Assembly (NCBI RefSeq): GCF_000744115.1
Contig: NZ_JQLG01000004.1
Span: 186,001 to 250,000 of the forward strand
DNA length: 64,000 bases
Origin: Carnobacterium alterfunditum DSM 5972
GTDB taxonomy: Bacteria > Bacillota > Bacilli > Lactobacillales > Carnobacteriaceae
Direction of reading: 5' to 3'
Below are positions 1 through 64,000 of the stretch, piece by piece (within the stretch, counting starts at the first letter, position 1; every line of letters begins with the position of its first letter). The notes under the pieces were generated by a model, which was not told where the DNA came from, made no database searches, and saw nothing but the letters and a program-made list of their open reading frames with translations. The position numbers and the translations under genes were made by a program.

Positions 1-642
1 TAATTTTTTCCTTTTAGATACTAATAAATTATAAATTTTCAATTTTTCTTCTTCATAAATATCACTTGCTATATATACAATATCAACTTTTTCTAGATTT
101 TTTTCTACATTATAGTAGTAGTTTGATACAATAGCGTATTTCACTATGTGTCGCTTACTCTTTGCATTTCCAATATTAAAAATCGCATTTTTTATATCTA
201 TTTCATTTCCAACAATCATCACTTTTTTACTTCCACTAAATCGTTCATAAATCTTATATACGGCCACACGCCAAACAAATAGAATAATTGAACTAACAAT
301 TAAACTAATGAATATCACTGATCTTGGAAAAGTAAACCATCTACCAAAAAAAGTTAGGGCCATTATAGATACTGTCATGATTATTTGTATAATCAAAGTA
401 AGATAAAAGAAATCTGTAATAGACTTGTTATATAGTATATAAACCCCAAAAAGTAGATTTAATAATATAAATAACATCAAAATGTAAATACTTGAGTTTA
501 CATAAGCTTTATAATTATACATGGGTATATTACCCTCGTATCGAATATAAAAAGAAAGGAGAAGAGAAAGGTGGTATAATAATACTTCTATTAATACTAT
601 CCCTATCTTCTTAGTTTTTGTGAATTTTTCTCCTTGAGACAT
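1..642 (-). CDS. Polyprenyl sugar-phosphate transferase, N-terminal part (runs off window)
   Basis: Partial gene: 214 codons are open from ATG at 642 to the window edge. A GGAGGA ribosome site lies 8 bases upstream. The translation has four hydrophobic segments (about residues 13-35, 49-68, 76-97, 112-130). A Rossmann-like start KKVMIVGNE (about 138-146) follows. This is the order seen in WbaP/CpsE-type undecaprenyl-phosphate sugar phosphotransferases, which load the first sugar on the lipid carrier. The catalytic C-terminal domain lies outside the window, so the sugar cannot be guessed. It is last in a leftward polysaccharide operon, 160 bp after the polymerase gene. Confidence 0.75.
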   Translation of the reverse strand, partial: MSQGEKFTKTKKIGIVLIEVLLYHLSLLLSFYIRYEGNIPMYNYKAYVNSSIYILMLFILLNLLFGVYILYNKSITDFFYLTLIIQIIMTVSIMALTFFGRWFTFPRSVIFISLIVSSIILFVWRVAVYKIYERFSGSKKVMIVGNEIDIKNAIFNIGNAKSKRHIVKYAIVSNYYYNVEKNLEKVDIVYIASDIYEEEKLKIYNLLVSKRKKL

Positions 643-801
643 AATAACTTTCCTCCGTTCAATCCCTGTTTTTCAGACACTCGTAATCTATAATAACATA
701 TCAATATTACAAATCCTATTCCTAAATTATACATTATTTTCAGTATCATTTCCTTATACCATTTAACACTAAATGAAAAGAGCAACAACTCTTAAAAATA
801 A

Positions 802-2052
802 TTAAATTAAATTTCGAGTATCACAATTTGAATTAATAGCTTTAGGATTCAAACTACGACTTAGTTGATTTTTATCTTCGATATAAATAAAAATCAATAA
901 CAATAGAATTGAAAAAGCAGGATTTAAGTAGCCTCCTTTTTGAAAATTAAGTACGATAAAAATCATTCCCAGTCTAAAATTTATTAAAAGAAGATACAAA
1001 CTAAATAAACAACTTAGAATGAAGGCTATTAAACCTAAATCAGATAAGATATAAGCATATATATTCCAAACGTTAGGTGTATGCCCTATTCCATTTCCAA
1101 GGAAAATATGTTCTGAATTTATGTGGCTCCAGCTGCTTATAATCCTATTATATGCTGAAATGTCTTCTCCACTTATAATATAAGCTGTCCTCTTTATCAG
1201 TGTTTCGTCAATAAAATCCCACGAGAACATTATAATCCCTACCAACAAAAGAACGTATACCGTTGTTTTGTTGGTCCATTTGAATTTTTTTAATCTAATT
1301 TTGTAAACTAAGTTAAGAAATTGAATCATTAACATGATTCCAATTGCACTATACGAGAAAGTTAAAAGTAATGTTAACGAAATAATTACAGAAAAACTTT
1401 TATTAATTTTCACATGAACTCCATTAAAGTAGTTCATTGTTAAAATAACATTTAAAAAATAACCAAGATAGGCTGGTTCAGAAAATATACTCCTTGTCCT
1501 AATAAGAGCCGTATTTTCTTTGAAGACAAAGCTTGCTAAATCGGTTCTAGTAAATTTCCAAAAAAATTCATATGGGAGTTGTCCCTCAGAATATAATGCA
1601 ATAGTAATATATATTCCGATAAAACATACTATTATTGCAATAATATTAAGTGTTTTCAAGAAACGGGTTTCTAAATGTTGATCTTTCACGTAATTGTACA
1701 CTCCTACGATAATAGCAACATAATAAGAAACCCTAATGAATGCTGCCGTTCCAGTCTTCAGAACAAAGGCCTCATTATTATATACATTCATTACTATATT
1801 AGCTGCTATAACACCCAATATCAAAAGTATCCATAATAACTGCCTTCTTTTTATTTTATAATTTCCACTAATAAACAGGCTTATTCCTACTAAAGCGAAA
1901 ATATAATCACTTACAGTAAAAATAACGATCATCCAGTCAGTTACGACAAATGATATACTCATCAGAAACAAAATAATGTTGGACCAAAACCGACTATTTT
2001 TTTTATTAAAGTCTAGCCACTTGGTTAATATAGAAATCTCTTCCAATTCCAA
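802..2052 (-). CDS. Wzy/O-antigen-ligase-like polysaccharide polymerase
   Basis: The 416-residue protein is almost entirely hydrophobic, with roughly ten membrane segments. A polar loop at about residues 280-320 contains GNGIGHTPN. This is the usual look of Wzy polymerases and O-antigen ligases, which join lipid-linked repeat units outside the membrane. Sequence conservation in that family is low, so the call rests on topology and on the neighbours: WecB upstream, sugar transferase downstream. The start is probably TTG at 2052, only 3 bp after the wecB stop, with an AGGG just ahead. Confidence 0.65.
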   Translation of the reverse strand: MELEEISILTKWLDFNKKNSRFWSNIILFLMSISFVVTDWMIVIFTVSDYIFALVGISLFISGNYKIKRRQLLWILLILGVIAANIVMNVYNNEAFVLKTGTAAFIRVSYYVAIIVGVYNYVKDQHLETRFLKTLNIIAIIVCFIGIYITIALYSEGQLPYEFFWKFTRTDLASFVFKENTALIRTRSIFSEPAYLGYFLNVILTMNYFNGVHVKINKSFSVIISLTLLLTFSYSAIGIMLMIQFLNLVYKIRLKKFKWTNKTTVYVLLLVGIIMFSWDFIDETLIKRTAYIISGEDISAYNRIISSWSHINSEHIFLGNGIGHTPNVWNIYAYILSDLGLIAFILSCLFSLYLLLINFRLGMIFIVLNFQKGGYLNPAFSILLLLIFIYIEDKNQLSRSLNPKAINSNCDTRNLI

Positions 2053-2055
2053 ACC

Positions 2056-3228
2056 CTACTCTCTTTCTGTTTCAATTACAGTCTCATTAACAAAATCTTT
2101 TAGTTCCTCTTTTTCATACCCTAATACATAAGCAATAGCGTTTAAAATTCTTTTACTCGCCATTCCATCGCCATAAGGATTATTAGCTTCAGCCATTTTT
2201 TTATGTGCTTCTTTATTTACTAATAAATTAGTCATCTCTTTTATAATCGTTTCAGTTTGGGTGCCGACTAATTTAAGGGTGCCTGCCGTTACTCCTTCTG
2301 GTCTTTCAGTCGTATCTCTAAGCACTAGAACAGGTACTCCTAGAGAAGGGGCTTCTTCTTGGACACCACCAGAATCGGTCATGATCATATAACTTTTAGC
2401 CGCTAAATTATGAAAATCTATCACTTCAAGCGGAGCAATCAAATGGATTCTAGGGTGATTCCCTAAAACTTTTTCAGCCATCTTTTGAACGATCGGGTTT
2501 AAGTGAACGGGATAAATGATTTCAACATCTTCATGTTGATCGACAACTTGTCGTATCGCTTTAAAGACTCGCTCCATTGGTTCGCCTTGATTTTCACGGC
2601 GATGCATGGTTATTAAAACAAGTTTACTTTCAGGATCGATATTTTCAAGAACGGTATGATGATAATCCGTTTTAATTGTCTCTTTAAGAGCATCGATTGC
2701 TGTATTTCCAGTAATGAATATTTTTTCTTCAGGGTGATTTTCTTTTAGTAAATTCAGTTTACTTTCACTTGTCGGTGCAAAATAGATATCTGCGATGACA
2801 TCTGTCAATTGACGATTCACTTCTTCAGGGAAAGGAGAATATTTATCCCACGTGCGCAGCCCTGCTTCAACATGACCTACTTTAATTTGATTATAGTAAG
2901 CAGAAATACTTGCCGCAAAGGTAGTAGTTGTATCGCCATGAACTAACACTATATCTGGTTTAGCTTCTTTCATGATTTTATCTAAACCCATCAAAACATT
3001 TGATGTGATTTCAGATAATGTTTGATTTTTTTTCATGATATCTAAATCATAATCAGGAACAATATTGAACGTCTGTAATACTTGATCTAACATTTCACGA
3101 TGTTGAGCTGTAACTGCTACGATAGATTCAAATCGATTCGATTGTTTATTGAGTTCTTTTACCACAGGAGCCATTTTTATAGCTTCTGGCCTCGTACCAA
3201 AAATTGTCAGTACTTTTATTTTTTTCAT
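2056..3228 (-). CDS. wecB: UDP-N-acetylglucosamine 2-epimerase (non-hydrolysing)
   Basis: The 390-residue cytosolic enzyme interconverts UDP-GlcNAc and UDP-ManNAc and supplies ManNAc for surface glycans. It begins with the family signature FGTRPEAIKMAP (residues 10-21). The active-site stretch HVEAGLRT and the nucleotide-binding DSGGVQEEAPSLGVP are intact, and length is normal for WecB/MnaA. The ATG start has GGAGG 8-9 bases upstream. The gene sits between a GT2 glycosyltransferase and the polymerase in the leftward polysaccharide operon, so its product probably feeds that glycan. Confidence 0.93.
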   Translation of the reverse strand: MKKIKVLTIFGTRPEAIKMAPVVKELNKQSNRFESIVAVTAQHREMLDQVLQTFNIVPDYDLDIMKKNQTLSEITSNVLMGLDKIMKEAKPDIVLVHGDTTTTFAASISAYYNQIKVGHVEAGLRTWDKYSPFPEEVNRQLTDVIADIYFAPTSESKLNLLKENHPEEKIFITGNTAIDALKETIKTDYHHTVLENIDPESKLVLITMHRRENQGEPMERVFKAIRQVVDQHEDVEIIYPVHLNPIVQKMAEKVLGNHPRIHLIAPLEVIDFHNLAAKSYMIMTDSGGVQEEAPSLGVPVLVLRDTTERPEGVTAGTLKLVGTQTETIIKEMTNLLVNKEAHKKMAEANNPYGDGMASKRILNAIAYVLGYEKEELKDFVNETVIETERE

Positions 3229-3260
3229 AAACTAAACCTCCAAAACAGATAATCATATTT

Positions 3261-4193
3261 TTAAACAGATAATTTACCGATGATTTTTTTTATAGAAAGA
3301 TAAGCTTTATCTGTTATAGTAATGCCCTTTAAATCTTTTATTTTATTTTCTTTTTCAATTTTGTTGACATTGCTATTTTTCAACCCTGAATAAATCGATA
3401 GAATTTGTCTTTTGATCAATTTTTTTTGTTCTTTAGAATAAATTTTATTCAGGTACATTTTTTCTAATTCTTTAAAAATAATCAGATAAGACTCAAACGT
3501 TTGTTTTAATCTTTCTTGGCTTTGATCCGTCATAATCGAATTTTCACGGTATCTTCTATTGTAGTAAAAAGCATTTGCATAAATCATTGAGCGACTATTT
3601 AAAAAAACTTGCGTGGTAAACAGTTCATCTTCATGCAAGATGCCTTCATAGAAAGACAGATTATTTTGTTCAATGACTTCTCTTTTCACCATATATAAAT
3701 ATACCGGTGAAGCAAATGTCCGGCTATTTACTTCGAAACGGTCATCGGTATACTTTACGCCTTCTTGCAGCCGATGACTGAAATCATAGTTATTTTGTTT
3801 GATTGGTTCATTTAGTCCGTCTAAAAAGGCTCTGCCGTTAAAGCGGATAAGATCTGTATGATTTTTTTTCATTAAATCAACCAGATTTCCGATTGCCGTT
3901 AAAGCTAAATAATCATCTGAATCAACAAATAGCACATACTTCCCACATGCTGCTCTTAGCCCTGTGTTTCGTGCTCCTGAAAGACCTGTATTTACTTGTT
4001 CAATTAGCTGAACTCTACTGTCGGACAGATATGGTCTCACTTTTTGATTACTTTCATCGGTACTTCCGTCATCAATTATGATGATCTGCAGTTCTTGGTA
4101 AGTTTGTTTTACAATCGAATCTAAACACTCGTCGATATACCTGTCAACATTGTAAACAGGTACGATCACTGACACTAAAGGGTCTTGCTGCAT
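3261..4193 (-). CDS. Family 2 glycosyltransferase
   Basis: GT-A fold glycosyltransferase of about 310 residues. It has the N-terminal PLVSVIVPVYNVDRYIDECL, then DDGSTDES and the metal-binding FVDSDDYL. It probably adds one sugar to the lipid-linked repeat unit on the inner membrane face. The open frame extends to a TTG at 4211, but ATG at 4193 is preferred because GGAGAGG lies about 10 bases ahead. The gene belongs to the leftward cluster, between the flippase and wecB. Donor and acceptor cannot be read from sequence. Confidence 0.87.
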   Translation of the reverse strand: MQQDPLVSVIVPVYNVDRYIDECLDSIVKQTYQELQIIIIDDGSTDESNQKVRPYLSDSRVQLIEQVNTGLSGARNTGLRAACGKYVLFVDSDDYLALTAIGNLVDLMKKNHTDLIRFNGRAFLDGLNEPIKQNNYDFSHRLQEGVKYTDDRFEVNSRTFASPVYLYMVKREVIEQNNLSFYEGILHEDELFTTQVFLNSRSMIYANAFYYNRRYRENSIMTDQSQERLKQTFESYLIIFKELEKMYLNKIYSKEQKKLIKRQILSIYSGLKNSNVNKIEKENKIKDLKGITITDKAYLSIKKIIGKLSV

Positions 4194-4222
4194 GCTTTTC
4201 TTCCTCTCCAAACGGGTATTGT

Positions 4223-5650
4223 CTATTTCTTCTTAATGACTTCGGTTAACAATTTCATTTGCCCTGTAAGGATCAGTCCTATTGCAAATAGAATTACAAA
4301 GACGATACCATTGATCATAAGGTTTATAAAACTTGAAAACGGGAAACGTGGTATGATCAAAAAAAACACAACTTGGATCAAGGCCATAATAGCGGGTTTA
4401 CCTAAAGCTTTTCCAATCTCACTAAAGTTTGATTTAAATAACTTGTACATCAATAAGTAATTTGTTTGAATGAAGTTTATCGTGAATGCTAGGATAACCA
4501 TCCAAGCTACGGATTCGATCCTACCAGCTAATATACCAATCACGATAGCTGTAACAGTAACCACTGCGGATAACACACCAGAAAGCAATAATAAATCTGT
4601 CCGATTAGCAGATTGGAAAATAGCTCCAGTACTGCTTAATATCATTTGGATCCAAACCGATAACGCTAAAATTTGGAACGTTACGACACTTCCACCCCAT
4701 TGATCGCCAAACAAAAATAAAATAATATCACTGGAATGAAAGACTAAAAAGACCGATAACGGCAAGCCGATCGTGGCTAATATGGTTGTAATTTTTAAAT
4801 AAACCGATTTTATTTTTGCTAGATTCGTTTCATAGTTAGACATGATCGGTTGGATCACCGGTGAAATGACATTCGTTAAAATTTGATTGGGGTATAACGA
4901 CACTTGATAAGCTTTGTCATAAAAAGCCAAAGAACTCGTTGAAAGATACCTTCCAATCAATATGTTATCTAAATTCCTTGAAAAATAATTGATGAAATTG
5001 AATAGAAATTGATTTTTTGAGAAACTAAAGATTTTTTTCAATGGCTCTTGGTCTATTTTTAAATCAGGCGTTAAATCTGTTTTTAGATAGAAAACAATAA
5101 ACAATAAGGCCGCTTTGACTGTATTGCTGATAATCAACGAATAATAGCTGAAGCCATTTATGGCAAGTACGATCGACACCACACCTGCTGCAACGTTAGC
5201 CAGTACCGTTACCATATTCACCGTACTGAATTTTTTATCTCTTAATAACATCGATTGAGGTACAACTAGAATCCCATAGAAGAAGACACAAAAAGCTAAC
5301 ACGATACTGATTGGTTTATAAACCTCATTATTATAAAAAGCACTGATTGGATAGCCTAGAAACACAAATACGATTCCTAAAAACAAGGCTAAGTAGAGCG
5401 AAAACCCAAAAATGCTATTGATTTCCTGTTTCGACAATGTTTTATTTTGGATGATTGCCGGACCAATCCCAAAATCAGCTAACATTTGGAAAAAAATCAA
5501 AAAGACATTTACCACTGCAACTATGCCATACTCTTCCGGAGTTAATATTCTGGATAGCACTGCAGTGACCAGTAATTGGATCACAACATTGGAATATTTT
5601 CCTAGTGCACTGTAAAAAATGCCTTTTTTGAATTCATCAGCCATCCCCAT
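4223..5650 (-). CDS. Polysaccharide flippase (Wzx/TuaB-like, MOP superfamily)
   Basis: 475 residues with 12-14 hydrophobic segments. The N-terminus (KKGIFYSALGKYSNVVIQ, then LSRILTPEEYGIVA) is typical of the polysaccharide-synthase branch of the MOP flippases (TuaB, WzxC). These move undecaprenyl-linked sugar units across the membrane. It lies between two GT2 genes and follows the first by 33 bp. A GGAG four bases before ATG 5650 supports the start. With the polymerase at 802-2052 it makes this a Wzx/Wzy-dependent pathway. Confidence 0.87.
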   Translation of the reverse strand: MGMADEFKKGIFYSALGKYSNVVIQLLVTAVLSRILTPEEYGIVAVVNVFLIFFQMLADFGIGPAIIQNKTLSKQEINSIFGFSLYLALFLGIVFVFLGYPISAFYNNEVYKPISIVLAFCVFFYGILVVPQSMLLRDKKFSTVNMVTVLANVAAGVVSIVLAINGFSYYSLIISNTVKAALLFIVFYLKTDLTPDLKIDQEPLKKIFSFSKNQFLFNFINYFSRNLDNILIGRYLSTSSLAFYDKAYQVSLYPNQILTNVISPVIQPIMSNYETNLAKIKSVYLKITTILATIGLPLSVFLVFHSSDIILFLFGDQWGGSVVTFQILALSVWIQMILSSTGAIFQSANRTDLLLLSGVLSAVVTVTAIVIGILAGRIESVAWMVILAFTINFIQTNYLLMYKLFKSNFSEIGKALGKPAIMALIQVVFFLIIPRFPFSSFINLMINGIVFVILFAIGLILTGQMKLLTEVIKKK

Positions 5651-5683
5651 AATGCTCCATCAACTCCTTTGTTACTAGATTGG

Positions 5684-6742
5684 CTAACCGAATTTCTTTT
5701 TGATTGCTTTAAAACTTTTTTGAAATTTCTTTCCGACCGTCACTCTCAACTGCATCACTTTTATGGCCGCTGCGTATTTTTCGTATCTTAAGAGTAGGAT
5801 CAGAATTTTTACAAATGTGTTTTTTTCTTTTTCGGTCTCTATTTCAGAAATAGCTTGCTTGATTTTAGGATTTTCCATTAAAGCTTCAATGTGTTCCTCT
5901 TTTTCAGGACCCGTCAGCGGGCAATCTTCCCAAGCTAAATTGCTCAATTCTAAGTACAGTGCACCCCAATAGTGTTGGTTCACTAAATCGTGGTACTTTT
6001 CTTCTTTCTTCCAATAGACCATCCACTCTTCAAACTGATCAGCAATAGTGTATTCATAAAAAAAGCGTTCTTTACGGTAGCGATTGACCGCAGACCCTTC
6101 CCGGAAAACATAATGGTAATAAGCTTTTGGCTGATAATAAATCGTTGCTGCATCAAATCCTGCTCGTTGATTAAATAAAGCGTCCTGCCCTACTTTTTGA
6201 TTGGTAAAACGGCAGTTGTGTTGTTTTAAAAAAGCATGGTTGAATAGTTTGTTCCATAAAGCATAAGGAGATAATGCATAATGGTCTCTAAAATTGTCTC
6301 TGAATGCTTCTTGTTCTAAGCGCCCAATTAATTTAGGCAATTTTTCAGTTGTTGTGACTTTGTCTTCTTTATCTACGATTTCATCGAAGTACCCAAACAC
6401 TACTATATCGGCAGTCGATTCTGTTGCTTTGGCAACCGTTTCTTCAATCAGATTTGCTTCAAAGTAATCATCTGGGTCAGCGAAATAGATATACTCCCCA
6501 GTTGCCTGATCTAATCCTGCATTTCTGGCAAAACCTGAGCCGACATTTTTTTGATGGATGACAATAATACGCGAATCTTTTAAGCAATATTGGTCACATA
6601 GTGCTCCCGATCCATCAGTTGAACCATCGTCAACTAAAATAATTTCGATGTTTGTATAGGTTTGTTTTAAGGCGCACTGGATCGCTTTCTCCAGCTGCTC
6701 AGCAACATTGTAGATAGGCATAATAATTGATACTTTACTCAT
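5684..6742 (-). CDS. Family 2 glycosyltransferase
   Basis: 352 residues, starting KVSIIMPIYNVAEQLEKAI. It has VDDGSTDGSG and the DxD-type YFADPDDYF, so this is an inverting GT-A enzyme of the CAZy GT2 type. The basic C-terminus (KKFQKSFKAIKKKFG) may contact the membrane. It is the first gene of the leftward polysaccharide operon seen here, with an extended -10 promoter about 42 bp upstream. The repeat unit it builds is unknown. Confidence 0.87.
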   Translation of the reverse strand: MSKVSIIMPIYNVAEQLEKAIQCALKQTYTNIEIILVDDGSTDGSGALCDQYCLKDSRIIVIHQKNVGSGFARNAGLDQATGEYIYFADPDDYFEANLIEETVAKATESTADIVVFGYFDEIVDKEDKVTTTEKLPKLIGRLEQEAFRDNFRDHYALSPYALWNKLFNHAFLKQHNCRFTNQKVGQDALFNQRAGFDAATIYYQPKAYYHYVFREGSAVNRYRKERFFYEYTIADQFEEWMVYWKKEEKYHDLVNQHYWGALYLELSNLAWEDCPLTGPEKEEHIEALMENPKIKQAISEIETEKEKNTFVKILILLLRYEKYAAAIKVMQLRVTVGKKFQKSFKAIKKKFG

Positions 6743-6783
6743 CGTTATACCCCTTTCACTTTCATTAATGCAATGACTTGACT

Positions 6784-6792
6784 ATTATAGCA
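6784..6792 (-). promoter_or_regulatory. Extended -10 promoter of the polysaccharide operon
   Basis: Read leftward, the sequence is TGCTATAAT: a perfect -10 hexamer with a TGn extension. No good -35 box lies 17 bp upstream, which fits extended -10 promoters. It is about 42 bp before the first GT2 start at 6742. Both this promoter and the galE promoter lie in the 220-bp divergent gap. Confidence 0.55.
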
Positions 6793-6878
6793 TAATCAAA
6801 TGACTGAAACATTACAGTTTCCTAAAGACTTTTCTCGTTTTCAGCCTTGAAGCTTTAACAATTTCAAACGTTTTTGCG

Positions 6879-6907
6879 TTGACTTATTTTCATTCAATGA
6901 GTAGACT
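6879..6907 (+). promoter_or_regulatory. galE promoter
   Basis: TTGACT (-35, 6879-6884) and TAGACT (-10, 6902-6907) are separated by exactly 17 bp. They lie 57 bp before the chosen galE start. This is a sigma-A type signal. Confidence 0.6.
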
Positions 6908-6963
6908 TAAACTTATCAGATAGAATGATTGAAATTAAAAATTCGAGAAAAAGAGGGATGAAA

Positions 6964-7974
6964 ATGGCTATTTTAGTAACAGGCGGCGCCGGATACATCG
7001 GCAGCCACACAACTGTAGAATTATTGAACGCCGGACATGATGTTGTCATCGTAGATAATTTTTCAAACAGCAAACCTGAAGTATTAAATCGAATCAAAGA
7101 AATTTCCGGAAAAACGTTCTCTTTTTATGAAGTAGATGTCTTAAATAAACCAGATTTAGAAGCAGTCTTTAAAATCCATGACATAGAAGCAGTCATTCAT
7201 TTTGCCGGCTACAAAGCTGTTGGTGAATCCGTTAGCCAACCGTTAAAATACTACCACAACAATTTGACTAGTACCTTTGTTCTTGCTGAATTAATGGAAG
7301 CTTACAATGTTAAAAAATTAGTTTTCAGTTCTTCTGCTACCGTTTATGGAATGGACAATGTTTCTCCATTGACTGAAGACCTGCCTTTAAGCACCACAAA
7401 TCCTTATGGCACAACAAAAATGATGATTGAACAGATCTTGCAAGATGTCTATGCTGCAGATCCTTCTTGGAGCATTGCCTTGTTGCGTTACTTCAACCCA
7501 ATCGGTGCGCATGAAAGCGGACGAATTGGAGAAGATCCAAACGGTATCCCAAATAACTTGATGCCTTATATCACGCAAGTAGCTGTAGGTAAACGTGCTC
7601 AATTGAGTGTCTTTGGCGGTGACTATGATACTCCAGACGGTACTGGTGTGCGTGACTACATTCATGTAGTCGATTTAGCTAAGGGTCATTTAAAAGCAGT
7701 TGAAAAGATTCTTGCTTCAGAAGGCATCGAAGCTTACAATCTTGGAACCGGAAAAGGCTATAGCGTAATAGATGTTGTGACAAATTTTGAAAATGCTACT
7801 GGCAAGAAAGTTCCTTACACGATCACCGATAGACGTCCTGGCGACATTGCTACTTGCTATTCGGATGCATCAAAAGCTGCTCAAGAATTAGGTTGGCGCG
7901 CTGAACATACGTTAGAAGATATGTGCCGTGATTCTTGGAAATGGCAAGAAAACAATCCAAACGGATACGAATAA
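6964..7974 (+). CDS. galE: UDP-glucose 4-epimerase
   Basis: 336 residues from ATG 6964, the usual GalE length. It interconverts UDP-glucose and UDP-galactose. It has the NAD-binding [11 protein letters not shown] (residues 5-15), SSSATVYG (122-129) and the catalytic Y148-x3-K152 in NPYGTTK. The open frame starts at 6925, but residues before MAILVTGG are not part of the family and AGAGGG lies just ahead of 6964. It is transcribed away from the polysaccharide operon, for which it may supply UDP-galactose. A strong hairpin follows at 8001. Confidence 0.95.
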
Positions 7975-8000
7975 AATAAGATTAAATAAAGGCCTTATCT

Positions 8001-8060
8001 AAAAAAATTCATGCCCTCTTTTGATGATCTAGTTCATCAGAAGTGGACATGAATTTTTTT
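8001..8060. terminator. Terminator after galE
   Basis: AAAAAAATTCATG pairs with CATGAATTTTTTT, and TTGATGA pairs with TCATCAG inside. Long stem with A- and T-runs at both ends, about 27 bp after galE. Confidence 0.8.
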
Positions 8061-8085
8061 GTTTGTTTTTTAGCGATTTTGATTG

Positions 8086-8240
8086 CATAGTGCACCCCAC
8101 TCTTTCGTGAACTGACCCTTCATAGAACAGTAGTCCCAAAAAACAGCACCACACATTCGTACAAGGACTCTCCACCGAAATGTGAGACAAAAAAAGGTGG
8201 TCACTTATTCGTCAATGTTGGTTTCACGTAGAAGTAGCAC
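8086..8240. repeat. Family B hairpin-rich intergenic repeat, degenerate
   Basis: No gene is seen. It contains ACTCTTTCGTGAA, CACACATTCGTACAA, TCACTTATTCGTCAA and TTTCACGTAGAAGTA. These are the same kind of arms as the clear copies at 26.1-26.6, 48.9 and 58.0 kb. It is much decayed, and assignment rests on motif similarity. Confidence 0.4.
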
Positions 8241-8250
8241 AAAAACAAAA

Positions 8251-8480
8251 GGATTTATCATCTTTGGTGTTGCTAGATTAGGTACATCACCTACTTGGAA
8301 ATTTCTGCAGGAATAGGATTGCTTGTAGCCTAAAATGAAGCACTGTGGGCAAATAACGCCCAAGTGTATCATGTTTGTAAGCTGCTAAAGCAGCAACAAC
8401 CATGACAACTTTCTTTTAGGCTTCAGGCGATCCAATGGCTCTCCACAAGCAAACCCGTTATTCCGGAAGAAATTTCTCTT
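8251..8480. repeat. Family A palindromic element, copy 1
   Basis: The outer end (20 nt ending CTTTGGTGT) is like the left end of the ISL3 element at 60854. Inner left arm GGAATAGGATTGCTTGTAGCC is matched in inverse by GGCTCTCCACAAGCAAACCC and TTATTCC. The core carries GGGC-AAATAAC-GCCC and GCTGCT-AA-AGCAGC hairpins and an AGCCTAAAA/TTTTAGGCT stem. The same core occurs at 16.6 and 26.8 kb. Confidence 0.75.
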
Positions 8481-8498
8481 TAAAGCACAAACAACCGA

Positions 8499-8539
8499 AA
8501 AAGATTCACTCTCCCATTGGGAAAGTGAATCTTTTTGTG
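8499..8539. terminator. Terminator of the YihY/BrkB gene
   Basis: AAAAAGATTCACT pairs with AGTGAATCTTTTT around CCattGG. T-runs lie on both strands, so it can stop transcription either way. It lies 28 bp from the gene's stop codon. Confidence 0.8.
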
Positions 8540-8566
8540 CAACTTGTTCTTATCTTAGGTTTTTCT

Positions 8567-9499
8567 TTATCGTCTAAAAATAGTTTTTACTTTAGCTCGG
8601 ATATAGTTTCCGATGCGCGATGGAGCAGCTTCATTGAGCGTACCTGTTTGATAGACTTCAATAGCGGCATTGATCACCGCACCCGCAGTCATCAATGCTC
8701 CAATGACCTGTAGCCAAATCAACATGATCATAAACGTTCCGATCGTTCCGTAACTTTGTGCACCAACAGCAAAATATTCAACGTATACCGCAAATCCTTG
8801 AGAAACCAGCATCCAGCCAATAGTTGAGAATGCTGCTCCAGGCAAAACGCTCTTGAAAGCTATTTTTGCATGAGGGACAAAGAAATACAACACACAAAAA
8901 ATAATAAACAGTACGATCATAGTGACCGGCCACCTTAAACTTTGAAATGTCTCACCAATCGTTGCAGGTATGTCAATGATTGGGGTAATGTATTCTAATA
9001 TCAATTGTCCAAACCCAAAAATAATTACGATTGCCATGATGCTAAAAATCATCAGTGTCGTTAAGATCAGTGAAAATAATCTAATGATCACGATATTTCT
9101 TCTAGGCTCTGCACCGTAAGCTTTATTCATGCTCACTTGCATCGCAGTCATTCCTCGACTGGCTGACCATAAGGCTCCAATCGCCGCAATAGACAAGATC
9201 CCACCACTGCTGCGTGTAAACCAATTCTTCAACAACTCTTCAACTTGAGCAAAAAAATAACTTGGCACAGCTTTTTCAATGTACGGCAATAATTCTGTCG
9301 CATCTAAACGTAAGTAGGGCAATACGTTTCCGATCACAACGATAATCGGGAAAATGGACAATAAAAAATAATAACTGATGATCGCTCCGGAATTCCAAAC
9401 TTCAGCTTCCCGGTATTTCTGGATCAAAATCATACTAAATTTTTTAACTTCTTCTTTTTTATTTAATTCTGCCTTACCTAATTGATCATCTTTTGACAT
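8567..9499 (-). CDS. YihY/BrkB family membrane protein
   Basis: 310 residues with six hydrophobic segments. Family-typical stretches include WNSGAIISYYFLLSIFP near the start and the loop GALWSASRGMTAMQVSMNKAYG. The C-terminal region is GAVINAAIEV. The family is integral to the membrane. It was once annotated as ribonuclease BN, which is not supported, so the function is unknown. ATG 9499 is preferred over TTG 9505 because AGGGG lies at a normal distance. Single gene with its own terminator. Confidence 0.85.
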   Translation of the reverse strand: MSKDDQLGKAELNKKEEVKKFSMILIQKYREAEVWNSGAIISYYFLLSIFPIIVVIGNVLPYLRLDATELLPYIEKAVPSYFFAQVEELLKNWFTRSSGGILSIAAIGALWSASRGMTAMQVSMNKAYGAEPRRNIVIIRLFSLILTTLMIFSIMAIVIIFGFGQLILEYITPIIDIPATIGETFQSLRWPVTMIVLFIIFCVLYFFVPHAKIAFKSVLPGAAFSTIGWMLVSQGFAVYVEYFAVGAQSYGTIGTFMIMLIWLQVIGALMTAGAVINAAIEVYQTGTLNEAAPSRIGNYIRAKVKTIFRR

Positions 9500-9554
9500 A
9501 TTCAAACCCCTTTTTCAAAACCAATTACCATTATACCGATTTAAATCAAAAAAA

Positions 9555-9593
9555 TAAAACACTTATTTAATAAAAATAAGTGTTTTATAGAAT
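9555..9593 (-). terminator. Terminator of the acyltransferase gene
   Basis: Read leftward, AAAACACTTATTT pairs with AAATAAGTGTTTT and is followed by TTTTTTT. The arm nearest the gene overlaps its last codons (stop at 9585). Confidence 0.75.
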
Positions 9594-10628
9594 AAATCGT
9601 TTGATGAATGGCAACTGAGCTATTCCTTTGATACAGATGTAACTGATACAAAAAACTAGTAGCGTCAAAATTGGTACCGAGAGGATCGGTGTACTAAACA
9701 AAGTTGTTGCTCCTACCTCCCATAAAAGGAAAATAATCAGCACATGTACCAAATAGATCCCAAATGAATAAGCGGAGAGGTCTAATAGTATCCGTTTGAA
9801 TTTAGCCGAAACATGTTTTGGATTTAATTTTTCTTTTGCCAATAGAAAAGCAGCTATACTCATCAAGAACACATTAGGTGTCAAGTATTCGTAAGGAACA
9901 TCGTAATGTTTCCCTTGTTTTAGAGACTCTACACCCGTCATTACAATGGTACTTATCAAACCGGCTGCTCCTAACAGATAAATGGCTCTCTTCACCCATT
10001 TGCTTAAATCATAGTGTGCTAGAAAATAACCCGCGAAGAAATAACCGACATAACCAAAAGTGATATCCAAGTTGATGCCTCTTTCAGCAAAGGTCACCGT
10101 TGAACTGACGGGAAATTCATGGTAAGTTGGCAGGATAAATCCGATATAAAAACAAAAAGCAATCAGATAAAGGATCATTTTTTTATCCTCAGCGATCTTT
10201 CGCAAAAAAGGAATCATGACATAAATTTCAATCATCCGAAAAAGAAACCACAAATGAAAATGCCCTTCTTTAAATGCTTCAAACATCACTCCCCATACCT
10301 CTGAGTTAAATGTTCGGTATTCATTCCAAGTAAAAATCACAGCATATAGAGCTGACCAAAAAATAAAAGCTGTTACCAGTCGAAAAACATTTTTTTTATA
10401 GAATTTTCTAATTGAAAAAGCTTTTTTCGGATCTAAAAAAAAGATTCCGCTCATCATAAAAAATAACGGTACACTCATACGCGCAAAACTATCGAACACA
10501 TTCAGTACTTGCCATTGGTAGGAATCGATTGCATACAAATCAAAATCACGTGAGATAATATGAATGGCGATCACTAAAAAAGTGGCTGCTACCCTTAGAA
10601 TATCAGCGTAAATAACTCTTTCTTTCAT
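9585..10628 (-). CDS. Membrane acyltransferase (acyltransferase 3 family)
   Basis: 347 residues, about ten membrane segments. It begins VIYADILRVAATFLVIAIHI with the conserved early His (H22), then FFMMSGIFFLDPKK. These features mark the acyltransferase-3 family (OatA, WecH, exopolysaccharide O-acetyltransferases), which O-acylates cell-surface carbohydrate using cytosolic acyl donors. It lacks the C-terminal SGNH domain of OatA, so a WecH-like or capsule-modifying role is more likely. The exact substrate is unknown. Confidence 0.8.
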   Translation of the reverse strand: MKERVIYADILRVAATFLVIAIHIISRDFDLYAIDSYQWQVLNVFDSFARMSVPLFFMMSGIFFLDPKKAFSIRKFYKKNVFRLVTAFIFWSALYAVIFTWNEYRTFNSEVWGVMFEAFKEGHFHLWFLFRMIEIYVMIPFLRKIAEDKKMILYLIAFCFYIGFILPTYHEFPVSSTVTFAERGINLDITFGYVGYFFAGYFLAHYDLSKWVKRAIYLLGAAGLISTIVMTGVESLKQGKHYDVPYEYLTPNVFLMSIAAFLLAKEKLNPKHVSAKFKRILLDLSAYSFGIYLVHVLIIFLLWEVGATTLFSTPILSVPILTLLVFCISYICIKGIAQLPFIKRFIL

Positions 10629-10777
10629 AAATACCGCTCCTTTTCTTTATCCAGTATACCCAAAAATCCGGAAACAACTAAACTTTCGCAGTTGTTTTCG
10701 AATTTATTCAACTTTTTTAATTTTTAAAACCTGTTAAGATCATATACTTTATTAGTTAACTTGCCTAATGTAGTTTT

Positions 10778-11776
10778 TTATTGTGCAGATAGATAATCCA
10801 TGATAGATTGACCCATTTCAATAAAAAATGGTGTAGCTTCATCATATGCATAGGTCCACCCATCGCTCATAACAACGACTATATAGTCTTGCCCATCTGA
10901 GTCTGTAATGATACCTGCATCATGGGAGACACTGTCTAAGACACCTGTTTTATGTGCAAACGTGACATCGTCAGCTAATCCGGTATTGAGAGCATAAACT
11001 AACTGCTGATCAGCCAATAACCCCATAAAATAATCGGTTGATGTTTTGGACAATAATGTACCATCCATTAAACGGTTCAGCAAGTCAGCGACATTCCCAG
11101 GCGTCGTCTGTAGCGTTCCTCTTGAAATGACGCCATTTTCATTAGACGTATTAAACGTTGTTTCAGTGAAACCATTTTCTTGAACAAACTTTTCTATCAC
11201 ATCCCAACCAAGCCTATTTGCAAGTGCTATAGCTGTTTGATTTGAAGACACGGTTATGGTCTCTCTCAAATAATCATCGATCGTTGCCATAGTCTGCTCA
11301 TTGATCGTTGTGTCCAGTGATAAATTGCCTTCATCTACTTCTGTTAGTACTGCGTATGTTACATATAACTTATATAAGCTGGCACTTGTAAAAACAGTAT
11401 CCGCGTTTACTTCAATCTTCTCATCGGTTGCTTTATTGAGTAGAACCAGTCCAACATTGCCTGGAGAAGTAGCATTCAGTTCTAAAGTCTCATCCATTAA
11501 GGCTTGTCCTGCATCAGTCGTCTTATCTACTTTCTCCACTTTTTCTTCCTTTTCGGAAACTTCGACCTCTGTATCTTTTTCAGAAACTTTTTTGGATTCC
11601 ATTTCTACTTGCTGGCTTTCCGTATTCGTTTTCGTTGTATCTTGTTCTTTATTAACGGTAGTGATCCATACTAGAGCTACAATAAAAACAGCAATAATAG
11701 CGAGTGCTATCGTCACTTTCTTTTTCAACTCTCTTCTTTTCTTTTGCTTAACAATTACCACTCCAGTCAATACCAT
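10778..11776 (-). CDS. Membrane-anchored class A serine hydrolase (beta-lactamase fold)
   Basis: 332 residues. A basic N-terminus and one membrane segment (about 20-40) are followed by a Glu/Lys-rich linker (45-88) and an extracellular catalytic domain. It has the three hallmarks of the penicillin-recognising fold: S133-L-Y-K136, S177-S-N179 and K276-T-G278. The conserved class A Glu region is not convincing, so beta-lactam hydrolysis is not assured. A cell-wall hydrolase or regulatory role is equally possible. The start may be the ATG at 11776 or slightly later, since no clear ribosome site was found. Confidence 0.75.
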   Translation of the reverse strand: MVLTGVVIVKQKKRRELKKKVTIALAIIAVFIVALVWITTVNKEQDTTKTNTESQQVEMESKKVSEKDTEVEVSEKEEKVEKVDKTTDAGQALMDETLELNATSPGNVGLVLLNKATDEKIEVNADTVFTSASLYKLYVTYAVLTEVDEGNLSLDTTINEQTMATIDDYLRETITVSSNQTAIALANRLGWDVIEKFVQENGFTETTFNTSNENGVISRGTLQTTPGNVADLLNRLMDGTLLSKTSTDYFMGLLADQQLVYALNTGLADDVTFAHKTGVLDSVSHDAGIITDSDGQDYIVVVMSDGWTYAYDEATPFFIEMGQSIMDYLSAQ

Positions 11777-11897
11777 TTCGGTGCATTTAATTCACTATCT
11801 CTTTAAGTTAGTCAAGTATAGTTAAAAACGGTATTTATTGATAGTGCAATTAAACAATTCTAATCCTTTATTTATTCTCAACTTTACATCTTAGACA

Positions 11898-11956
11898 ACT
11901 AAAGAGCCCTAACTAAACTTCGAATAAAGTTCAGATAGGGCTCTTTAGTTTTTTGG
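11898..11956. terminator. Bidirectional terminator after map
   Basis: AAAGAGCCCTAACT and AACTT pair with AAGTT and AGATAGGGCTCTTT, followed by a T-run. It lies between map and the serine hydrolase gene, both leftward. Confidence 0.75.
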
Positions 11957-12002
11957 TTTGCCAACTAATTAGTGATTCTCGTTAGTCGCTATAGTTTGAA
12001 AA

Positions 12003-12758
12003 TCAACTTTTTTGCTCGGTCAAGATTCTTGGACCATTTTTAGTGATTGCTAATGTGTGTTCGAATTGACAGCTGATGCCGCCATCTTTGGTGCGGGCTG
12101 TCCAGCCGTTGCCATCCATTTTAGATTTCCACGTTCCGGTGTTGACCATTGGTTCGATCGTGATCACCATACCTTCTTTTAAACGAAGACCTTTACCGGC
12201 TTCTCCATAATGAGGGACTGATGGTGCTTCATGCATCGTGGGTCCAATACCGTGTCCAATAAATTCGCGGACTACTGAAAAACCTTCTCCTTCAACGTAC
12301 GTTTGGATAGCATGACCGATATCGCCAATGCGGTTTCCAACTTGTGCTTGTTCGATCCCTAGATAAAGAGCTTTTTTAGTGACTTCCATCAATTTTTCTG
12401 TTTCAGGAGTTCCTTCGCCAACAATATAGCTCCAACAAGAATCCGACATAGCGCCTTTTAAGTTAACGACCATATCGACTTTAATCAAGTCGCCATTTTT
12501 CAAAACTTTTTTCTTGCTTGGGAAGCCATGACAGATTTCATCGTTGACGCTGACGCAAGTAGCATATTCGTATCCTTCGAACCCGATTTGTTCAGCAATA
12601 CCGCCATGGTCTTCAATGTATTTCTGTGCAAATGCGTTGATTTCCCAGCTCGTAATACCTGGTTTAATGATATCTCTTAAAGCAACATGAACATTGGCCA
12701 ATAATGCGCCTGATTCTTCCATTGCATCAATTTCGCGTTGTGATTTTAGTGTAATCAA
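12003..12758 (-). CDS. map: Methionine aminopeptidase, type I
   Basis: 251 residues. It removes the initiator methionine from nascent proteins in the cytosol. Metal ligands are visible: DMVVNLKGAMSDSC (two Asp), FIGHGIGPTMHEAPSVPHY (His), TIEPMVN (Glu) and CQFEHTLAIT (Glu). The initiation codon is TTG at 12758, because no ATG lies nearby and AGAGGAAC sits 6-7 bases upstream. Expressed alone, with a terminator downstream. Confidence 0.95.
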   Translation of the reverse strand: MITLKSQREIDAMEESGALLANVHVALRDIIKPGITSWEINAFAQKYIEDHGGIAEQIGFEGYEYATCVSVNDEICHGFPSKKKVLKNGDLIKVDMVVNLKGAMSDSCWSYIVGEGTPETEKLMEVTKKALYLGIEQAQVGNRIGDIGHAIQTYVEGEGFSVVREFIGHGIGPTMHEAPSVPHYGEAGKGLRLKEGMVITIEPMVNTGTWKSKMDGNGWTARTKDGGISCQFEHTLAITKNGPRILTEQKS

Positions 12759-13028
12759 TTTCCGTTCCTCTTTTCTATTGAATCGTGCAAGTTTATTTTT
12801 TTCTCTCCGGTTTATTATAAGCTTTATTTTTGAAATTGTGAACCATTCTGGCGAATCTTTAACCTGTATCCCCTTTTTTCTGTCATTGGTTGAACAAAAT
12901 CGTTCTTTTTTGATTGATTCATCCTTTAAAGGGCTTTCTATTTGAAATTTTCTTACTTTAGGGTTATTTTTGTCCCTTTTTCCGTTATACTCTACTAAAA
13001 GAACATTTAATGAAAGTGAGTGGTTTTA

Positions 13029-13937
13029 ATGGCTAAAAAAATAACTTATACACCTAAAAAGAATACTAATAATCAACTCTATACAGTGACTGAACCGATG
13101 GAATTATTGCCTTTCCTAATAAGCATCATGCCACATACAAGCCGTAATTCGGTAAAATCGATTTTAACAAGAGGTCAAGTGACCGTCGATGGAAAATTGA
13201 TCAAGAAACACAATCATCCTTTACTGCCGGGCCAAGTTATCGCGATCCAATCCAATAAAGCGGCAATCAAAGAAACGGCTCTTGTTGGGATGACGATCAT
13301 TTATGAAGATGATGCTATTATCGTCATCGATAAGGAAGCCGGATTGTTATCGATCGCTGCCAAGTTTGCTCAAGAATTGACTGCACATCGTCAATTGATC
13401 AATTATGTCAAACAAGAAGATCACAACAACCGCATTTACGTGGTCCATCGTTTAGACCGTGATACTTCTGGTGTAATGGTTTTTGCAAAAACCGAACAGA
13501 TCAAACAAGACATGCAAGAAAATTGGCGTGAAATCGTCAAAGAACGGATCTATACAGTGCTAGTCGAAGGTGTAGTTGCTGAAGAAGAAGGCACGATCAA
13601 AACGTGGTTGACTGAAAGCAAATCGATGAAGGTCCATTCAGCTACTTACGATAACGGCGGAAAATTGGCGATCACTCACTATAAAAAAATCCGTAACAAT
13701 GAAGATTTCACCTTATTAGAAGCCCGTTTAGAAACTGGCCGCAAAAATCAAATAAGAGTCCACATGGAAACTCTTGGTCACCCCGTTGCAGGCGATAAAA
13801 AATATGGTGCAACTTCTAATCCATTAAAACGCTTAGGCTTGCATGCAACTACTTTAGCTTTGATACACCCGACCAGTAAAGAATTGGTCCGGTTTCATTC
13901 TAAAGTACCAAAAGTATTCTTGATGTATTCAAAATAA
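13029..13937 (+). CDS. RluA/RluD family RNA pseudouridine synthase
   Basis: About 302 residues. An N-terminal S4-like domain (SRNSVKSILTRGQVTVDG) is followed by the catalytic domain with VHRLDRDTSGVMVFAK; the Asp in HRLD is the nucleophile. RKNQIRVHMETLGHPVAGDKKYG is the second signature. It converts uridine to pseudouridine in rRNA or tRNA; the position cannot be told. ATG 13029 is chosen over GTG 13020, since GTGAGTGG precedes it at a normal distance. Confidence 0.88.
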   Translation: MAKKITYTPKKNTNNQLYTVTEPMELLPFLISIMPHTSRNSVKSILTRGQVTVDGKLIKKHNHPLLPGQVIAIQSNKAAIKETALVGMTIIYEDDAIIVIDKEAGLLSIAAKFAQELTAHRQLINYVKQEDHNNRIYVVHRLDRDTSGVMVFAKTEQIKQDMQENWREIVKERIYTVLVEGVVAEEEGTIKTWLTESKSMKVHSATYDNGGKLAITHYKKIRNNEDFTLLEARLETGRKNQIRVHMETLGHPVAGDKKYGATSNPLKRLGLHATTLALIHPTSKELVRFHSKVPKVFLMYSK

Positions 13938-13963
13938 GCTTTATCTCTTCTATAGTTCAATGG

Positions 13964-13969
13964 TATGAT
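13964..13969 (+). promoter_or_regulatory. Candidate promoter of the TagA-like gene
   Basis: TGGTATGAT is an extended -10 sequence 48 bp before the start. The -35 is poor (TTATCT at 13941, 17 bp spacing). Confidence 0.35.
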
Positions 13970-14017
13970 AACTAAAATGTTTAGTTTAGTAAAAGGGTTT
14001 AAGGATGGTTGGCAATT

Positions 14018-14758
14018 ATGGAGCATAAAAAAGTATCAGTATTAGGAGTAGCTTTTGACAATCAAACAAAAGAAACATTCCTTGAAGAATTAATAGAGCG
14101 AGTTGATCACAACCAAAAATCGTTTGTGGTTACCGCTAATCCGGAAATCGTTATGTACGCAAAAAAAAATCCAGCTTATATGTCGCTTATAAATAAAGCA
14201 GACTACGTTATCGCTGATGGGATCGGCATTATAAAAGGATCAAAAATGCTAGGAACTCCGATCGTTGAACGGGTCGCAGGATATGACTTGATGTTGGCTT
14301 TGCTTGAAGAAGCTAATGTTAAGGGCAGTCGCGTTTATCTATTGGGTGCTAAAGAAGATGTTTTACAAAGTACGGTAGCTAAAGTTCAAAAGTTCTACCC
14401 TTCAATCGATCTTGTTGGAGCAAGAAACGGCTACTTTGATTTGTCTGACGCTTCGATCATTGAATCAGTTCAAGCAACGCAACCTGACATGGTCTTTGTC
14501 GCTATCGGTTATCCGAGACAAGAACAATGGATCCATCAATACTTATCTACCGCTTCAAAAGGTTTGTTAATGGGTGTGGGCGGCAGTTTTGATGTGCTTT
14601 CTGGGAAATCAAAACGTGCACCAAAAATCTTTATCCAATTGAATAGTGAATGGTTGTATCGTTTGATCAAACAGCCGCTTAGATTTAAACGGATGATGGC
14701 ACTGCCTCAATTCCTAAGAGAAGTAAACCGCGAAAAGAAACACATCTATAAAAAATAA
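14018..14758 (+). CDS. WecG/TagA/CpsF family glycosyltransferase (GT26)
   Basis: 246 residues. Motifs are TANPEIVMYAKK, YVIADGIGI, VFVAIGYPRQEQWI and GVGGSFDVLSGKSKRAP, the core of GT26. TagA adds N-acetylmannosamine to GlcNAc-PP-undecaprenol, the committed step of wall teichoic acid linkage synthesis. Its donor is the product of WecB, encoded in this window. ATG 14018 is preferred over TTG 14009 because AAGGATGG would be too close to the latter. Transcribed rightward with its own terminator. Confidence 0.87.
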   Translation: MEHKKVSVLGVAFDNQTKETFLEELIERVDHNQKSFVVTANPEIVMYAKKNPAYMSLINKADYVIADGIGIIKGSKMLGTPIVERVAGYDLMLALLEEANVKGSRVYLLGAKEDVLQSTVAKVQKFYPSIDLVGARNGYFDLSDASIIESVQATQPDMVFVAIGYPRQEQWIHQYLSTASKGLLMGVGGSFDVLSGKSKRAPKIFIQLNSEWLYRLIKQPLRFKRMMALPQFLREVNREKKHIYKK

Positions 14759-14766
14759 GTCAAAAA

Positions 14767-14796
14767 GGCTGAACAGATTCTGTTCAGTTTTTTTGA
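14767..14796 (+). terminator. Terminator
   Basis: CTGAACAGA-tt-CTGTTCAG hairpin followed by seven T residues, 10 bp after the TagA-like gene. Confidence 0.85.
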
Positions 14797-14842
14797 CAGC
14801 TTTTTATCGGAAGAAACAATCGACAAAGGAGGTCAACTAGTT

Positions 14843-15931
14843 ATGAAAGTGTTGCACATCAATGCAGGTTTAGAAGATGGCGGCGGAAAAAATCATATTC
14901 TCTCACTGCTTTCACAATTTGATCCAACAACGGCTGAGCTTTTAGTGATGGAAGACGGTATTATTGCGGAAGAAGCTAAAAGCTTAGGGATCCAGGTACA
15001 TACTCTTAAACAACAGTCGCGGTATGATCTCTCTATCTTGAAACGATTGACTCAATTCATCAATGACCATGCGTTTGATATCGTCCACACGCATGGGGCA
15101 CGTGCGAATTTCATCTTCTCGATGATCCGTAAAAAAGTCGCTGTACGATGGCTCATCACCGTTCATAGCGATCCTACACTTGATTTTATGGACAGAGGCA
15201 TAAAAGGCACGTTGTTCACCAAACTCAATTTAGCTAGTCTAAAAAAAGCGGACCACTTGATCGTGGTGACCGATAGCTTGATGCAGCCGCTGCTTAAATT
15301 AGGCATCAGCCCCAAAAAAATGACGATCATTTACAATGGCCTCCAATTCGAACCGAATACAGCTAAGGCTCATGCTAAGAATGACCGCTTCACTTTAACT
15401 TGCATCGCTCGTTTGCATCCGATCAAAGGACATGACCTTTTACTAGAAAGTCTGCGCTCTGCTCACTTTACTGATTTCACTTTAAACTTGGTCGGAGATG
15501 GAGACTTGAAGGCTTCGCTTGAAAAAAAAGCCCAGCAGCTAAATATACAAGAAAACGTTCATTTTTTAGGATTTTTGAACAAACCGCAAGTAGAAGAAAC
15601 CATTGCCCATTCAGATATCACTGTTTTAGCATCGTACAATGAAGGATTTCCAATGGTGTTACTGGAATCAGCCAATCAAAAAGTTCCTTTCATTGCCACA
15701 GATGTCGGCGATATTTCTCTTTTAGTACCCGATGCAAGCTATGGCTGGTGTGTGCCTGCTAAATCGATTGCGTCGTTATCGGGTGCGCTCAATGAAGCAT
15801 ATACTGCATGGGAGAACAACACCTTAGAGCTTAAAGGTGAACGATTGTATCAGTTGGCTTCCAAACAGTTCTCTCTTGAGCATTTTTATAAACAGACTGT
15901 GTCTCTTTATGAAGCGTTAGCCCGCTCTTAA
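14843..15931 (+). CDS. Family 4 glycosyltransferase
   Basis: 362 residues of GT-B fold. The N-terminal acceptor domain has GLEDGGGKNHILSLL and IVHTHGARANF. The C-terminal donor domain has CIARLHPIKGHDLLL, the loop HFLGF and the retaining GT4 signature EGFPMVLLESA (E-x7-E). AAAGGAGG precedes the ATG. It may act with the TagA-like gene just upstream in a wall polymer or glycolipid pathway; the terminator between them argues for separate control. Confidence 0.87.
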   Translation: MKVLHINAGLEDGGGKNHILSLLSQFDPTTAELLVMEDGIIAEEAKSLGIQVHTLKQQSRYDLSILKRLTQFINDHAFDIVHTHGARANFIFSMIRKKVAVRWLITVHSDPTLDFMDRGIKGTLFTKLNLASLKKADHLIVVTDSLMQPLLKLGISPKKMTIIYNGLQFEPNTAKAHAKNDRFTLTCIARLHPIKGHDLLLESLRSAHFTDFTLNLVGDGDLKASLEKKAQQLNIQENVHFLGFLNKPQVEETIAHSDITVLASYNEGFPMVLLESANQKVPFIATDVGDISLLVPDASYGWCVPAKSIASLSGALNEAYTAWENNTLELKGERLYQLASKQFSLEHFYKQTVSLYEALARS

Positions 15932-15964
15932 TCGATTTTTAAGTGGCTAAACAGATTTCTTTCA

Positions 15965-15994
15965 TTGCAGAACCGGTGTTTCCTTTGGTATACT
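15965..15994 (+). promoter_or_regulatory. Flavodoxin promoter
   Basis: TTGCAG (15965-15970) and TATACT (15989-15994) are 18 bp apart. The -10 has a TGG extension. It lies 43 bp before the start. Confidence 0.5.
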
Positions 15995-16036
15995 TTGCTG
16001 AGGAAGCACACAAGCGTAGAAAAGGATGCGATAAAA

Positions 16037-16495
16037 ATGGCGAAAGCTTTGATTGTCTTTGCAAGTTTGACTGGTAATACAGAAGAATGTGCCGAAATTG
16101 TAAAAGAGGCCTTAGAAAATTTAGGCGTGGATGTTGAAATGGTTGAAAGCATGCAGGCTGAACCAGAAGACTTTCTAGAGGTCGATATGTGCATTATCGG
16201 AACGTATACTTATGGGAACGATGCTAATTTACCAGATGAATTCGTCGATTTCTATGAAGAACTGAATGAAATTGATTTAACGGGAAAAGTTTACGGTGCC
16301 TTCGGTTCAGGAGATCATTTCTATGATAAGTTTTGTCAATCTGTAGATGATTTTGCTGATAAATTAGCTTCGATCGGTGCTGTTAAAGGTGCTGAAAGTG
16401 TCAAAGTCGATTTAGATGCCAATGAAGAAGATAGGTTGAATTTAGAAGCTTTCGCAAAAGCTTTAGTCGACAAAACGGCTGCCTTGTCTCAATAA
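16037..16495 (+). CDS. Flavodoxin
   Basis: 152 residues, a soluble FMN electron carrier. The phosphate-binding loop FASLTGNTEE is at residues 8-17. The second loop has GTYTYGNDANLPDEFVDFY and the third YGAFGSGDHFYDKFC, all typical of short-chain flavodoxins. The open frame extends upstream to 15965, but ATG 16037 follows AAAAGGAT and starts the conserved fold. The upstream 72 bp carries the promoter, which excludes the longer start. Confidence 0.92.
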   Translation: MAKALIVFASLTGNTEECAEIVKEALENLGVDVEMVESMQAEPEDFLEVDMCIIGTYTYGNDANLPDEFVDFYEELNEIDLTGKVYGAFGSGDHFYDKFCQSVDDFADKLASIGAVKGAESVKVDLDANEEDRLNLEAFAKALVDKTAALSQ

Positions 16496-16500
16496 TAGTC

Positions 16501-16540
16501 AAAAAATCCTCCTCGCTTAAATGGTGAGGGGGATTTTTTA
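16501..16540 (+). terminator. Flavodoxin terminator
   Basis: AAAAAATCCTCCTC pairs with GAGGGGGATTTTTT. The left end of family A copy 2 begins directly at its T-run. Confidence 0.8.
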
Positions 16541-16798
16541 GCTGTATAATTTTTGGTGTTGCTAGATTAATTAAATCACTCACCTAAAATTTCTGGCGGA
16601 ATAGGCGTTGCTTGTAGCCTAAAATGAAGCACTGTGGGCAAATAACGCCCAAGTGTATCATGTTTGTAAGCTGCTAAAGCAGCAACAACCATGACAACTT
16701 TTTTTTAGGCTTCAGGCGCTTCCACGGCTCTCCACAAGCAAACCCGTTATTCCAAAAGTAATTTTCTTTGAAAAACCGACACTATTTATTAAAAAATC
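16540..16798. repeat. Family A palindromic element, copy 2 (most complete)
   Basis: The left end from 16541 has 19 bases identical to the ISL3 element's left end (60855-60873: GCTGTATAATTTTTGGTGT). The right end, read inversely, has AATAAATAGTGTCGG, a weaker match to the same pattern. Long inner inverted repeats and a hairpin core are the same as in copy 1. No gene is seen in it. No 8-bp target duplication was found. Confidence 0.75.
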
Positions 16799-16814
16799 GA
16801 TACAAAGAACAAAA

Positions 16815-16890
16815 AAAGAATCTTTTCATCAGTTTCCTGATAAGCAGACCCTTTTCCTTATTCTTTGCTGGTTATGTTCCAGCCTCTTTC
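16815..16890. repeat. 3' module shared with the region around the DEAD helicase
   Basis: TTCATCAGTTTCCTGATAAG, CAGACCC and GCTGGTTATG-CCAGCCTCTT recur near-identically at 27061-27079 plus 28560-28605. There they are split by the IS3 element. Two small hairpins (TATCAG/CTGATg and GGCTGG/CCAGCC). It lies at the 3' side of a leftward gene in both places. Confidence 0.65.
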
Positions 16891-16895
16891 CTTAG

Positions 16896-17453
16896 TTAAT
16901 CCGTATAATCGGGTACTGATTGTTGTAAAGCTTGCTTAATATAATCAGTAACATCTTTTTCGTGGAACTTCAAGAAACCTTGGGCTACCAATACTGCTGT
17001 ACCGTGGACAGTGATCCAAAGATTTTTAAAGAGTTTTATTTTTTCAGTTTTTGTCAACTCTTTGGTTCCTTCATTTTGCTTGAATAGTTCCATCATCTTA
17101 TCAGATGAGATAGCATGCATTTGATCTGTATCCATTTGTGATTCAAAGAAAAGTGCTTTAAAAAAGATTGGTTCATCTTTTGCAAAATAAATGTAGTTCA
17201 AACACATATTGAGTAATGCCTCTTCTGTGCGTTCTTTTTCATAAATGGTCTCATCGATATAGGTCTTTATTTTAACGACAAGTTCGTGCTTTAAGTCATC
17301 CATGCTTTTAAATTCTAAATAAATGGGCTGGGTTGAGCAATCCATTTTTTTAGCAATGTTACGTGCTGTAAAACCTTCAAATCCTTCTGCTTTAACAACT
17401 TGGTAGGCTGTTTCCAGAATTTGTGATTTTAAAATCGTCTTTTTTCTAGCCAT
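16896..17453 (-). CDS. TetR/AcrR family regulator
   Basis: 185 residues. The N-terminal helix-turn-helix is KSQILETAYQVVKAEGFEGFTARNIAKK, then CSTQPIYLEFKSMDDLK, with the usual TetR recognition helix position. The C-terminal ligand domain (about 60-185) resembles TetR_C domains of unknown ligand. No target operon is obvious: the gene stands alone with pepS divergent about 550 bp away. AGAGGTG precedes the ATG. Confidence 0.83.
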   Translation of the reverse strand: MARKKTILKSQILETAYQVVKAEGFEGFTARNIAKKMDCSTQPIYLEFKSMDDLKHELVVKIKTYIDETIYEKERTEEALLNMCLNYIYFAKDEPIFFKALFFESQMDTDQMHAISSDKMMELFKQNEGTKELTKTEKIKLFKNLWITVHGTAVLVAQGFLKFHEKDVTDYIKQALQQSVPDYTD

Positions 17454-17872
17454 CTCGGTTCACCTCTTTGTTATCATTTACCATTAATTAGGGGGCAATT
17501 GTCCGCTTATCCCTGAATTTCCTATTTTTCATACCCAATAATTTTTGACTTTGTTTTTTACGAGTAGCTGACCAGTATCACCTAGAATTTGAATTTAATG
17601 CAAAACAGTATTCGCTTTTATTCGCATCCTTTAAAGAACAACACTGTACCTATTCTATCCGGATTCTCTCTCCAATAACCCTTAATTCATTCTATCACTA
17701 TTGTGATTAAAAGAGAACTATTTTGTTCTATTTTATAAAAACACTTGTGAGCTATACATTCGGTAAATCAGATTGGTACACCTATCTTCCCAACTTTAAA
17801 GACTACTGCAAAACACGAACTTTATTTGTTGTCAATTTTTTTTTGAATTTCTTTTAAAAAAAGCGAGTGAAA
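17454..17872. other. Intergenic stretch without a gene
   Basis: 420 bp of AT-rich DNA between the TetR gene and the pepS promoter. I see no open frame, tRNA or known riboswitch, only short A/T runs. Confidence 0.5.
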
Positions 17873-17901
17873 TTGTTTCTCGCTCTTTCATATGCTATTA
17901 T
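17873..17901 (+). promoter_or_regulatory. pepS promoter
   Basis: TTGTTT (17873-17878), 17 bp spacer, TATTAT (17896-17901) with a TGC extension. The transcript would have a leader of about 95 nt. Confidence 0.6.
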
Positions 17902-17915
17902 TGTTTAGTAAGAGT

Positions 17916-17976
17916 TTGAGACAAAACGAACTGAAAGAGCTACTTATAACTTTCGTTTTTTTGTTTTAGCCTCATT
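17916..17976 (+). promoter_or_regulatory. Hairpin in the pepS leader
   Basis: GAGACAAAACGAA and GAAAG can pair with CTTTC and TTTTTTTGTTTTAGCCTC, giving an imperfect stem. It ends about 14 bp before the AGGAGG of pepS. It may be a stabiliser or an attenuator; no known class is recognised. Confidence 0.4.
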
Positions 17977-18000
17977 TCGTATCTCTAGGAGGAAAAAAAT

Positions 18001-19239
18001 ATGGTATTGCCAAATTTTGAAGAAAATTTACAAAAATATGCTCATTTATTAGTTAAATCGGGTGTAAATGTTACAAAAGGACACACTGTTGTCTTACAAA
18101 TCGATGTCGATCAAGCACCATTGGCTCGTTTGATCACAAAAGAAGCTTATGCATTTGGTGCAACAGAAGTCATTGTGAAATGGGCAGATGACATCGTGAA
18201 CCGTGAACAATTTATCGGAACACCTCAAGAGCGCTTAACGGATATTCCACAATACAAAATCGATGAATCATTAGACCAAATCGCTAAAGGAGCTAGCCGT
18301 ATCAGCGTTCGTTCTTCTGATCCTGATGCACTATCTGGCGTAGACAGCGACAAGATCGCTGCGTACCAATCTGCCGCTGGTAAAGCGCTGAGTGAACAAC
18401 GCAAAGCTACTCAAGCTAATAAAGTGAGTTGGACCGTTGCTGCAGCTGCCGGTGCTAAATGGGCTGCCAAAGTATTCCCAGCTCTAACAACGGAAGAAGA
18501 ACAAATTGATGCGTTATGGGATGCTATCTTTAAAGCCGTCAACCTTTATGATGCTGACCCTGTTGCGTCTTGGGCTAAAAAAGATATTACCCTAAATGAA
18601 AAAGCTGAAGAACTAAATAAAGAACAATTTATCGCATTGCATTATACCGCTCCTGGTACTGATTTAACCGTTGGTCTGCCAGAAGGTCACCTTTGGGAAG
18701 GGGCCGGCAGCGACAATGTCCGTGGCGAACGTTTCATGGCTAATATGCCGACTGAAGAAGTCTTCACCGCTCCTGACGCAAATCGTGTCGATGGTGTAGT
18801 TCGCAGCACTAAACCGTTAAGCTATGCTGGGAATACCATTTTAAATATGGCATTCACCTTTAAAGATGGCAAAGTTGTAGATGTTACGGCTGAACAAGGC
18901 GAAGATGTTTTGAAGAACCTGATCGCGACAGACGAAGGAGCTGCACGTTTAGGTGAAGTTGCCTTAGTTCCAGATCCTTCTCCTATCTCTCAATCCGGTA
19001 TCGTTTTTTACAATACATTATTTGACGAAAATGCTTCAAATCACTTAGCATTAGGTTCTGCTTACGCTTTTAACTTAGTTGGTGGAACAGAAATGACCGA
19101 AGAAGAATTAAAAGCAGCTGGTTTAAACCGCTCAACTGTCCACGTCGACTTCATGATCGGTTCTGACCAAATGGACGTCGATGGTATCCGCAAAGACGGC
19201 AGCAAAGTCCCAGTATTCCGTAATGGCGATTGGGCTTAG
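18001..19239 (+). CDS. pepS: Aminopeptidase PepS (M29 family)
   Basis: 412 residues, cytosolic metallo-aminopeptidase of the M29 (thermophilic aminopeptidase T) family. It begins with the family's FEENLQKYAHLLVKSGVNV. Metal ligands are expected in GLPEGHLWEGAG, NMPTEEVFTAPD, EQGEDVL, LGEVALVP, FDENASNHLALGSAY and HVDFMIGSDQMDVDG, all visible. In lactic acid bacteria it releases N-terminal residues, preferring Arg and aromatic residues. An AGGAGG 8 bases before ATG fixes the start. Strong expression signals. Confidence 0.93.
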   Translation: MVLPNFEENLQKYAHLLVKSGVNVTKGHTVVLQIDVDQAPLARLITKEAYAFGATEVIVKWADDIVNREQFIGTPQERLTDIPQYKIDESLDQIAKGASRISVRSSDPDALSGVDSDKIAAYQSAAGKALSEQRKATQANKVSWTVAAAAGAKWAAKVFPALTTEEEQIDALWDAIFKAVNLYDADPVASWAKKDITLNEKAEELNKEQFIALHYTAPGTDLTVGLPEGHLWEGAGSDNVRGERFMANMPTEEVFTAPDANRVDGVVRSTKPLSYAGNTILNMAFTFKDGKVVDVTAEQGEDVLKNLIATDEGAARLGEVALVPDPSPISQSGIVFYNTLFDENASNHLALGSAYAFNLVGGTEMTEEELKAAGLNRSTVHVDFMIGSDQMDVDGIRKDGSKVPVFRNGDWA

Positions 19240-19307
19240 TCTTCTAGTCTGAAAAAATGATCAGGTCTTGGATTTTCTAATCTATAATTGTAGTTTTTAC
19301 TTCCGCT

Positions 19308-19362
19308 AAAGCAAAAGAAGAATGACTCGGCTGTTGCCGAGTCATTCTTCTTTTGCTTATTT
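19308..19362. terminator. Bidirectional terminator, pepS / S1 protein
   Basis: AGCAAAAGAAGAATGACTCG pairs perfectly with the following inverse copy, with a TGTT loop. It serves two converging genes. Confidence 0.93.
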
Positions 19363-19364
19363 TT

Positions 19365-20246
19365 TTAATCATTGTCTATCAAACAAACGATTTTACCCCG
19401 AACGCGTTTCTCTTCTATTAGGACTTGTGTGATTTTAAAATTGACTTGGTCGCCTTCTCTTACTGCTAGATGGAGCGGAATAGAGCAGAGTGCATCTAAA
19501 TTTGGTGCGATCCTAACAAAGATGCCCCATTTTTTGATATTTCTAACGTTTCCCAAAACGATTTTATCAGGTTCTAAATTCGCTAATGAAACGGATACTT
19601 CATTTTTATATTTCTTAAGTGGTTCTACGCGTAAGTTTTTATTATCAGTGATCCGATTAAACCTGACTTCTATCGAATCGCCGATAGTTAAAATATCGCT
19701 TATCGTTGTATGATCTTCAGCGAAATCTTTATTGAGCATTTGGACAGAGATATTTCCGATAACAAAATAAGCTCCATAACGCAAATTTTTAGTTAATTTA
19801 GCCTGAAAAATTTCCCCCTCTTCTAGTTGCTTATGTAGTTTATCGAATTCTCTTTCTTTTATTTTTTTTGTCGAACCGAACAATCTACCTTTTGTTTCAT
19901 TTACTTCAATCAACTGAAATTGGATCGTTTCACCTACAAAACGCAGCAAAGGCAGTTGTTGCACTTTAAATTCTAGCTCTTCCCGCACAATAAAAACGGG
20001 TAATCCTTTTACTTCTAGCGTCACACTATCGCTAGCTAATTCTTCATCATATTGAGACGATAGAACTATACCTGTTAATTCAGTTTCTTTATTGATCATC
20101 TCATAAAATGCATTATAGTCTATTTTTGGATCTACTTCATGATCAAGAAAAACGTCCCCACTTTTTTCCAAAACAGCGGCATCCGTTGGAACAACTTCTT
20201 TATTTTGAACCCTGATCCATCTTTTCACTAATTTCCTTATTCCCAT
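19365..20246 (-). CDS. Protein with three S1-like RNA-binding domains
   Basis: 293 residues. Three repeats of S1 type can be seen at about 55-130, 140-210 and 222-290. The last two contain YGAYFVIGNISVQM and WGIFVRIAPNLDALC, the conserved beta-strand pattern of S1 domains. It is shorter than ribosomal protein S1 and is not in an rpsA context. An RNA-binding role is likely, but the target is unknown. Single gene facing pepS. Confidence 0.65.
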   Translation of the reverse strand: MGIRKLVKRWIRVQNKEVVPTDAAVLEKSGDVFLDHEVDPKIDYNAFYEMINKETELTGIVLSSQYDEELASDSVTLEVKGLPVFIVREELEFKVQQLPLLRFVGETIQFQLIEVNETKGRLFGSTKKIKEREFDKLHKQLEEGEIFQAKLTKNLRYGAYFVIGNISVQMLNKDFAEDHTTISDILTIGDSIEVRFNRITDNKNLRVEPLKKYKNEVSVSLANLEPDKIVLGNVRNIKKWGIFVRIAPNLDALCSIPLHLAVREGDQVNFKITQVLIEEKRVRGKIVCLIDND

Positions 20247-20566
20247 ATTTTCCTTCCCACTCCTTAGAAATACTGACCAATATGTTCTTATAATTCAATT
20301 ATAGCATATGTTTTTTAATTATTACGTACTTTTTTGGATCCTTTGCTTTTTTTGGGCCCTTTCATCAGGAAAAATATGAACAAATACTTACAAATAAGCG
20401 ACTTGTCACTAAATGTCCACTTATTATTTTAGCAAATCTTATCTTTTCAATCTTCTTTTACTGTATACTACTAGTTATAAATATATATTTCTTGCTTTTT
20501 AATAGTTCGCTCAACATACATGGCTATCAATCTATTCAGTTTATTCTGATACGGGGAGGAATCTTT

Positions 20567-21199
20567 ATGCGACAAGAAGAGGTAATCGATATACGCATTA
20601 CACGAAGTAAAAAAGCCATATCTGATGCTCTCGTTGAATTAATAGAAGAGAAAGATTTCAAAACCATTACGATCACAGATATCGTCAATCAAGCTGGAGT
20701 GAATCGAGGAACTTTTTATAAACACTATGCTTATAAAGAAGATATTCTAAAGGAAATACAAGATGATTGTTTAGAAAAGTTTGCTGTTATGCTGAAAAAT
20801 AACTATCAGGAAGTCTGCTACTCGAACTTAAAAACATTTCCTTTATCGGATGCTATTTTCACTTTTACCTATGCTCATCGTAATTATTTTCATTTTGCCG
20901 TTCATCATGCCGGTTTTTTAAACTTCCATTTGCAGTTCTCTGCAGTCCTAAAAGAATTCCTGATAGCAAAATTTTTCCCAACTGCCCGCTACTCACTAGA
21001 ATCGCAAAACCTTCTAGGTGCATATATTGCAAATGGTATATACGGCTATTTAGTGGAATGGGATGAAAAAAATTACACTTCTTCGCCTGCTGAAATGGCC
21101 CAACAACTGACCAATATTTTTCTTTTAGACCGCAGCATTGTTAGTTTGCCCGTTCCGGAGCTCTCAGCGGATAAGGAAACGGTTGAAGAGACTCATTAA
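20567..21199 (+). CDS. TetR family regulator (DhaS-like C-terminus)
   Basis: 210 residues from ATG 20567, which follows GGGGAGGA by 6 bases; the frame extends upstream to 20492 without a ribosome site. Helix-turn-helix ISDALVELIEEKDFKTITIT, then DIVNQAGVNRGTFYKHYAYKEDI. The C-terminal half, with HRNYFHFAVHH and a closing GIYGYLVEW, matches the TetR_C type found in DhaS-like regulators. No partner gene adjoins it, so the target is unknown. Confidence 0.82.
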   Translation: MRQEEVIDIRITRSKKAISDALVELIEEKDFKTITITDIVNQAGVNRGTFYKHYAYKEDILKEIQDDCLEKFAVMLKNNYQEVCYSNLKTFPLSDAIFTFTYAHRNYFHFAVHHAGFLNFHLQFSAVLKEFLIAKFFPTARYSLESQNLLGAYIANGIYGYLVEWDEKNYTSSPAEMAQQLTNIFLLDRSIVSLPVPELSADKETVEETH

Positions 21200-21317
21200 A
21201 TCGCAGGTTTTTGAATGTGTAACCAATGATTGTGTTTTCTAGAGATCTATCTAATTTTTAATTTTTACAGGTAGACATTTATTTTAAACTATGAGAAAAT
21301 AGAACCTGTGTTGAAGA

Positions 21318-21391
21318 GGTCCTATAGCTCAGGTGGATAGAGCAAACGTTTCCTAAACGTTAGGTCGGGAGTTCAAATCTCTCTAGGATCA
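21318..21391 (+). tRNA. tRNA-Arg, anticodon CCU
   Basis: All stems fold. Acceptor GGTCCTA/TAGGATC (one G-U), D-stem GCTC/GAGC, anticodon stem AACGT/ACGTT with loop TTCCTAA, five-base variable loop, and T-stem GGGAG/CTCTC with TTCAAAT. The discriminator is A, and CCA is not encoded. Decodes AGG. Confidence 0.95.
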
Positions 21392-21433
21392 TCTGGTCAG
21401 AACAATTAAATATTTGACCCCAAAATAATATTC

Positions 21434-21497
21434 AAAAAAGAAGAACGGCCTTCCTTTCCATTTTACGAATGGGAAAGAGGTCGCTCTTCTTTTTTAC
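21434..21497. terminator. Bidirectional terminator
   Basis: AAAAAAGAAGA and CTTTCCATT pair with AATGGGAAAG and TCTTCTTTTTT. It closes both the tRNA unit and the leftward ABC operon. Confidence 0.88.
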
Positions 21498-21506
21498 TGT
21501 CTGCTA

Positions 21507-22763
21507 TTAGTATTGAAATAAAATGCCGTAAAGGCCAAGCTCATCTCTTTTAACTGATTTACTGGCTTTCTCATCTATTGCACCTTCAAGAACCAGTTCT
21601 CCAGATCGACTATCAAAAGTCATGATCTGCATATCTTTGTCTGATGCATTAGAACTGCTTACAAAGAAAGCAAGGCCCTCATTTATTTGCATAGTCATAC
21701 CCTCTTTTAAAGCTTTTTTTTGGGTCTTTGATAATGCAACAGATTCAACTTCAGTCAGTTCTTTTTGGTCCAACTGATACGCATAAATCGATAGACTAGT
21801 CTCATTGATTTTATATGTATACAAAGTCATGTTTTCAAGCGGCAGCGTATCTCCTAGTCCTTGACTGCCTACTTCTTTTGAAATATCAATCAAAAATTGT
21901 TCTCCTGTTTCTACATTCACCCCTATCAGACCATATACGGGCGGAGCTATTTCTTGCTCTCCTTGATTGATTTCCATTTCGATCTGCGTATCCTCTAGCA
22001 CTACACGGTAAACTAAAAATTTCGCTGAAGCGATATCCGTTGCTTCATTGATCAATTCAACATATTGGACCTGCTTACCTGTTACATCTACTAGATCCAA
22101 CTGGATTTTTTCGTCTTTTTCAATTTTTTCATTTGGTAGATCGATCGAATACAAATGCTGCTCATCTTGCATATCGTCTTTATTTGATGCGTAACCGTTT
22201 GTCACAACGATCAGTTTATTGTTTGCTACTTGAACATCTTCGACATAGATAGATACGTATTCAGTTGTTTTTGGAAAATCAACTGAATATGAAAGAACTT
22301 CCTCAGTCTTTTTATTTAATACTTCGATTTTGAATTCAGACTCTTCAGTAACGGATGAGAAGCGATTCGTCGTTATCTCCGCATAAGCTAAAATCGATTC
22401 ATCTTCAAAAAAATTAGTTAAAAAATAATTTTTCCCTCGCATAAAGCTGCGGTACTTTTTTTGTAGCTGAGTCATTTTTTTATTGGCACTCACACTGCCT
22501 TGCAGTTGGTTCTGATAAGGCTGATTCGAGTAATAGGTCGTACCCTCTGGTGTGATTTCCAGATCTGTTCCTATCCCAAATAAATTATTTTCATGGTAAT
22601 ACCCTTCTATCGTCATATCCTCGATCAGTTCTTGATTACCTTTTTTTTCTGAAATCGTAAATTCCGGCTTTGTCTCTGCCGTAAAAATAGGTTGAATATA
22701 ATAAATTCCAATCGTCAGAACGACTAATACTGCTATAACACTCAATTTTCCATAACGTTTCAT
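21507..22763 (-). CDS. Membrane-anchored extracellular protein of an ABC operon
   Basis: 418 residues. One N-terminal membrane segment (about 7-27, no lipobox) is followed by a large outside domain rich in beta strands and acidic residues. I recognise no domain. It is the last gene of the GntR-ATPase-permease operon, 15 bp after the permease. It is probably the sensing or accessory part of that transporter, by analogy with YtrF-type partners; this is inference from position only. Confidence 0.6.
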   Translation of the reverse strand: MKRYGKLSVIAVLVVLTIGIYYIQPIFTAETKPEFTISEKKGNQELIEDMTIEGYYHENNLFGIGTDLEITPEGTTYYSNQPYQNQLQGSVSANKKMTQLQKKYRSFMRGKNYFLTNFFEDESILAYAEITTNRFSSVTEESEFKIEVLNKKTEEVLSYSVDFPKTTEYVSIYVEDVQVANNKLIVVTNGYASNKDDMQDEQHLYSIDLPNEKIEKDEKIQLDLVDVTGKQVQYVELINEATDIASAKFLVYRVVLEDTQIEMEINQGEQEIAPPVYGLIGVNVETGEQFLIDISKEVGSQGLGDTLPLENMTLYTYKINETSLSIYAYQLDQKELTEVESVALSKTQKKALKEGMTMQINEGLAFFVSSSNASDKDMQIMTFDSRSGELVLEGAIDEKASKSVKRDELGLYGILFQY

Positions 22764-22778
22764 CTTCTTCGCCTCCTT

Positions 22779-23612
22779 TTAAACCGTTACTCTTTTATGC
22801 AACAAGTAGTGACTTACCCAACTACTGATTGCTATTACGAGTATTCCTAAAACCACCTCTATGACAAGGATTTCACCTGGATAAAGCCAATCAAAGCCGA
22901 AGAACTCTCTGGCAATGACTGGTGATCCAAACAAGAGAAACAAGGTCCCTCCAAAAATCAGTCCCATTATCAGCCCTTTTAAACGAAAACTTCTTTCGAA
23001 TAATATGGCCGTGAAACTTAAGAAAAGCAACGTGAACCCAACACCATAATAGCTGACAAATGATACAAATGATTTCGGTAAAAGGATCGAAAGATACAGC
23101 GATACTTCAATTATTTGTCGAACCGACAGATCCAGTCTAAACTCGCTTGCAACAAGCACTTCTAATAATTGGCTTTCAATCAGTAATAAAATAAGTTGTA
23201 TCGAAACAAGTCCAAAAATCATCAAGGCAATCGTCGTTAATTTGGACCAAAAAATAGTCATACGGGAGGTTGGCAGCATCAATAACCGGTAGATAAACGT
23301 ATTCTTCCCCATCCACTCGACATACCAGATAAAGAAACTATAAAATAATATCGCCGTTATACAGATGACGATCGGCAAGTAAAACCAGACATTATTGACG
23401 ACTTCGAACATGCTTATTTCACCCGTTTCACTTAAAAACTGTGCTTTAGGGATCTTATTTTGATAGAGAGCTTCATTCAATTGATTTATGTACCCTCTGG
23501 ATGCTGCAAAAACGGCAATCAACTGCGATACGACCGTCATCCCGATCAATACAGCATATAATTTTGCACAGCGGTTAAATTCAAAATTCACTAGTTTCAA
23601 GTACGTTTTCAT
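22779..23612 (-). CDS. ABC transporter permease
   Basis: 277 residues with six hydrophobic segments. It starts MKTYLKLVNFEFNRCAKLYA, a form common in ABC-2-like permeases linked to YtrA regulators. Its start overlaps the ATPase stop by 4 bp, so translation is coupled. Substrate unknown; relatives are often linked to cell-envelope stress or peptide antibiotics. Confidence 0.78.
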   Translation of the reverse strand: MKTYLKLVNFEFNRCAKLYAVLIGMTVVSQLIAVFAASRGYINQLNEALYQNKIPKAQFLSETGEISMFEVVNNVWFYLPIVICITAILFYSFFIWYVEWMGKNTFIYRLLMLPTSRMTIFWSKLTTIALMIFGLVSIQLILLLIESQLLEVLVASEFRLDLSVRQIIEVSLYLSILLPKSFVSFVSYYGVGFTLLFLSFTAILFERSFRLKGLIMGLIFGGTLFLLFGSPVIAREFFGFDWLYPGEILVIEVVLGILVIAISSWVSHYLLHKRVTV

Positions 23613-24298
23613 GGTTGGAACACCTCTCTCATCACATCAACAACCGATTTTCCTTCCTCTTCACGAACTTGCTCTGCATTGAATTCCCGCAAGACTAGTC
23701 CCTCATCAATCAGCACGACTTTATCGATCAAATGTTCAATATCGTTGATTTCATGTGTCGTAATGATCACGCCGCGATCTTCAATCAAGTGACTAGTAAA
23801 AACAGCCGCAATTTGTTCTCGGCTAAATATATCGATACCTGAAAAAGGTTCATCCATCAACAAATAATCGACATCTAAAGCTAGCCCCAGCAGCAAATTC
23901 ACCTTGGCTGTGTTTCCCTTAGAAAGCGAAGAGATCTTATCCTCTTTTGCTAGTTTGAAAAAGCCTAGTAATTCATCGGCTCGCTTTTGATTCCATGTTT
24001 GATAAAAATCGTTCATGAATTGCATAGCCTGTTCGATCCTGAATTCTGGCAGCATCGTCATCGTATCGGGAATGAGAGTGATTTTGTCATAACTATTTTT
24101 ACTGATCTTTTCACCATCAATCAAGATCTCCCCGCTATTCATGGGAGTTAGGTTCATGATAGCGTTCAGTATCGTGGTTTTTCCACCACCGTTGATGCCG
24201 ATAATACAAGTGATCTCACCCTTATCAGCAGTAAATGAAATACCCTTTAAAACCTTTTTTCGGCCAAATTTTTTCGTCAACTCTTTTACTTGGATCAT
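23609..24298 (-). CDS. ABC transporter ATP-binding protein
   Basis: 229 residues. Walker A is GINGGGKTT (residues 34-42), the signature is LSKGN in place of LSGGQ, Walker B is YLLMDEPFSGID, and the switch His is in TTHEIND. The altered signature is common in the YtrB/EcsA-like group. It lies 1 bp after the GntR gene and overlaps the permease, so the three form one transcript. Confidence 0.9.
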   Translation of the reverse strand: MIQVKELTKKFGRKKVLKGISFTADKGEITCIIGINGGGKTTILNAIMNLTPMNSGEILIDGEKISKNSYDKITLIPDTMTMLPEFRIEQAMQFMNDFYQTWNQKRADELLGFFKLAKEDKISSLSKGNTAKVNLLLGLALDVDYLLMDEPFSGIDIFSREQIAAVFTSHLIEDRGVIITTHEINDIEHLIDKVVLIDEGLVLREFNAEQVREEEGKSVVDVMREVFQP

Positions 24299-24299
24299 T

Positions 24300-24686
24300 T
24301 TACTCCTCCTTTTCTCCTACAACTCCACCAACATACTTCTCTTTGATCAATCCAATGACTTTATCAAGCGGAACTCGGATCGGACGTATGGCCGAAATAA
24401 ACGAGGAGATCGCTTCTTCTAACAGTTCATCTTGAACAGTACCCAAAATAGTTTGATTTCTTGTGATCCTGCTGGGTGAATTGCTCTCGGTATGGATCAA
24501 GCCTTGTCCCTCCATCTCTTTATAAGCTCGCTGAGCAGTGTTGGGATTGATCTTCAATTGATTAGCCAGTTCTCGTCTAGATGGAACTTCTTGACCAGGC
24601 ACTAGTACTCCTGCTGCAATCTCTTCTTTAAAATGACGCACGACTTGCTCATAAAGCGGATCGCGTTTATTAAAATTTACGTTCAT
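24300..24686 (-). CDS. GntR family regulator, YtrA subfamily
   Basis: 128 residues. Winged helix DPLYEQVVRHFKEEIAAG and PSRRELANQLKINPNTAQRAYKEME, then the short C-terminal helices typical of YtrA regulators (no ligand domain). The open frame continues to 24743, but ATG 24686 has AGGAGG 7 bases ahead. First gene of the ABC operon. It likely represses it by binding the inverted repeat at 24721-24740. Confidence 0.9.
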   Translation of the reverse strand: MNVNFNKRDPLYEQVVRHFKEEIAAGVLVPGQEVPSRRELANQLKINPNTAQRAYKEMEGQGLIHTESNSPSRITRNQTILGTVQDELLEEAISSFISAIRPIRVPLDKVIGLIKEKYVGGVVGEKEE

Positions 24687-24720
24687 AACAGCCTCCTGTT
24701 TCTCTATATTTTCCTCTGAC

Positions 24721-24740
24721 TGTATTAACTGTTTAATACA
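24721..24740. promoter_or_regulatory. Probable GntR/YtrA operator
   Basis: Perfect inverted repeat TGTATTAA-CTGT-TTAATACA, 35 bp upstream of the GntR start. Its size and position fit autoregulation. Confidence 0.7.
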
Positions 24741-24830
24741 CACTAAATAAAAAAAAGGCGTACAAACTACTTAGCACACTTCTTCTGTATTATATGATTC
24801 ATACACTTTGCTGTCAATAAGTTTTCAATA

Positions 24831-24869
24831 TTTAGAGCGTTCACTTTTAGTAAAAGTGAGCGCTCTAAA
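24831..24869. repeat. 39-bp near-perfect palindrome
   Basis: TTTAGAGCGTTCACTTTTA then its inverse with one mismatch. No T-run follows, so it is a weak candidate for a terminator. It could be a stable RNA hairpin or a protein site. It lies between the ABC operon and the small gene at 24986. Confidence 0.6.
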
Positions 24870-24985
24870 CTGCTGTGATCGTCATTTCTGCTTATAAACC
24901 ATCACTCATGTCAAATAACAATGAAATTCAGCTATCATTTCATCGTCTGATCCACGGTATTTCCAGCCAACAGTTCTTTAAATGG

Positions 24986-25147
24986 TCAATCGGCTTTCTT
25001 TTCTCCCTTATTGTATAAAGCAAAACCTAAAATGATCAACAGGATACCGATTCCTAACATGAGTATCTGGCGTCCTTCAAAATCGGTAAGACCCAATATA
25101 ACGACAACAAATCCAATAGCTATCGTAAATAATCCGTTTTTTATCAT
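24986..25147 (-). CDS. Small two-helix membrane protein (53 residues)
   Basis: ATG at 25147 with GAGGGTGAG about 5-7 bases upstream, stop TGA at 24986. The protein has two membrane segments, NGLFTIAIGFVVVILGL and ILMLGIGILLIILGFALY, joined by a short DFEGRQ loop. It ends in a basic tail (NKGEKKAD). Both helices end in ILGL/ILGF, which suggests an internal duplication. No function is known. The palindrome at 24831 lies downstream. Confidence 0.65.
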   Translation of the reverse strand: MIKNGLFTIAIGFVVVILGLTDFEGRQILMLGIGILLIILGFALYNKGEKKAD

Positions 25148-25449
25148 ACTCGCTCACCCTCACTTTTTATGATCGAGACTTAGACAAAGACTCCATTTTT
25201 CTTTCTTCTCATATTCATTTTCATCAAAATGAAAACGTGTGTCAACCTTTTACACTTATCTTAGCGTTAATTGTAAAACAACCCTTTTTCTTTATTTAGG
25301 AGTATGCTACCATACACAAAACATGCGCTAGATACACCTATTGCCAACGCTTCGTTATTTTTCCCACTAGCGCATATCGCTTTGTTTCTTCAATGAAACT
25401 TGGTACACTGTCGTTAGAGAATTTGACCAAAATGAAATGAGGTATTTTG

Positions 25450-26046
25450 ATGCATAAATTAAAGGCAAGCTGTCATCCTATTTCAATACGCCCCCTCTTT
25501 GGCCTTAGTTTTTTGCTAATTTTTTTTGTTATTGTTACTGGCTGTGGTAAAAATGAACTAGCCGTGAATGCAGATAGCTCCTTTTCTGCTCAACGAGAAT
25601 CGACTTCTTCTCATCCGACCGCTGTAGTTGCTACGCCAATCGAATCAAACAATCTAAAACAAGATGACGGGATCATCACATTTGCTGATTTTAAAGGGTA
25701 CTGGGCTACTTTTGACTCAAAAGAAACCGAACCGTTCCAATCCGATATCGGCAAATATACCGTTGCGATCACCGATGATGCTTTTGTTCCTGGAGAATGG
25801 GGAACATCGCTAGGAAGCAGTGATATCCTTGATCACACTATCGAAGGATCGACACTAACGTTAAAACTTTATACACCCGATTCAGACCTTGAAAACACTG
25901 ATGAAACCTACTCATTGACACTGGAACTTGTAAAAAAAGGCAGCTTGTTTGTCTTAAGATCCAAAAACGGATCCGTTATTTTCTACCCCGTTACGTCACA
26001 AGAATTTTTAGACGCCGGTTGGAAAATCCCAAGTGATGATCTCTGA
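25450..26046 (+). CDS. Putative lipoprotein, unknown function
   Basis: 198 residues from ATG 25450 (GAGG 8 bases upstream). Signal peptide with lipobox VTGC, then a Ser-rich linker. A small domain follows that begins TFADFKGYWATFDSKE and later has FVLRSKNGSVIFYPVT. This looks like one of the 'lipocalin-like' single-domain lipoproteins of lactic acid bacteria. I do not recognise a named family. Single gene with a strong terminator. Confidence 0.7.
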   Translation: MHKLKASCHPISIRPLFGLSFLLIFFVIVTGCGKNELAVNADSSFSAQRESTSSHPTAVVATPIESNNLKQDDGIITFADFKGYWATFDSKETEPFQSDIGKYTVAITDDAFVPGEWGTSLGSSDILDHTIEGSTLTLKLYTPDSDLENTDETYSLTLELVKKGSLFVLRSKNGSVIFYPVTSQEFLDAGWKIPSDDL

Positions 26047-26056
26047 TCTGGACAAG

Positions 26057-26111
26057 TAAAAAAGAGCCCTCATTTTCTTTCACTTACGAAAGAAAATGAG
26101 GGCTCTTTTTT
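26057..26111. terminator. Terminator after the lipoprotein gene
   Basis: AAAAGAGCCCTCATTTTCTT pairs with its inverse around a short ACTTAC loop, with T-run. It is also the first element of a tandem duplicated repeat block. Confidence 0.9.
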
Positions 26112-26640
26112 TGCCTGTTCACTCTTACTCTTACGTGAAACCCATTTTGACGTAGAAGTGAGGATCTTTGTCTGCTTCACTCCCACGTCAGAGACGCTTT
26201 GACGTAGGACTGAAGCTTTTTTGGAGTGTCACTCCTTCGTAAAACGACGCTTCACGAAGGAGTGACGCCAAATTCTTGTTCAACTTCGTCATCAAACCTT
26301 ATTTCCGGGCTATATGAAGCGTATAGTTGTCGTGGCTGCATTTTGGACTTGTAAGATCCCTCGTTTTCTTTCACTTACGAAAGGAAATGAAGGCTCTTTT
26401 TGTTCTACTTCTACGTGAAACCCGTTTTGACGTAGAAGTGAGGATCTTTGTTTGCTTCACTCCCACGTCAGAGACGCTTTGACGTAGGAGTGAAGCTTTT
26501 TTGGAGTGTCACTCCTTCGTAGAACGACGCTTCTCGAAGGAGTGACGCCAAATTCTTGTTCAACTTCGTCATCAAACCTTATTTCCAGGCTATATGAAGC
26601 GCATAGTTGCCTTAACTGCTTTGAAACATGCTCTGAAATT
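26070..26640. repeat. Family B hairpin repeat, tandem duplication of about 285 bp
   Basis: Two copies (from 26070 and from about 26359), over 90 per cent alike by eye. Each has four hairpins: the CCCTC-TTTTCTTTC stem, TTCTACGT/ACGTAGAA, CTTCACTCC-ACGTCA/TGACGTAGGAGTGAAG, and TCACTCCTTCGT/ACGAAGGAGTGA. No real gene is present; the apparent frame here is made of repeats. Confidence 0.8.
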
Positions 26641-26785
26641 GGCATTTGAAGGTGAAAAACGATGAGGCTAGGACATAAGTCCAAGCCTCTTTGATCCAAC
26701 TAGTGATTCTAAGGATACTCCTAAAAGTAGCCTCATCGGAAGAAAATGATACTACAATTGACTACCATACTTTTAACTCTTTTTA

Positions 26786-27079
26786 TCAAAAAATTCAGAT
26801 GAAATTAGTTTAATCACTTACCTGAAATTTCTGTCGGAATAGGGTTTGCTTGTAGCCTAAAATGAAGCACTGTGGGCAAATAACGCCCAAGTGTATCATG
26901 TTTGTAAGCTGCTAAAGCAGCAACAACCATGACAACTTTCCTTTTAGGCTTCAGGCGTTTCCATGGCTCTCCACAAATAAACCCGTTATTCCAGAAGTAA
27001 TTTCTTTTCGAACACCGACACCACTTATTAAACAAGCGATATAGAACAAAAAAAAGTCTGTTCATCAGTTTCCTGATAA
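26786..27079. repeat. Family A palindromic element, copy 3, with 3' module split by IS3
   Basis: Same core as copies 1 and 2. The right end, read inversely, has TTTAATAAGTGGTGTCGG, ISL3-like. The left outer end has diverged. Its downstream module (TTCATCAGTTTCCTGATAAG) is cut by the IS3 element and resumes at 28560. Confidence 0.72.
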
Positions 27080-27109
27080 GGTGCTGACCCCTAAAAGTTA
27101 GAGTTTTTA

Positions 27110-27976
27110 TTATTCAGCTGATTGGCTGGTTTGAATTCGGTATTCTACCGGACTTAAGCCAGCCAATTTTGCTTTTGATCGAACATGATTATACCATTCG
27201 ATATATTCTTCAATTCTTGATTTCAATTCCTCATAACTGACTAATTTCTCCCCATGATACATTTCTTGTTTTAGGATGCCGAAGAAATTTTCTATTGCCG
27301 CATTATCTGCACAAGTCGCCTTGCGAGACATACTCTGAAAAACGTTATTTTTCTTTAGTGTTTTGACCCAATGATTATGCTGATACTGCCAACCTTGATC
27401 AGAATGAAGAGTGGTACGAACCGTGGCGTATTCTTTAAGCATGCCGATGGCTTCTTCCAAAGGTTTCATCACTAAGTCCAGGATAGGTCGTTTATTTATT
27501 CCATAAGCTATCACTTCACTATTAAATAGATCTAGAATAGGACTAAGGTAGAGCTTTTCTCCGCCTGTACATTTAAACTCTGTCACGTCGGTGACGAGCT
27601 TCTGTAAAGTGATGGATGTAGAGAAGCGTCTATTTAACTTATTCTTGGCAATAGTGCCTACTTTTCCTTTATAAGAGTTATATTTCCGAGATTTTCTAAT
27701 AAATTTAACACACTTCAAACCCATTTCTTTCATGAGACGATAAACTTTCTTGTGATTGACACTATAACCTAGTTTCTTCAGTTCATTTGTAATGCGTTTG
27801 TATCCAAATCGCTCTTTGAACTGAAAGAAAAGTTGTTCAATCTGTTCTTTTAGTCGCTGATTACTATCTATTTTTTTTAATTGCTTTACGTAATAGTGAT
27901 AGGTTGACTCTGGAATACCCACCACCAGAAGGATATCTTTTAGTTTGAATCCTTCTTCTTTAAGTTCGTATGCCAC
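27110..27976 (-). CDS. IS3 transposase OrfB (DDE integrase)
   Basis: 288 residues. An HTH_21-like region (QLFFQFKERFGYKRITNELK) is followed by the rve core. Catalytic residues: D in VTDVTEFK, D in TLHSDQGWQYQ, E in ADNAAIENFFGILK. It overlaps OrfA by 37 bp in the -1 frame. It is made either by -1 frameshifting, near AAAAG or AAAGAAG in the overlap, or from the GTG at 27976. Intact. Confidence 0.9.
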   Translation of the reverse strand: MAYELKEEGFKLKDILLVVGIPESTYHYYVKQLKKIDSNQRLKEQIEQLFFQFKERFGYKRITNELKKLGYSVNHKKVYRLMKEMGLKCVKFIRKSRKYNSYKGKVGTIAKNKLNRRFSTSITLQKLVTDVTEFKCTGGEKLYLSPILDLFNSEVIAYGINKRPILDLVMKPLEEAIGMLKEYATVRTTLHSDQGWQYQHNHWVKTLKKNNVFQSMSRKATCADNAAIENFFGILKQEMYHGEKLVSYEELKSRIEEYIEWYNHVRSKAKLAGLSPVEYRIQTSQSAE

Positions 27977-28536
27977 TGCTGCTTGTGCTTTTCGAGAAAG
28001 ACGTCGGGATTCTTCTGAAAAGCTTTCAACTTTTTTAAATAGGCATTCTCCAATTTCAGTAGTTCAATTTCTCGTTCTAATTCTTGTCTAGAACAATCTG
28101 CTGATGTGCCTGGTTTCTGTTGCTGTTTTTTTGGTTTTTTAGTCATTGAAGGACGCCCCTTTGGGTGTGGTTTTAGGCCTTCAACTCCCTTGCCTTGGAA
28201 AGCTTGATTCCAATTTGCGATAAGGGAAGGATTATTCATGCCGAAGGTAATGGCTGTATCTGAATAAGAAGTGCCTGTCTGTTTTATAAAGTGTAATACA
28301 TCTACCTTAAATTGAACAGAGTAAGCTGCTTTCGTCTGTTTCCTTTTTAAACCGTCCAAACCAAGTTTTCGGTATGCCTTTACCCAATTATTAAGGGGAG
28401 TTGTAGAGGAAAGAGCATATTTCTTCGCTAGTAATTGAAAGCCCAAAGGGCCGTTTAGATACTCTTGAACAACTTGTAACTTAAATTCTTCACTATATTT
28501 TGTCATAAAAACAACCCCCAAAAGTTTAGATTTCAC
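27940..28536 (-). CDS. IS3 transposase OrfA (DNA-binding)
   Basis: 198 residues with two helix-turn-helix units (YSEEFKLQVVQEYLNGPLG and YSVQFKVDVLHFIKQTGTSY). A Lys/Gln-rich linker and a leucine-zipper-like segment (ELEREIELLKLENAYLKKL) follow; the latter mediates dimerisation in IS150-type elements. ATG preferred at about 28506 (MTKYSEEF); the frame opens at 28536. Confidence 0.87.
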   Translation of the reverse strand: MKSKLLGVVFMTKYSEEFKLQVVQEYLNGPLGFQLLAKKYALSSTTPLNNWVKAYRKLGLDGLKRKQTKAAYSVQFKVDVLHFIKQTGTSYSDTAITFGMNNPSLIANWNQAFQGKGVEGLKPHPKGRPSMTKKPKKQQQKPGTSADCSRQELEREIELLKLENAYLKKLKAFQKNPDVFLEKHKQQWHTNLKKKDSN

Positions 28537-28559
28537 TCTAACTTTTGGGGGTCGCTACC

Positions 28560-28605
28560 TAAGCAGACCCCTTTTCTTATTCTCAGCTGGTTATGTACCA
28601 GCCTC
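28560..28605. repeat. Right part of the repeat module interrupted by IS3
   Basis: TAAGCAGACCCC and GCTGGTTATGTACCAGCCTC match 16.85 kb. It runs into the helicase gene: the last codons and stop (EEAG-T-stop) are encoded inside the repeat. Confidence 0.65.
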
Positions 28606-29928
28606 TTCGTTTTTCGTTTGGGTTGTCTCTTTATTTTTTGTTTTTCTACGTGCACCCTTATTTTTGTCCACTTTTTTGCGGTGCTTTTTCTTTTTGAAAA
28701 CCGGTTCAACGATCTCTCTTTCCGGTTTCGCTGGAGCTGGTTTGATAGTCTTTTTCACTTTGACCGGTGCTTTTACGGCTTCAACTCTCTCCGGCTGTTC
28801 TTCAGCTACCGGAAGTTCTTTCACAATTTCGCCTCCGTGCAAGTAAACGCGGCTTAATTTGATTTCTAGCGACGAGATCAATTTCTTGAATTCTCTTAAT
28901 TCTCGTTCATTCACTAAAGTTAAAACAGTCCCTGTTTTACCCATACGAGCAGTGCGGCCTGAGCGGTGAATGTAGCTTTCTTTCGTCAGCGGGACATCAT
29001 ATTGGATCACATACGGTAAGCCTTGAATGTCTAATCCTCTAGACCCGACATCCGTTGTTAACAATAATTTGATTTTGCCATCGCGAAACTGCTGCAAGGC
29101 TTGTTTGCGTTCGGTCTTGTATTTTTCGCCATGTAAAACAGCTACTGAGATTCCTTCATACGTCAGCTTTTCAAAAGCTAATGTCAAATTAGCAACATTG
29201 TTGACAAAAACCAATCCTCTGAAATCCTTCATATGTGTCAAACGTCTAAGCGTCTCGACACGTTTACGCGTCGGTGTTTCGATATAAGCGTGCAGCACTT
29301 CACCTTTAGAACGATCATCTTCTGTGGCATCGATCCATTCTGGATCCACATTGAACCATTTGTTTAAATCTTGCATCAATTCATTGCTAGTAGCCGAAAA
29401 GAATCCCATTTGGCGTTGTCCAGGCATTTTATTGACTAATTTTCTGACGGTTGCCAATTGCTCTTGTTGCAACAATTGATCGGCTTCATCCAAAATGACC
29501 GTTTTTACAGCATGTAATTTTAATTTCTTGGTTTCAGAAATTTCAAAAATACGTCCTGGAGTCCCAACGATGATCTCCGGTTTTTCTTTCAATTTATCCA
29601 GTTGGCGTTTTAAGTTTGCCCCGCCGATGATGGTTTGAGCGTTTAAACCAAGTTGGCTTGCCCACTCTTGGACTACTTCTCCGACTTGGATCGATAATTC
29701 TTGTGAAGGTGTCAAGATAACAATTTGTAAGCCTGCTTTAGGTTCAACTTGTTCAAGGGTCGGAAGAGTATAGGCTACTGTCTTACCAGTTCCCGTTGGT
29801 GAGATCCCTACCACGTCTTTCCCGGTTTTTAAAGGTTCATACACTTTTTCTTGAATAGCAGAAGGTTCTTTATATGCTAATGTTTCCCAATATTGTTTAA
29901 ATGCGGGTAAACTATTTTCTATCATCAT
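28591..29928 (-). CDS. DEAD-box RNA helicase (YfmL/CshC-like)
   Basis: 445 residues. Q-motif-like EPSAIQEKVYEPLKTGKDVV, motif I SPTGTGKT, Ib TPGR, II DEAD, III SAT, V TDVGSRGLDI, VI HRSGRTARMG. The N-terminus is closest to B. subtilis YfmL. A strongly basic tail (about 375-440, rich in Lys) is added for RNA binding. It likely acts in ribosome assembly or mRNA turnover, as such helicases do. Its 3' end merges with a dispersed repeat. Confidence 0.9.
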   Translation of the reverse strand: MMIENSLPAFKQYWETLAYKEPSAIQEKVYEPLKTGKDVVGISPTGTGKTVAYTLPTLEQVEPKAGLQIVILTPSQELSIQVGEVVQEWASQLGLNAQTIIGGANLKRQLDKLKEKPEIIVGTPGRIFEISETKKLKLHAVKTVILDEADQLLQQEQLATVRKLVNKMPGQRQMGFFSATSNELMQDLNKWFNVDPEWIDATEDDRSKGEVLHAYIETPTRKRVETLRRLTHMKDFRGLVFVNNVANLTLAFEKLTYEGISVAVLHGEKYKTERKQALQQFRDGKIKLLLTTDVGSRGLDIQGLPYVIQYDVPLTKESYIHRSGRTARMGKTGTVLTLVNERELREFKKLISSLEIKLSRVYLHGGEIVKELPVAEEQPERVEAVKAPVKVKKTIKPAPAKPEREIVEPVFKKKKHRKKVDKNKGARRKTKNKETTQTKNEEAGT

Positions 29929-30035
29929 TTAATCCTCGTTTCTTTTGTGTTGCTGTCAACCTCTATCATATCAAAATTATTCGCTTTCGGCTAACTTTTC
30001 TGTTATCCATCGTTCTAATTTTGATGAAAAAATGA

Positions 30036-30064
30036 AAAAAAGCTCGAATAAACTATTCGGGCTT
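30036..30064 (-). terminator. Terminator of the Gfo/Idh/MocA gene
   Basis: Read leftward: GAAGCCCGAATA-GTT-TATTCGAGCTTTTTTT. It lies 19 bp after the stop. Confidence 0.88.
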
Positions 30065-30082
30065 CTCCACATTAGTATTATT

Positions 30083-31087
30083 TTATTGTTCATCTGCCAC
30101 AAAAACGATGCCAGCATCTTTACGTAAATCGGTCATCAATTGGTTCACCTGTTGGCTTAAAGTCAGCCATTCTTTGTATTCTTTTTGCTTATTAACGTCT
30201 TCAGGGAAGTTGATCACATCTGCAAAATCTTTCGCTTCATCCATCATTGGATTTTCAGACGTTTTTTTCGCGATGCTTTCCTTCAATTTTGTTTTGCAAT
30301 CAATGACGTCGATCGTTGTGATCGATTCAATACTGTCCATCGACAAAGTTTTGTTTAGGCCGTAAATTTCAGCTGGCAAGAAAGAATTAACGATTTTACC
30401 GGCTAATATTGTCACATCAAAATCTTTGTAGCGTAAAATGATCGTCCCTTTTCCATCTACGCCTGTTGCGATCTTAGTACAGAAATAATGGCTTGTTTCT
30501 GGAACACCAAACCACGCAAGGGCTGCATACAATGGATAGACCCCTAAATCAGCTAGGGCGCCTCCAGAAAAGTCTAGTGAGAAGATGTTCGGCTCTTCAC
30601 CTCTTAAAACTGCATCATAACGAGAAGAATATTTCATATAAGTAAAGGTTGCCCCTTGCAGATTTTCAAGTGCCTTCACTTCTTCTTTGACGATTTTAAA
30701 GTTTTCTTCGTGTACATGACGAGCAGCTTCAAATAAAAACACCTTATTTTCTTCAGCTACCCTTGCTGCATCGACCCATTCGCGCGGGTTAGAAAAAATA
30801 GGTTTTTCGACTATTACGTGTTTGCCAGCTTCCATCAAAGTAATGGCTTGTTCGTAATGCATGCTATTTGGTGAAGCGATATAAACAACATCAATATCTG
30901 AATTTGTTGCAAAGGCTTCTAAACTAGTCTCAAATACCGTTGCTTGGTACGGAACACCAAAAGACTTGGCTTTTTCGATCGATCTTGAATATACCCCTAC
31001 TAGTTGATACTCTTGTGTAGCGATCGCTGCATCCACAAATTGATTCGTGATCCAATTTGTTCCAATAATTCCTAAGTTTAATACCAT
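30083..31087 (-). CDS. Gfo/Idh/MocA family oxidoreductase
   Basis: 334 residues from ATG 31087 (AGGTGGGG upstream). NAD(P)-binding LGIIGTNWITNQFVDA (a GxGxxx variant with Thr-Asn). VYIASPNSMHYEQAITLMEAGKHVIVEKP contains the family's EKP. The C-terminal substrate domain includes FSGGALADLGVYPLYAA, with the conserved D-x-G-x-Y. It oxidises or reduces a sugar or related polyol; the substrate is unknown. Single gene. Confidence 0.87.
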   Translation of the reverse strand: MVLNLGIIGTNWITNQFVDAAIATQEYQLVGVYSRSIEKAKSFGVPYQATVFETSLEAFATNSDIDVVYIASPNSMHYEQAITLMEAGKHVIVEKPIFSNPREWVDAARVAEENKVFLFEAARHVHEENFKIVKEEVKALENLQGATFTYMKYSSRYDAVLRGEEPNIFSLDFSGGALADLGVYPLYAALAWFGVPETSHYFCTKIATGVDGKGTIILRYKDFDVTILAGKIVNSFLPAEIYGLNKTLSMDSIESITTIDVIDCKTKLKESIAKKTSENPMMDEAKDFADVINFPEDVNKQKEYKEWLTLSQQVNQLMTDLRKDAGIVFVADEQ

Positions 31088-31203
31088 TCTCAACCCCACC
31101 TAATCATCCGTTCACACTTTTAGTGCAACCGTTTTTTTCTTTTATCATACCATATTTCTTTCCTTAATTGAAATCAGAGTATGCATTTACTCAATTACTG
31201 CCT

Positions 31204-32407
31204 CTAGAAAACACAATCATTGGTTACATACTCAATACCGATCACGGGAACTTCATTTAGTAGATTTTTTCGGGGTGCCTCTACTTGAGTGTCTGTTACC
31301 ACAACTTTCATTTCTGAATCTTTGAATTGTTTATCCGTCTCGCTAAAGCAATCTAATTCATTAGGAAAATAGCTCTCTAAAATATCTGCTAAAAAAATTC
31401 ATGAGCCTTCCCAATAAACGATCAGAAGATACTAGAGCTCGATAAATTCTTGTTTTGATTCCTTTATCCACCTACTGTTAGGGCTACTTTCTATTTCTTC
31501 AAAAACTAATTTTATAAACGGATGATACATGTTATCTATATTCACCAACGTATTCTTAGTGTGATTGATCAAAAAAATGCTTCCTTGAAATTCTCTGTTG
31601 TAGACAATAGGATGGAAAATATTTTGTTGCACAACTTCTTTATTCGGCAACGCGAAAGAATATTTTCCGGAAATATTTGTTATGAATTGGCCAATATTCT
31701 GAAAAATAGCCAGTAATTCTTCCGGCAATTGTTTGAGTTGAGGCTCAGGATTCAGATATTGATCAGTAAAGTAAAAGCCCCTAAATTCGATTTCTGGCTT
31801 TTGAATTGTCAGAGTTATATCTTTTGAGAGATCTTCAATAATTGCTAGAACCGTCTGACTCTCTTTAATAGGATCTGTATATTTCTGCAGTATGTATCCT
31901 TTGCTGATACGTTCGAGGCAAATAAGCAAACAAATAGCTAGTTTATTTTCCACGATATGTAATAGAGTTAAGTCTGTTTTTTTCAAGTTCTTGTATCATA
32001 CATCTTGCTTCATCTAATTCAACGAATTCAACGTGTTGGTTTTCACTCATTTTAGTCCCCTATTTTTCCCAGAAAAAAAGACTGTAAAAATACCAAATCT
32101 GTTTCTCTGACCCTGTTATCCTCATAGGTTTTTTTTAAGTCAAATTATATTCTTCAAGAAATAAATTGATTTGTTTAATACTGCGGACAATAGAAGATGT
32201 ACTGGTAAATAAATTTTCAGCGTAATCTTCGATAGATTCTAACTTTTCTTGGTACAAGCATTCTAGTATTTGATAGTTTACGTTATCAGCTAAAATTTCT
32301 TGATAAACACTTTCCATTTGAAAGTAAGCTGGTAAGATCAATTTTACTCCATATTTTACTCCTAGTTCCAGACGCCTTAATGAACTTGAATCCATTAATA
32401 ACCTCAT
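31204..32407 (-). pseudogene. Broken Mga/AtxA-type transcriptional regulator
   Basis: The N-terminus from ATG 32407 (GAGAGGA upstream) has MRLLMDSSSLRRLELG and an Mga-type HTH (NYQILECLYQEKLESIEDYA). An in-frame TAA follows at 32135. The same frame goes on with PMRITGSEKQIWYFYSLFF, typical of Mga. A further TAG and a frameshift at an A-run near 31983 precede the 31432-31986 section (FRGFYFTDQYLNPEPQ and on). That section ends at TAG 31432, continues in frame, meets TGA, then runs to TAG 31204. At least four in-frame stops and one frameshift: clearly dead. Confidence 0.8.
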
Positions 32408-33129
32408 GGTGATCCTCTCTCCCACGTTATTATTTTACTTATTCGACCTATGTATGCGAAGCAGAACTATTTTTCGCTAAATAAAGAATCGTCTATCTCG
32501 CTAGACGATTCTTAGGGAGACGTATAACACAGTTTTTTTGCGGGGGTTAAGATCTACCACAACTTGGCATGGAATATTGTGAGTAGATGAGGAGAATGAA
32601 AAGCTGGATGTTATGATTAAATAACTTAAAAAAACCATCCGTAAAGATAAGTTTGCCAGACAAATCGTGGGTATACGTGATCGTTTTCAGTAGGAATAGT
32701 TTCAATATATGGGGTATGGGGTATGGTATAGGTATAGGTATACTTTTTCTTCCTTAAAAGTCAGTGTAAGAGCTTGGAGAGGGATAGGTCCAGTTAGGCA
32801 AATGACGAATAAATGACAAACATTTGTTCCTATTCTTCATGGCTTCACTCCTTCTTTGTTCTGTAAAATAACTATATCATTTTTTAATCAAATTTTCATT
32901 TCAATATCTGCACTACAATAGGCAAATTATGATCAAAATGAATATTTAAACAGTAAATCAAATCTAAACATTTGTCCTTTTTGATTTTTCCAAAAAAAAA
33001 CCAATGAATAATCGGTGCTTTAAAAGCACTTTATCCATTGGCAATTTACTGAACAGTTAGCTATAAAGTATCTTATATTCACTAAGGTCCTTATTTTATT
33101 TATAAAAAGCGGTATCTGATATCAGTTTT
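32408..33129. other. 700-bp intergenic stretch without a gene
   Basis: It holds a hairpin AAGAATCGTCTA/TAGACGATTCTT (32483-32513), a short GGGGTATG/GGTATAGGTATA simple repeat near 32710-32745, and the terminator at 32990. No coding frame is convincing. It may be the decayed remains of whatever the Mga gene controlled. Confidence 0.5.
32990..33044 (-). terminator. Terminator of the aldo/keto reductase gene
   Basis: Read leftward: CCAATGGATAAAGTGCTTTT pairs with the inverse AAAGCACCGATTATTCATTGG, followed by ten T residues. Confidence 0.85.
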
Positions 33130-34020
33130 TTATTTTCCACCATGTTTTTGCTCTCTATGATTACGTGCTCGCATAACTTCAGAACGAATCAAACTGTTAG
33201 GATTTCGATCTCTATTTTGCTTATCTAATTTGTTGATCGTATCCATGTCTTCATTTGATAACATAAAATCAAACACTTCGATATTTTCTTGAATACGGTC
33301 TTTGTTGCTGGATTTTGGAATTGGAATAACATTTCGTTGGATATCCCAGCGTATGGCTACTTGTGATGCTGTCTTGCCATATTTTTCGCCAATCGTTGTC
33401 AAATGGCGTTCTTTGCTGATATTTCCTCTTTTCAATGGACTATGAGCCATGCTGACAATATTTTCAGAATCACAAAAGTCGTTTAAATCTTCATTTGGAT
33501 TTCCTGGATAAATTTCAAATTGATTGATTGCTGGACGTACTTGGGCTTCTTTCAACAATTCAGATAAGTCGGCTCTGCTAAAATTAGATACTCCGATCGA
33601 TCTAGCCCTGCCAGATTCATAAATAGCTTCTAACGCTCTCCACGTTTCTAGATTAACTGCATCATCTTTATCAGGCCAATGAATCATCAACAAATCTACA
33701 TAAGGTTGGTTCAATCGGTTTAAACTTGCTTCAAAAGCTTGGGTAGCCTTATCAAATCCAGCATCCGTTTTCCAAATTTTGGTAACTAAAAAGATTTCAT
33801 CACGAGAAATACCTGAACTAATAGCACGATTGACCCCGCGCCCAATATCTTCTTCATTATCATACTGTGAAGCTGTATCGATTAGTCGGTAACCTTTCAT
33901 AATTGCTGAAAAAACGACATCTTCAGCCTCTTTTCCTGTCATTCCGCTTGTTCCTAATCCAATTCCCGGAATCGTGTACCCATTGTTCAACGCCATTCTG
34001 TCTAATAAGCTTTCTACCAT
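33130..34020 (-). CDS. Aldo/keto reductase
   Basis: 296 residues from ATG 34020, with AGGAGG 9 bases upstream; the frame extends to 34080. NADPH-dependent carbonyl reduction. Catalytic tetrad: D in LIDTASQYDNE (Asp and Tyr), K in FLVTKIWK, H in LLMIHWPD. GVSNFS and the cofactor stretch IPIPKSSNKDRIQEN are present. This is the 2,5-diketo-gluconate/glyoxal reductase type of AKR. Substrate unknown. Single gene with its own terminator. Confidence 0.92.
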   Translation of the reverse strand: MVESLLDRMALNNGYTIPGIGLGTSGMTGKEAEDVVFSAIMKGYRLIDTASQYDNEEDIGRGVNRAISSGISRDEIFLVTKIWKTDAGFDKATQAFEASLNRLNQPYVDLLMIHWPDKDDAVNLETWRALEAIYESGRARSIGVSNFSRADLSELLKEAQVRPAINQFEIYPGNPNEDLNDFCDSENIVSMAHSPLKRGNISKERHLTTIGEKYGKTASQVAIRWDIQRNVIPIPKSSNKDRIQENIEVFDFMLSNEDMDTINKLDKQNRDRNPNSLIRSEVMRARNHREQKHGGK

Positions 34021-34097
34021 AGTTATCCGCCTCCTAAACTTTGTTATCTTCAGTTTAAACAAGAGTATCTCAAACTTCAAAAGATAACACTTACAAA

Positions 34098-34158
34098 ATA
34101 AAAAGGAAAGTGGCTAAACACAAAATTCTGGTTTTGTGTTTAGCCACTTTCCTTTTTT
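34098..34158. terminator. Terminator after the metallophosphoesterase gene
   Basis: AAAAAGGAAAGTGGCTAAAC pairs with its inverse (GTTTAGCCACTTTCCTTTTTT) around CAAAATTCTGGTTTTG. Very stable in both directions. Confidence 0.93.
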
Positions 34159-34178
34159 GATTGCTTATTTTTAGTTTC

Positions 34179-35024
34179 TTAGTGCAGTACGATAACAACT
34201 ATTTCTGGTCGATTATTGATACGAAGTGGGAAAGTCGAATTCCCGATACCACGGCTGACCATCATCCGGTAAGCCGGCATTTCAGGGTCATAATAGACTC
34301 CATTAGTAAATGTTGGCAACTTCCCTTGTCCTGGCGAAAATAAGCCGCCTAAGAACGGTAATCTTACTTGTCCTCCATGAGCATGCCCGCTAAGCGTAAG
34401 GGCAGGTACACGTGTTAGATCCATTAAATACTCTTCGAATAATTCTGGACGGTGTGCCAATAAAATACGCGGCTTTGTCCGCAAAGATTCTTCTATCATC
34501 ACGCCTCTTAAAATAGGCTTTGGTGTTGAACTAAAATCTTCTTTTTCCGACAATCCCATCACAACTATCCCGGCTTCGCCAATCGGCAACCAATCCGCTT
34601 CATCGATCAATACCCTTACACCTACAGAAGTTAATGTTGCTTCCCATTTTTGTAGATGTCCTGAATTCAAATCATGATTGCCAGTCACTGCAAAGGTTGG
34701 AGCAATCTCAACTAGTGAGCGACACAAGAATTCTAATTCTTCTTGCGGAAAATCATCTCGCACATCGATCAAATCACCGGTCAATGCGATCATATCCGGT
34801 TTTTCTTGTGCTACTTTTTCAATCAATTTTTTTACCGATACGCCTTGACGCGGCAAATGCAAATCACTCAATTGAACTATTTTTGCTCCGCTTAAACTTT
34901 TCCCTGTAAACGGGATTTTTATTTCAATTTGTGTTCGTTCTAGTTGGGTGTTTTGTAAATATAAATAAAGAATAATGACACATACAATTGCTACCACAAC
35001 ACCAACTATTGACCATCCTGACAT
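34179..35024 (-). CDS. Membrane-anchored metallophosphoesterase (YkuE/YaeI-like)
   Basis: 281 residues. N-terminal membrane segment (about 5-25), then all metal motifs: VQLSDLHLP, LTGDLID, VTGNHDLN, LLAHRPE, LSGHAHGGQV. The family includes UDP-diacylglucosamine-type and other envelope phosphoesterases (YkuE, YaeI). The substrate is not known. AAGGAGGA precedes the ATG. Confidence 0.9.
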   Translation of the reverse strand: MSGWSIVGVVVAIVCVIILYLYLQNTQLERTQIEIKIPFTGKSLSGAKIVQLSDLHLPRQGVSVKKLIEKVAQEKPDMIALTGDLIDVRDDFPQEELEFLCRSLVEIAPTFAVTGNHDLNSGHLQKWEATLTSVGVRVLIDEADWLPIGEAGIVVMGLSEKEDFSSTPKPILRGVMIEESLRTKPRILLAHRPELFEEYLMDLTRVPALTLSGHAHGGQVRLPFLGGLFSPGQGKLPTFTNGVYYDPEMPAYRMMVSRGIGNSTFPLRINNRPEIVVIVLH

Positions 35025-35154
35025 GCGTATTCCTCCTTGACTATGCTAAACATATTTGTCTTATCTGATTTATTCACTACAATAAGCTTTTCTTATTGTA
35101 TCATAGTTTTTTAAGTAAAGCGGATACAAAAGATGGTTTATTCAAAAATAACAA

Positions 35155-35200
35155 ACAAAAAATCCGGTTCTTTTTTTTAAAGAATCGGATTTTCTATTTT
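35155..35200 (-). terminator. Terminator of the 35199 gene
   Basis: Read leftward: AAAATCCGATTCTTT pairs with AAAGAACCGGATTTTTT. It starts at the stop codon. Confidence 0.82.
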
Positions 35201-35891
35201 AGTTGGTATAAATCATTTTTGTGCTTTCTAATGTATCTGCTTTTACTGATTCAAAGAAATAATTTTCTTTACCGCTTTTGATCTCAAGATCGATAGCTTG
35301 GATCTCCTTCTCTGCATTATGGATCATTAACAATTCTGTCAACCCTTTTGACTGAGTCAAGATTTCATCAACAGTTAACCCTTCTTCAATCGTTAGTTCG
35401 ATCGTAAGAAGACCGCTTACCAAGTCAAAATTATTTTTACTAACGTCCCATCTTCTTGATAGCGTTGATTTTGAAACCGCATTCACATTATAGTAAAAAT
35501 TTGTCATTCTTACCCCTTCACTTGTGGTTTCAACTTTGTGTTCCAATTTATTTTCAGTATTAGACTCTTCAGTTTGTATAGTGTAACCACTGTAAGTTAG
35601 AATGGTCACTTCTTGATCTTTTACTTGTTTTAAAGCATTCGCTTGTTCCATTAACTCTTTTTCTGTTCTGCTAGGATCAGCAATAGCTACAATAGGTTTT
35701 TTATTGTCCATCTGTTCTGATGAAAAGTTAGTTTGATAGGCACTAGTCAATCCATCTATTGCTTTAACGGATAAAGGTTGGAAAAGATAACCAGATAAAA
35801 ATGCGGTCAATCCTAAAAGTACAATTAAACTTAAACGAAGGTGATTTGTGTTCCTTCTTTTTATGTGAGTTTGAACTGTTGGATTTATCAT
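35199..35891 (-). CDS. Membrane-anchored exported protein, unknown
   Basis: About 230 residues from ATG 35891 (MINPTVQTHIKRRN). One membrane segment (about 20-42) is followed by an outside part with a heptad-like acidic region (PSRTEKELMEQANALKQVKD). I recognise no family. It is downstream of the SipW/TasA-like cluster in the same direction, but a terminator at 36153 separates them. It may or may not belong to it. Confidence 0.6.
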   Translation of the reverse strand: MINPTVQTHIKRRNTNHLRLSLIVLLGLTAFLSGYLFQPLSVKAIDGLTSAYQTNFSSEQMDNKKPIVAIADPSRTEKELMEQANALKQVKDQEVTILTYSGYTIQTEESNTENKLEHKVETTSEGVRMTNFYYNVNAVSKSTLSRRWDVSKNNFDLVSGLLTIELTIEEGLTVDEILTQSKGLTELLMIHNAEKEIQAIDLEIKSGKENYFFESVKADTLESTKMIYTN

Positions 35892-36150
35892 AAAAAAACA
35901 CCGCTCCCTATTATTCAATTAAAATTAATTATTATACAGCATATTTATTATCCTTATTGATAATATAACGTTTTGAAAAAAACATTGTATAAAAATTTAT
36001 TTTTGATGTAAGGCCCTTATTTTTATAAGTTAAGTATAAACTATTATTTCATTATATTCTATCTTATACCTATATAATCGGCATAAAGTTTTATTAGTTA
36101 AGGGTTACTTCAAAGAAATTTTTTTCAAACTAGTACCTATAATAAAGCCA

Positions 36151-36187
36151 CAAAAAAAAGCCCGCTATATTTAGCGAGCTTTTTTTG
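36151..36187 (-). terminator. Terminator of the TasA-like operon
   Basis: AAAAAAAGCCCGCTA-TATT-TAGCGAGCTTTTTTT, A/T-runs on both sides, 95 bp after the 36282 stop. Confidence 0.88.
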
Positions 36188-36281
36188 ATTCTTTATATTG
36201 GTTATGGCAGTATTATTGAGGAAAAGGAATTTTTGTTTACTTTGATTTCTGTCTTGATAATAATTACTCGATTTTATTATT

Positions 36282-37703
36282 TTATTGGGTCATTATTACA
36301 TCTCGGTAAATCACTAACCTATTTCCAGTGTTTCCTACAATAATTATTTTAAGCTTTCCTTTTTTATCCTTGTCTGACGATTTTGCAGCTTTACTTGTAT
36401 TGATTAACAAATAATTTTGTTTATCATTTTGATCAGCTTTATGCAGACTCAAGTCAAACAGCGTTGGTTCTGTAACAATCTCAGCGTACAGATTCTTATA
36501 TAACAGATTCGCGTCAGCTAAAGAATCCCCCAGATTATTACCATTCCAATTATCACCTAAGCTTGTATGTTTAAATGTTAGTTTCTTTTGATTTAAAGTA
36601 GTATAAATTGGCAATATTTTAAACTCATTTGAAGTTTTTTCATCCGTATTTAATAAAATTCTTTTTTGAACTAAAGGCAATAAATCACTAGCAAACTTCA
36701 CATACGTATTCGGTCTACTACCATCATAATGAAAGTCTACCTTGTAATAGTTAGGTTGAGTTAATAAATTCTCAGCTTTTTTATTTGATATATCAAAAGA
36801 GAAAGTTAGTTTAATAAATCGTCTATTCTCCATTACCTCTGCCTTTATATTATAACCTTCTGGTTGATCAATACGGAAATTATCGTCTGCTTTCAACTTT
36901 CCTTCTGGCAGTTCAATATAAAGCACATTATCATTTAAATTTCGAACTCCATCGCCTGACTCTAGTTCACTAAAATACATGATATTTTCAAATTGTGCAT
37001 CATTGTATCTTACTTCATTATTCCATTTCCAATTCTTATCATCGGCTGCTGGCCAATAGTTAGGATCTGGTACTTCTTCGGCTTTCAGTTTTAATTCATG
37101 TTTGAAAGAAACTTTATCATAAAACATCGTTTCTTTAGGTTCAGATGAATTAGTTTGTACCAAAAGAAATGTAACTGTAATATCAATATCACGATTTTTT
37201 TTAGGTACGGTATTAGTTTTATATTCGATTGTTACTGGAGCATCTTTTTCCTGATTTCCATCAAAAATCCATTCATTATTCTTGTTGTCTGTTACAAATG
37301 TATAGTTAGCTGAATTTATTTTTGAAGCAGGAATCGATTTGTTATCTGATGCAAAGTCAAAATTCATTATTATTTGGATTTCACTATCATTAACCAAAGT
37401 ATCTGTTCCCTTTTCCGTGACTTGAATCTTATAAGCCAGTTTGCCATCCAATGTTCCTTTATTTTTTAAAACATGAGAAGAAAGTAAAACTGGATCCCCA
37501 CCTAAGTAGGTTAATCCAGTGGTAGTTTCATTTTGTTCAGGAGACAAGTCCAAGTTGCCTAAAGTCAACTTTACTCCTGCATTTAAGCTAGCACTATCAG
37601 TAAAACTTGCAAAAACTTTACTGGAAGGAATTAAGTAGAAAGTCATGAAGAATAGTGCATTGATATATATAAACACTTTTATCATTAACTTTATTTTTTC
37701 CAT
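36282..37703 (-). CDS. SipW-type secreted protein, partner of the TasA-like protein
   Basis: 473 residues. Signal segment (about 8-30) ends SSKVFASFTDSASLNAGVKL, the AxFTDxA cleavage context of SipW substrates. Then comes GNLDLSP, the same motif as in the TasA-like neighbour (GNLDIES). The rest is a long extracellular beta-rich region with Tyr/Trp-rich patches and no domain I recognise. It follows the TasA-like gene by 83 bp with AAGGAGG. The role is probably in the fibre, as an anchor or minor subunit (TapA-like by position, not by sequence). Confidence 0.72.
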   Translation of the reverse strand: MEKIKLMIKVFIYINALFFMTFYLIPSSKVFASFTDSASLNAGVKLTLGNLDLSPEQNETTTGLTYLGGDPVLLSSHVLKNKGTLDGKLAYKIQVTEKGTDTLVNDSEIQIIMNFDFASDNKSIPASKINSANYTFVTDNKNNEWIFDGNQEKDAPVTIEYKTNTVPKKNRDIDITVTFLLVQTNSSEPKETMFYDKVSFKHELKLKAEEVPDPNYWPAADDKNWKWNNEVRYNDAQFENIMYFSELESGDGVRNLNDNVLYIELPEGKLKADDNFRIDQPEGYNIKAEVMENRRFIKLTFSFDISNKKAENLLTQPNYYKVDFHYDGSRPNTYVKFASDLLPLVQKRILLNTDEKTSNEFKILPIYTTLNQKKLTFKHTSLGDNWNGNNLGDSLADANLLYKNLYAEIVTEPTLFDLSLHKADQNDKQNYLLINTSKAAKSSDKDKKGKLKIIIVGNTGNRLVIYRDVIMTQ

Positions 37704-37786
37704 CTACTTATTTCCTCCTTATGTCAGCCATTCCTTAATTTATTAGTTTTTATTATATGATTCGTTATTTTTTAGACTAATTTTGC

Positions 37787-38440
37787 TTATTTATTTACTT
37801 GATTTGCTGTTACCGTAACTGCATTTTTAATAATATCTGTTGTAGCAGTAGCATCCTGAAGTGCGTTAAAAATTAGACTGTCTTTATTAAGCGTCTTACT
37901 ATTTTTTTGATTATTTGTTGCGTCAAAAGAATCTTCTGTATTAACACTGATAGTCATTTTATACTTTACAGATTCATCTTTTTTAATTATGCCATTAGTT
38001 GATAGTCCACTAGCAGCTTCAATTGGTTCAAAATTAACATTAAAAATACTATCAGTATTGCTTGATACAGTATTTTTCACTGTCACATTCTGTTCTAAAC
38101 TGCCGACATTTTTAAATTCAAATATTCTCTCAAATTTATCTCCTGGTTGAACATTTGTAATATTTTTAGCATTTTCAGTTGTAACAGTCATATTATTTGT
38201 CACTGAAGTTGTGCCAGTTAATAAAGCGGAATTAACTTTACCATTTTCTGGAGTATATTTCCATAAGCTATCAACTGATTCAATGTCTAAATTTCCTAAT
38301 TCTAATTTAATATCCGCTTGTTGTGTTGCACTATCTGAGAAATATGCCCGAGTTCCGTATGCTGCCACACTGATGATCAGTAATGCTCCTAGTAGTAATG
38401 GTAATTTTTTTCTTCTGTTGTTAGCTGATGTTTTTTTCAT
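37787..38440 (-). CDS. TasA/CalY (camelysin)-like matrix fibre protein
   Basis: 217 residues. The signal peptide ends VAAYGTRAYFSDSATQ, the SipW-type site of TasA, CalY and camelysin. The mature protein starts with ADIKLELGNLDIES. It then has NVQPGDKFERIFEFKNVGSLEQNVTVKN, the TasA-fold 'pGD...i..kN.Gs' stretch. TasA-family proteins form extracellular fibres in biofilms. It lies between the sipW gene (own terminator) and the 473-residue partner. Its own promoter is probable within the 600-bp gap upstream. Confidence 0.83.
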   Translation of the reverse strand: MKKTSANNRRKKLPLLLGALLIISVAAYGTRAYFSDSATQQADIKLELGNLDIESVDSLWKYTPENGKVNSALLTGTTSVTNNMTVTTENAKNITNVQPGDKFERIFEFKNVGSLEQNVTVKNTVSSNTDSIFNVNFEPIEAASGLSTNGIIKKDESVKYKMTISVNTEDSFDATNNQKNSKTLNKDSLIFNALQDATATTDIIKNAVTVTANQVNK

Positions 38441-39045
38441 TTTATATTCTCCTCCATCGCATTTTATTTACGCATTTTATTTAGTTTTTTGTTTCGGTTT
38501 TAGTAACTATAATCCCGGGATAAAGATAAGTCAAACAGGTTAGTTTTTATACAAAATCATAAATATTCATCTCACAAGATATAACTTTTGTTTAGGATTA
38601 CTTATTTTATTTTTTTATTTGATAATCAAACTAACGGCATTATAATGGGATTTTTAAAATGTTTGTTATAAAACTGTATGAGAGATCATCTGATTTCAAA
38701 CAATAAAACAACATTTGTTTAAACCAAAAAAACATAAATTGAATATTAAATGTATAAAAAAACCGTTTTCATGGATATAGCCAATTAAAATTGTCTATTT
38801 ATTAAAAAAAAGGTGTTATTTGTAATAAATATAAATAACGTTTTTTTTTTTATGATCTTCATTTATTTTAATGGCTGATTTTTTCGCTATAACGCCATTA
38901 AAATGCCTAAAAAAACCAAAAAAAAATAGAAGGTGGATGGTTTTATCCACTTTCTATTCAATGAATCCGCTATATACTGTATAAAAATTCTTTTTAAAAG
39001 TTTTTGAAAATCGAGTGGAAATGCTTTTACTAAACAGTTGTTCAT
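38441..39045. other. Long AT-rich leader/promoter region of the TasA-like gene
   Basis: No gene. A leftward TATAAT lies at 38639-38644, with poor -35, about 200 nt before the start. Long poly-A/T tracts and the sipW terminator at 38926. The unusual length suggests regulation. Confidence 0.45.
38926..38957 (-). terminator. sipW terminator
   Basis: Read leftward: ATAGAAAGTGGAT pairs with ATCCACCTTCTAT, followed by ten or more T residues. Confidence 0.88.
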
Positions 39046-39552
39046 TTAAATATTGCTCTTTTCTTCCTCTTTTGTGCTGGGATTAATATACAGATGAATA
39101 AGATAGATACCCATGAAAGCAACAACTATAGCAAAGGCAATCGGTTTTTGTAAGAAAGTAACGACGTACCCAAAATAAGGGATCAGAATTTTTTGAGTCC
39201 CAATGTAGGTTTCTTCTGTAACAAAACCTTGATCTTGGATGTTATTTGCATCCCCTTTGGTCACTAAGCCTTCAGCCGTTTTATCGTTCACTCTATGTGT
39301 GACGAGTTCTTGATTGTATTGAAACGTGATCACATCTTCTTTTTCAACATCAGCATAAGGTTCCGTTTCAACAATGATAAAATCACCGACCGCTATCTCG
39401 GGTTCCATACTGCCGCTCACAACTGTGTACCCTTTGTATCCGAGTAATCCGCTACTATCAGGTGCGGAAAAGAAACTGATCCCGGCGATGATCACAAAAA
39501 CAGAAACAAGTACTACTGCTAGAGCTGTTCCAATATCTTTCACTATTTTCAT
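39046..39552 (-). CDS. sipW: Signal peptidase I, SipW (ER) type
   Basis: 168 residues from ATG 39552 (GTGAGGA upstream). Membrane segment 9-29, catalytic Ser48 in VVSGSMEP, and His87-type HRV instead of the bacterial Lys. KGDANNIQD follows, and a second membrane segment is near the C-terminus (about 140-158). This Ser-His form is SipW, needed to process TasA-type proteins. Both likely substrates are encoded just downstream. An inverted repeat CTATCTTT/AAAGATAG lies right upstream. Confidence 0.92.
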   Translation of the reverse strand: MKIVKDIGTALAVVLVSVFVIIAGISFFSAPDSSGLLGYKGYTVVSGSMEPEIAVGDFIIVETEPYADVEKEDVITFQYNQELVTHRVNDKTAEGLVTKGDANNIQDQGFVTEETYIGTQKILIPYFGYVVTFLQKPIAFAIVVAFMGIYLIHLYINPSTKEEEKSNI

Positions 39553-39566
39553 TTTTAATTTCCTCA

Positions 39567-39593
39567 CTATCTTTCTATTTGCTTTAAAGATAG
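39567..39593. promoter_or_regulatory. Inverted repeat upstream of sipW
   Basis: CTATCTTT-11 bp-AAAGATAG, 14 bp before the chosen sipW start. It could be an operator or an mRNA hairpin. Confidence 0.4.
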
Positions 39594-39646
39594 CATATCA
39601 CTCAAATGAAATCTATCTTATTTCGATTTCCATTAAACAAAAATCA

Positions 39647-40774
39647 CTACTTATTTATAAATTTTTCTTTTGATAAATATCCATTATACTCACTTTGCAA
39701 TTGGTTCTTAGATAAATTAGGTCGAACAACATAAAGCGATTGAGAAGTAAGGAAAGCATTTGTTAACCCTACACCGATGCTTTCATAGATCGACTTATCC
39801 TGCAAGTAGCTATGAACTAAGCCAGCACAAAAAGCTTCATTCATGCCCCAATTGTACTGATCATTTTGTTCACTTGAATAATTGAAAATAGAAATCTCAC
39901 CTTTTTGATTTCCAAATGCTATTTTAGTACTGCCTTTAGAAATAAAGACATTTTCTGGTCCTTTATCTAACCATTTTTTGACAGCCTCTTTTAAATCTTC
40001 GTCCGTATCGATAGTCATATCAAAATGAGCTTCTGTTTCATTGTGTTTTGTGATCAACACTTTTATTCCACCTAAGAAACAAGGGATATTTGTTAGTTTT
40101 TGAACCGAAACGGTCAGTAAAGTAACCGGTATATTGTGTTTGATAGCAAAACCATTTAAAAATTCAATCGTTTCTTTAGGACAATTTAAGTCGATGATGA
40201 TGTATTTTGCTCGCTTTAATACAGAAAGGTGCTTATTGATCCACTCAACCGTCATTTTATCAAAAATATCCATTTCTGCTAAACCTAAAACCATTTTGCC
40301 AGTAGAATCGATCACTTCCATGAATGTACCAGTAGCACAGCCTTCTATTTTATCGACAGCTTTGATATTCATAAAATGTTCCGAATGTTTTTCAATGATC
40401 GTCGATTCAACATCATTGCCGACTACCGAAAAAAACTTCACTTTTTCTTCTAGTCGTCCTAAGTTTTCAGCTACATTACGTGCTACGCCACCAGCATTTT
40501 TACGAGAATGCACATTGTTTGACGTTCCTTGGATCAATGTATCTTTTATCAAATAGCGGCGATCAACGTTCGCTCCGCCAATACAGATGATTGGTTCTTC
40601 TTCAGTTAACACATAAGCTTTTCCCAACAAATAATCTTTTTTGACAAGTCCTGAAATAAGATTCGCTGTAGCTGAACGGGATAATCCAATATCATCCGCC
40701 AATTCTTGTTGTGCTATAAAAGGATTTTCACGAATGATTTCTAGAATCTTCTTTTCTTTTTCGTTAAGGCTCAT
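39647..40774 (-). CDS. HTH-containing PfkB sugar kinase (YeiI-like)
   Basis: 375 residues. N-terminal winged helix (KEKKILEIIRENPFIAQQELADDIGLS, about 5-55), then a ribokinase-fold domain with ICIGGANVDRRYLI, NAGGVARNVAENL and the C-terminal NWGMNEAFCAGLVHS (catalytic region; classic G-A-G-D is altered to NEAF). This matches E. coli YeiI-type fused regulators. The changed GAGD (Asp replaced by Glu/Phe region) may lower kinase activity. Neighbour of the MurE-like gene, 85 bp after it. Confidence 0.8.
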   Translation of the reverse strand: MSLNEKEKKILEIIRENPFIAQQELADDIGLSRSATANLISGLVKKDYLLGKAYVLTEEEPIICIGGANVDRRYLIKDTLIQGTSNNVHSRKNAGGVARNVAENLGRLEEKVKFFSVVGNDVESTIIEKHSEHFMNIKAVDKIEGCATGTFMEVIDSTGKMVLGLAEMDIFDKMTVEWINKHLSVLKRAKYIIIDLNCPKETIEFLNGFAIKHNIPVTLLTVSVQKLTNIPCFLGGIKVLITKHNETEAHFDMTIDTDEDLKEAVKKWLDKGPENVFISKGSTKIAFGNQKGEISIFNYSSEQNDQYNWGMNEAFCAGLVHSYLQDKSIYESIGVGLTNAFLTSQSLYVVRPNLSKNQLQSEYNGYLSKEKFINK

Positions 40775-40859
40775 CGTCAGTTCCCTCTTCCCTGTTGTAA
40801 CTTATTAATCAACTCGTTCTCATTACCGATCACCGTTTTGAAGTTGAGAGCTGATTTCC

Positions 40860-42299
40860 TTATTCTTGCAAATAGTTTACTGTTTCTTGATCTGTTTTGG
40901 TCTTTAAAGCATAGTTTTCTTTGTACTGCTCATGCCCTTTACCTAGTAACAATACCCAGTCACCTGCTTGAGCTCCTCTGATCACTTTTTGAATAGCTAG
41001 TGTTCGATCCATAATAATACTCGTTTTATCCTCTACATGACACTCTTTTTGGATAGATACGTAATCAGCGTATAAGTTGTCGATCGTCGAACCAAAAAGT
41101 TCGGTTACCGTTAAAATAGCATGTGTGCTTAACTGACAAACATTTTCCAGCATCGCTTTTCGCTTTGATTCATCACGGTTTCCGGCAAATCCGAATACGG
41201 TTATGATGCGTTTTGCGCCCTTGCTGATAGCTGTATTGATTGAAGTAGCTAAAGCATCCGGCGTATGAGCGTAATCAACGACGACCGTTACTTTGTTGGC
41301 TAAGTGGAAAATTTCAAATCGTCCTACGATGCCTGAAAACTGAGCCATATAAGGCGTTACCTGTTCATACGGTACTCCTAGTTCGTGAGCGACACAACTA
41401 GCCATCGTTAAGTTTTCCAAATTATGCACTCCGGGCAAGGGTGACCACAAATCATATTCATTATTTTTATACCTTACTGAAACATTATCCAGCTCTTTAG
41501 CTAGAATTTGAACCTGATTAGTTGGTTCTTCGCCAACGGTCACGACCATCTTTCCTTCCGCAGTCAAACGTTCGGTCAGCTTTTTGCCCCAGCTGTCATC
41601 ATAATTGATTATAGCTGTACCATCCGGCTTAAGTTTTTCGAACAATAAGGCTTTGCATTCAAAGTATTCTTCCATTGTATCGTGGTAATCTAAATGATCA
41701 TGTTGTAAATTATTAAATAAAGCATAATCAAACTGGATCCCCTCCAAACGGTCTTGTTCTAAACCTTGAGAAGATACTTCCATAACTACAACTTGATCGT
41801 TCGATTCCCTTAGCAATTGATTGATCATTTTTGCATTTGGGGTCGTATTGACAGATTGGATCCTTTTCCCATTGATTTCATTGTAAATGGTCCCAATCGA
41901 AGAAACACTGTAACCTTGTTTTTCTAAGAGCTGTTTAACTAAAAAACTAATCGTTGTTTTGCCATTAGTCCCCGTGACGCCGATCATAATTTTATCTTTT
42001 GATGGATCTTTATAAAATTCCTTTGCCACTTGACCTAGTGTCTTTCGAGCATTTTTTACTTTCAAATATGGAACTGTTAAATCTATGCGATCATTTTCCC
42101 CAATAATAAGGATCGCGCCATTAACAATGGCTTGCTGGATATAGATGTGCCCATCTGCCATATGTCCTTTGATTGCTATAAAGATATAGCCAGGACCGAC
42201 TTCATTTGAATTATCGGTGATCCCTTTTACATTAAGTGATTGATCCAAGGTTTCACTGTATTCCAAATGACCCATTGTTAGTATATCTGTTATTTTCAT
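40860..42299 (-). CDS. MurE-like Mur ligase, atypical specificity
   Basis: 479 residues. ATP loop GVTGTNGKTT (107-116), LQHDHLDYH, HNLENLTMA, GRFEIF, YAHTPDAL and FGFAGNRDESKR (all MurE). But the substrate-specifying DNP(R/A) motif, which follows 'VTSD', is replaced by TVTELFGSTIDN (397-408), and the usual FDDRE near the C-terminus is TKTDQET. It is likely a second MurE homologue with a different amino-acid or other substrate, rather than the housekeeping MurE. AAAAGGAG precedes the ATG. Confidence 0.82.
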   Translation of the reverse strand: MKITDILTMGHLEYSETLDQSLNVKGITDNSNEVGPGYIFIAIKGHMADGHIYIQQAIVNGAILIIGENDRIDLTVPYLKVKNARKTLGQVAKEFYKDPSKDKIMIGVTGTNGKTTISFLVKQLLEKQGYSVSSIGTIYNEINGKRIQSVNTTPNAKMINQLLRESNDQVVVMEVSSQGLEQDRLEGIQFDYALFNNLQHDHLDYHDTMEEYFECKALLFEKLKPDGTAIINYDDSWGKKLTERLTAEGKMVVTVGEEPTNQVQILAKELDNVSVRYKNNEYDLWSPLPGVHNLENLTMASCVAHELGVPYEQVTPYMAQFSGIVGRFEIFHLANKVTVVVDYAHTPDALATSINTAISKGAKRIITVFGFAGNRDESKRKAMLENVCQLSTHAILTVTELFGSTIDNLYADYVSIQKECHVEDKTSIIMDRTLAIQKVIRGAQAGDWVLLLGKGHEQYKENYALKTKTDQETVNYLQE

Positions 42300-42554
42300 C
42301 GTAATCAGCTTCTCCTTTTATTCTTTGATAGATACAAAGTGAACTCGTAGTATCTATTTTTTTGACAAGCAAATTCCATTACGAAATAAACCGTTTTCTA
42401 CTAAATCATTCACTAGATACTTATCATCTTAACCTAATCAGTACTCGATTTCAATTTACACCGCTTTATTTAGGCTTTTAGCTTCCTGAAAGGGACAAAC
42501 GGTTCTTGAATTGGTTTTTATTCGCTTACTGCACGATCAAAGTACTGGGCAAAT
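42300..42554. other. Intergenic, nothing seen
   Basis: No gene or repeat recognised between the MurE-like gene start and the terminator at 42555. Confidence 0.4.
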
Positions 42555-42595
42555 AAAAAAATCCCCATAGGACCTTAGTCTTTTTGGGGATTTCA
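42555..42595 (-). terminator. Terminator of the P-II-like/DUF1538 operon
   Basis: Read leftward: AAATCCCCAAAA then TATGGGGATTTTTTTA. 34 bp after the P-II-like stop. Confidence 0.82.
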
Positions 42596-42628
42596 TCTTT
42601 AAATAAGTCTAATAAAAATTGGGATCTT

Positions 42629-43297
42629 TTAAAATAAGCCTCTCGTGTTGGTTACGTCCATTGTGAAGAGTACACCGTTTCCAGGTTGTTCGATTTTCAG
42701 GGCATTGCTTATCGATGCTACTACTGCATCTGTCGTTTGTTGTTCGGTAAGGATCATCACAACTTCTTTTTCTGGTTCGATATTCATTGAGAAAAGTCGG
42801 CTTGTTTCGTGGCTACCAGAACCACGGGCATTGATAACTGTTCCTCCTTGCGATCCAGCTGCAACGGCAGCGTCAATCACTTCTTCTGCTTGGCCACGAT
42901 CAACGATCGTAAATATAGCTTGGTGCATACTATCCTCAACCTTTCTGCCGTGAGCATCTTTATCATAGACGCAGTTACGGTTTCCCAATAAATTTGCAAT
43001 GGGGATCGTAAACGCGATCCCACGATTTCTTTTTTTCAATTGTAATTTTTCAGTTAAATCATTTAAGGCTGTTTCAGCTACTTCTTTGCGTGCGGCCATG
43101 ATCAGAACTTCTTTTCTGACATCCTCTAGACCAAAAAATTTCAACGCTGAATTAGAAGCTGTTCCTAAACCGCGAAAAACGGTTCCACCTGAAACACCAC
43201 TCTTTTTAGCAATTTGCAATGCTTTACTTCCGGTTCCACTATTAACGACTAAGAATAGCACGTCATAGTCGACACCTTGAATAACCGTATTACTCAT
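42629..43297 (-). CDS. Double-domain P-II-like regulator
   Basis: 222 residues from ATG 43297. It is two tandem P-II-like halves. The first has YDVLFLVVNSGTGSKALQIA and SGGTVFRGLGTAS; the second has HQAIFTIVDRGQAEEVIDAA and QGGTVINARGSGS. Each has the ferredoxin-like beta-alpha-beta pattern and GGTVxxxxG. It overlaps the upstream DUF1538 gene by 8 bp (ATGAGTAA), with AAGGGAGGA ahead, so the two are translated together. It probably senses a nucleotide and gates the membrane protein (inference). Confidence 0.8.
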   Translation of the reverse strand: MSNTVIQGVDYDVLFLVVNSGTGSKALQIAKKSGVSGGTVFRGLGTASNSALKFFGLEDVRKEVLIMAARKEVAETALNDLTEKLQLKKRNRGIAFTIPIANLLGNRNCVYDKDAHGRKVEDSMHQAIFTIVDRGQAEEVIDAAVAAGSQGGTVINARGSGSHETSRLFSMNIEPEKEVVMILTEQQTTDAVVASISNALKIEQPGNGVLFTMDVTNTRGLF

Positions 43298-44780
43298 TCG
43301 CGTGGAATCCTCCCTTACGAGATTTAATTTTGAATAGTATACCAAGTATTTCTAATGTAATGATGGGCATCATAGCCACCATTGCGATCATGCCAAATCC
43401 ATCTAGTAAAACATTTGCGCCTTCGATCGATTCAGCTGCACCTTGGACAAACGCTAAAATGAAAGTTGCAGTCATGGGGCCGGAAGCTACACCACCAGCA
43501 TCAAATGACATCCCGACAAACATCTTAGGCGTGACATACATTAATCCGATAGCCAAGATGTAACCAGGTAAAAGGAAATGCCATAATTGCAAGCTTGGAA
43601 CCAAAATTCGAATCATTGATAAAAGGACTGCTAATCCAACACCGATCGATAGTGCTGTCAGAACAACTTTTCTTGTAACGTAACCATTTGTGACATCCTC
43701 GATTTGATTTGTTAAAACATAAACAGCCGGTTCGGCTAAAATAGTTACGATCCCTAGTACGAAAGCAACGATCAAGACATAAAAAGTGTTGTCCAATGCT
43801 GCTACAGTATATCCTACCACACTTCCAACATCCATGAAACCAGCATTTACTCCAACTAAAAAGATAACTAAACCAAAGAAAACATAAAAGATACCTTTCA
43901 TGATTTTAACTAATTTCTTTTTCGATAATTTCAAAAAGAAGACTTGATAAAGTAAGAAAATAGATACGATTGGAACTAAAGCGACCAGAATTTCGGTCAT
44001 AATAATAGGAAAATAATGAATAAATGGTGCTATGATGGAATCTGATCCAGCCGTATCTACTGATAAACTTCCTACAAGCTCATCCTGGCCGCCAAAAATA
44101 TTCATCATCATAACTGCGATAATGGCTCCTGAAGAAGAAATGGCTACTAATCCAAAGCTATCTTTTTCAGATGCCTTGCCGTCTTTTTTCAAGGTTGATA
44201 CACCTAATGCTAAAGCCAACATAAAAGGTACGGTCAACGCACCTGTAGTCGCTCCAGAAGCATCAAATGCAATAGCTAAAAATTCATTTGATGTAAATAA
44301 TGCTAATATAAAGATGACACTATAAATCCCTGTCAACAATTTGTACAAAGGAATATTAAACACGATCCGCAACAGACCAATCGTCATCATCACCGCGATC
44401 CCAATAGAAACATAAAGCAATATGCTCATATTGCTGATAGCTCCTCCAGTTACATCTGCGATCTGGTTGGCTAAGATATGCAGATCCGGTTCCGCTATTG
44501 AGATAAAAAACCCTAGCACGATGCCGGCAACAGCGACGATCCAAACTTTGTTACTCTTGGCCATTCCTTTTCCTAAATTGGTCCCAATCGGGCTAATTCC
44601 TATATCGGTCCCAAATAAAAAGATAGCTAATCCAATAACAATAAATAATGCACCTAGTAAGAAACGCAATAACAGATTGGTTTCAAGTGGCGCTATGGTA
44701 AAATGTAAGATCAAAACGATCACAACGATCGGTAAAACAGAGAGCGAAACTTCTTTTAATTTTTCCGTAAGTATATTCAA
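43290..44780 (-). CDS. DUF1538 integral membrane protein (two repeats)
   Basis: 496 residues with about 12-14 membrane segments. The two halves repeat: SIAEPDLHILANQIADVTGG/LAEPAVYVLTNQIEDVTNG, and AFDASGATTGALTVPFMLA/SFDAGGVASGPMTATFILA. Such repeats in conserved DUF1538 proteins suggest a transporter core with two pseudo-symmetric units. Substrate unknown. First gene of a two-gene operon with the P-II-like protein. Confidence 0.85.
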   Translation of the reverse strand: MNILTEKLKEVSLSVLPIVVIVLILHFTIAPLETNLLLRFLLGALFIVIGLAIFLFGTDIGISPIGTNLGKGMAKSNKVWIVAVAGIVLGFFISIAEPDLHILANQIADVTGGAISNMSILLYVSIGIAVMMTIGLLRIVFNIPLYKLLTGIYSVIFILALFTSNEFLAIAFDASGATTGALTVPFMLALALGVSTLKKDGKASEKDSFGLVAISSSGAIIAVMMMNIFGGQDELVGSLSVDTAGSDSIIAPFIHYFPIIMTEILVALVPIVSIFLLYQVFFLKLSKKKLVKIMKGIFYVFFGLVIFLVGVNAGFMDVGSVVGYTVAALDNTFYVLIVAFVLGIVTILAEPAVYVLTNQIEDVTNGYVTRKVVLTALSIGVGLAVLLSMIRILVPSLQLWHFLLPGYILAIGLMYVTPKMFVGMSFDAGGVASGPMTATFILAFVQGAAESIEGANVLLDGFGMIAMVAMMPIITLEILGILFKIKSRKGGFHANE

Positions 44781-45043
44781 ATATACGACACATCCCTTAT
44801 ATTTTCAGTAACCTAAGTATTTACTTGATTGAGAATTGCTGAAGAAAACAAAAAGATAATTGCTTTAGAACAAACGACTTTACTGTTTGAGCATTCACTG
44901 ATCAATCAATTTGACAGGAAATTTTTTTGCTTTCATCAACTATCCATGCAAGTACCCACTTTACTACTCATATTAAGTCTACCATAAAATTGACTAAAGA
45001 TAAAATCTGTCTTGGTACACGTCTATCTTTATTAGTGTGATAA

Positions 45044-45104
45044 ATTAATTAAATTTCTTATTCAAAATTTCTATTGGAATAGGAATTGCTTGTAGCCCTA
45101 TCAA
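45044..45104. repeat. Family A, left-end fragment (copy 4)
   Basis: AAATTTCTATTGGAATAGG and AATTGCTTGTAGCC are present, then the element stops. It runs into unrelated sequence and the tandem array. Confidence 0.6.
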
Positions 45105-45134
45105 GAATTCAAATAAAATGGTCCACTATTTTAA

Positions 45135-45410
45135 GTTACTCGAACTAACGCTCGTTCAGGCTACTCAATTGCAAATCGGCTTCTCAGTTACTCGAACTAG
45201 CGCTCATTTAGGCTACTCAATTGCAAATCGGCTTCTCAGTTACTCGAACTAGCGCTCATTTAGGCTACTCAAATACAAATCAGCTTCTCAGTTACTCGAA
45301 CTAGCGCTCGTTCAGGCTACTCAAATACAAATCAGCTTCTCAGTTACTCGAACTAACGCTCGTTCAGGCTACTCAATTGCAAATCAGGTTCTCAGTTACT
45401 CGAACCAACA
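45135..45410. repeat. Tandem array of 52-bp palindromic units
   Basis: GTTACTCGAAC recurs at 45135, 45187, 45239, 45291, 45343 and 45395, exactly 52 bp apart: five full units and a partial one. Each unit contains GAAC-TAGCGCTC-GTTC and imperfect outer arms (AGTTACTCGAAC against GAGTAGCCTGAAC). No spacers, so not a CRISPR. Confidence 0.92.
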
Positions 45411-45417
45411 CTAATTT

Positions 45418-45637
45418 TGGTGGTAATAGATTAGTTTAGTCACTCGCTCGAAATTTCAGGCGGAATAGGGTTGCTTGTAGCCATGTAAAGAATTCAATGC
45501 GAATTATAGAGCTTTAACGCTTTAGCGATTAAGCTCTATTTGAGGCTTGAAAGCCTGGAAGACTTCCTTTTAGGCTTCAGGCGTTTCCATGGCTCTCCAC
45601 AAGCAAACCGTTATTCCAGAAGAAATTTCTTTTAACA
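45418..45637. repeat. Family A, copy 5, core type 2
   Basis: Same ends as other copies (GGAATAGGGTTGCTTGTAGC and inverse). The core differs: AGAGCTTTAACGCT/AGCGATTAAGCTCT hairpin and GAGGCTT/AAGCCT. Tandem with copy 6. Confidence 0.75.
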
Positions 45638-45659
45638 CATTATAAGTCGCCATTTTTAG

Positions 45660-45885
45660 GATTGATAGATCAGTTGGAGCACTCACTCGCAATTTCAGGC
45701 GGAATAGGGTTGCTTGTAGCCATGTAAAGAATTCAATGCGAATTATAGAGCTTTAACGCTTTAGCGATTAAGCTCTATTTGAGGCTTGAAAGCCTGAAGA
45801 CTTCCTTTTAGGCTTCAGACGTTTCCATGGCTCTCCACAAGCAAAACCGTTATTCCAGAGGAAATTTATTTTGGAACACTAACAC
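45660..45885. repeat. Family A, copy 6, core type 2
   Basis: Near-identical to copy 5, in the same orientation, about 240 bp further on. Confidence 0.75.
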
Positions 45886-45917
45886 CCTTTGATATATAGA
45901 CTTTTTTCTGTTAAAAA

Positions 45918-45962
45918 AAAAAATAAAGCCGAACTACTTTATTAGAAGTTCAACTTTATGAA
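45918..45962 (-). terminator. Terminator of the TM-helix channel gene
   Basis: Read leftward: AAAGTTGAACTTCT then AGTTCGGCTTT and ten or more T residues. 12 bp after the stop. Confidence 0.82.
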
Positions 45963-45973
45963 AAGTATGTCTG

Positions 45974-47239
45974 TTATAACGTTGGACCTTGGTCGTTTGG
46001 TGATTTGCTTTCTTTGTCCATCTTCTTGTCTAATTCAGCTAACTGACTCTTAGCGAAGTCACGTCCGCCAATACCAAACGCAATTGCGAAGGCAACAGAC
46101 AATGCACCTAAGATCAAGATAAAGGCCAAATTAACAATACTTGTAGCGAATTTCAATTGATCTAAAGCCATGAAGACAGATAGAACGATCAGAATATATT
46201 TCAAACTTTCACCGGCAAATTTATTCCCAGTTGATTTTGTAACAAATCCTCCTAAGACTGATCCGCCTACAACACCGACTCCTAAAATGATCAATGCACT
46301 AATAACAAGCGGCAAGTATGCGATCATTGCTGAACCGATCGTATTCAAAACTTCTAAGTTTAAGACGTTCAATGCTTCAACTGTGAAGAAAACACCGATA
46401 ACAACAGCTACGATTTGCCCAATAATTTTAGCGATATCAAAATTCATATTTCCTGAATTTTTAATCAATTTAGTTAAATTATTGATGCCTGTACTTGATA
46501 GTAAATCAGTTAAAAGTTCACCCACAAATTTAGCAATAGCGACACCAACTGCTAATAAAATGACTGCTACGATAACATTTGGAATAGCAGCTAACACTTG
46601 ATTTAGTACGCCAACGATCGGACGAGAGATCGTTTGGATATTTAATGTTTCTAAAGCAATCGTAACGATTGGGATCAAGATAATAATATATACAATGTTT
46701 CCTAATACTTTAGCCATCGTACTCTTTTGACCAGCAGAAGGTGCTGCTTCTACTGCTGATTTAGAAGTTGTAAGTTTAGAGACCCATTTGTCAACATCTA
46801 ACGTCAATGCCAAGTTGTAAACAAGATTTTTAACAAAACGAGCCACAATTATTCCAATAGCCATGATAACGACAGCTGCGAACATATTAGGGAAGAAGTT
46901 CAGAGCTGTATCAAACATATTAGAAATTGGTCTAGCAACCGCATCTAATCCCAACATACCCAAGATACCTGGTAAGAATAATAACCAAACTAAGAAATAT
47001 AGGACTTGTGATAGAGAATCGATGGTCGTTTCAGCTTGTTCTTGCGAATTCGTTACACTCCACTTTGTTAAAAGTTTGCCAAATCCGGCTACTTTAAGCC
47101 CTTTTTGAACAGCTTTTTTAACTACTGTAGCAACGACCCATGCTAGTATTAATAGTAGGATAGCTCCTAATAGTGTCGGCAGAAAATCAACGAATGAATT
47201 TAACCCTGAACTAACTGAATTTGTTACAGTATCGGTCAT
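45974..47239 (-). CDS. Mechanosensitive-channel-like TM_helix protein
   Basis: 421 residues from ATG 47239 (AAAGGAG 9 bases ahead). About ten hydrophobic segments form four repeats of the conserved TM_helix type (AAVVIMAIGIIVARFVKNLV, VAVILLAVGVAIAKFVGELL and similar). Typical of the CmpX/MscS-related proteins that lack the full MscS C-terminal domain. It ends with a charged cytoplasmic tail (LDKKMDKESKSPNDQ). Likely a membrane channel or scaffold. Exact role unknown. Confidence 0.78.
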   Translation of the reverse strand: MTDTVTNSVSSGLNSFVDFLPTLLGAILLLILAWVVATVVKKAVQKGLKVAGFGKLLTKWSVTNSQEQAETTIDSLSQVLYFLVWLLFLPGILGMLGLDAVARPISNMFDTALNFFPNMFAAVVIMAIGIIVARFVKNLVYNLALTLDVDKWVSKLTTSKSAVEAAPSAGQKSTMAKVLGNIVYIIILIPIVTIALETLNIQTISRPIVGVLNQVLAAIPNVIVAVILLAVGVAIAKFVGELLTDLLSSTGINNLTKLIKNSGNMNFDIAKIIGQIVAVVIGVFFTVEALNVLNLEVLNTIGSAMIAYLPLVISALIILGVGVVGGSVLGGFVTKSTGNKFAGESLKYILIVLSVFMALDQLKFATSIVNLAFILILGALSVAFAIAFGIGGRDFAKSQLAELDKKMDKESKSPNDQGPTL

Positions 47240-47469
47240 AATCAACATCTCCTTTTCTTTATAATGAGTATCTTTACATTAACTAGTATAGCTGATGTAA
47301 TTTTTTTAACAAAATAATACGCATTATTAAATAACTGATTTTTATAAAAAATTTTTTCTGGAAATCTTGTTTTAACAGTACTTATAGGGCTCTTATCATT
47401 GACTTAAAATACTATCATTGTTATATTTTAACGAGGCTTTAAACATATTATTGAAAAAGAAGGTGCATC

Positions 47470-48816
47470 ATTATCAAGAAAAATCGACTCGAGACCGACT
47501 CTATTCCAAAACTATTAGTCGAATTCTCGATACCGGCAATTATCGGGATGCTGGTCAATGCGATCTACAACGTTGTCGACCGGATATTTATTGGGAATGA
47601 TCCGGTATTAGGTTCTCTAGGCTTAGCAGCCGTGTCCATTACATTCCCTGTAACATTGGTCTTGCTGGCATTTGCCTTAATGGTAGGTATTGGAGGATCT
47701 ACACGTTTTTCCATTAGTTTAGGTAAGAAGGAAACAGAAAAAGCTAAGTTCTTTTTAGGAAACGGTGTAATGTTAGCTATTATTGCTGGACTGCTTTTTA
47801 TGATATTAGGAAATATTTTTATCGAACCGATCCTGCAAGCTCTTGGTGCCAGCAGTGATGTTCTTCCATTCGCTACTGATTATCTGAGTGTCATTTTATA
47901 TGGAGCTGTTTTTCAAAGTGTCGCCATGTCATTGAATAATTTTTCAAGAGCAGACGGAAATCCGCGTAATTCCATGATCAGTATGATGATCGGTGCCGGA
48001 TTCAATATCATTTTTGATTACATCTTTATTATTCAAATGGGCTTGGGAATGAAAGGTGCTGCTTACGCTACGATTGGCGGTCAATTTCTGTCTATGGTCT
48101 GGCAACTTGCCTATTTCTTAGGGCCTAGAGCAAATGTCCAGTTAGCTATTCAAAATATGAAACTACGAGCAGCATACGTAAAAGATATTTTAACGACTGG
48201 AATACCAGCATTTTTACTACAAATTGCAAATAGTGTTCTAAATATCGTGATCAATGCAAGTTTAGTTATTTATGGCGGAGACATCGCCATATCAGTTGCG
48301 GGTATCATAACGAGTGCGACCACCCTTATTATCATGATGGTTGCTGGATTGATCCAGGGTCTCCAGCCGATCATCAGTTACAATACTGGAGCAGATCGAC
48401 CCGATCGTGTAAAACAAGCTTTGAAAATAGCCACCGTCATTGGCGGGATCATTAGTACAACTGGTTTCTTGATCTTTCAGTTCTTCCCTGAATTTGTTAT
48501 AACCTTATTTAACCAAGAACCAGCTGTTGTTTCTTTAGGGGTAGAAGCCATTCGCATATGGACCGCAGCTTTCCCGCTAGTCGGCATCCAAATCGTTTGG
48601 GCCAGCTACTTTCAAGCCGTTGGAAAAGTACGCTTGGCCAGTTTTTTAAACTTAGCTCGCCAAATCATCTTTTTGATTCCATTAATTCTGATACTGTCGC
48701 CTATTTTTGAACTCACTGGCATCTATGCAGCTGTCCCAATTGCTGAAGCATTAGCCTTTGTCGTGACATTCGTCTTTTTGAAGAGTCAGTTCAAAACTTC
48801 GCAACACCCGCTTTAA
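47470..48816 (+). CDS. MATE family efflux transporter, probable non-AUG start
   Basis: About 448 residues. The first ATG in frame is 47548, which would remove the first half of helix 1. Upstream in the same frame are codons for KKNRLETDSIPKLLVEFS and on, normal for MATE proteins. Before them is ATC-ATT-ATC with AGAAGG 6 bases ahead, then a TGA. ATT 47470 (or an adjacent ATC) is the likely start. Conserved DRIFIGN, NNFSRADGNPRNSM and QPIISYN. Exports drugs or metabolites with Na+ or H+. Confidence 0.82.
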   Translation: MIKKNRLETDSIPKLLVEFSIPAIIGMLVNAIYNVVDRIFIGNDPVLGSLGLAAVSITFPVTLVLLAFALMVGIGGSTRFSISLGKKETEKAKFFLGNGVMLAIIAGLLFMILGNIFIEPILQALGASSDVLPFATDYLSVILYGAVFQSVAMSLNNFSRADGNPRNSMISMMIGAGFNIIFDYIFIIQMGLGMKGAAYATIGGQFLSMVWQLAYFLGPRANVQLAIQNMKLRAAYVKDILTTGIPAFLLQIANSVLNIVINASLVIYGGDIAISVAGIITSATTLIIMMVAGLIQGLQPIISYNTGADRPDRVKQALKIATVIGGIISTTGFLIFQFFPEFVITLFNQEPAVVSLGVEAIRIWTAAFPLVGIQIVWASYFQAVGKVRLASFLNLARQIIFLIPLILILSPIFELTGIYAAVPIAEALAFVVTFVFLKSQFKTSQHPL

Positions 48817-48831
48817 TCACTAATTTATAAC

Positions 48832-48880
48832 ATCAAAAAGGAAGAGATCGAGACTTTTGTCTCAACCTCTTCTTTTTTTG
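48832..48880 (+). terminator. MATE gene terminator
   Basis: AAAAAGGAAGAG and GAGAC pair with GTCTC and CTCTTCTTTTTTT. 16 bp after the stop. Confidence 0.88.
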
Positions 48881-48884
48881 TAGT

Positions 48885-49060
48885 TGAATAGCATGACTAT
48901 CTAGTCGCCACTCATTCATGAAACGCCATTCTACCGAAGAGCAGCACCAAAAACTGGTCTCACTCTTCGCTTAAGACAAGGTGCACGAATGTGTTGAGCG
49001 ACTATTTGGCGTTACTCCGTCGTGAAACGCCCTTACACCGAAGAGCGGCATTTTTTCTAT
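48885..49060. repeat. Family B hairpin repeat
   Basis: GTCGCCACTCATTCATGAAACGCC, TCTACCGAAGAGCAGC and GGCGTTACTCCGTCGTGAAACGCC-type arms recur here. Same type as at 26 and 58 kb. No gene. Confidence 0.5.
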
Positions 49061-49930
49061 CTAGTTTTGATACCATTCTGGGCGTTCGTCAAAGTAAAAG
49101 ACTCCAACACCGCCAATTCCGATGTGTGTTCCTAGTACTGAACCTAATCTAAACAGTTGCGTTTGGCATTCTGGCAACTCTTCTTTTATCATGGCTTCAA
49201 TTTTTCTGGCTGTTTCTTCATCATCGCCATGGCTAATGCCGATAGTTTGGTCCTTAAAGTTCTCTGCACCTTTTTTTACATCGTCGATCAATTTTTTATA
49301 AAGTTTCTTCTGTCCGCGAACGAGTTTGCTCAATTGGATAAAACCATCTTCGACCGTTAAGTAAGGTTTGATATTCAAAGCTGTCCCTACGTATCCCGTC
49401 GTTTTATTCACACGCCCGCCTTTAACAAGCCATTTCAAATCTCTTAAGGTAAATTTATAATAAACATGCTCAATGTTCCACTCCATTTGGTGAACGATCT
49501 CCTCAAATGACTTTCCTGCTTCAATCATCTTCAATGCTTGCAAAGCAATAAGTGCTGCGCCGCCAGATCCACCTCTTGAATCGACCAGGGCGATCTTTCG
49601 CTCAGGATATTTTTCTTTGTACTCTTCAATAACTTGGTGAGCAAATTGATAAGTTCCAGACATCTCTGATGAAAAAGACATGTAGATCATATCTTCATTT
49701 TCTTGGATGGATTTATCCAAGGCTTTTGTCAAAGATCCATAAGAAATTTGAGAAGTCGTTGGCACGACGCCTGAACGCATCGCTTCGTAAACAGCGTCTA
49801 CTGTAATTTCTTCGCCATCCAAATACGTTTTATTATCCAAAGTTATGCTGAGCGGGATCACCTCGAAATCATACTGCTGCTCCATTTCTAAGTTCCGATC
49901 ACAAGTTGTATCAATAATTAATTTTGTCAA
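49061..49930 (-). CDS. DegV family fatty-acid-binding protein
   Basis: 289 residues. Starts KLIIDTTCDRNLEMEQQYDFEVIPLSI, later TTSQISYGSLTKAL, SFSSEMSGTYQF and RDLKWLVKGGRVNKTTGYVG, all DegV hallmarks. DegV/FakB proteins bind a fatty acid and present it to FakA for phosphorylation. The initiation codon is TTG at 49930 (AAGGTGAG 6 bases upstream), as no ATG lies nearby. Confidence 0.92.
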   Translation of the reverse strand: MTKLIIDTTCDRNLEMEQQYDFEVIPLSITLDNKTYLDGEEITVDAVYEAMRSGVVPTTSQISYGSLTKALDKSIQENEDMIYMSFSSEMSGTYQFAHQVIEEYKEKYPERKIALVDSRGGSGGAALIALQALKMIEAGKSFEEIVHQMEWNIEHVYYKFTLRDLKWLVKGGRVNKTTGYVGTALNIKPYLTVEDGFIQLSKLVRGQKKLYKKLIDDVKKGAENFKDQTIGISHGDDEETARKIEAMIKEELPECQTQLFRLGSVLGTHIGIGGVGVFYFDERPEWYQN

Positions 49931-49986
49931 TTTATTCTCACCTTACCTACGTGTATTTACCAAATCAAACCTTCTCAACTTTGCGA

Positions 49987-50421
49987 TCAGCCCTTTTTTG
50001 ACTCAGTATAAGTTTCTTTCACAAAATTCATGCTGTCTTGCGTTAATTCTTTTAATACAGCTGGATCGATATCAGAAACTTTTTTGATATATAAACAGCC
50101 TTTCCCCATTTTATGCTTGCCAAGTCGGCTTAACTTTTCTGCTCTTTTTTCATTGTCCGGTTGAGAAAGATAAATGCTGAATTGCGCTTTTCTTGGAGAA
50201 AATCCAATTAGAGCTGCATCTCCCTCATGCCCGCTTGCGTATTTGTAGTGGTAACTCCCGAAACCAATAATATCCGTGCCCCACATCTTAGGTTCATGGC
50301 CCGTCGTTTGACTGAATAATTGGATCAATTGATGTGTATCTTGCCGTTTATTCTCGTCTTCGATTTCTTCTACAAACTTTGCGACATTTTCGGTTGTTTC
50401 TTGTGTTTTATTTTTAACCAT
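49987..50421 (-). CDS. DUF1801 family protein
   Basis: 144 residues from ATG 50421 (AGGAGG 8 bases ahead). The core MWGTDIIGFGSYHYKYASG is characteristic of DUF1801 (YdhG/iron-chaperone-like fold), as is FSPRKAQFSIYLS. A small cytosolic alpha/beta protein; molecular role unknown. Confidence 0.82.
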   Translation of the reverse strand: MVKNKTQETTENVAKFVEEIEDENKRQDTHQLIQLFSQTTGHEPKMWGTDIIGFGSYHYKYASGHEGDAALIGFSPRKAQFSIYLSQPDNEKRAEKLSRLGKHKMGKGCLYIKKVSDIDPAVLKELTQDSMNFVKETYTESKKG

Positions 50422-50459
50422 CCCTAGATCCTCCTCTGCCAAATCCGTTCCATTAACGA

Positions 50460-51008
50460 TTAGCGTCTCATTCCAATCAATGCAGTCGCTTCTTCCATGG
50501 TCAACGATTGAGGAAAATACTTATTCCATACCGAAACCAATTGTTTTAAATCATATGTACCATAAATTTTTCGAGCATTTTCCAACTGTCTTAAGAAAAG
50601 AGCAGGATTTTCTAGTTTTTTATTTTTATTAATAGCAGAGAGAAGTTCATTTGGAATGACAAGTGTCACTTCGTCATTCACTTGAAAAGCGAACAGGTAG
50701 CCTGATTCAATACTTGACTGAACAACGGCAAGTGTTTCAGCAGATGTTTCTAACAATACACCACTGGCTAAATCAGAAAGAACTTGTGCTGCCTTTGGAT
50801 CTAATTGCGCAAAAAAATGCGTTGCCTTTTCGATGATGACTGGTTTTAACTGGTCAACAATTTCAGCTTTTTTAGCACTCTTTCGAATCGGTGTATGCTG
50901 GTTTTCAGCAATTTGAAACAACTGATTTTTCTTGTAAGCTAAAAGTCCTTTTTCTAAATCACTGTACGGTGTCCCTTTGATCAGTGGCACATTATGTATT
51001 TCTATCAT
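50460..51008 (-). CDS. Conserved hypothetical protein
   Basis: 182 residues, no membrane segment. The N-terminal part (KKNQLFQIAENQHTPIRKSA, then KAEIVDQLKPVI) looks like a SAP/HeH-type nucleic-acid-binding helix pair. The rest is helical with FLRQLENARKIYG near the end. I do not recognise a named family. 38 bp before the DUF1801 gene, same direction, so probably co-transcribed. Confidence 0.6.
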   Translation of the reverse strand: MIEIHNVPLIKGTPYSDLEKGLLAYKKNQLFQIAENQHTPIRKSAKKAEIVDQLKPVIIEKATHFFAQLDPKAAQVLSDLASGVLLETSAETLAVVQSSIESGYLFAFQVNDEVTLVIPNELLSAINKNKKLENPALFLRQLENARKIYGTYDLKQLVSVWNKYFPQSLTMEEATALIGMRR

Positions 51009-51082
51009 TTATCTAACCTCCTATCTTTTCACTATCATTTTATTTCATTCTACCGTATTTTATCTCATTCGTAAAATCAGTA

Positions 51083-51121
51083 AAAAAGACATAAAAATAA
51101 GCAGCTCTTTTTATGTCTTTG
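51083..51121 (-). terminator. Terminator of the VOC gene
   Basis: Read leftward: AAAGACATAAAAA pairs with TTTTTATGTCTTT, then a T-run. Confidence 0.8.
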
Positions 51122-51130
51122 GATCAGCCA

Positions 51131-51553
51131 TTAATTTGCCATTGCACTCATATCCATGTACATGATCTCCCACAGATGTCCGTCTAGATCACTGATTCGG
51201 CGGTAATACATCATCGCTTCCTCTTCTTCACTCAATGCCGTCGTCTTGTCTTGGGCACCATGTTCGATGGCTTTATTTACGAGTTCGTCTACTTCCTCTT
51301 TTGACTCAACTTGTAAAGCAAGAATTACTTCATTTTCCTTTGAAGTATCTGCTATCTGCTGGTGGGTAAAACTAGCAAAGAATTCTTCCGTTAACAACAT
51401 GACAAAAATCGACTCATTAATGACCAAACTTGCGCCCTTATTATCCGTGAACTCTTCATTAAATTCGAAACCAAGTGCTTTAAAGAATACGATTGACCGG
51501 CTCAAATCCTTTACTGGCAAATTTACATAAATTGAACTTACTTTGACCGTCAT
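51131..51553 (-). CDS. VOC superfamily (glyoxalase/extradiol-fold) protein
   Basis: 140 residues. Beta-alpha-beta-beta-beta pattern: VKVSSIYVNLPVKDLSRSIVFFKALGFEF, then FVMLLTEEFF, and the closing YRRISDLDGHLWEIMYMD with the usual E ligand in LWEIMY. Such short proteins are PhnB-like or glyoxalase-like, metal dependent; the reaction is unknown. AAAGGAGG precedes the ATG. Confidence 0.87.
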   Translation of the reverse strand: MTVKVSSIYVNLPVKDLSRSIVFFKALGFEFNEEFTDNKGASLVINESIFVMLLTEEFFASFTHQQIADTSKENEVILALQVESKEEVDELVNKAIEHGAQDKTTALSEEEEAMMYYRRISDLDGHLWEIMYMDMSAMAN

Positions 51554-51789
51554 TTCCTACACCTCCTTTTCAGGCAATTTTTCTTATTCAAAATCATTAT
51601 ACTCGCAATCCTGCTTTTTAACTAAATAGTTGGCTTGCCTATTTTTTAGCATTTCACGGGGTTCTTTTATGATAAGGTAGGCGTTTTGTTTGATTATTTG
51701 ATAGTAAAAGATTATGCTTAACTCGCCTATTACACATCAATAAGCACGACAGAATATTCACGTTCGGTGCTTAAAAGGAGATAAATCAT

Positions 51790-52629
51790 ATGAATGATTC
51801 AGATATTACAATCGTTTTAGCTGCAAATGATGGCTTTGTCCCACATTTAGCTACATTAATTTTATCGATTTTAAAAACAAAAAAAGACGAAACGAAAATA
51901 AACTTTTATGTGATCGATGACGACATTTCCTTGCTCTCTAAGGATGCTTTGAATCGAATGGTAAATGAATACAATGCTTCAATCAGTTATTTGCAAATTG
52001 ATACACTCAAATTTGAAGGCATGGTAGAAAGTGATCGGATCCCTAAAACGGCCTACTTCAGAATTGCGATCCCTAATTACCTTAAGCATACGGATATCAA
52101 GCGGGCGATCTACTTAGACTGTGACATTATTGCTAAAGAGGATATTGAAACGATTTGGAACCTCGACTTGGGCGATAAATTGTTGGCAGCCGTTGAAGAC
52201 GCTGGTTTCCATCAACGTCTGGATGCTATGGAAATTGAAGCTGATTCCGATATTTACTTTAATTCTGGTATGATGGTCATCGATATTGAAAAATGGCGCG
52301 CTGAAAGAATATCCGAACAAGTGTTAAAATTCGCTACTGAAAATTCAGATGAGTTGAAATTTCACGATCAAGATGCCCTAAATGCTATCTTGCATGATCG
52401 TTGGTTGATGATCCATCCGCGTTGGAATGCACAAGCTTACATCATTACCAAAGAAAAAAAACATCCGACAAAAATTGGGAACTTAGAGTACACTGAGGCT
52501 TGCAATGAACCCGCTTTGATCCACTTCAGCGGTCATGTTAAACCGTGGCATAGTGAATCAAATCACCCTTTTCGCGATGACTACTTAACTATCCGAGCAG
52601 GAACGCCCTTTCCAATGGAAGAAGCATGA
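51790..52629 (+). CDS. Family 8 glycosyltransferase
   Basis: 279 residues, retaining GT-A. ITIVLAANDGFVPHLATLI at the start, YLDCDII (DxD), YFNSGMMVIDI, FHDQDALNAIL and HFSGHVKPW near the end. Typical of GT8 enzymes that transfer Glc or Gal to lipids or surface polymers (GspA or WaaJ-like). AAAAGGAG precedes the ATG; single gene with terminator. Confidence 0.9.
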   Translation: MNDSDITIVLAANDGFVPHLATLILSILKTKKDETKINFYVIDDDISLLSKDALNRMVNEYNASISYLQIDTLKFEGMVESDRIPKTAYFRIAIPNYLKHTDIKRAIYLDCDIIAKEDIETIWNLDLGDKLLAAVEDAGFHQRLDAMEIEADSDIYFNSGMMVIDIEKWRAERISEQVLKFATENSDELKFHDQDALNAILHDRWLMIHPRWNAQAYIITKEKKHPTKIGNLEYTEACNEPALIHFSGHVKPWHSESNHPFRDDYLTIRAGTPFPMEEA

Positions 52630-52635
52630 AACTAA

Positions 52636-52679
52636 ATAAGAAGGACCATAGGAAGCTAAACTCCTCTGGGCCTTCTTTT
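52636..52679. terminator. GT8/YlxP terminator
   Basis: AAGAAGGACC pairs with GGGCCTTCTTTTT. It lies between converging genes. Confidence 0.85.
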
Positions 52680-52682
52680 TAG

Positions 52683-52964
52683 TTACAGTTCTAGTCGTTC
52701 AATAGAGTGGATCTCGACTTCTCCATTATCTTCGATTTCTTGGATCACTTGATCTAAAATTTGCTGACTTAATTTGCGATCATTGCTTACTACAGCTATT
52801 CCCAGTACACCCTGGTTCAGTGTATCATGTGCTTCAACCTCAGCAATACTGACGTTGAACTTATTTTGTGTTTTTTTAATAATGCTTTTCACCACACTGC
52901 GCTTATCTTTCAAAGAATAAGCATTATAAATGAGAAACGATACTTTCATACCTAAAATAATCAT
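52683..52964 (-). CDS. DUF503 family protein (YlxP-like)
   Basis: 93 residues from ATG 52964 (GGAGGAG 7 bases ahead). The family signature LKDKRSVVKSIIKKTQNKFNVSIAEV is present. It is encoded near rbfA/infB in some genomes, but stands alone here. Small cytosolic protein of unknown function. Confidence 0.87.
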   Translation of the reverse strand: MIILGMKVSFLIYNAYSLKDKRSVVKSIIKKTQNKFNVSIAEVEAHDTLNQGVLGIAVVSNDRKLSQQILDQVIQEIEDNGEVEIHSIERLEL

Positions 52965-53010
52965 ATTCAATCTCCTCCAAACGCATTTTCATTCCGATAT
53001 CAAGTGATAC

Positions 53011-53275
53011 TAGTCAAACGGCAGCAGTTGTTCGAGCTCGTTCGGCTAATAGAATTGGCTGCATTAGTCAAACGGTTACCGCTATGTGAGCTCATTTGAC
53101 TAATAAACTGGCTGCATTAGTCAATCTACCGCCACTATTCAGGCCCGTTTGACTAATAAACTGTTTGTTCTGATCAAATGAGAGCTAGTTTACGAGCCCA
53201 TTTGACTAATAAAGCTGCCTAGCACGCTCAAACAGCGGCTAAGGCTAAATTCAAGCTCGTTTATTCGATTCCAGC
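53011..53275. repeat. Degenerate tandem array of 53-54-bp palindromic units
   Basis: TAGTCAAAC or a variant recurs at 53011, 53065, 53118, about 53171 and 53226. Each unit pairs TAGTCAAAC with GTTTGACTA around a GAGCTC-like centre. Same unit length and layout as the array at 45135-45410, different sequence. Confidence 0.75.
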
Positions 53276-53282
53276 AAAAAAA

Positions 53283-54002
53283 TCATTTGAAATAAGGTTT
53301 CAATGCCGTTAGCTCATCTATATGCAATGCACGGTAGGAGCCAATTGGCAACGTTTCGTCTAGCTGCAATGGTCCCATTGAAAGACGTTTAAGATAAACG
53401 ACTTTTTTCCCAACTGATAAGAACATCTTTTTCACTTGATGAAATTTACCTTCACTGATTTCCAGTAATACTCTGCTTTCAGTAGCGCTATGGCTAAGAA
53501 TCGTCAACTTAGCTGGTTTGCATTTGATGCCTCCGTCAAAGACGATACCCGCTGCAAATGCTGCTCGGTCTTCGCTCGTGACTCTTTCATTGACTACAGC
53601 TTCATAACACTTCGTCACTTCTTTTTTAGGGATCAACAATTGATAGCCTAGCTGTCCGTTGTTTGTCAGCAAGAGCAGTCCTTCTGTATCTTTGTCCAGA
53701 CGGCCTACCGGAAATAACCCCGGCACCCGTTGCGATGGATCAATCAAATCGATCACCGTCTGATTCGACGCGTCGGATACAGCACTGACCACGCCGGCTG
53801 GTTTATGCAGCATAAAATAGACATGCGGCTGGTAGTGGATCCGCGTACCTGAGACGGTAACTTCCTGCAAATCTGGATCCACATTAAGATTATCCACTGC
53901 TATCGTCTGGCCATTCACTTTTATTTGCTTGCTCTTTATCAACCGTTTGACCGTACGACGCGAGCCGAATCCTGTCTCAAACAATAACTTATCTAACCGC
54001 AT
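53283..54002 (-). CDS. RsuA-type pseudouridine synthase
   Basis: 239 residues. S4 domain (MRLDKLLFETGFGSRRTVKR), then FPVGRLDKDTEGLLLLTN (catalytic Asp in GRLD) and EGKFHQVKKMF. It modifies 16S or 23S rRNA. The array at 53.0 kb begins 8 bp after the stop, with no normal terminator in between. Confidence 0.92.
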   Translation of the reverse strand: MRLDKLLFETGFGSRRTVKRLIKSKQIKVNGQTIAVDNLNVDPDLQEVTVSGTRIHYQPHVYFMLHKPAGVVSAVSDASNQTVIDLIDPSQRVPGLFPVGRLDKDTEGLLLLTNNGQLGYQLLIPKKEVTKCYEAVVNERVTSEDRAAFAAGIVFDGGIKCKPAKLTILSHSATESRVLLEISEGKFHQVKKMFLSVGKKVVYLKRLSMGPLQLDETLPIGSYRALHIDELTALKPYFK

Positions 54003-54045
54003 TCGCTTGCTCCTTCATTTAATAATTATTTGTCTATCCCTGTCT

Positions 54046-55125
54046 TCATGACTTTTCAAAACAAGATTCCTCTAGCACAATTGTTTTTCCATCAAGATTC
54101 ACTGTTGCCTTTATTCCATATGGTAAAGCACATCTTGGATAAGCATGGCCAAAATTAACATTATACAAAATTGGCACTGTACTATCTTCTATCACTTTTA
54201 AATAAATCTCTTTATACTCTTCATAGTAAACCTCATCTTGTGGTTTTCCAATTATTAATCCGTTGATTACTGAAAAAATCCCCATTTTTTTTAGCGCAAT
54301 CAGTTCTTCTTTTAGTACATCGGGCGTTGGTTTCTCTTCACAGGTTTCTAAAAATAAGATTTTACCTTCCCATTCGCTTAATGAAGGAAAGAGTTGGTAT
54401 TTTTCACAAATCTCTGTTTGATCTGAATACTGCCCTCCAGTTAATATGTCGTAGAAACTTTCTAAACAACCACCAAGTAACGGACCTGAAACTACTCCAG
54501 TTCCTTGCAAAACTTCATAACCATATTTTTCATCATGATACTTTCGATTTTCCCCTAAAGCCCCTTCGGAAAAATCACTGCGTTCTTCATACCATAAAGG
54601 ACTCGAACGAATTTCTTGTTGCTCGTAACCTTCAAAATAGCCTTGTAGTGTCTCCTTTGTATAAGGCAATAATTCTTCAGCCAGTTCGGAGATATCTGTA
54701 ATGAAACTGGGTCCATAAAAGGAAACCATGCCTAATTTGTAGAACATCAAATGATTGATCGTCGTATCAGAAAACCCTGTAAACAACTTAGGATTTTCTT
54801 TTACATTATGTATGAATTCTTCATCTTCTAGTAAATAAGGCAGTAACAGATAAGTATCGTCACCCCCAATTGCTGTTATTATTCCTTTAATCGTTGTATC
54901 TTGAAAAGCCTCTTTTAGATCCTGTGCTCTTGCCTCAGGATGATTTTCCAGATATTCAGTCCCTTTAAGTGTATTTGTCATAAATACGGGTTCTAACCCC
55001 AATTCTCTTAATCTCTTTTTGCCCAAATTAAGTTGATGCAGACATGATTCTTCACCTAATATTCCACTTGAAAGACTCACTATAGCTACTTTATCTCCAG
55101 TTTTTAATGCCTGTGGTTTTCTCAT
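54046..55125 (-). CDS. S66 family peptidase/immunity protein (LD-carboxypeptidase/MccF-like)
   Basis: 359 residues. N-terminal GDKVAIVSLSSGILGE; then GIITAIGGDDTYLLLPYL, where the nucleophile Ser of S66 is replaced by Thr. GPLLGGCLESF, LFLETCEEKP (Glu) and NFGHAYPRCALPYG (His) are present. The family cleaves L,D-peptide or microcin-type amide bonds. The Thr may still work as nucleophile, or the protein may be a binding or immunity variant. The terminal region has normal length. Confidence 0.82.
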   Translation of the reverse strand: MRKPQALKTGDKVAIVSLSSGILGEESCLHQLNLGKKRLRELGLEPVFMTNTLKGTEYLENHPEARAQDLKEAFQDTTIKGIITAIGGDDTYLLLPYLLEDEEFIHNVKENPKLFTGFSDTTINHLMFYKLGMVSFYGPSFITDISELAEELLPYTKETLQGYFEGYEQQEIRSSPLWYEERSDFSEGALGENRKYHDEKYGYEVLQGTGVVSGPLLGGCLESFYDILTGGQYSDQTEICEKYQLFPSLSEWEGKILFLETCEEKPTPDVLKEELIALKKMGIFSVINGLIIGKPQDEVYYEEYKEIYLKVIEDSTVPILYNVNFGHAYPRCALPYGIKATVNLDGKTIVLEESCFEKS

Positions 55126-55214
55126 GATTTCCCTCCTGTTTTGAACAACCTATAAATGATTTTTTTAATAGATCCAATTAACATACCAAGTTATAACTTC
55201 AATAATACCGAATA

Positions 55215-55505
55215 TCACCGAACCTTTAAGCCCTCTATATGTATAGAAGAAAAAATAGATTTACCCATCATAGATAAATGCAGCTCGTTCTTCATCAAAG
55301 GCAATGCTTTATCAAGATAAATAAAAAGGCCATTGTGTTGAATCAACATATAGTTGTTATTTTGAGGGTTTTTATATGAAATATCTACATCTTCTATACC
55401 CACGCAACAGGTGCGAGTTGCTTTAAGTGAAACAGTTATTATCGTCCGACTTTTCTTCTTCATCCATTCCTGTACTGCATCATCCACTTTAATAGATATC
55501 GCCAT
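55215..55505 (-). CDS. Small protein with CC motif (IscA-like fold?)
   Basis: 96 residues. MAISIKVDDAVQEWMKKK, then SLKATRTCCVGIEDVDISY with a Cys-Cys pair, then beta strands. It resembles a family of small (seleno)proteins named for a CC/Se motif; the relation is from memory and not tested. A redox or metal-related role is possible. Single gene. Confidence 0.55.
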   Translation of the reverse strand: MAISIKVDDAVQEWMKKKSRTIITVSLKATRTCCVGIEDVDISYKNPQNNNYMLIQHNGLFIYLDKALPLMKNELHLSMMGKSIFSSIHIEGLKVR

Positions 55506-55677
55506 CTTTATATCACTTTCCTTTTTTAGAATAATCGTTATTTTATCTAATTATATCACAACTAATTTGGGCGTTAAAACACATCACTATGAGTAGGAAG
55601 AAAGGAATCTTACATTTACCAAATAAAAACACGTCTCTGGATCCGTTAAGGTACTATATTTGTTTTATCTCACAAGT

Positions 55678-55717
55678 AAAAAGCTCTAGCTAATAAAATA
55701 TCAGTCAGAGCTTTTGG
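55678..55717 (-). terminator. Terminator of the YdhK-like gene
   Basis: Read leftward: AAAGCTCTGACT then AGAGCTTTTTAC. Stem of 8 bp with a T-run. Confidence 0.65.
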
Positions 55718-55764
55718 GACTAGAACAGTCTTAAATAATTGTGCAGATAATCTTTAACTATCCT

Positions 55765-56385
55765 CTATTCTGGTGATAATTCATCTTCTGTAACCCATTT
55801 ATGATTTTTGACCATTTCCCCACCATCTGTTGGTTGAAAATCCAGCATATAAACGGTTGTCTCTTCAGCAGAATCTATGGTGGCAGTCACACCTTCCATA
55901 CCTTCCATGTGGCTTGCCTCTAGAGTCACTTCTGTTCCTTCACTCAAAGGTTCTTCTTGATTGCGCGCCTCTGGTATTTCTTCTTTCAAGACCCATTTAT
56001 GGTTTTCTACTATGGAATCTCCGTCCGTTGGTTTGTAAGTCACTTCATAAGCAACTGTATCAAATGCACCTACGACTGTTCCGGTAGCACCTTCCATACC
56101 TTCCATGTGATTGGTTTGGATAGTCACCTTATCTCCAACTGAATAAGTTGGGTTTTCTGCCTCTTGCAAGCCTTCTGGTATCTCCCCTTCATCATCATGC
56201 ATCATGTCGTCCATATCATTATACATATCTTCTGATTCACTAATCATTTGAGAATCGGAGCTATTTTCAGATGACAACTGATTTTCACTTTCTTGAGGTG
56301 ATTCACTTTCTTGAGGTGAGCAAGCCGCTAGCAAAACTAAAGAGGATAAGGTTATTACCCCGCTAATGATTCTCTTCTTATTCAT
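55765..56385 (-). CDS. YdhK family lipoprotein (two DUF1541 repeats)
   Basis: 206 residues. Signal with lipobox LAAC, then a Ser/Glu-rich linker, and two copies of the same unit: SVGDKVTIQTNHMEGMEGATGTVVGA... and SEGTEVTLEASHMEGMEGVTATIDSA..., both ending NHKWV. His/Met/Asp rich: DMDDMMHDDEGE precedes them. Metal binding is possible (inference). Confidence 0.87.
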   Translation of the reverse strand: MNKKRIISGVITLSSLVLLAACSPQESESPQESENQLSSENSSDSQMISESEDMYNDMDDMMHDDEGEIPEGLQEAENPTYSVGDKVTIQTNHMEGMEGATGTVVGAFDTVAYEVTYKPTDGDSIVENHKWVLKEEIPEARNQEEPLSEGTEVTLEASHMEGMEGVTATIDSAEETTVYMLDFQPTDGGEMVKNHKWVTEDELSPE

Positions 56386-56568
56386 AATCTACCTAACTTC
56401 CTTTCTTCTCTTATTCACATCCGTTTACATTTGTAAACTCACATTTATAGTCTAACTTTTTTATACAGAAACATCAAATGATACACCTTTTTAGAAAGGA
56501 TCTACTCAAACCAATTTTATTTTTTGAAAAAGTATGAATTATTCAGGTCAAAAAGTTTTATCATTTAC

Positions 56569-57828
56569 TTATTCTTGTTCGGTCAGTTTATACAATTTGC
56601 CATTAAAGTCTACTATGATCAGTTCGCCTTGTTCATCCACACCAAAAGACGAGATCATCAATTCGGTATCCGCTAATTCGACATTTTCTACTTGCTGGTC
56701 TTCGTCGAGCCACAAGCCCCAAATCTTCCCAGTAATAAAGTCGCCATAAAGATAGACGCCGTCTAAACTTGGATTTTCTTCACCATAATAGGTATAGCCA
56801 CCCGTTATGGACTGGCCTAAAGAATGGTCATATTCCCAAATAGGTGCCTCGAGTTCAGTCATATCGGCTTCATCTGAGGCTCGATGCTCTAGCGTCCCTT
56901 CCATGATATTCCACCCGTAGTTGCCGCCTTTTTCGATCAAATTGATTTCTTCCATCGCATTCTGTCCCACATCAGCTGCAATAAGCAAATCACGTTTTTC
57001 ATCAAAATTAAATTTCCATGGATTCCTGAGACCATAGGCAAAGATTTCTTCGACATATCCCGTTGTGTTGTCGCTATAAGGATTGTCATCAGGAATGCCG
57101 TAATTTTTATCTCCATCAGCCGCGTTAATATCGATCCTTAACAATTTACCATAGATTTTAGTCAGGTCTTGTGCATTCCTTTGCGGATCACCGCCTGATC
57201 CTCCATCACCGGTCGCGATGTACAAATAACCATCTGGACCAAATGCAAGATGGCCCCCATTATGATTCGCATACGGCTGAGGAAATTCCAGCAAAATCAC
57301 TTCACTCGTTAGATCTACCTCAGCTACATTCGTCGGATCTGTTGTGAACCGTGAGATTACTGTCGTTTCCTTCGTTGTGTAGTTGACATAAAAGTAGCCG
57401 TTTTCTTCAAATTCCGGATCAAAAGCTAATCCCAGTAAGCCTTTTTCTTGCCCGTTAAAATCGATTTTTGTGCTTAGATCAACAACTACCTTGGCTTCAG
57501 TTGCTTCCTCTTCATTTTCAAAAACTTTGATTTTACCAGTTCGCTCAACGACAAAAACCTGATTTGTGCCATCATCGGCGGTCGTATAATGCAACGGTTG
57601 ATCAAAAGTAAGATTCGGGTATGCTTCAACTAGTTCATGATCAAGGGGCTCGAAAGATTTTGTTTCAGTTGTTTGGCTGCTTTGTTTGCTGGAATCGGAG
57701 GACTCTTCGGTTGAGGTGGTTTCGGATGAGCTTGTTTCAGATGAAGTAACTTTACTAGTTTCTTCTGCTGGAGCACAAGCACCTAAAAGGACGACGGCAC
57801 TTAACAAATAAACGCTCAAGTATTTCAT
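56569..57828 (-). CDS. PQQ-type sugar dehydrogenase-like lipoprotein
   Basis: About 419 residues from ATG 57828 (AAAGGAG ahead). Lipobox LLGAC, then a long Ser/Thr/Glu linker. Six-bladed propeller: GLLGLAFDPEFEENGYFYVNYT, NHNGGHLAFGPDGYLYIATGDGG, YGLRNPWKFNFDEKRDLLIAADVGQN. Similar to soluble aldose sugar dehydrogenases (GSDH domain). Low-GC Gram-positives usually do not make PQQ, so the cofactor or activity is doubtful. Confidence 0.82.
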   Translation of the reverse strand: MKYLSVYLLSAVVLLGACAPAEETSKVTSSETSSSETTSTEESSDSSKQSSQTTETKSFEPLDHELVEAYPNLTFDQPLHYTTADDGTNQVFVVERTGKIKVFENEEEATEAKVVVDLSTKIDFNGQEKGLLGLAFDPEFEENGYFYVNYTTKETTVISRFTTDPTNVAEVDLTSEVILLEFPQPYANHNGGHLAFGPDGYLYIATGDGGSGGDPQRNAQDLTKIYGKLLRIDINAADGDKNYGIPDDNPYSDNTTGYVEEIFAYGLRNPWKFNFDEKRDLLIAADVGQNAMEEINLIEKGGNYGWNIMEGTLEHRASDEADMTELEAPIWEYDHSLGQSITGGYTYYGEENPSLDGVYLYGDFITGKIWGLWLDEDQQVENVELADTELMISSFGVDEQGELIIVDFNGKLYKLTEQE

Positions 57829-57929
57829 ACTAAGCAACTCCTTTCAATTTTAAAGCAAGGTGCATAATTTTCTTCAGTTTACCAAGCTTATCCTTCTATC
57901 TGCAACTAACAAGTCTTAGGAAAAGCATC

Positions 57930-58108
57930 CAATTTTCCTTTCACGAATGAGTGGCATCTTTTTTAGGCTTTACTTCTACGTGAAACCACTTTTGACGAAT
58001 GAGTGACAACTTTTTTCGTCGCCACTCATTCGTCTAAAGCTGCTTCACGAAACAGTGATGCAGCTTTTCTACTCTACTTCGTCGTGTAAGGCACTTTCAC
58101 GAAGGAGT
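57930..58108. repeat. Family B hairpin repeat
   Basis: CACGAATGAGTGGC, TACTTCTACGTGAAACCACTT, GCCACTCATTCGTC and TTCGTCGTGTAAGGC are arms like those at 26 kb. Confidence 0.55.
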
Positions 58109-58151
58109 GGCTCCCCACAATCTAACCCGTCGATTCCAGAAGCAATTTTTT
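58109..58151. repeat. Family A right-end fragment
   Basis: GGCTCCCCACAATCTAACCC and ATTCCAGAAGCAATTTTT match the right ends of copies 1-3. It is fused to a family B unit. Confidence 0.6.
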
Positions 58152-58179
58152 AATCATCTATACCAAAAGTCACATAGCC

Positions 58180-58217
58180 AAAAAAAAAGCAACCCATTCA
58201 ATTAATGGGTTGCTTCT
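58180..58217. terminator. Terminator
   Basis: AAAAAAGCAACCCATT-CAATT-AATGGGTTGCTTCT hairpin. It lies between the APC permease and the sugar dehydrogenase-like gene, both leftward. Confidence 0.8.
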
Positions 58218-58418
58218 ATTTTCTCTATGACTAGTCGCGGACTAATAAGGTAACACTTTCCACGTAGGCTATCACATTAGTCTTATGCAATTCAACAAAT
58301 TGAACGAGGTAATTTTTATTTAGTACCCTTGCTGAAGAACCCTAGTGACATTACTTCAATACTGCTTTTCAATCGGCACCGCTTAAAATATCCCCGTAGA
58401 TATGATTCAGGATCATGT

Positions 58419-59678
58419 TTAACCATTTATTTTCTTCATAAGATAAGGTCTGCCAATCAGAACTAGAAGTATTAATGATACCATGACAATCAGTGGTATT
58501 GGATTGCTTTTTAACTGTTCATAAGACGAAAGAACTATCGCAATTAAACAAGCAATAGCACCTAAAAAAGATAGTACTCTGTATTTGATTTTTTGTAAAA
58601 ATCCAATATAATTGACTATGCCGAAAGTGACTAAGAAAATAAGACTAGCAGCACTTACGAGTACATCTAATGATCCAAGAGTCGCTAATATTGCAGCCAG
58701 TGCCGCAATAATGAGGATGGCATAAAAAGGTATATTAGCTTGATTTTCTTTTACAAACAATTGTGGTAGATCTTTCTTTTTAGCAACGGTTTCCATTAAC
58801 CTTCCCGTAGAAAACAATGTCGCATTAATGGCTGAAGCAGTTGAAAATGTAGCAGCAATGGTAACTAGAATCAATCCGGCAATTCCAAAAGCTTGTTTTC
58901 CTGCAATTGCTAAGGCAACTTCTTTTTCTTGAATCAATGTTTCAGCACCAACCAACATTGTGGCACCCAATGCAACTAATATATATATCCCAATAACGGC
59001 AATAACGGCTGAAATAGTTGCTCTGGGTAATGTCTTTTCAGGCTCTTTAATATCTTCATAATCGTATGACAGAAGTTGAAATCCTTCATATGCCATAAAT
59101 ATGGTTGCTGCTCCAACAATTGCATTACTCGCACTTTTCATTTCGATTCCAGAAGTAAGTTGTTCTGGATTCCAATCTAATATTCCAAATATTGAAAGCC
59201 CTAGTAAAATAAATAATTTTCCCCATACTGTTATTATTTCAACTCGTGATAAATCACCGACACCCCTTAAATTTACCAATGCCAGTACAGCGATAATAGA
59301 GAATGCAAGTATCCTTGGAAACCAACTGCCCAAATCAAAAATATAACTAACATAATGACCAAACGTAAATGCATAAACAGACATGGTTAAAATATACCCC
59401 AAAATGAGTAACCATGATAAACTGCCAGCTATACCTTCATGATCAATTTCATTTAAAAAAGTAAATGCCCCGCCGCTCTTCTTGTACTTAATCGATAATT
59501 GGCTATAGCTATGCGCTGATATAAGGGCTGTAAATCCAGCTAATACAAAGCTTAACCAAGCCCATTGACCAGCTATACCTATAATGACACCCAATACTGA
59601 AAATATCCCACCACCTACCATACCACCCACAGCCATCGACCAAGTGGCATTAAAACTCATTTTTTTATCTTTAGCCAT
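58419..59678 (-). CDS. APC family amino acid permease
   Basis: 419 residues, 12 hydrophobic segments. SMAVGGMVGGGIFSVLGVIIG (GGxxGxGIF of the APC superfamily) and a second motif YEGFQLLSYDYEDIKEPEKTLPRA. It imports an amino acid or amine by H+ symport or exchange. Substrate unknown. Single gene. Confidence 0.87.
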   Translation of the reverse strand: MAKDKKMSFNATWSMAVGGMVGGGIFSVLGVIIGIAGQWAWLSFVLAGFTALISAHSYSQLSIKYKKSGGAFTFLNEIDHEGIAGSLSWLLILGYILTMSVYAFTFGHYVSYIFDLGSWFPRILAFSIIAVLALVNLRGVGDLSRVEIITVWGKLFILLGLSIFGILDWNPEQLTSGIEMKSASNAIVGAATIFMAYEGFQLLSYDYEDIKEPEKTLPRATISAVIAVIGIYILVALGATMLVGAETLIQEKEVALAIAGKQAFGIAGLILVTIAATFSTASAINATLFSTGRLMETVAKKKDLPQLFVKENQANIPFYAILIIAALAAILATLGSLDVLVSAASLIFLVTFGIVNYIGFLQKIKYRVLSFLGAIACLIAIVLSSYEQLKSNPIPLIVMVSLILLVLIGRPYLMKKING

Positions 59679-59989
59679 TTTTATTCATCTCCATCATGTT
59701 GAATTTACTAGATTTTTAACATATTAACCATTGACATCAAGACTACCATCTCCATATGTATTGCGAGTTCAAAAGTAATATATTTATATTATTTACACAT
59801 ATAGTATTTTTTAGTGGTTAGATGAATTGTTCCCTCTAAATTGTCATTTAAATATTGCTTTTTACTTTGACTTAATTAAAGCTACTATTAAAATCGCCGA
59901 TTGTAAATTTAGGCTAGACAAATTAAAAAGCCATTCGTGGTAAACTCAACATGCAATTCCGACAAAAGAATACATAGGAGTGATCATGA
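59679..59989. other. Intergenic, nothing seen
   Basis: AT-rich; no gene, tRNA or strong hairpin found. Part of it (from about 59910) may be the left end of the IS30 remnant (GGCTAGACAAATTAAAAAG). Confidence 0.4.
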
Positions 59990-60435
59990 ATGACCTTCAC
60001 CCACCTTACCACTGATGAGCTAGTGATGCTAGAATTTTATTACCTTGAAACCCAATGGACGAAAGGCCAGTGACATTGAAATAGCTATGGATCAATCGTT
60101 TTAAGTTATTCCAAGAAACTTATTCCACCTCCATCACGTTTGATTGTGGAAAGGAATTTTCTAACTGGAAATCATTAAACAATCGACATGATGTTGCCAT
60201 CTATTTCGCGGATCCTGGAACACCTTCACCACGCTCTTTGAACGAAAATTCTAATGGTTTGCTTCGAAAAGATGGATTGCCAAAAGAAATAGACTTTAAT
60301 CAAGTCGACCAATCCTTTGTTTCATCCGTTCCAGACAAGAGAAATCATATTCCAAGAAAACCATTGAAGTATCAGACACAATTGGTAGTATTCTTGGGTT
60401 ACATGGATGAAGATATTTTGTCTAACTTAATTTGA
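59990..60435 (+). pseudogene. IS30-family transposase remnant
   Basis: ATG 59990 begins MTFTHLTTDELVMLEFYYLE, the start of IS30 transposases. It is stopped after 28 codons (TGA). After a deletion, the C-terminus is intact: ITFDCGKEFSNW (Asp), DVAIYFADPGTPSPR, LNENSNGLLRKDGLPKEIDF (Glu), IPRKPLKYQTQLVVF. About half the gene is missing. Inactive. Confidence 0.8.
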
Positions 60436-60439
60436 CAAA

Positions 60440-60664
60440 TCAGAGTTGTATAAGATATTTCTTTTGACTCTCATTTAACACAGTACCCTCCATGCACTTA
60501 TTTTTTCTGTCGATTATCTTCAGTTTTTTTGAATCTTTAGGAATCGCACATACCCCAGCTAAGCGTACAACTCCTTCAATTTTACCTTGACGACATAGAA
60601 ATTGAATCCTTCTTTTAGTTATGCCCCACTTTTCAGCAGCTTCTTTAGTTGTGATGTAATTCAT
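60440..60664 (-). CDS. Small HTH (MerR/excisionase-like) protein
   Basis: 74 residues from ATG 60664 (AAGGTGAG upstream). MNYITTKEAAEKWGITKRRI and FLCRQGKIEGVVRLAGVCAIP are a typical 'helix-turn-helix domain' unit that reads sugar or toxin-operon targets. Alone here between IS remnants, so it may be a stranded gene. Confidence 0.6.
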   Translation of the reverse strand: MNYITTKEAAEKWGITKRRIQFLCRQGKIEGVVRLAGVCAIPKDSKKLKIIDRKNKCMEGTVLNESQKKYLIQL

Positions 60665-60853
60665 ACACTCACCTTCTTGCTTCAAGTTACGATACTAATT
60701 TAACTACAATCGTAGAAACGAATAATATCAATGAAGATCCGGAAATTATTGATGCTGCTTCCAGACATGTGAGAACAACTAACCATTTATTTCGCTTCCC
60801 CTTAAAATATACCTAAAATCCAGCAATTTTCTCGCTCTCTAAAATCAAAAAAA

Positions 60854-62353
60854 GGCTGTATAATTTTTGGTGTGGATGAAGAAATTCATTCGCACCTATT
60901 TTTTTATAAAAAAATAGAAACAAATGAATTTTCCAGTTAGAATAAAGTCACGACAACCCACTAGAAAGGAAAATTCATATGTCTCATAATAATTGTATCC
61001 GAACTGCACTTGATTTAAAAGATAAAAATATCTTTTTTGATGAAAAATTTTGCGAGGAGAAACGAATCAAAGGGTTCAGATCAAAAGTTTTCTATGCCAC
61101 TTTAACGTACAAACCCACTCACTGTGAGTGTTGTGGGATGAAGAACCACGCCTACTCTATTGTAAAGAATGGGTATTTAACCTCTAGGGTTAAATGGGTC
61201 AGTTCGACTCATTATGCAACGTCTATTCGATTAAAGAAGCAGCGGTTTCTTTGTAGAGCATGCGGTGTTACCTTTGTTGCACGTTCTCCTGAAATTGAAG
61301 AAGGTTGCTTCATCGCTAAACGGGTCAAACAGTCTATCGCGGTTGAATTAGCCGACACTATTTCTATAAAAGACCTGTCTAAACGGCATTTTGTTTCTCC
61401 TACCACTGTAGACAGAGTCTTGAAACAACTCAATCAGTCTGTTAAAAATACCTTCAAATCCTTGCCGCAACACCTCTCTTTCGATGAATTTCAATCCGTT
61501 AAAAACGTCGAAGGAAAAATGAGCTTTATTTATTCGAATGCAGACACACATGAACCAATCGATATCTTGCCAACTCGGCTGCTACTAGCTTTACGCCGTC
61601 ACTTTCTTCGCTATCCCTATAAGACGAGGATGAACGTAAAAACGATTGTCGTAGACATGAACGCGGCCTACTTTACATTAGTTAAAGATCTCTTTCCTAA
61701 TGCTAAAGTGATCATTGACCGTTTCCATATCGTTCAGTTGATATCACGCTCGTTGAATCAAACCAGAGTTCAAACAATGAAACAATTCCATACCTCTAAT
61801 TCAGAAGATTTAAAGAATTACAGAAAATTTAAAAGGTACTGGCAACTCCTGTTAAAGGATTCAGACGACTTAAATTTTAAGGATTACCGCTATCAACGAC
61901 TCTTTAAAAAACCTTTACCGAATACAGAAATCATCGACTACCTACTTACGCTCGACGAGACTCTTAAAGCGACGTATGATTTGTATCAAAATCTTCTTTA
62001 TTATTCTAAAAAAAATGACTATAAAGGGTTTAAAGACCTTGTACTTAAGGCTTCTCCTAAAGAGTTATCTCCTTTTATGCAGACTGCCCTTAAAACCCTG
62101 CGTAAACACTTGCCTAGGATAAAACATACTTTTATGTATCCCTATTCTAACGGTGCTTTAGAAGGGTCAATCAATAAAATAAAAGTCATCAAACGGGTTG
62201 CTTATGGTTATCGGAATTTTCAGAACTTTAGATGTCGTATTTTGATTAGTTTTAAAGCAAAAAAAAGCAGCGTGAGAGAATCTTCTCGCGCTGCTTAAAC
62301 AAGACGTTATTTCCAACTAAATTTAGCTCATCCACACCATTTGACGTAGAGCC
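60854..62353 (+). mobile_element. ISL3-family insertion sequence, 1500 bp
   Basis: Ends GGCTGTATAATTTTTGGTGT and (inverse) GGCTCTACGTCAAATGGTGT, both followed by GGATGA: 18 of 26 bases match. 8-bp target duplications CAAAAAAA at 60846-60853 and 62354-62361, as expected for ISL3. It sits in the T-run of the rlmD terminator. Confidence 0.95.
60979..62298 (+). CDS. ISL3 transposase
   Basis: 439 residues, intact. N-terminal zinc-binding CECCGMKNHA and CRACGVTF; helix-turn-helix (ISIKDLSKRHFVSPTTVDRV); DDE core VVDMNAAY, VIIDRFHIVQ, and E in SNGALEGSINKIKVIKRVAYGYRN. The last codons lie in a hairpin (AGCAGCG/CGCTGCT), which can also stop transcription. AAAGGAAA before ATG. Probably active. Confidence 0.93.
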   Translation: MSHNNCIRTALDLKDKNIFFDEKFCEEKRIKGFRSKVFYATLTYKPTHCECCGMKNHAYSIVKNGYLTSRVKWVSSTHYATSIRLKKQRFLCRACGVTFVARSPEIEEGCFIAKRVKQSIAVELADTISIKDLSKRHFVSPTTVDRVLKQLNQSVKNTFKSLPQHLSFDEFQSVKNVEGKMSFIYSNADTHEPIDILPTRLLLALRRHFLRYPYKTRMNVKTIVVDMNAAYFTLVKDLFPNAKVIIDRFHIVQLISRSLNQTRVQTMKQFHTSNSEDLKNYRKFKRYWQLLLKDSDDLNFKDYRYQRLFKKPLPNTEIIDYLLTLDETLKATYDLYQNLLYYSKKNDYKGFKDLVLKASPKELSPFMQTALKTLRKHLPRIKHTFMYPYSNGALEGSINKIKVIKRVAYGYRNFQNFRCRILISFKAKKSSVRESSRAA

Positions 62354-62361
62354 CAAAAAAA

Positions 62362-62400
62362 ACCCTGAAAACACCGCAATCACGGCATTCTCAAGGGTTC
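62362..62400 (-). terminator. rlmD terminator, adjoining the ISL3 insertion
   Basis: Read leftward: AACCCTTGAGAATGCCG then CGGTGTTTTCAGGGTT and eight T residues. The IS lies inside this T-run, but a full T-run was regenerated by the target duplication. Confidence 0.88.
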
Positions 62401-62406
62401 ATAGAT

Positions 62407-63783
62407 TTAATTTCTAGTCAATAAAGTAACACTTTCCACGTGTGTTGTTTGAGGGAAAAGATCTACTGGTTGAACTTTCTTAACCGTATATCCGCCTTCA
62501 GTTAACAATGCTAAGTCACGAGATAACGTAGCTGGGTTACAGCTTACGTAAATCATTTTAGTAGGTTTCATTGCAATAACGGCATCTGTAAATTCTTTTT
62601 CAAGTCCTTTACGAGGAGGGTCAACAACTAATAAATCAGCTGTACGGCCTTCTTCAGCCCAGGCAACCATAACTTCTTCAGCAGCGCCTGCTTCAAATGT
62701 TACGTTATCAATGTTGTTCAATTCAGCATTTGCTTTAGCGTTTTCGACTGCTGGTTCGATTACTTCGATACCATAAACGTGTTTAGCATTTTTAGCTAAT
62801 GTCAACGTGATCGTTCCGATCCCACTGTATGCATCAATAACGGTTTCTTCGCCTGTTAATTCAGCAAAGTCTAAAACAGTTTGATACAATTTTTCAGTTT
62901 GAAGCGGATTAACTTGATAGAATGAGCGATGAGAGATTTCAAATGTGTTGCCTAACAATGTGTCTTTAAATTTGTCTTCACCATATAAAACAATTGAGTC
63001 TTCACCTAAAATAACGTTCGTGTGTTTAGGATTGACATTTTGCACAATGCTGACAACTTCTGGAATAGCTTCAAGAATATCTGGAATGATTTTACTTGTT
63101 GGGAATAATTTAGCTGTTCTTGTCACTAAAACAATCATGATTTCCCCAGTGTAATACCCACGGCGAACGATGATGTGACGCAAGTTCCCAATGTTTTCAT
63201 TTTCATTATACGGTTTAACGCCGTAAACACGCATAATATCGCGGACCGCAATGATTGCTTCGTCGATTTTAGGATCTTGAATGTAGAAGTTTTCCATTGG
63301 GATCACTTCATGACTGTTTTTACGGAAAAAGCCAGTCGTTAATTTGTCATCGATTTTACGTACCGGAATTTGAGCTTTGTTACGGTATCCTGATGGATTA
63401 GCCATTCCAATCGTATCGTATACGGGTACATCTGGTAATTTTGCGATACGTTGCAAGCTATTGATAACTTGTTGTTTTTTAAAGTCTAATTGTGCTGGGT
63501 ATCTCATGTGTTGCAAAGGCGTGATGCCTACGCGTGTGTAATTTTCATCTTGGATCACGACACGGTCTTCACTTGAGTTCAAACGGTTCATAACTTTTGC
63601 ATAACCAAAAGATTTCCCAGTTTTGTGGATCTTGACTTCTACTTGTTCGCCTGGTAAGGCATTTTCAATAAAGAGCGAATAGCCTTTGATTCTTGCTACT
63701 CCAAAACCCTCATGTGTTAAATCTTCAATTTTAACGGTGTGTTTTTCATTTTTTTGTACTGGTACTACTTTATCTGCTTTCAT
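62407..63783 (-). CDS. rlmD: 23S rRNA (uracil-C5)-methyltransferase RlmD
   Basis: 458 residues. N-terminal TRAM domain (KIEDLTHEGFGVARIKGYSL), then SFYQVNPLQTEKLY, DAYSGIGTITL (SAM), VVDPPRKGLE and YVSCNPATLSRDL (catalytic Cys). It methylates C5 of a uridine in 23S rRNA, or tRNA in some relatives. It lacks the Fe-S cysteines of the E. coli protein, as in most Gram-positives. The start ATG has GGGAGC 7 bases upstream. Confidence 0.93.
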   Translation of the reverse strand: MKADKVVPVQKNEKHTVKIEDLTHEGFGVARIKGYSLFIENALPGEQVEVKIHKTGKSFGYAKVMNRLNSSEDRVVIQDENYTRVGITPLQHMRYPAQLDFKKQQVINSLQRIAKLPDVPVYDTIGMANPSGYRNKAQIPVRKIDDKLTTGFFRKNSHEVIPMENFYIQDPKIDEAIIAVRDIMRVYGVKPYNENENIGNLRHIIVRRGYYTGEIMIVLVTRTAKLFPTSKIIPDILEAIPEVVSIVQNVNPKHTNVILGEDSIVLYGEDKFKDTLLGNTFEISHRSFYQVNPLQTEKLYQTVLDFAELTGEETVIDAYSGIGTITLTLAKNAKHVYGIEVIEPAVENAKANAELNNIDNVTFEAGAAEEVMVAWAEEGRTADLLVVDPPRKGLEKEFTDAVIAMKPTKMIYVSCNPATLSRDLALLTEGGYTVKKVQPVDLFPQTTHVESVTLLTRN

Positions 63784-64000
63784 AAAAAAGCTCCCTTCGA
63801 TGACCTTATTTCATGTCTATTGTTTATCCGATTGTGTTTATTCTAGAACGTGTTCCAAAAAGAAGAGGCCATTTCGCTGCACAAATCAAGCTCGCTAGTC
63901 TATGACCAGATTGCGTGATCCCATCAACTCATGCGGTTCTATACTCTTTTTGTCACACTCCCTTTGTCAGTTAGTACGCCAGATATTTGATACTTTCTAT
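63784..64000. other. Region upstream of rlmD
   Basis: No clear gene. It may hold the rlmD promoter. In leftward reading the last codons of an upstream gene could end near 63970 (a stop in CTGGCGTACTAA), but this cannot be shown. Confidence 0.35.

Follow-up and report, generated by a model that had tools for sequence, protein, structure and literature searches.

A probable TasA-type fibre module with a candidate first subunit in Carnobacterium alterfunditum

We analysed 64,000 nucleotides of the Carnobacterium alterfunditum DSM 5972 genome (contig NZ_JQLG01000004.1, positions 186,001 to 250,000; hereafter the window) that hold a Carnobacterium module of three genes, sipW and the genes for a 217-aa and a 473-aa protein. 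A sequence-only reading of the window had described a signal peptidase followed by two proteins with SipW sites, and all three ORFs are indeed present, each on the minus strand. The features of the locus, in order along that strand, are as follows.

39046..39552, minus strand: sipW, a signal peptidase I of the ER (Ser-His) type; 168 aa from ATG, 173 aa from an upstream GTG at 39567
38924..38959, minus strand: intrinsic terminator 3' of sipW; 36-nt hairpin, -14.3 kcal/mol, with a T-run
38618..38630, no strand assigned: palindrome TTTGATNATCAAA within the leader of the fibre genes, a candidate operator
38506..38534, minus strand: predicted fibre-gene promoter TTGACT-17-TATAGT, consensus scan 10/12
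37787..38440, minus strand: 217-aa putative fibre subunit of the TasA/camelysin type; the signal peptide is of the SipW type and the mature protein is predicted to start at Y33
36282..37703, minus strand: 473-aa protein with a signal peptide of the SipW type, then a TasA-type domain (about 33-186) that lacks the box proline, and beyond it a C-terminal part that is beta-rich
36150..36190, no strand assigned: two-way terminator that separates the 473-aa gene from the gene of the probable fourth member; stem CGCTA...TAGCG with A and T runs flanking both sides
35199..35891, minus strand: 230-aa protein, probably the fourth of the module; hydrophobic near its N-terminus (about residues 18-40) and of no known family

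The signal peptidase passes the NCBIfam model TIGR02228 (103.4 bits, cut-off 51.85), and residues S48, H86, D101, and D107 do not vary among the 11 sequences aligned, the window included, in keeping with the earlier assignment to the ER type with Ser48 and a His. Against NF046067, the equivalog for Bacillus SipW, it reached 84.4 bits, below the cut-off of 190. In the genome, sipW is the sole match to this protein, and three others exceed the cut-off of TIGR02227, the model for ordinary signal peptidase I. When the SipW alignment was used as the query, relatives were recovered in named genomes; a search of named genomes by peptide pattern that started from just the 217-aa protein returned no relatives.

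The two proteins encoded downstream of sipW were said to carry signal peptides that end in a SipW site, and this agrees with our predicted cleavage sites, TRA^YFSDS in the 217-aa protein and VFA^SFTDS in the 473-aa protein, for which the cut positions were set by analogy with TasA. Both sites have Phe at P2', a residue that makes a site poorly processed by ordinary signal peptidases. Using TIGR04088, the model for SipW-dependent signal peptides (cut-off 19 bits), we found that the best match in the genome is the 217-aa protein at 16.2 bits, below the cut-off; the model matches 6 of 10 TasA-like members at E <= 1. Among candidates for further SipW substrates in the genome, this search gave, besides the 217-aa protein, just an internal stretch of an ABC-transporter-like protein, likewise below the cut-off, so we put forward no further substrate.

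Sequence comparisons place the 217-aa protein in the broad camelysin/TasA superfamily, in line with the TasA/CalY look first noted for it. The protein passes Pfam PF12389 (27.3 bits, cut-off 22.5), a model that matches 9 of 10 alignment members at E <= 0.01, the window included, but finds nothing at E <= 0.001 in the Pisciglobus genome G009, which has a TasA-like gene. Searched against the PDB, the family profile retrieved TasA (8aur, E 1.8e-5; 5of1, E 1.9e-5) as well as the archaeal AbpX (9sj2, E 6.4e-4; 9rhp, E 8.2e-4). The proline box of TasA comprises F29, P62, F200, and Q232 (PMC10151520). Aligned with seven Bacillales members and with two TasA-type sequences of Bacillus taken from tapA-sipW-tasA-like loci, the 217-aa protein has F34, P99, and Q214 at the positions of F29, P62, and Q232, and the region equivalent to F200 aligns too poorly to place a residue. 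The NCBIfam model NF046066 gave 20 bits against an equivalog cut-off of 450, hence the protein is not a TasA orthologue by NCBI's model.

Profile and model comparisons indicate that the 473-aa protein begins with a TasA-type domain of its own, which had been missed in the first reading. In hhalign, a TasA-like profile built from 16 rows and two Bacillus TasA matched a profile of the 473-aa N-terminal domain (16 rows) at 97.9%, with E 4.6e-13 over 132 columns. Foldseek of the same domain placed the TasA fibre 8aur_A first (E 5.5e-4, prob 1.00). In VIA, the 473-aa model aligned with TasA over 144 positions at Z 8.0 and rmsd 3.6; ten other entries rank higher (Z 8.1 to 9.3), and the C-terminal part of the model is of low confidence. 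Prediction of a TasA fold, which had been suggested as a check on both proteins, gave a mixed outcome: TasA was the top match for this N-terminal domain, and for the 217-aa protein the AF2 model, of lower confidence, is a weak beta-sandwich (pLDDT 64) that retrieved generic beta-sandwiches in Foldseek, TasA not being among the matches listed. The 473-aa protein matches no NCBIfam family at E <= 1; no TapA-type NCBIfam model is among the matches of the 8 members scanned, and Pfam DUF4047 (CapP) is absent from the matches at E <= 0.1 in 8 members of the family. In two f2 genomes (A5), the match of the large proteins to the family profile covers 41 columns only.

To compare the proline box across the two families, we used curated sets of 16 proteins each. 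The TasA-like set holds 16 of the 23 matches over 35 bits; the seven left out are L096, whose start was not read and which has both Pro and Gln, and six copies in the f2 genomes L039 and L100, two with Pro and Asn for Gln and four with Gln and without Pro. Of 17 candidates for the large protein (13 by profile, 4 by position after a TasA-like gene), we omitted the G033 protein and, from the G007 gene that an insertion has broken, the C-terminal piece; with the G310 protein added, the set comes to 16, of which L096, L097, and L098 had been picked by position. Phe occurs in 16/16 proteins of both sets, a count that is partly due to selection, with mature starts marked by hand. The box Pro is found in 15/16 TasA-like proteins vs 0/16 large ones, some of which have a Pro one or two residues past the box position (GGDP in the window). 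Gln is present in 16/16 and 15/16, respectively, the sole exception lying in a gene broken by an insertion. The 473-aa protein therefore lacks a complete proline box, Phe and Gln being kept and Pro absent. Across all 23 TasA-like matches, Pro is present in 18 and Gln in 21, and four of the five without Pro lie in two multi-copy f2 genomes, so a missing Pro alone is no proof of a first subunit.

A sipW, a TasA-like gene, and a large gene are clustered in 9 of 18 family genomes, eight of which are rows of the search profile and hence recovered by construction; this clustering makes the module more than chance. The large protein occurs in 15 of 395 order genomes (8 being rows of the search profile itself), all 15 of which also have the TasA-like protein, its gene directly upstream of the large gene. 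The TasA-like profile by itself found 26/395 order genomes, 10 of them its own rows, leaving 16 of the 385 others as independent finds, 7 strong. One genome (G340) has both fibre genes and no sipW within the 14 kb examined. Family models, profile searches, residue-level correspondence, synteny, and co-loss together uphold the view that a Lactobacillales genome carries a SipW/TasA-type module.

The genes of this module differ in how fast they change. Between congeners, identity is 75-83% for sipW and 25-27% for the 473-aa protein, the fastest-changing of six locus genes compared. Trees bearing on fibre-gene replacement gave AU p values of 0.37 for the tasA-like gene and 0.106 and 0.032 for two halves of the large protein, which weakly suggests that the fibre genes were replaced.

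Transcription signals separate sipW from the fibre genes. The proposal that sipW has its own terminator agrees with the hairpin at 38924-38959, which has an equivalent 3' of sipW in 9 of 10 loci, with differing sequences in other genera and none found in G001. This terminator looks real from its conservation, judged by a hairpin comparison made without a shuffled control and alongside a general scan that found 4 terminators vs 2.3 in shuffles. The region upstream of the fibre genes, put at about 600 bp, measures 605 bp. Within this leader, the palindrome is unchanged at four of the five loci of the Carnobacterium genus that have a tasA-like gene, and G002 has one mismatch; GTTTGATNATCAAA occurs twice genome-wide, and its backwards control 0 times. 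Both hexamers of the predicted promoter and their spacing are kept in 4/4 aligned leaders, the promoter scan overall having found 29 vs 28.5 in shuffles. The two-way terminator was picked up by the plus-strand scan at 36163-36176, and Rfam gave no RNA element at the gathering score over 35000-41000. Across Carnobacteriaceae we find this split layout of sipW, terminator, leader, and fibre genes again; a single operon-like run takes its place in several other Lactobacillales. The layout had been contrasted with a single operon in Bacillus; such an operon exists in B. subtilis (tapA-sipW-tasA), whereas in B. cereus capP is transcribed separately from sipW-tasA and calY (PMC13082335).

The module probably extends further, to 35199, and takes in a fourth, membrane-anchored protein of 230 aa. 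Its gene is intact in 9 of 18 family genomes (the rows of the profile used), only alongside a module-type sipW; in G012, a remnant of it is fused to sipW, the gene having been cut away together with the module; and a gene adjoining sipW in other Lactobacillales is remotely like it (hhalign 83.5%, E 8.2e-6). These three observations are the reason for counting it as a likely member. In G007, the TasA-like gene is present and the fourth protein is missing. Against the PDB, Pfam, and NCBIfam we found no relative worth naming, the best being RNase_H at E 0.028, below the cut-off.

Taken together, these results make a TasA-type donor-strand fibre module, with the 473-aa protein as its first subunit, the probable reading of the locus, and the Carnobacterium gene set probably builds surface fibres as Bacillus builds its biofilm scaffold, with a possible function in biofilms or adhesion. 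The mechanistic frame is that of TasA donor-strand fibres (PMC9674648, PMC10151520, PMC10269814). SipW would cut the signal peptides off the 217-aa and 473-aa proteins, its dedicated specificity suiting the Phe at P2' of both, and cleavage would free a mature N-terminus beginning with Phe (F34) as the donor strand. The 217-aa protein would be the repeating subunit, with its N-terminal strand filling the groove of the next subunit and locked there by the conserved Phe, Pro, and Gln. As a fused subunit, the 473-aa protein would donate a strand and supply the Gln through its TasA-type domain, which lacks the Pro, and its C-terminal part may anchor the protein or bind targets. Read through the published TasA geometry, Phe and Gln kept with Pro absent suit a first subunit, one per fibre, that would nucleate as TapA does in B. 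subtilis. The 230-aa protein would probably assist at the membrane, by docking or as a SipW partner. More tentatively, we propose that Carnobacteriaceae and several other Lactobacillales families may possess a dedicated first subunit derived from a TasA-type domain by loss of the docking proline and gain of a large, fast-changing part, in place of the unrelated TapA/CapP; such a one-way starter would be readable from one residue, and the fibre genes would be exchanged or diversifying as the signal peptidase and flanks stay.

A possible though rather doubtful alternative is a mixed polymer in which both SipW substrates are incorporated over the full length of the fibre, one as the major and the other as the minor subunit, like TasA and CalY of B. 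cereus, with the large one decorating the shaft by its C-terminal part and no dedicated first subunit. The donor-strand Phe, an Asn-x-Gly segment, and the Gln are common to both proteins, B. cereus TasA and CalY form heterofilaments (PMC13082335), and the box is split among the TasA-like copies of the two multi-copy f2 genomes as it might be in mixed-fibre partners. However, the Pro that docks a third subunit on the growing end separates all 16 large proteins, which lack it, from 15 of the 16 curated TasA-like ones. The same residue makes it unlikely that the 473-aa protein is instead an adhesin at the outer tip of the fibre, with a TasA-type domain for docking and a variable head for binding: the growing, accepting end requires the docking Pro, and the donor strand that the 473-aa protein keeps would be needless in a last subunit, although its rapid change relative to sipW is typical of exposed binding heads and it has no LPxTG sorting motif. 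It is quite improbable that SipW and its two substrates belong to a different kind of secreted assembly with no relation to TasA, the likeness being limited to the signal peptide and first strand. A first profile comparison of the two families did align 33 N-terminal columns only, and the generic Foldseek matches of the 217-aa model fit such a reading; yet with more rows the match spans the 132 columns given above, the PDB profile match falls on the PGD segment, outside the N-terminus, and the Gln near the C-terminal end is found in 16/16. Finally, PF12389 is named Peptidase_M73, camelysin metallo-endopeptidase, but we rejected protease activity of the 217-aa protein, a very remote prospect, since it has no histidine and no cysteine and thus no usual zinc site.

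In the open literature, we found no title or abstract that reports TasA-type fibres in Carnobacterium or Lactobacillales, which is weak evidence as subscription journals lie mostly outside it. TasA is not in the main text of PMC3017865, and passages of the review PMC5817068 treat it under B. subtilis only. The archaeal bundling pili, termed TasA-like (PMC9674648), resemble the 217-aa family through the AbpX profile matches, although they are archaeal and the sequence likeness is weak only. In Clostridium perfringens, sipW-bsaABCRSD directs a SipW-dependent secreted protein into polymers and pellicles with accessory secreted proteins (PMC7395162). In contrast, the 217-aa protein has no match to BsaA (TIGR04090) at E <= 1, with 1 of 10 TasA-like members matching at E 0.0044, and no two-component gene is present among the six Carnobacterium locus proteins scanned.

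The Bacillus systems come closer. B. cereus (sipW-tasA, capP [bc1280], and calY) likewise has two TasA-type proteins with SipW in more than one transcription unit, and a chaperone-like partner is needed for filaments (PMC13082335); whereas CapP combines a DUF4047 domain with tandem repeats, Carnobacterium has a second TasA-type domain fused to a large extra part. B. subtilis tapA-sipW-tasA shares the ER-type SipW, signal peptides with Phe at P2', a camelysin/TasA-type subunit with the F29/P62/Q232 equivalents, and a second SipW substrate. In Carnobacterium, however, this second substrate is 473 aa long with its own TasA-type domain and no NCBIfam model matched, sipW is a separate unit ahead of the fibre genes, there is a probable fourth membrane protein, and identity is only about 40% even between congeners. 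With the complete module recurring in Carnobacterium, Desemzia, Pisciglobus, and other Lactobacillales, the TasA-type system is shown to be wider. The fibre mechanism has been worked out for Bacillus TasA, and Carnobacterium provides a natural variant, with a starter apparently built from the fibre subunit itself, that offers a clean test of how Gram-positive donor-strand fibres start.

The sequence-only reading had seen a SipW-TasA-like module in a lactic-acid-bacterium-like genome. Both observations were confirmed, and the reading was supported with extensions. The 2.6 Mb genome carrying the window belongs to the genus of Carnobacterium jeotgali, in a family that also takes in Desemzia and Pisciglobus. 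The module has a putative function in fibres and biofilm. In transcription order, the locus comprises the following features.

39647-40774, minus strand: PfkB-type kinase with a winged helix, first in order, before sipW
39046-39552, minus strand: sipW, after the kinase; a terminator and then a 605-bp leader lie downstream
38618-38630: palindrome TTTGATNATCAAA, upstream of the fibre-gene promoter within the leader, exact in four of five genus loci
37787-38440, minus strand: 217-aa gene, TasA-like, after the 605-bp leader
36282-37703, minus strand: 473-aa gene (large gene), after the 217-aa gene
36150-36190: two-way terminator, between the 473-aa and 230-aa genes
35199-35891, minus strand: 230-aa gene (fourth gene), with a metallophosphoesterase gene next downstream

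The kinase gene lies before sipW in module loci of Carnobacteriaceae and likewise in two further families (L093, L095). Because it remains at sites that have lost the module, it may simply be a conserved neighbor.

SipW scored over the cut-off of TIGR02228, the ER-type/archaeal signal peptidase model (103.4 bits versus 51.85), and missed that of the Bacillus SipW equivalog (84.4 versus 190 bits). Ser48, His86, Asp101, and Asp107 were invariant across 11 aligned sequences. Since three further proteins of the genome pass the model for ordinary bacterial signal peptidase I, SipW is likely a dedicated enzyme. The predicted cleavage sites of both substrates were set by analogy with TasA, and TIGR04088 scores were below its cut-off; as placed, Phe would be the second mature residue in both predicted substrates. 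In the available text of PMC10269814, none of 143 verified E. coli LepB substrates has an aromatic residue at this position, and LepB is hindered by residues near the TasA cleavage site.

The 217-aa protein passed Pfam PF12389, and nine of ten alignment members, the window's included, matched this model at E <= 0.01; in the class-wide search with this model, the Pisciglobus genome was not matched. When compared with the PDB, the 10-member profile matched B. subtilis TasA (E 1.8e-5 for 8aur, 1.9e-5 for 5of1); archaeal AbpX was also matched, at E 6.4e-4 and 8.2e-4. By the NCBI TasA equivalog model, the protein is not an orthologue (20 bits versus a cut-off of 450). An AF2 model built from five sequences showed a beta-sandwich with moderate confidence (pLDDT 64, pTM 0.69), and TasA was absent among the matches listed for a structure search with it. 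A metallopeptidase role is unlikely because the protein contains neither His nor Cys.

According to the available text of PMC10151520, the most conserved TasA-like residues form the "proline box" at the subunit interface, to which subunit n contributes F29, n+1 contributes Q232, and n+2 contributes F200 and P62. Our alignment placed F34, P99, and Q214 of the 217-aa protein at the F29, P62, and Q232 positions. Among curated TasA-like sequences, Phe and Gln were each present in 16/16 and Pro in 15/16; for all matches over 35 bits, the counts were Pro 18/23, Gln 21/23, and Phe 21/21, the last counted where the start had been read.

Single-sequence searches with the 473-aa protein found no credible relative, and its family profile had no PDB match at E <= 1. 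Confidence in its predicted structure was higher for mature residues 11-180 (block means 63-91) than further towards the C-terminus, where it was under 50 from about residue 307. The first Foldseek match was the TasA fibre (8aur_A, E 5.5e-4, probability 1.00). VIA aligned 144 residues of the model (range 7-154) to TasA with Z 8.0 and an rmsd of 3.6. Since ten other entries scored higher (Z 8.1 to 9.3), this match would be insufficient by itself. Profile-profile comparison of the TasA-like family, represented by 16 rows and two Bacillus TasA sequences, with the large-protein N-domain family (16 rows) aligned 132 columns (97.9%, E 4.6e-13); with fewer rows, a previous comparison had covered 33 N-terminal columns only. 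Large proteins carried Phe in 16/16 (starts hand-marked), an Asn-x-Gly segment in 16/16, and Gln in 15/16, the exception being the insertion-broken gene of genome G007. Box Pro was found at its position in 0/16; in a few, including the window's, a Pro stands one or two positions past it. The four congeners compared have an acidic C-terminal tail, rich in Ser and Glu and about 100 residues long, that is missing from the window's large protein (36190-36282).

In the published TasA fibre geometry, Pro is needed only for docking as the third or later subunit, and starting a fibre requires Phe and Gln. A first subunit is therefore expected to look like a TasA-type domain that has Phe and Gln and no Pro. 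In B. subtilis, the available text of PMC9674648 and PMC10151520 gives this place to TapA, which lends its N-terminal strand. We infer that the 217-aa protein would form the fibre shaft and that the 473-aa protein would start it, its extra C-terminal part perhaps serving in anchoring or binding. The chief rival to this starter model is that the large protein could co-polymerise along the shaft. In two genomes of another Lactobacillales family (f2), the SipW loci are long and contain two sipW genes and several TasA-like copies (L039, L100). The box is split among these copies, four having Gln without Pro and two having Pro with Asn replacing Gln; the split could point to mixed fibres.

The TasA-like profile matched 26 of 395 Lactobacillales genomes at E <= 0.001 (17 with E below 1e-25), ten of the 26 being rows of that profile. 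Large-protein matches occurred in 15 of the 395, all within those 26 and eight being rows of the large-protein profile, and the large gene lay directly downstream of the TasA-like gene in 15/15. In G340, which has both fibre genes, no sipW was found within the 14-kb stretch examined. Other SipW-like loci (L036, L037, L064), with a longer N-terminus, encode several secreted proteins of another type; they come from Carnobacteriaceae and from Vagococcus allomyrinae.

The 230-aa protein has a hydrophobic segment at its N-terminus, and no known family was found for it. Its gene was intact in 9/18 Carnobacteriaceae genomes, every one with a module-type sipW, and was not found in the rest apart from a remnant in G012; the nine are rows of the search profile, and absence elsewhere is the telling part. 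In G012 (L035 6722-7144), one in-frame ORF fuses the sipW start to a 230-aa-like tail, and this frame implies that a deletion took out the fibre segment between the two genes. In G001 (L027 10561-11739), a Mutator-family transposase gene replaces both fibre genes, with sipW and the fourth gene kept. G007 carries the TasA-like gene and a large gene that an integrase-like gene interrupts (rve 32.3 bits, slightly below cut-off); the fourth gene is absent. In G005, a DDE transposase gene sits between sipW and the fibre genes. The empty site in G014 and G016 consists of the kinase, a small opposite-strand gene, and the metallophosphoesterase. In f2 genomes, the profile of a sipW-adjoining protein resembles the fourth family (83.5%), and a Lactobacillales MAG (L043) has a fourth-like gene immediately upstream of sipW.

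We compared the window with the four other genus genomes that have fibre genes. The kinase and the phosphoesterase were 77-82% and 84-91% identical, respectively, and SipW 75-83%. The fourth protein had 54-67% identity, the TasA-like protein 39-44%, and the large protein 25-27%; the large protein is closer to that of G007, a different genus (40-41%). The large gene has a G+C of 0.31 versus 0.37 for the window. Given the congener divergence, the closeness to another genus, and the low G+C, allele exchange of the large gene is possible. Tree tests rejected congener unity for the C-terminal half of the large protein only (p 0.032), not for its N-terminal half (p 0.106) or the TasA-like protein (p 0.37); either exchange or strong diversification is possible.

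A hairpin terminator follows sipW in 9/10 loci, its sequence differing in other genera (no shuffled control). The fibre-gene promoter TTGACT-17-TATAGT is kept in 4/4 aligned leaders of the genus. The palindrome is rare, its extended form having two occurrences in the genome, and is a candidate operator. Loci of f4 (L093) and f6 (L095), two other Lactobacillales families, have sipW upstream, like the window. Elsewhere the genes are contiguous: tasA-like, large gene, and sipW in L096 (f4); the same followed by a fourth-like gene and a second sipW in L097-L099 (f2); and tasA-like, large gene, fourth-like gene, and sipW in L038 (f2). This split layout is not confined to the module described here: according to the available text of PMC13082335, B. 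cereus likewise has separate transcription units.
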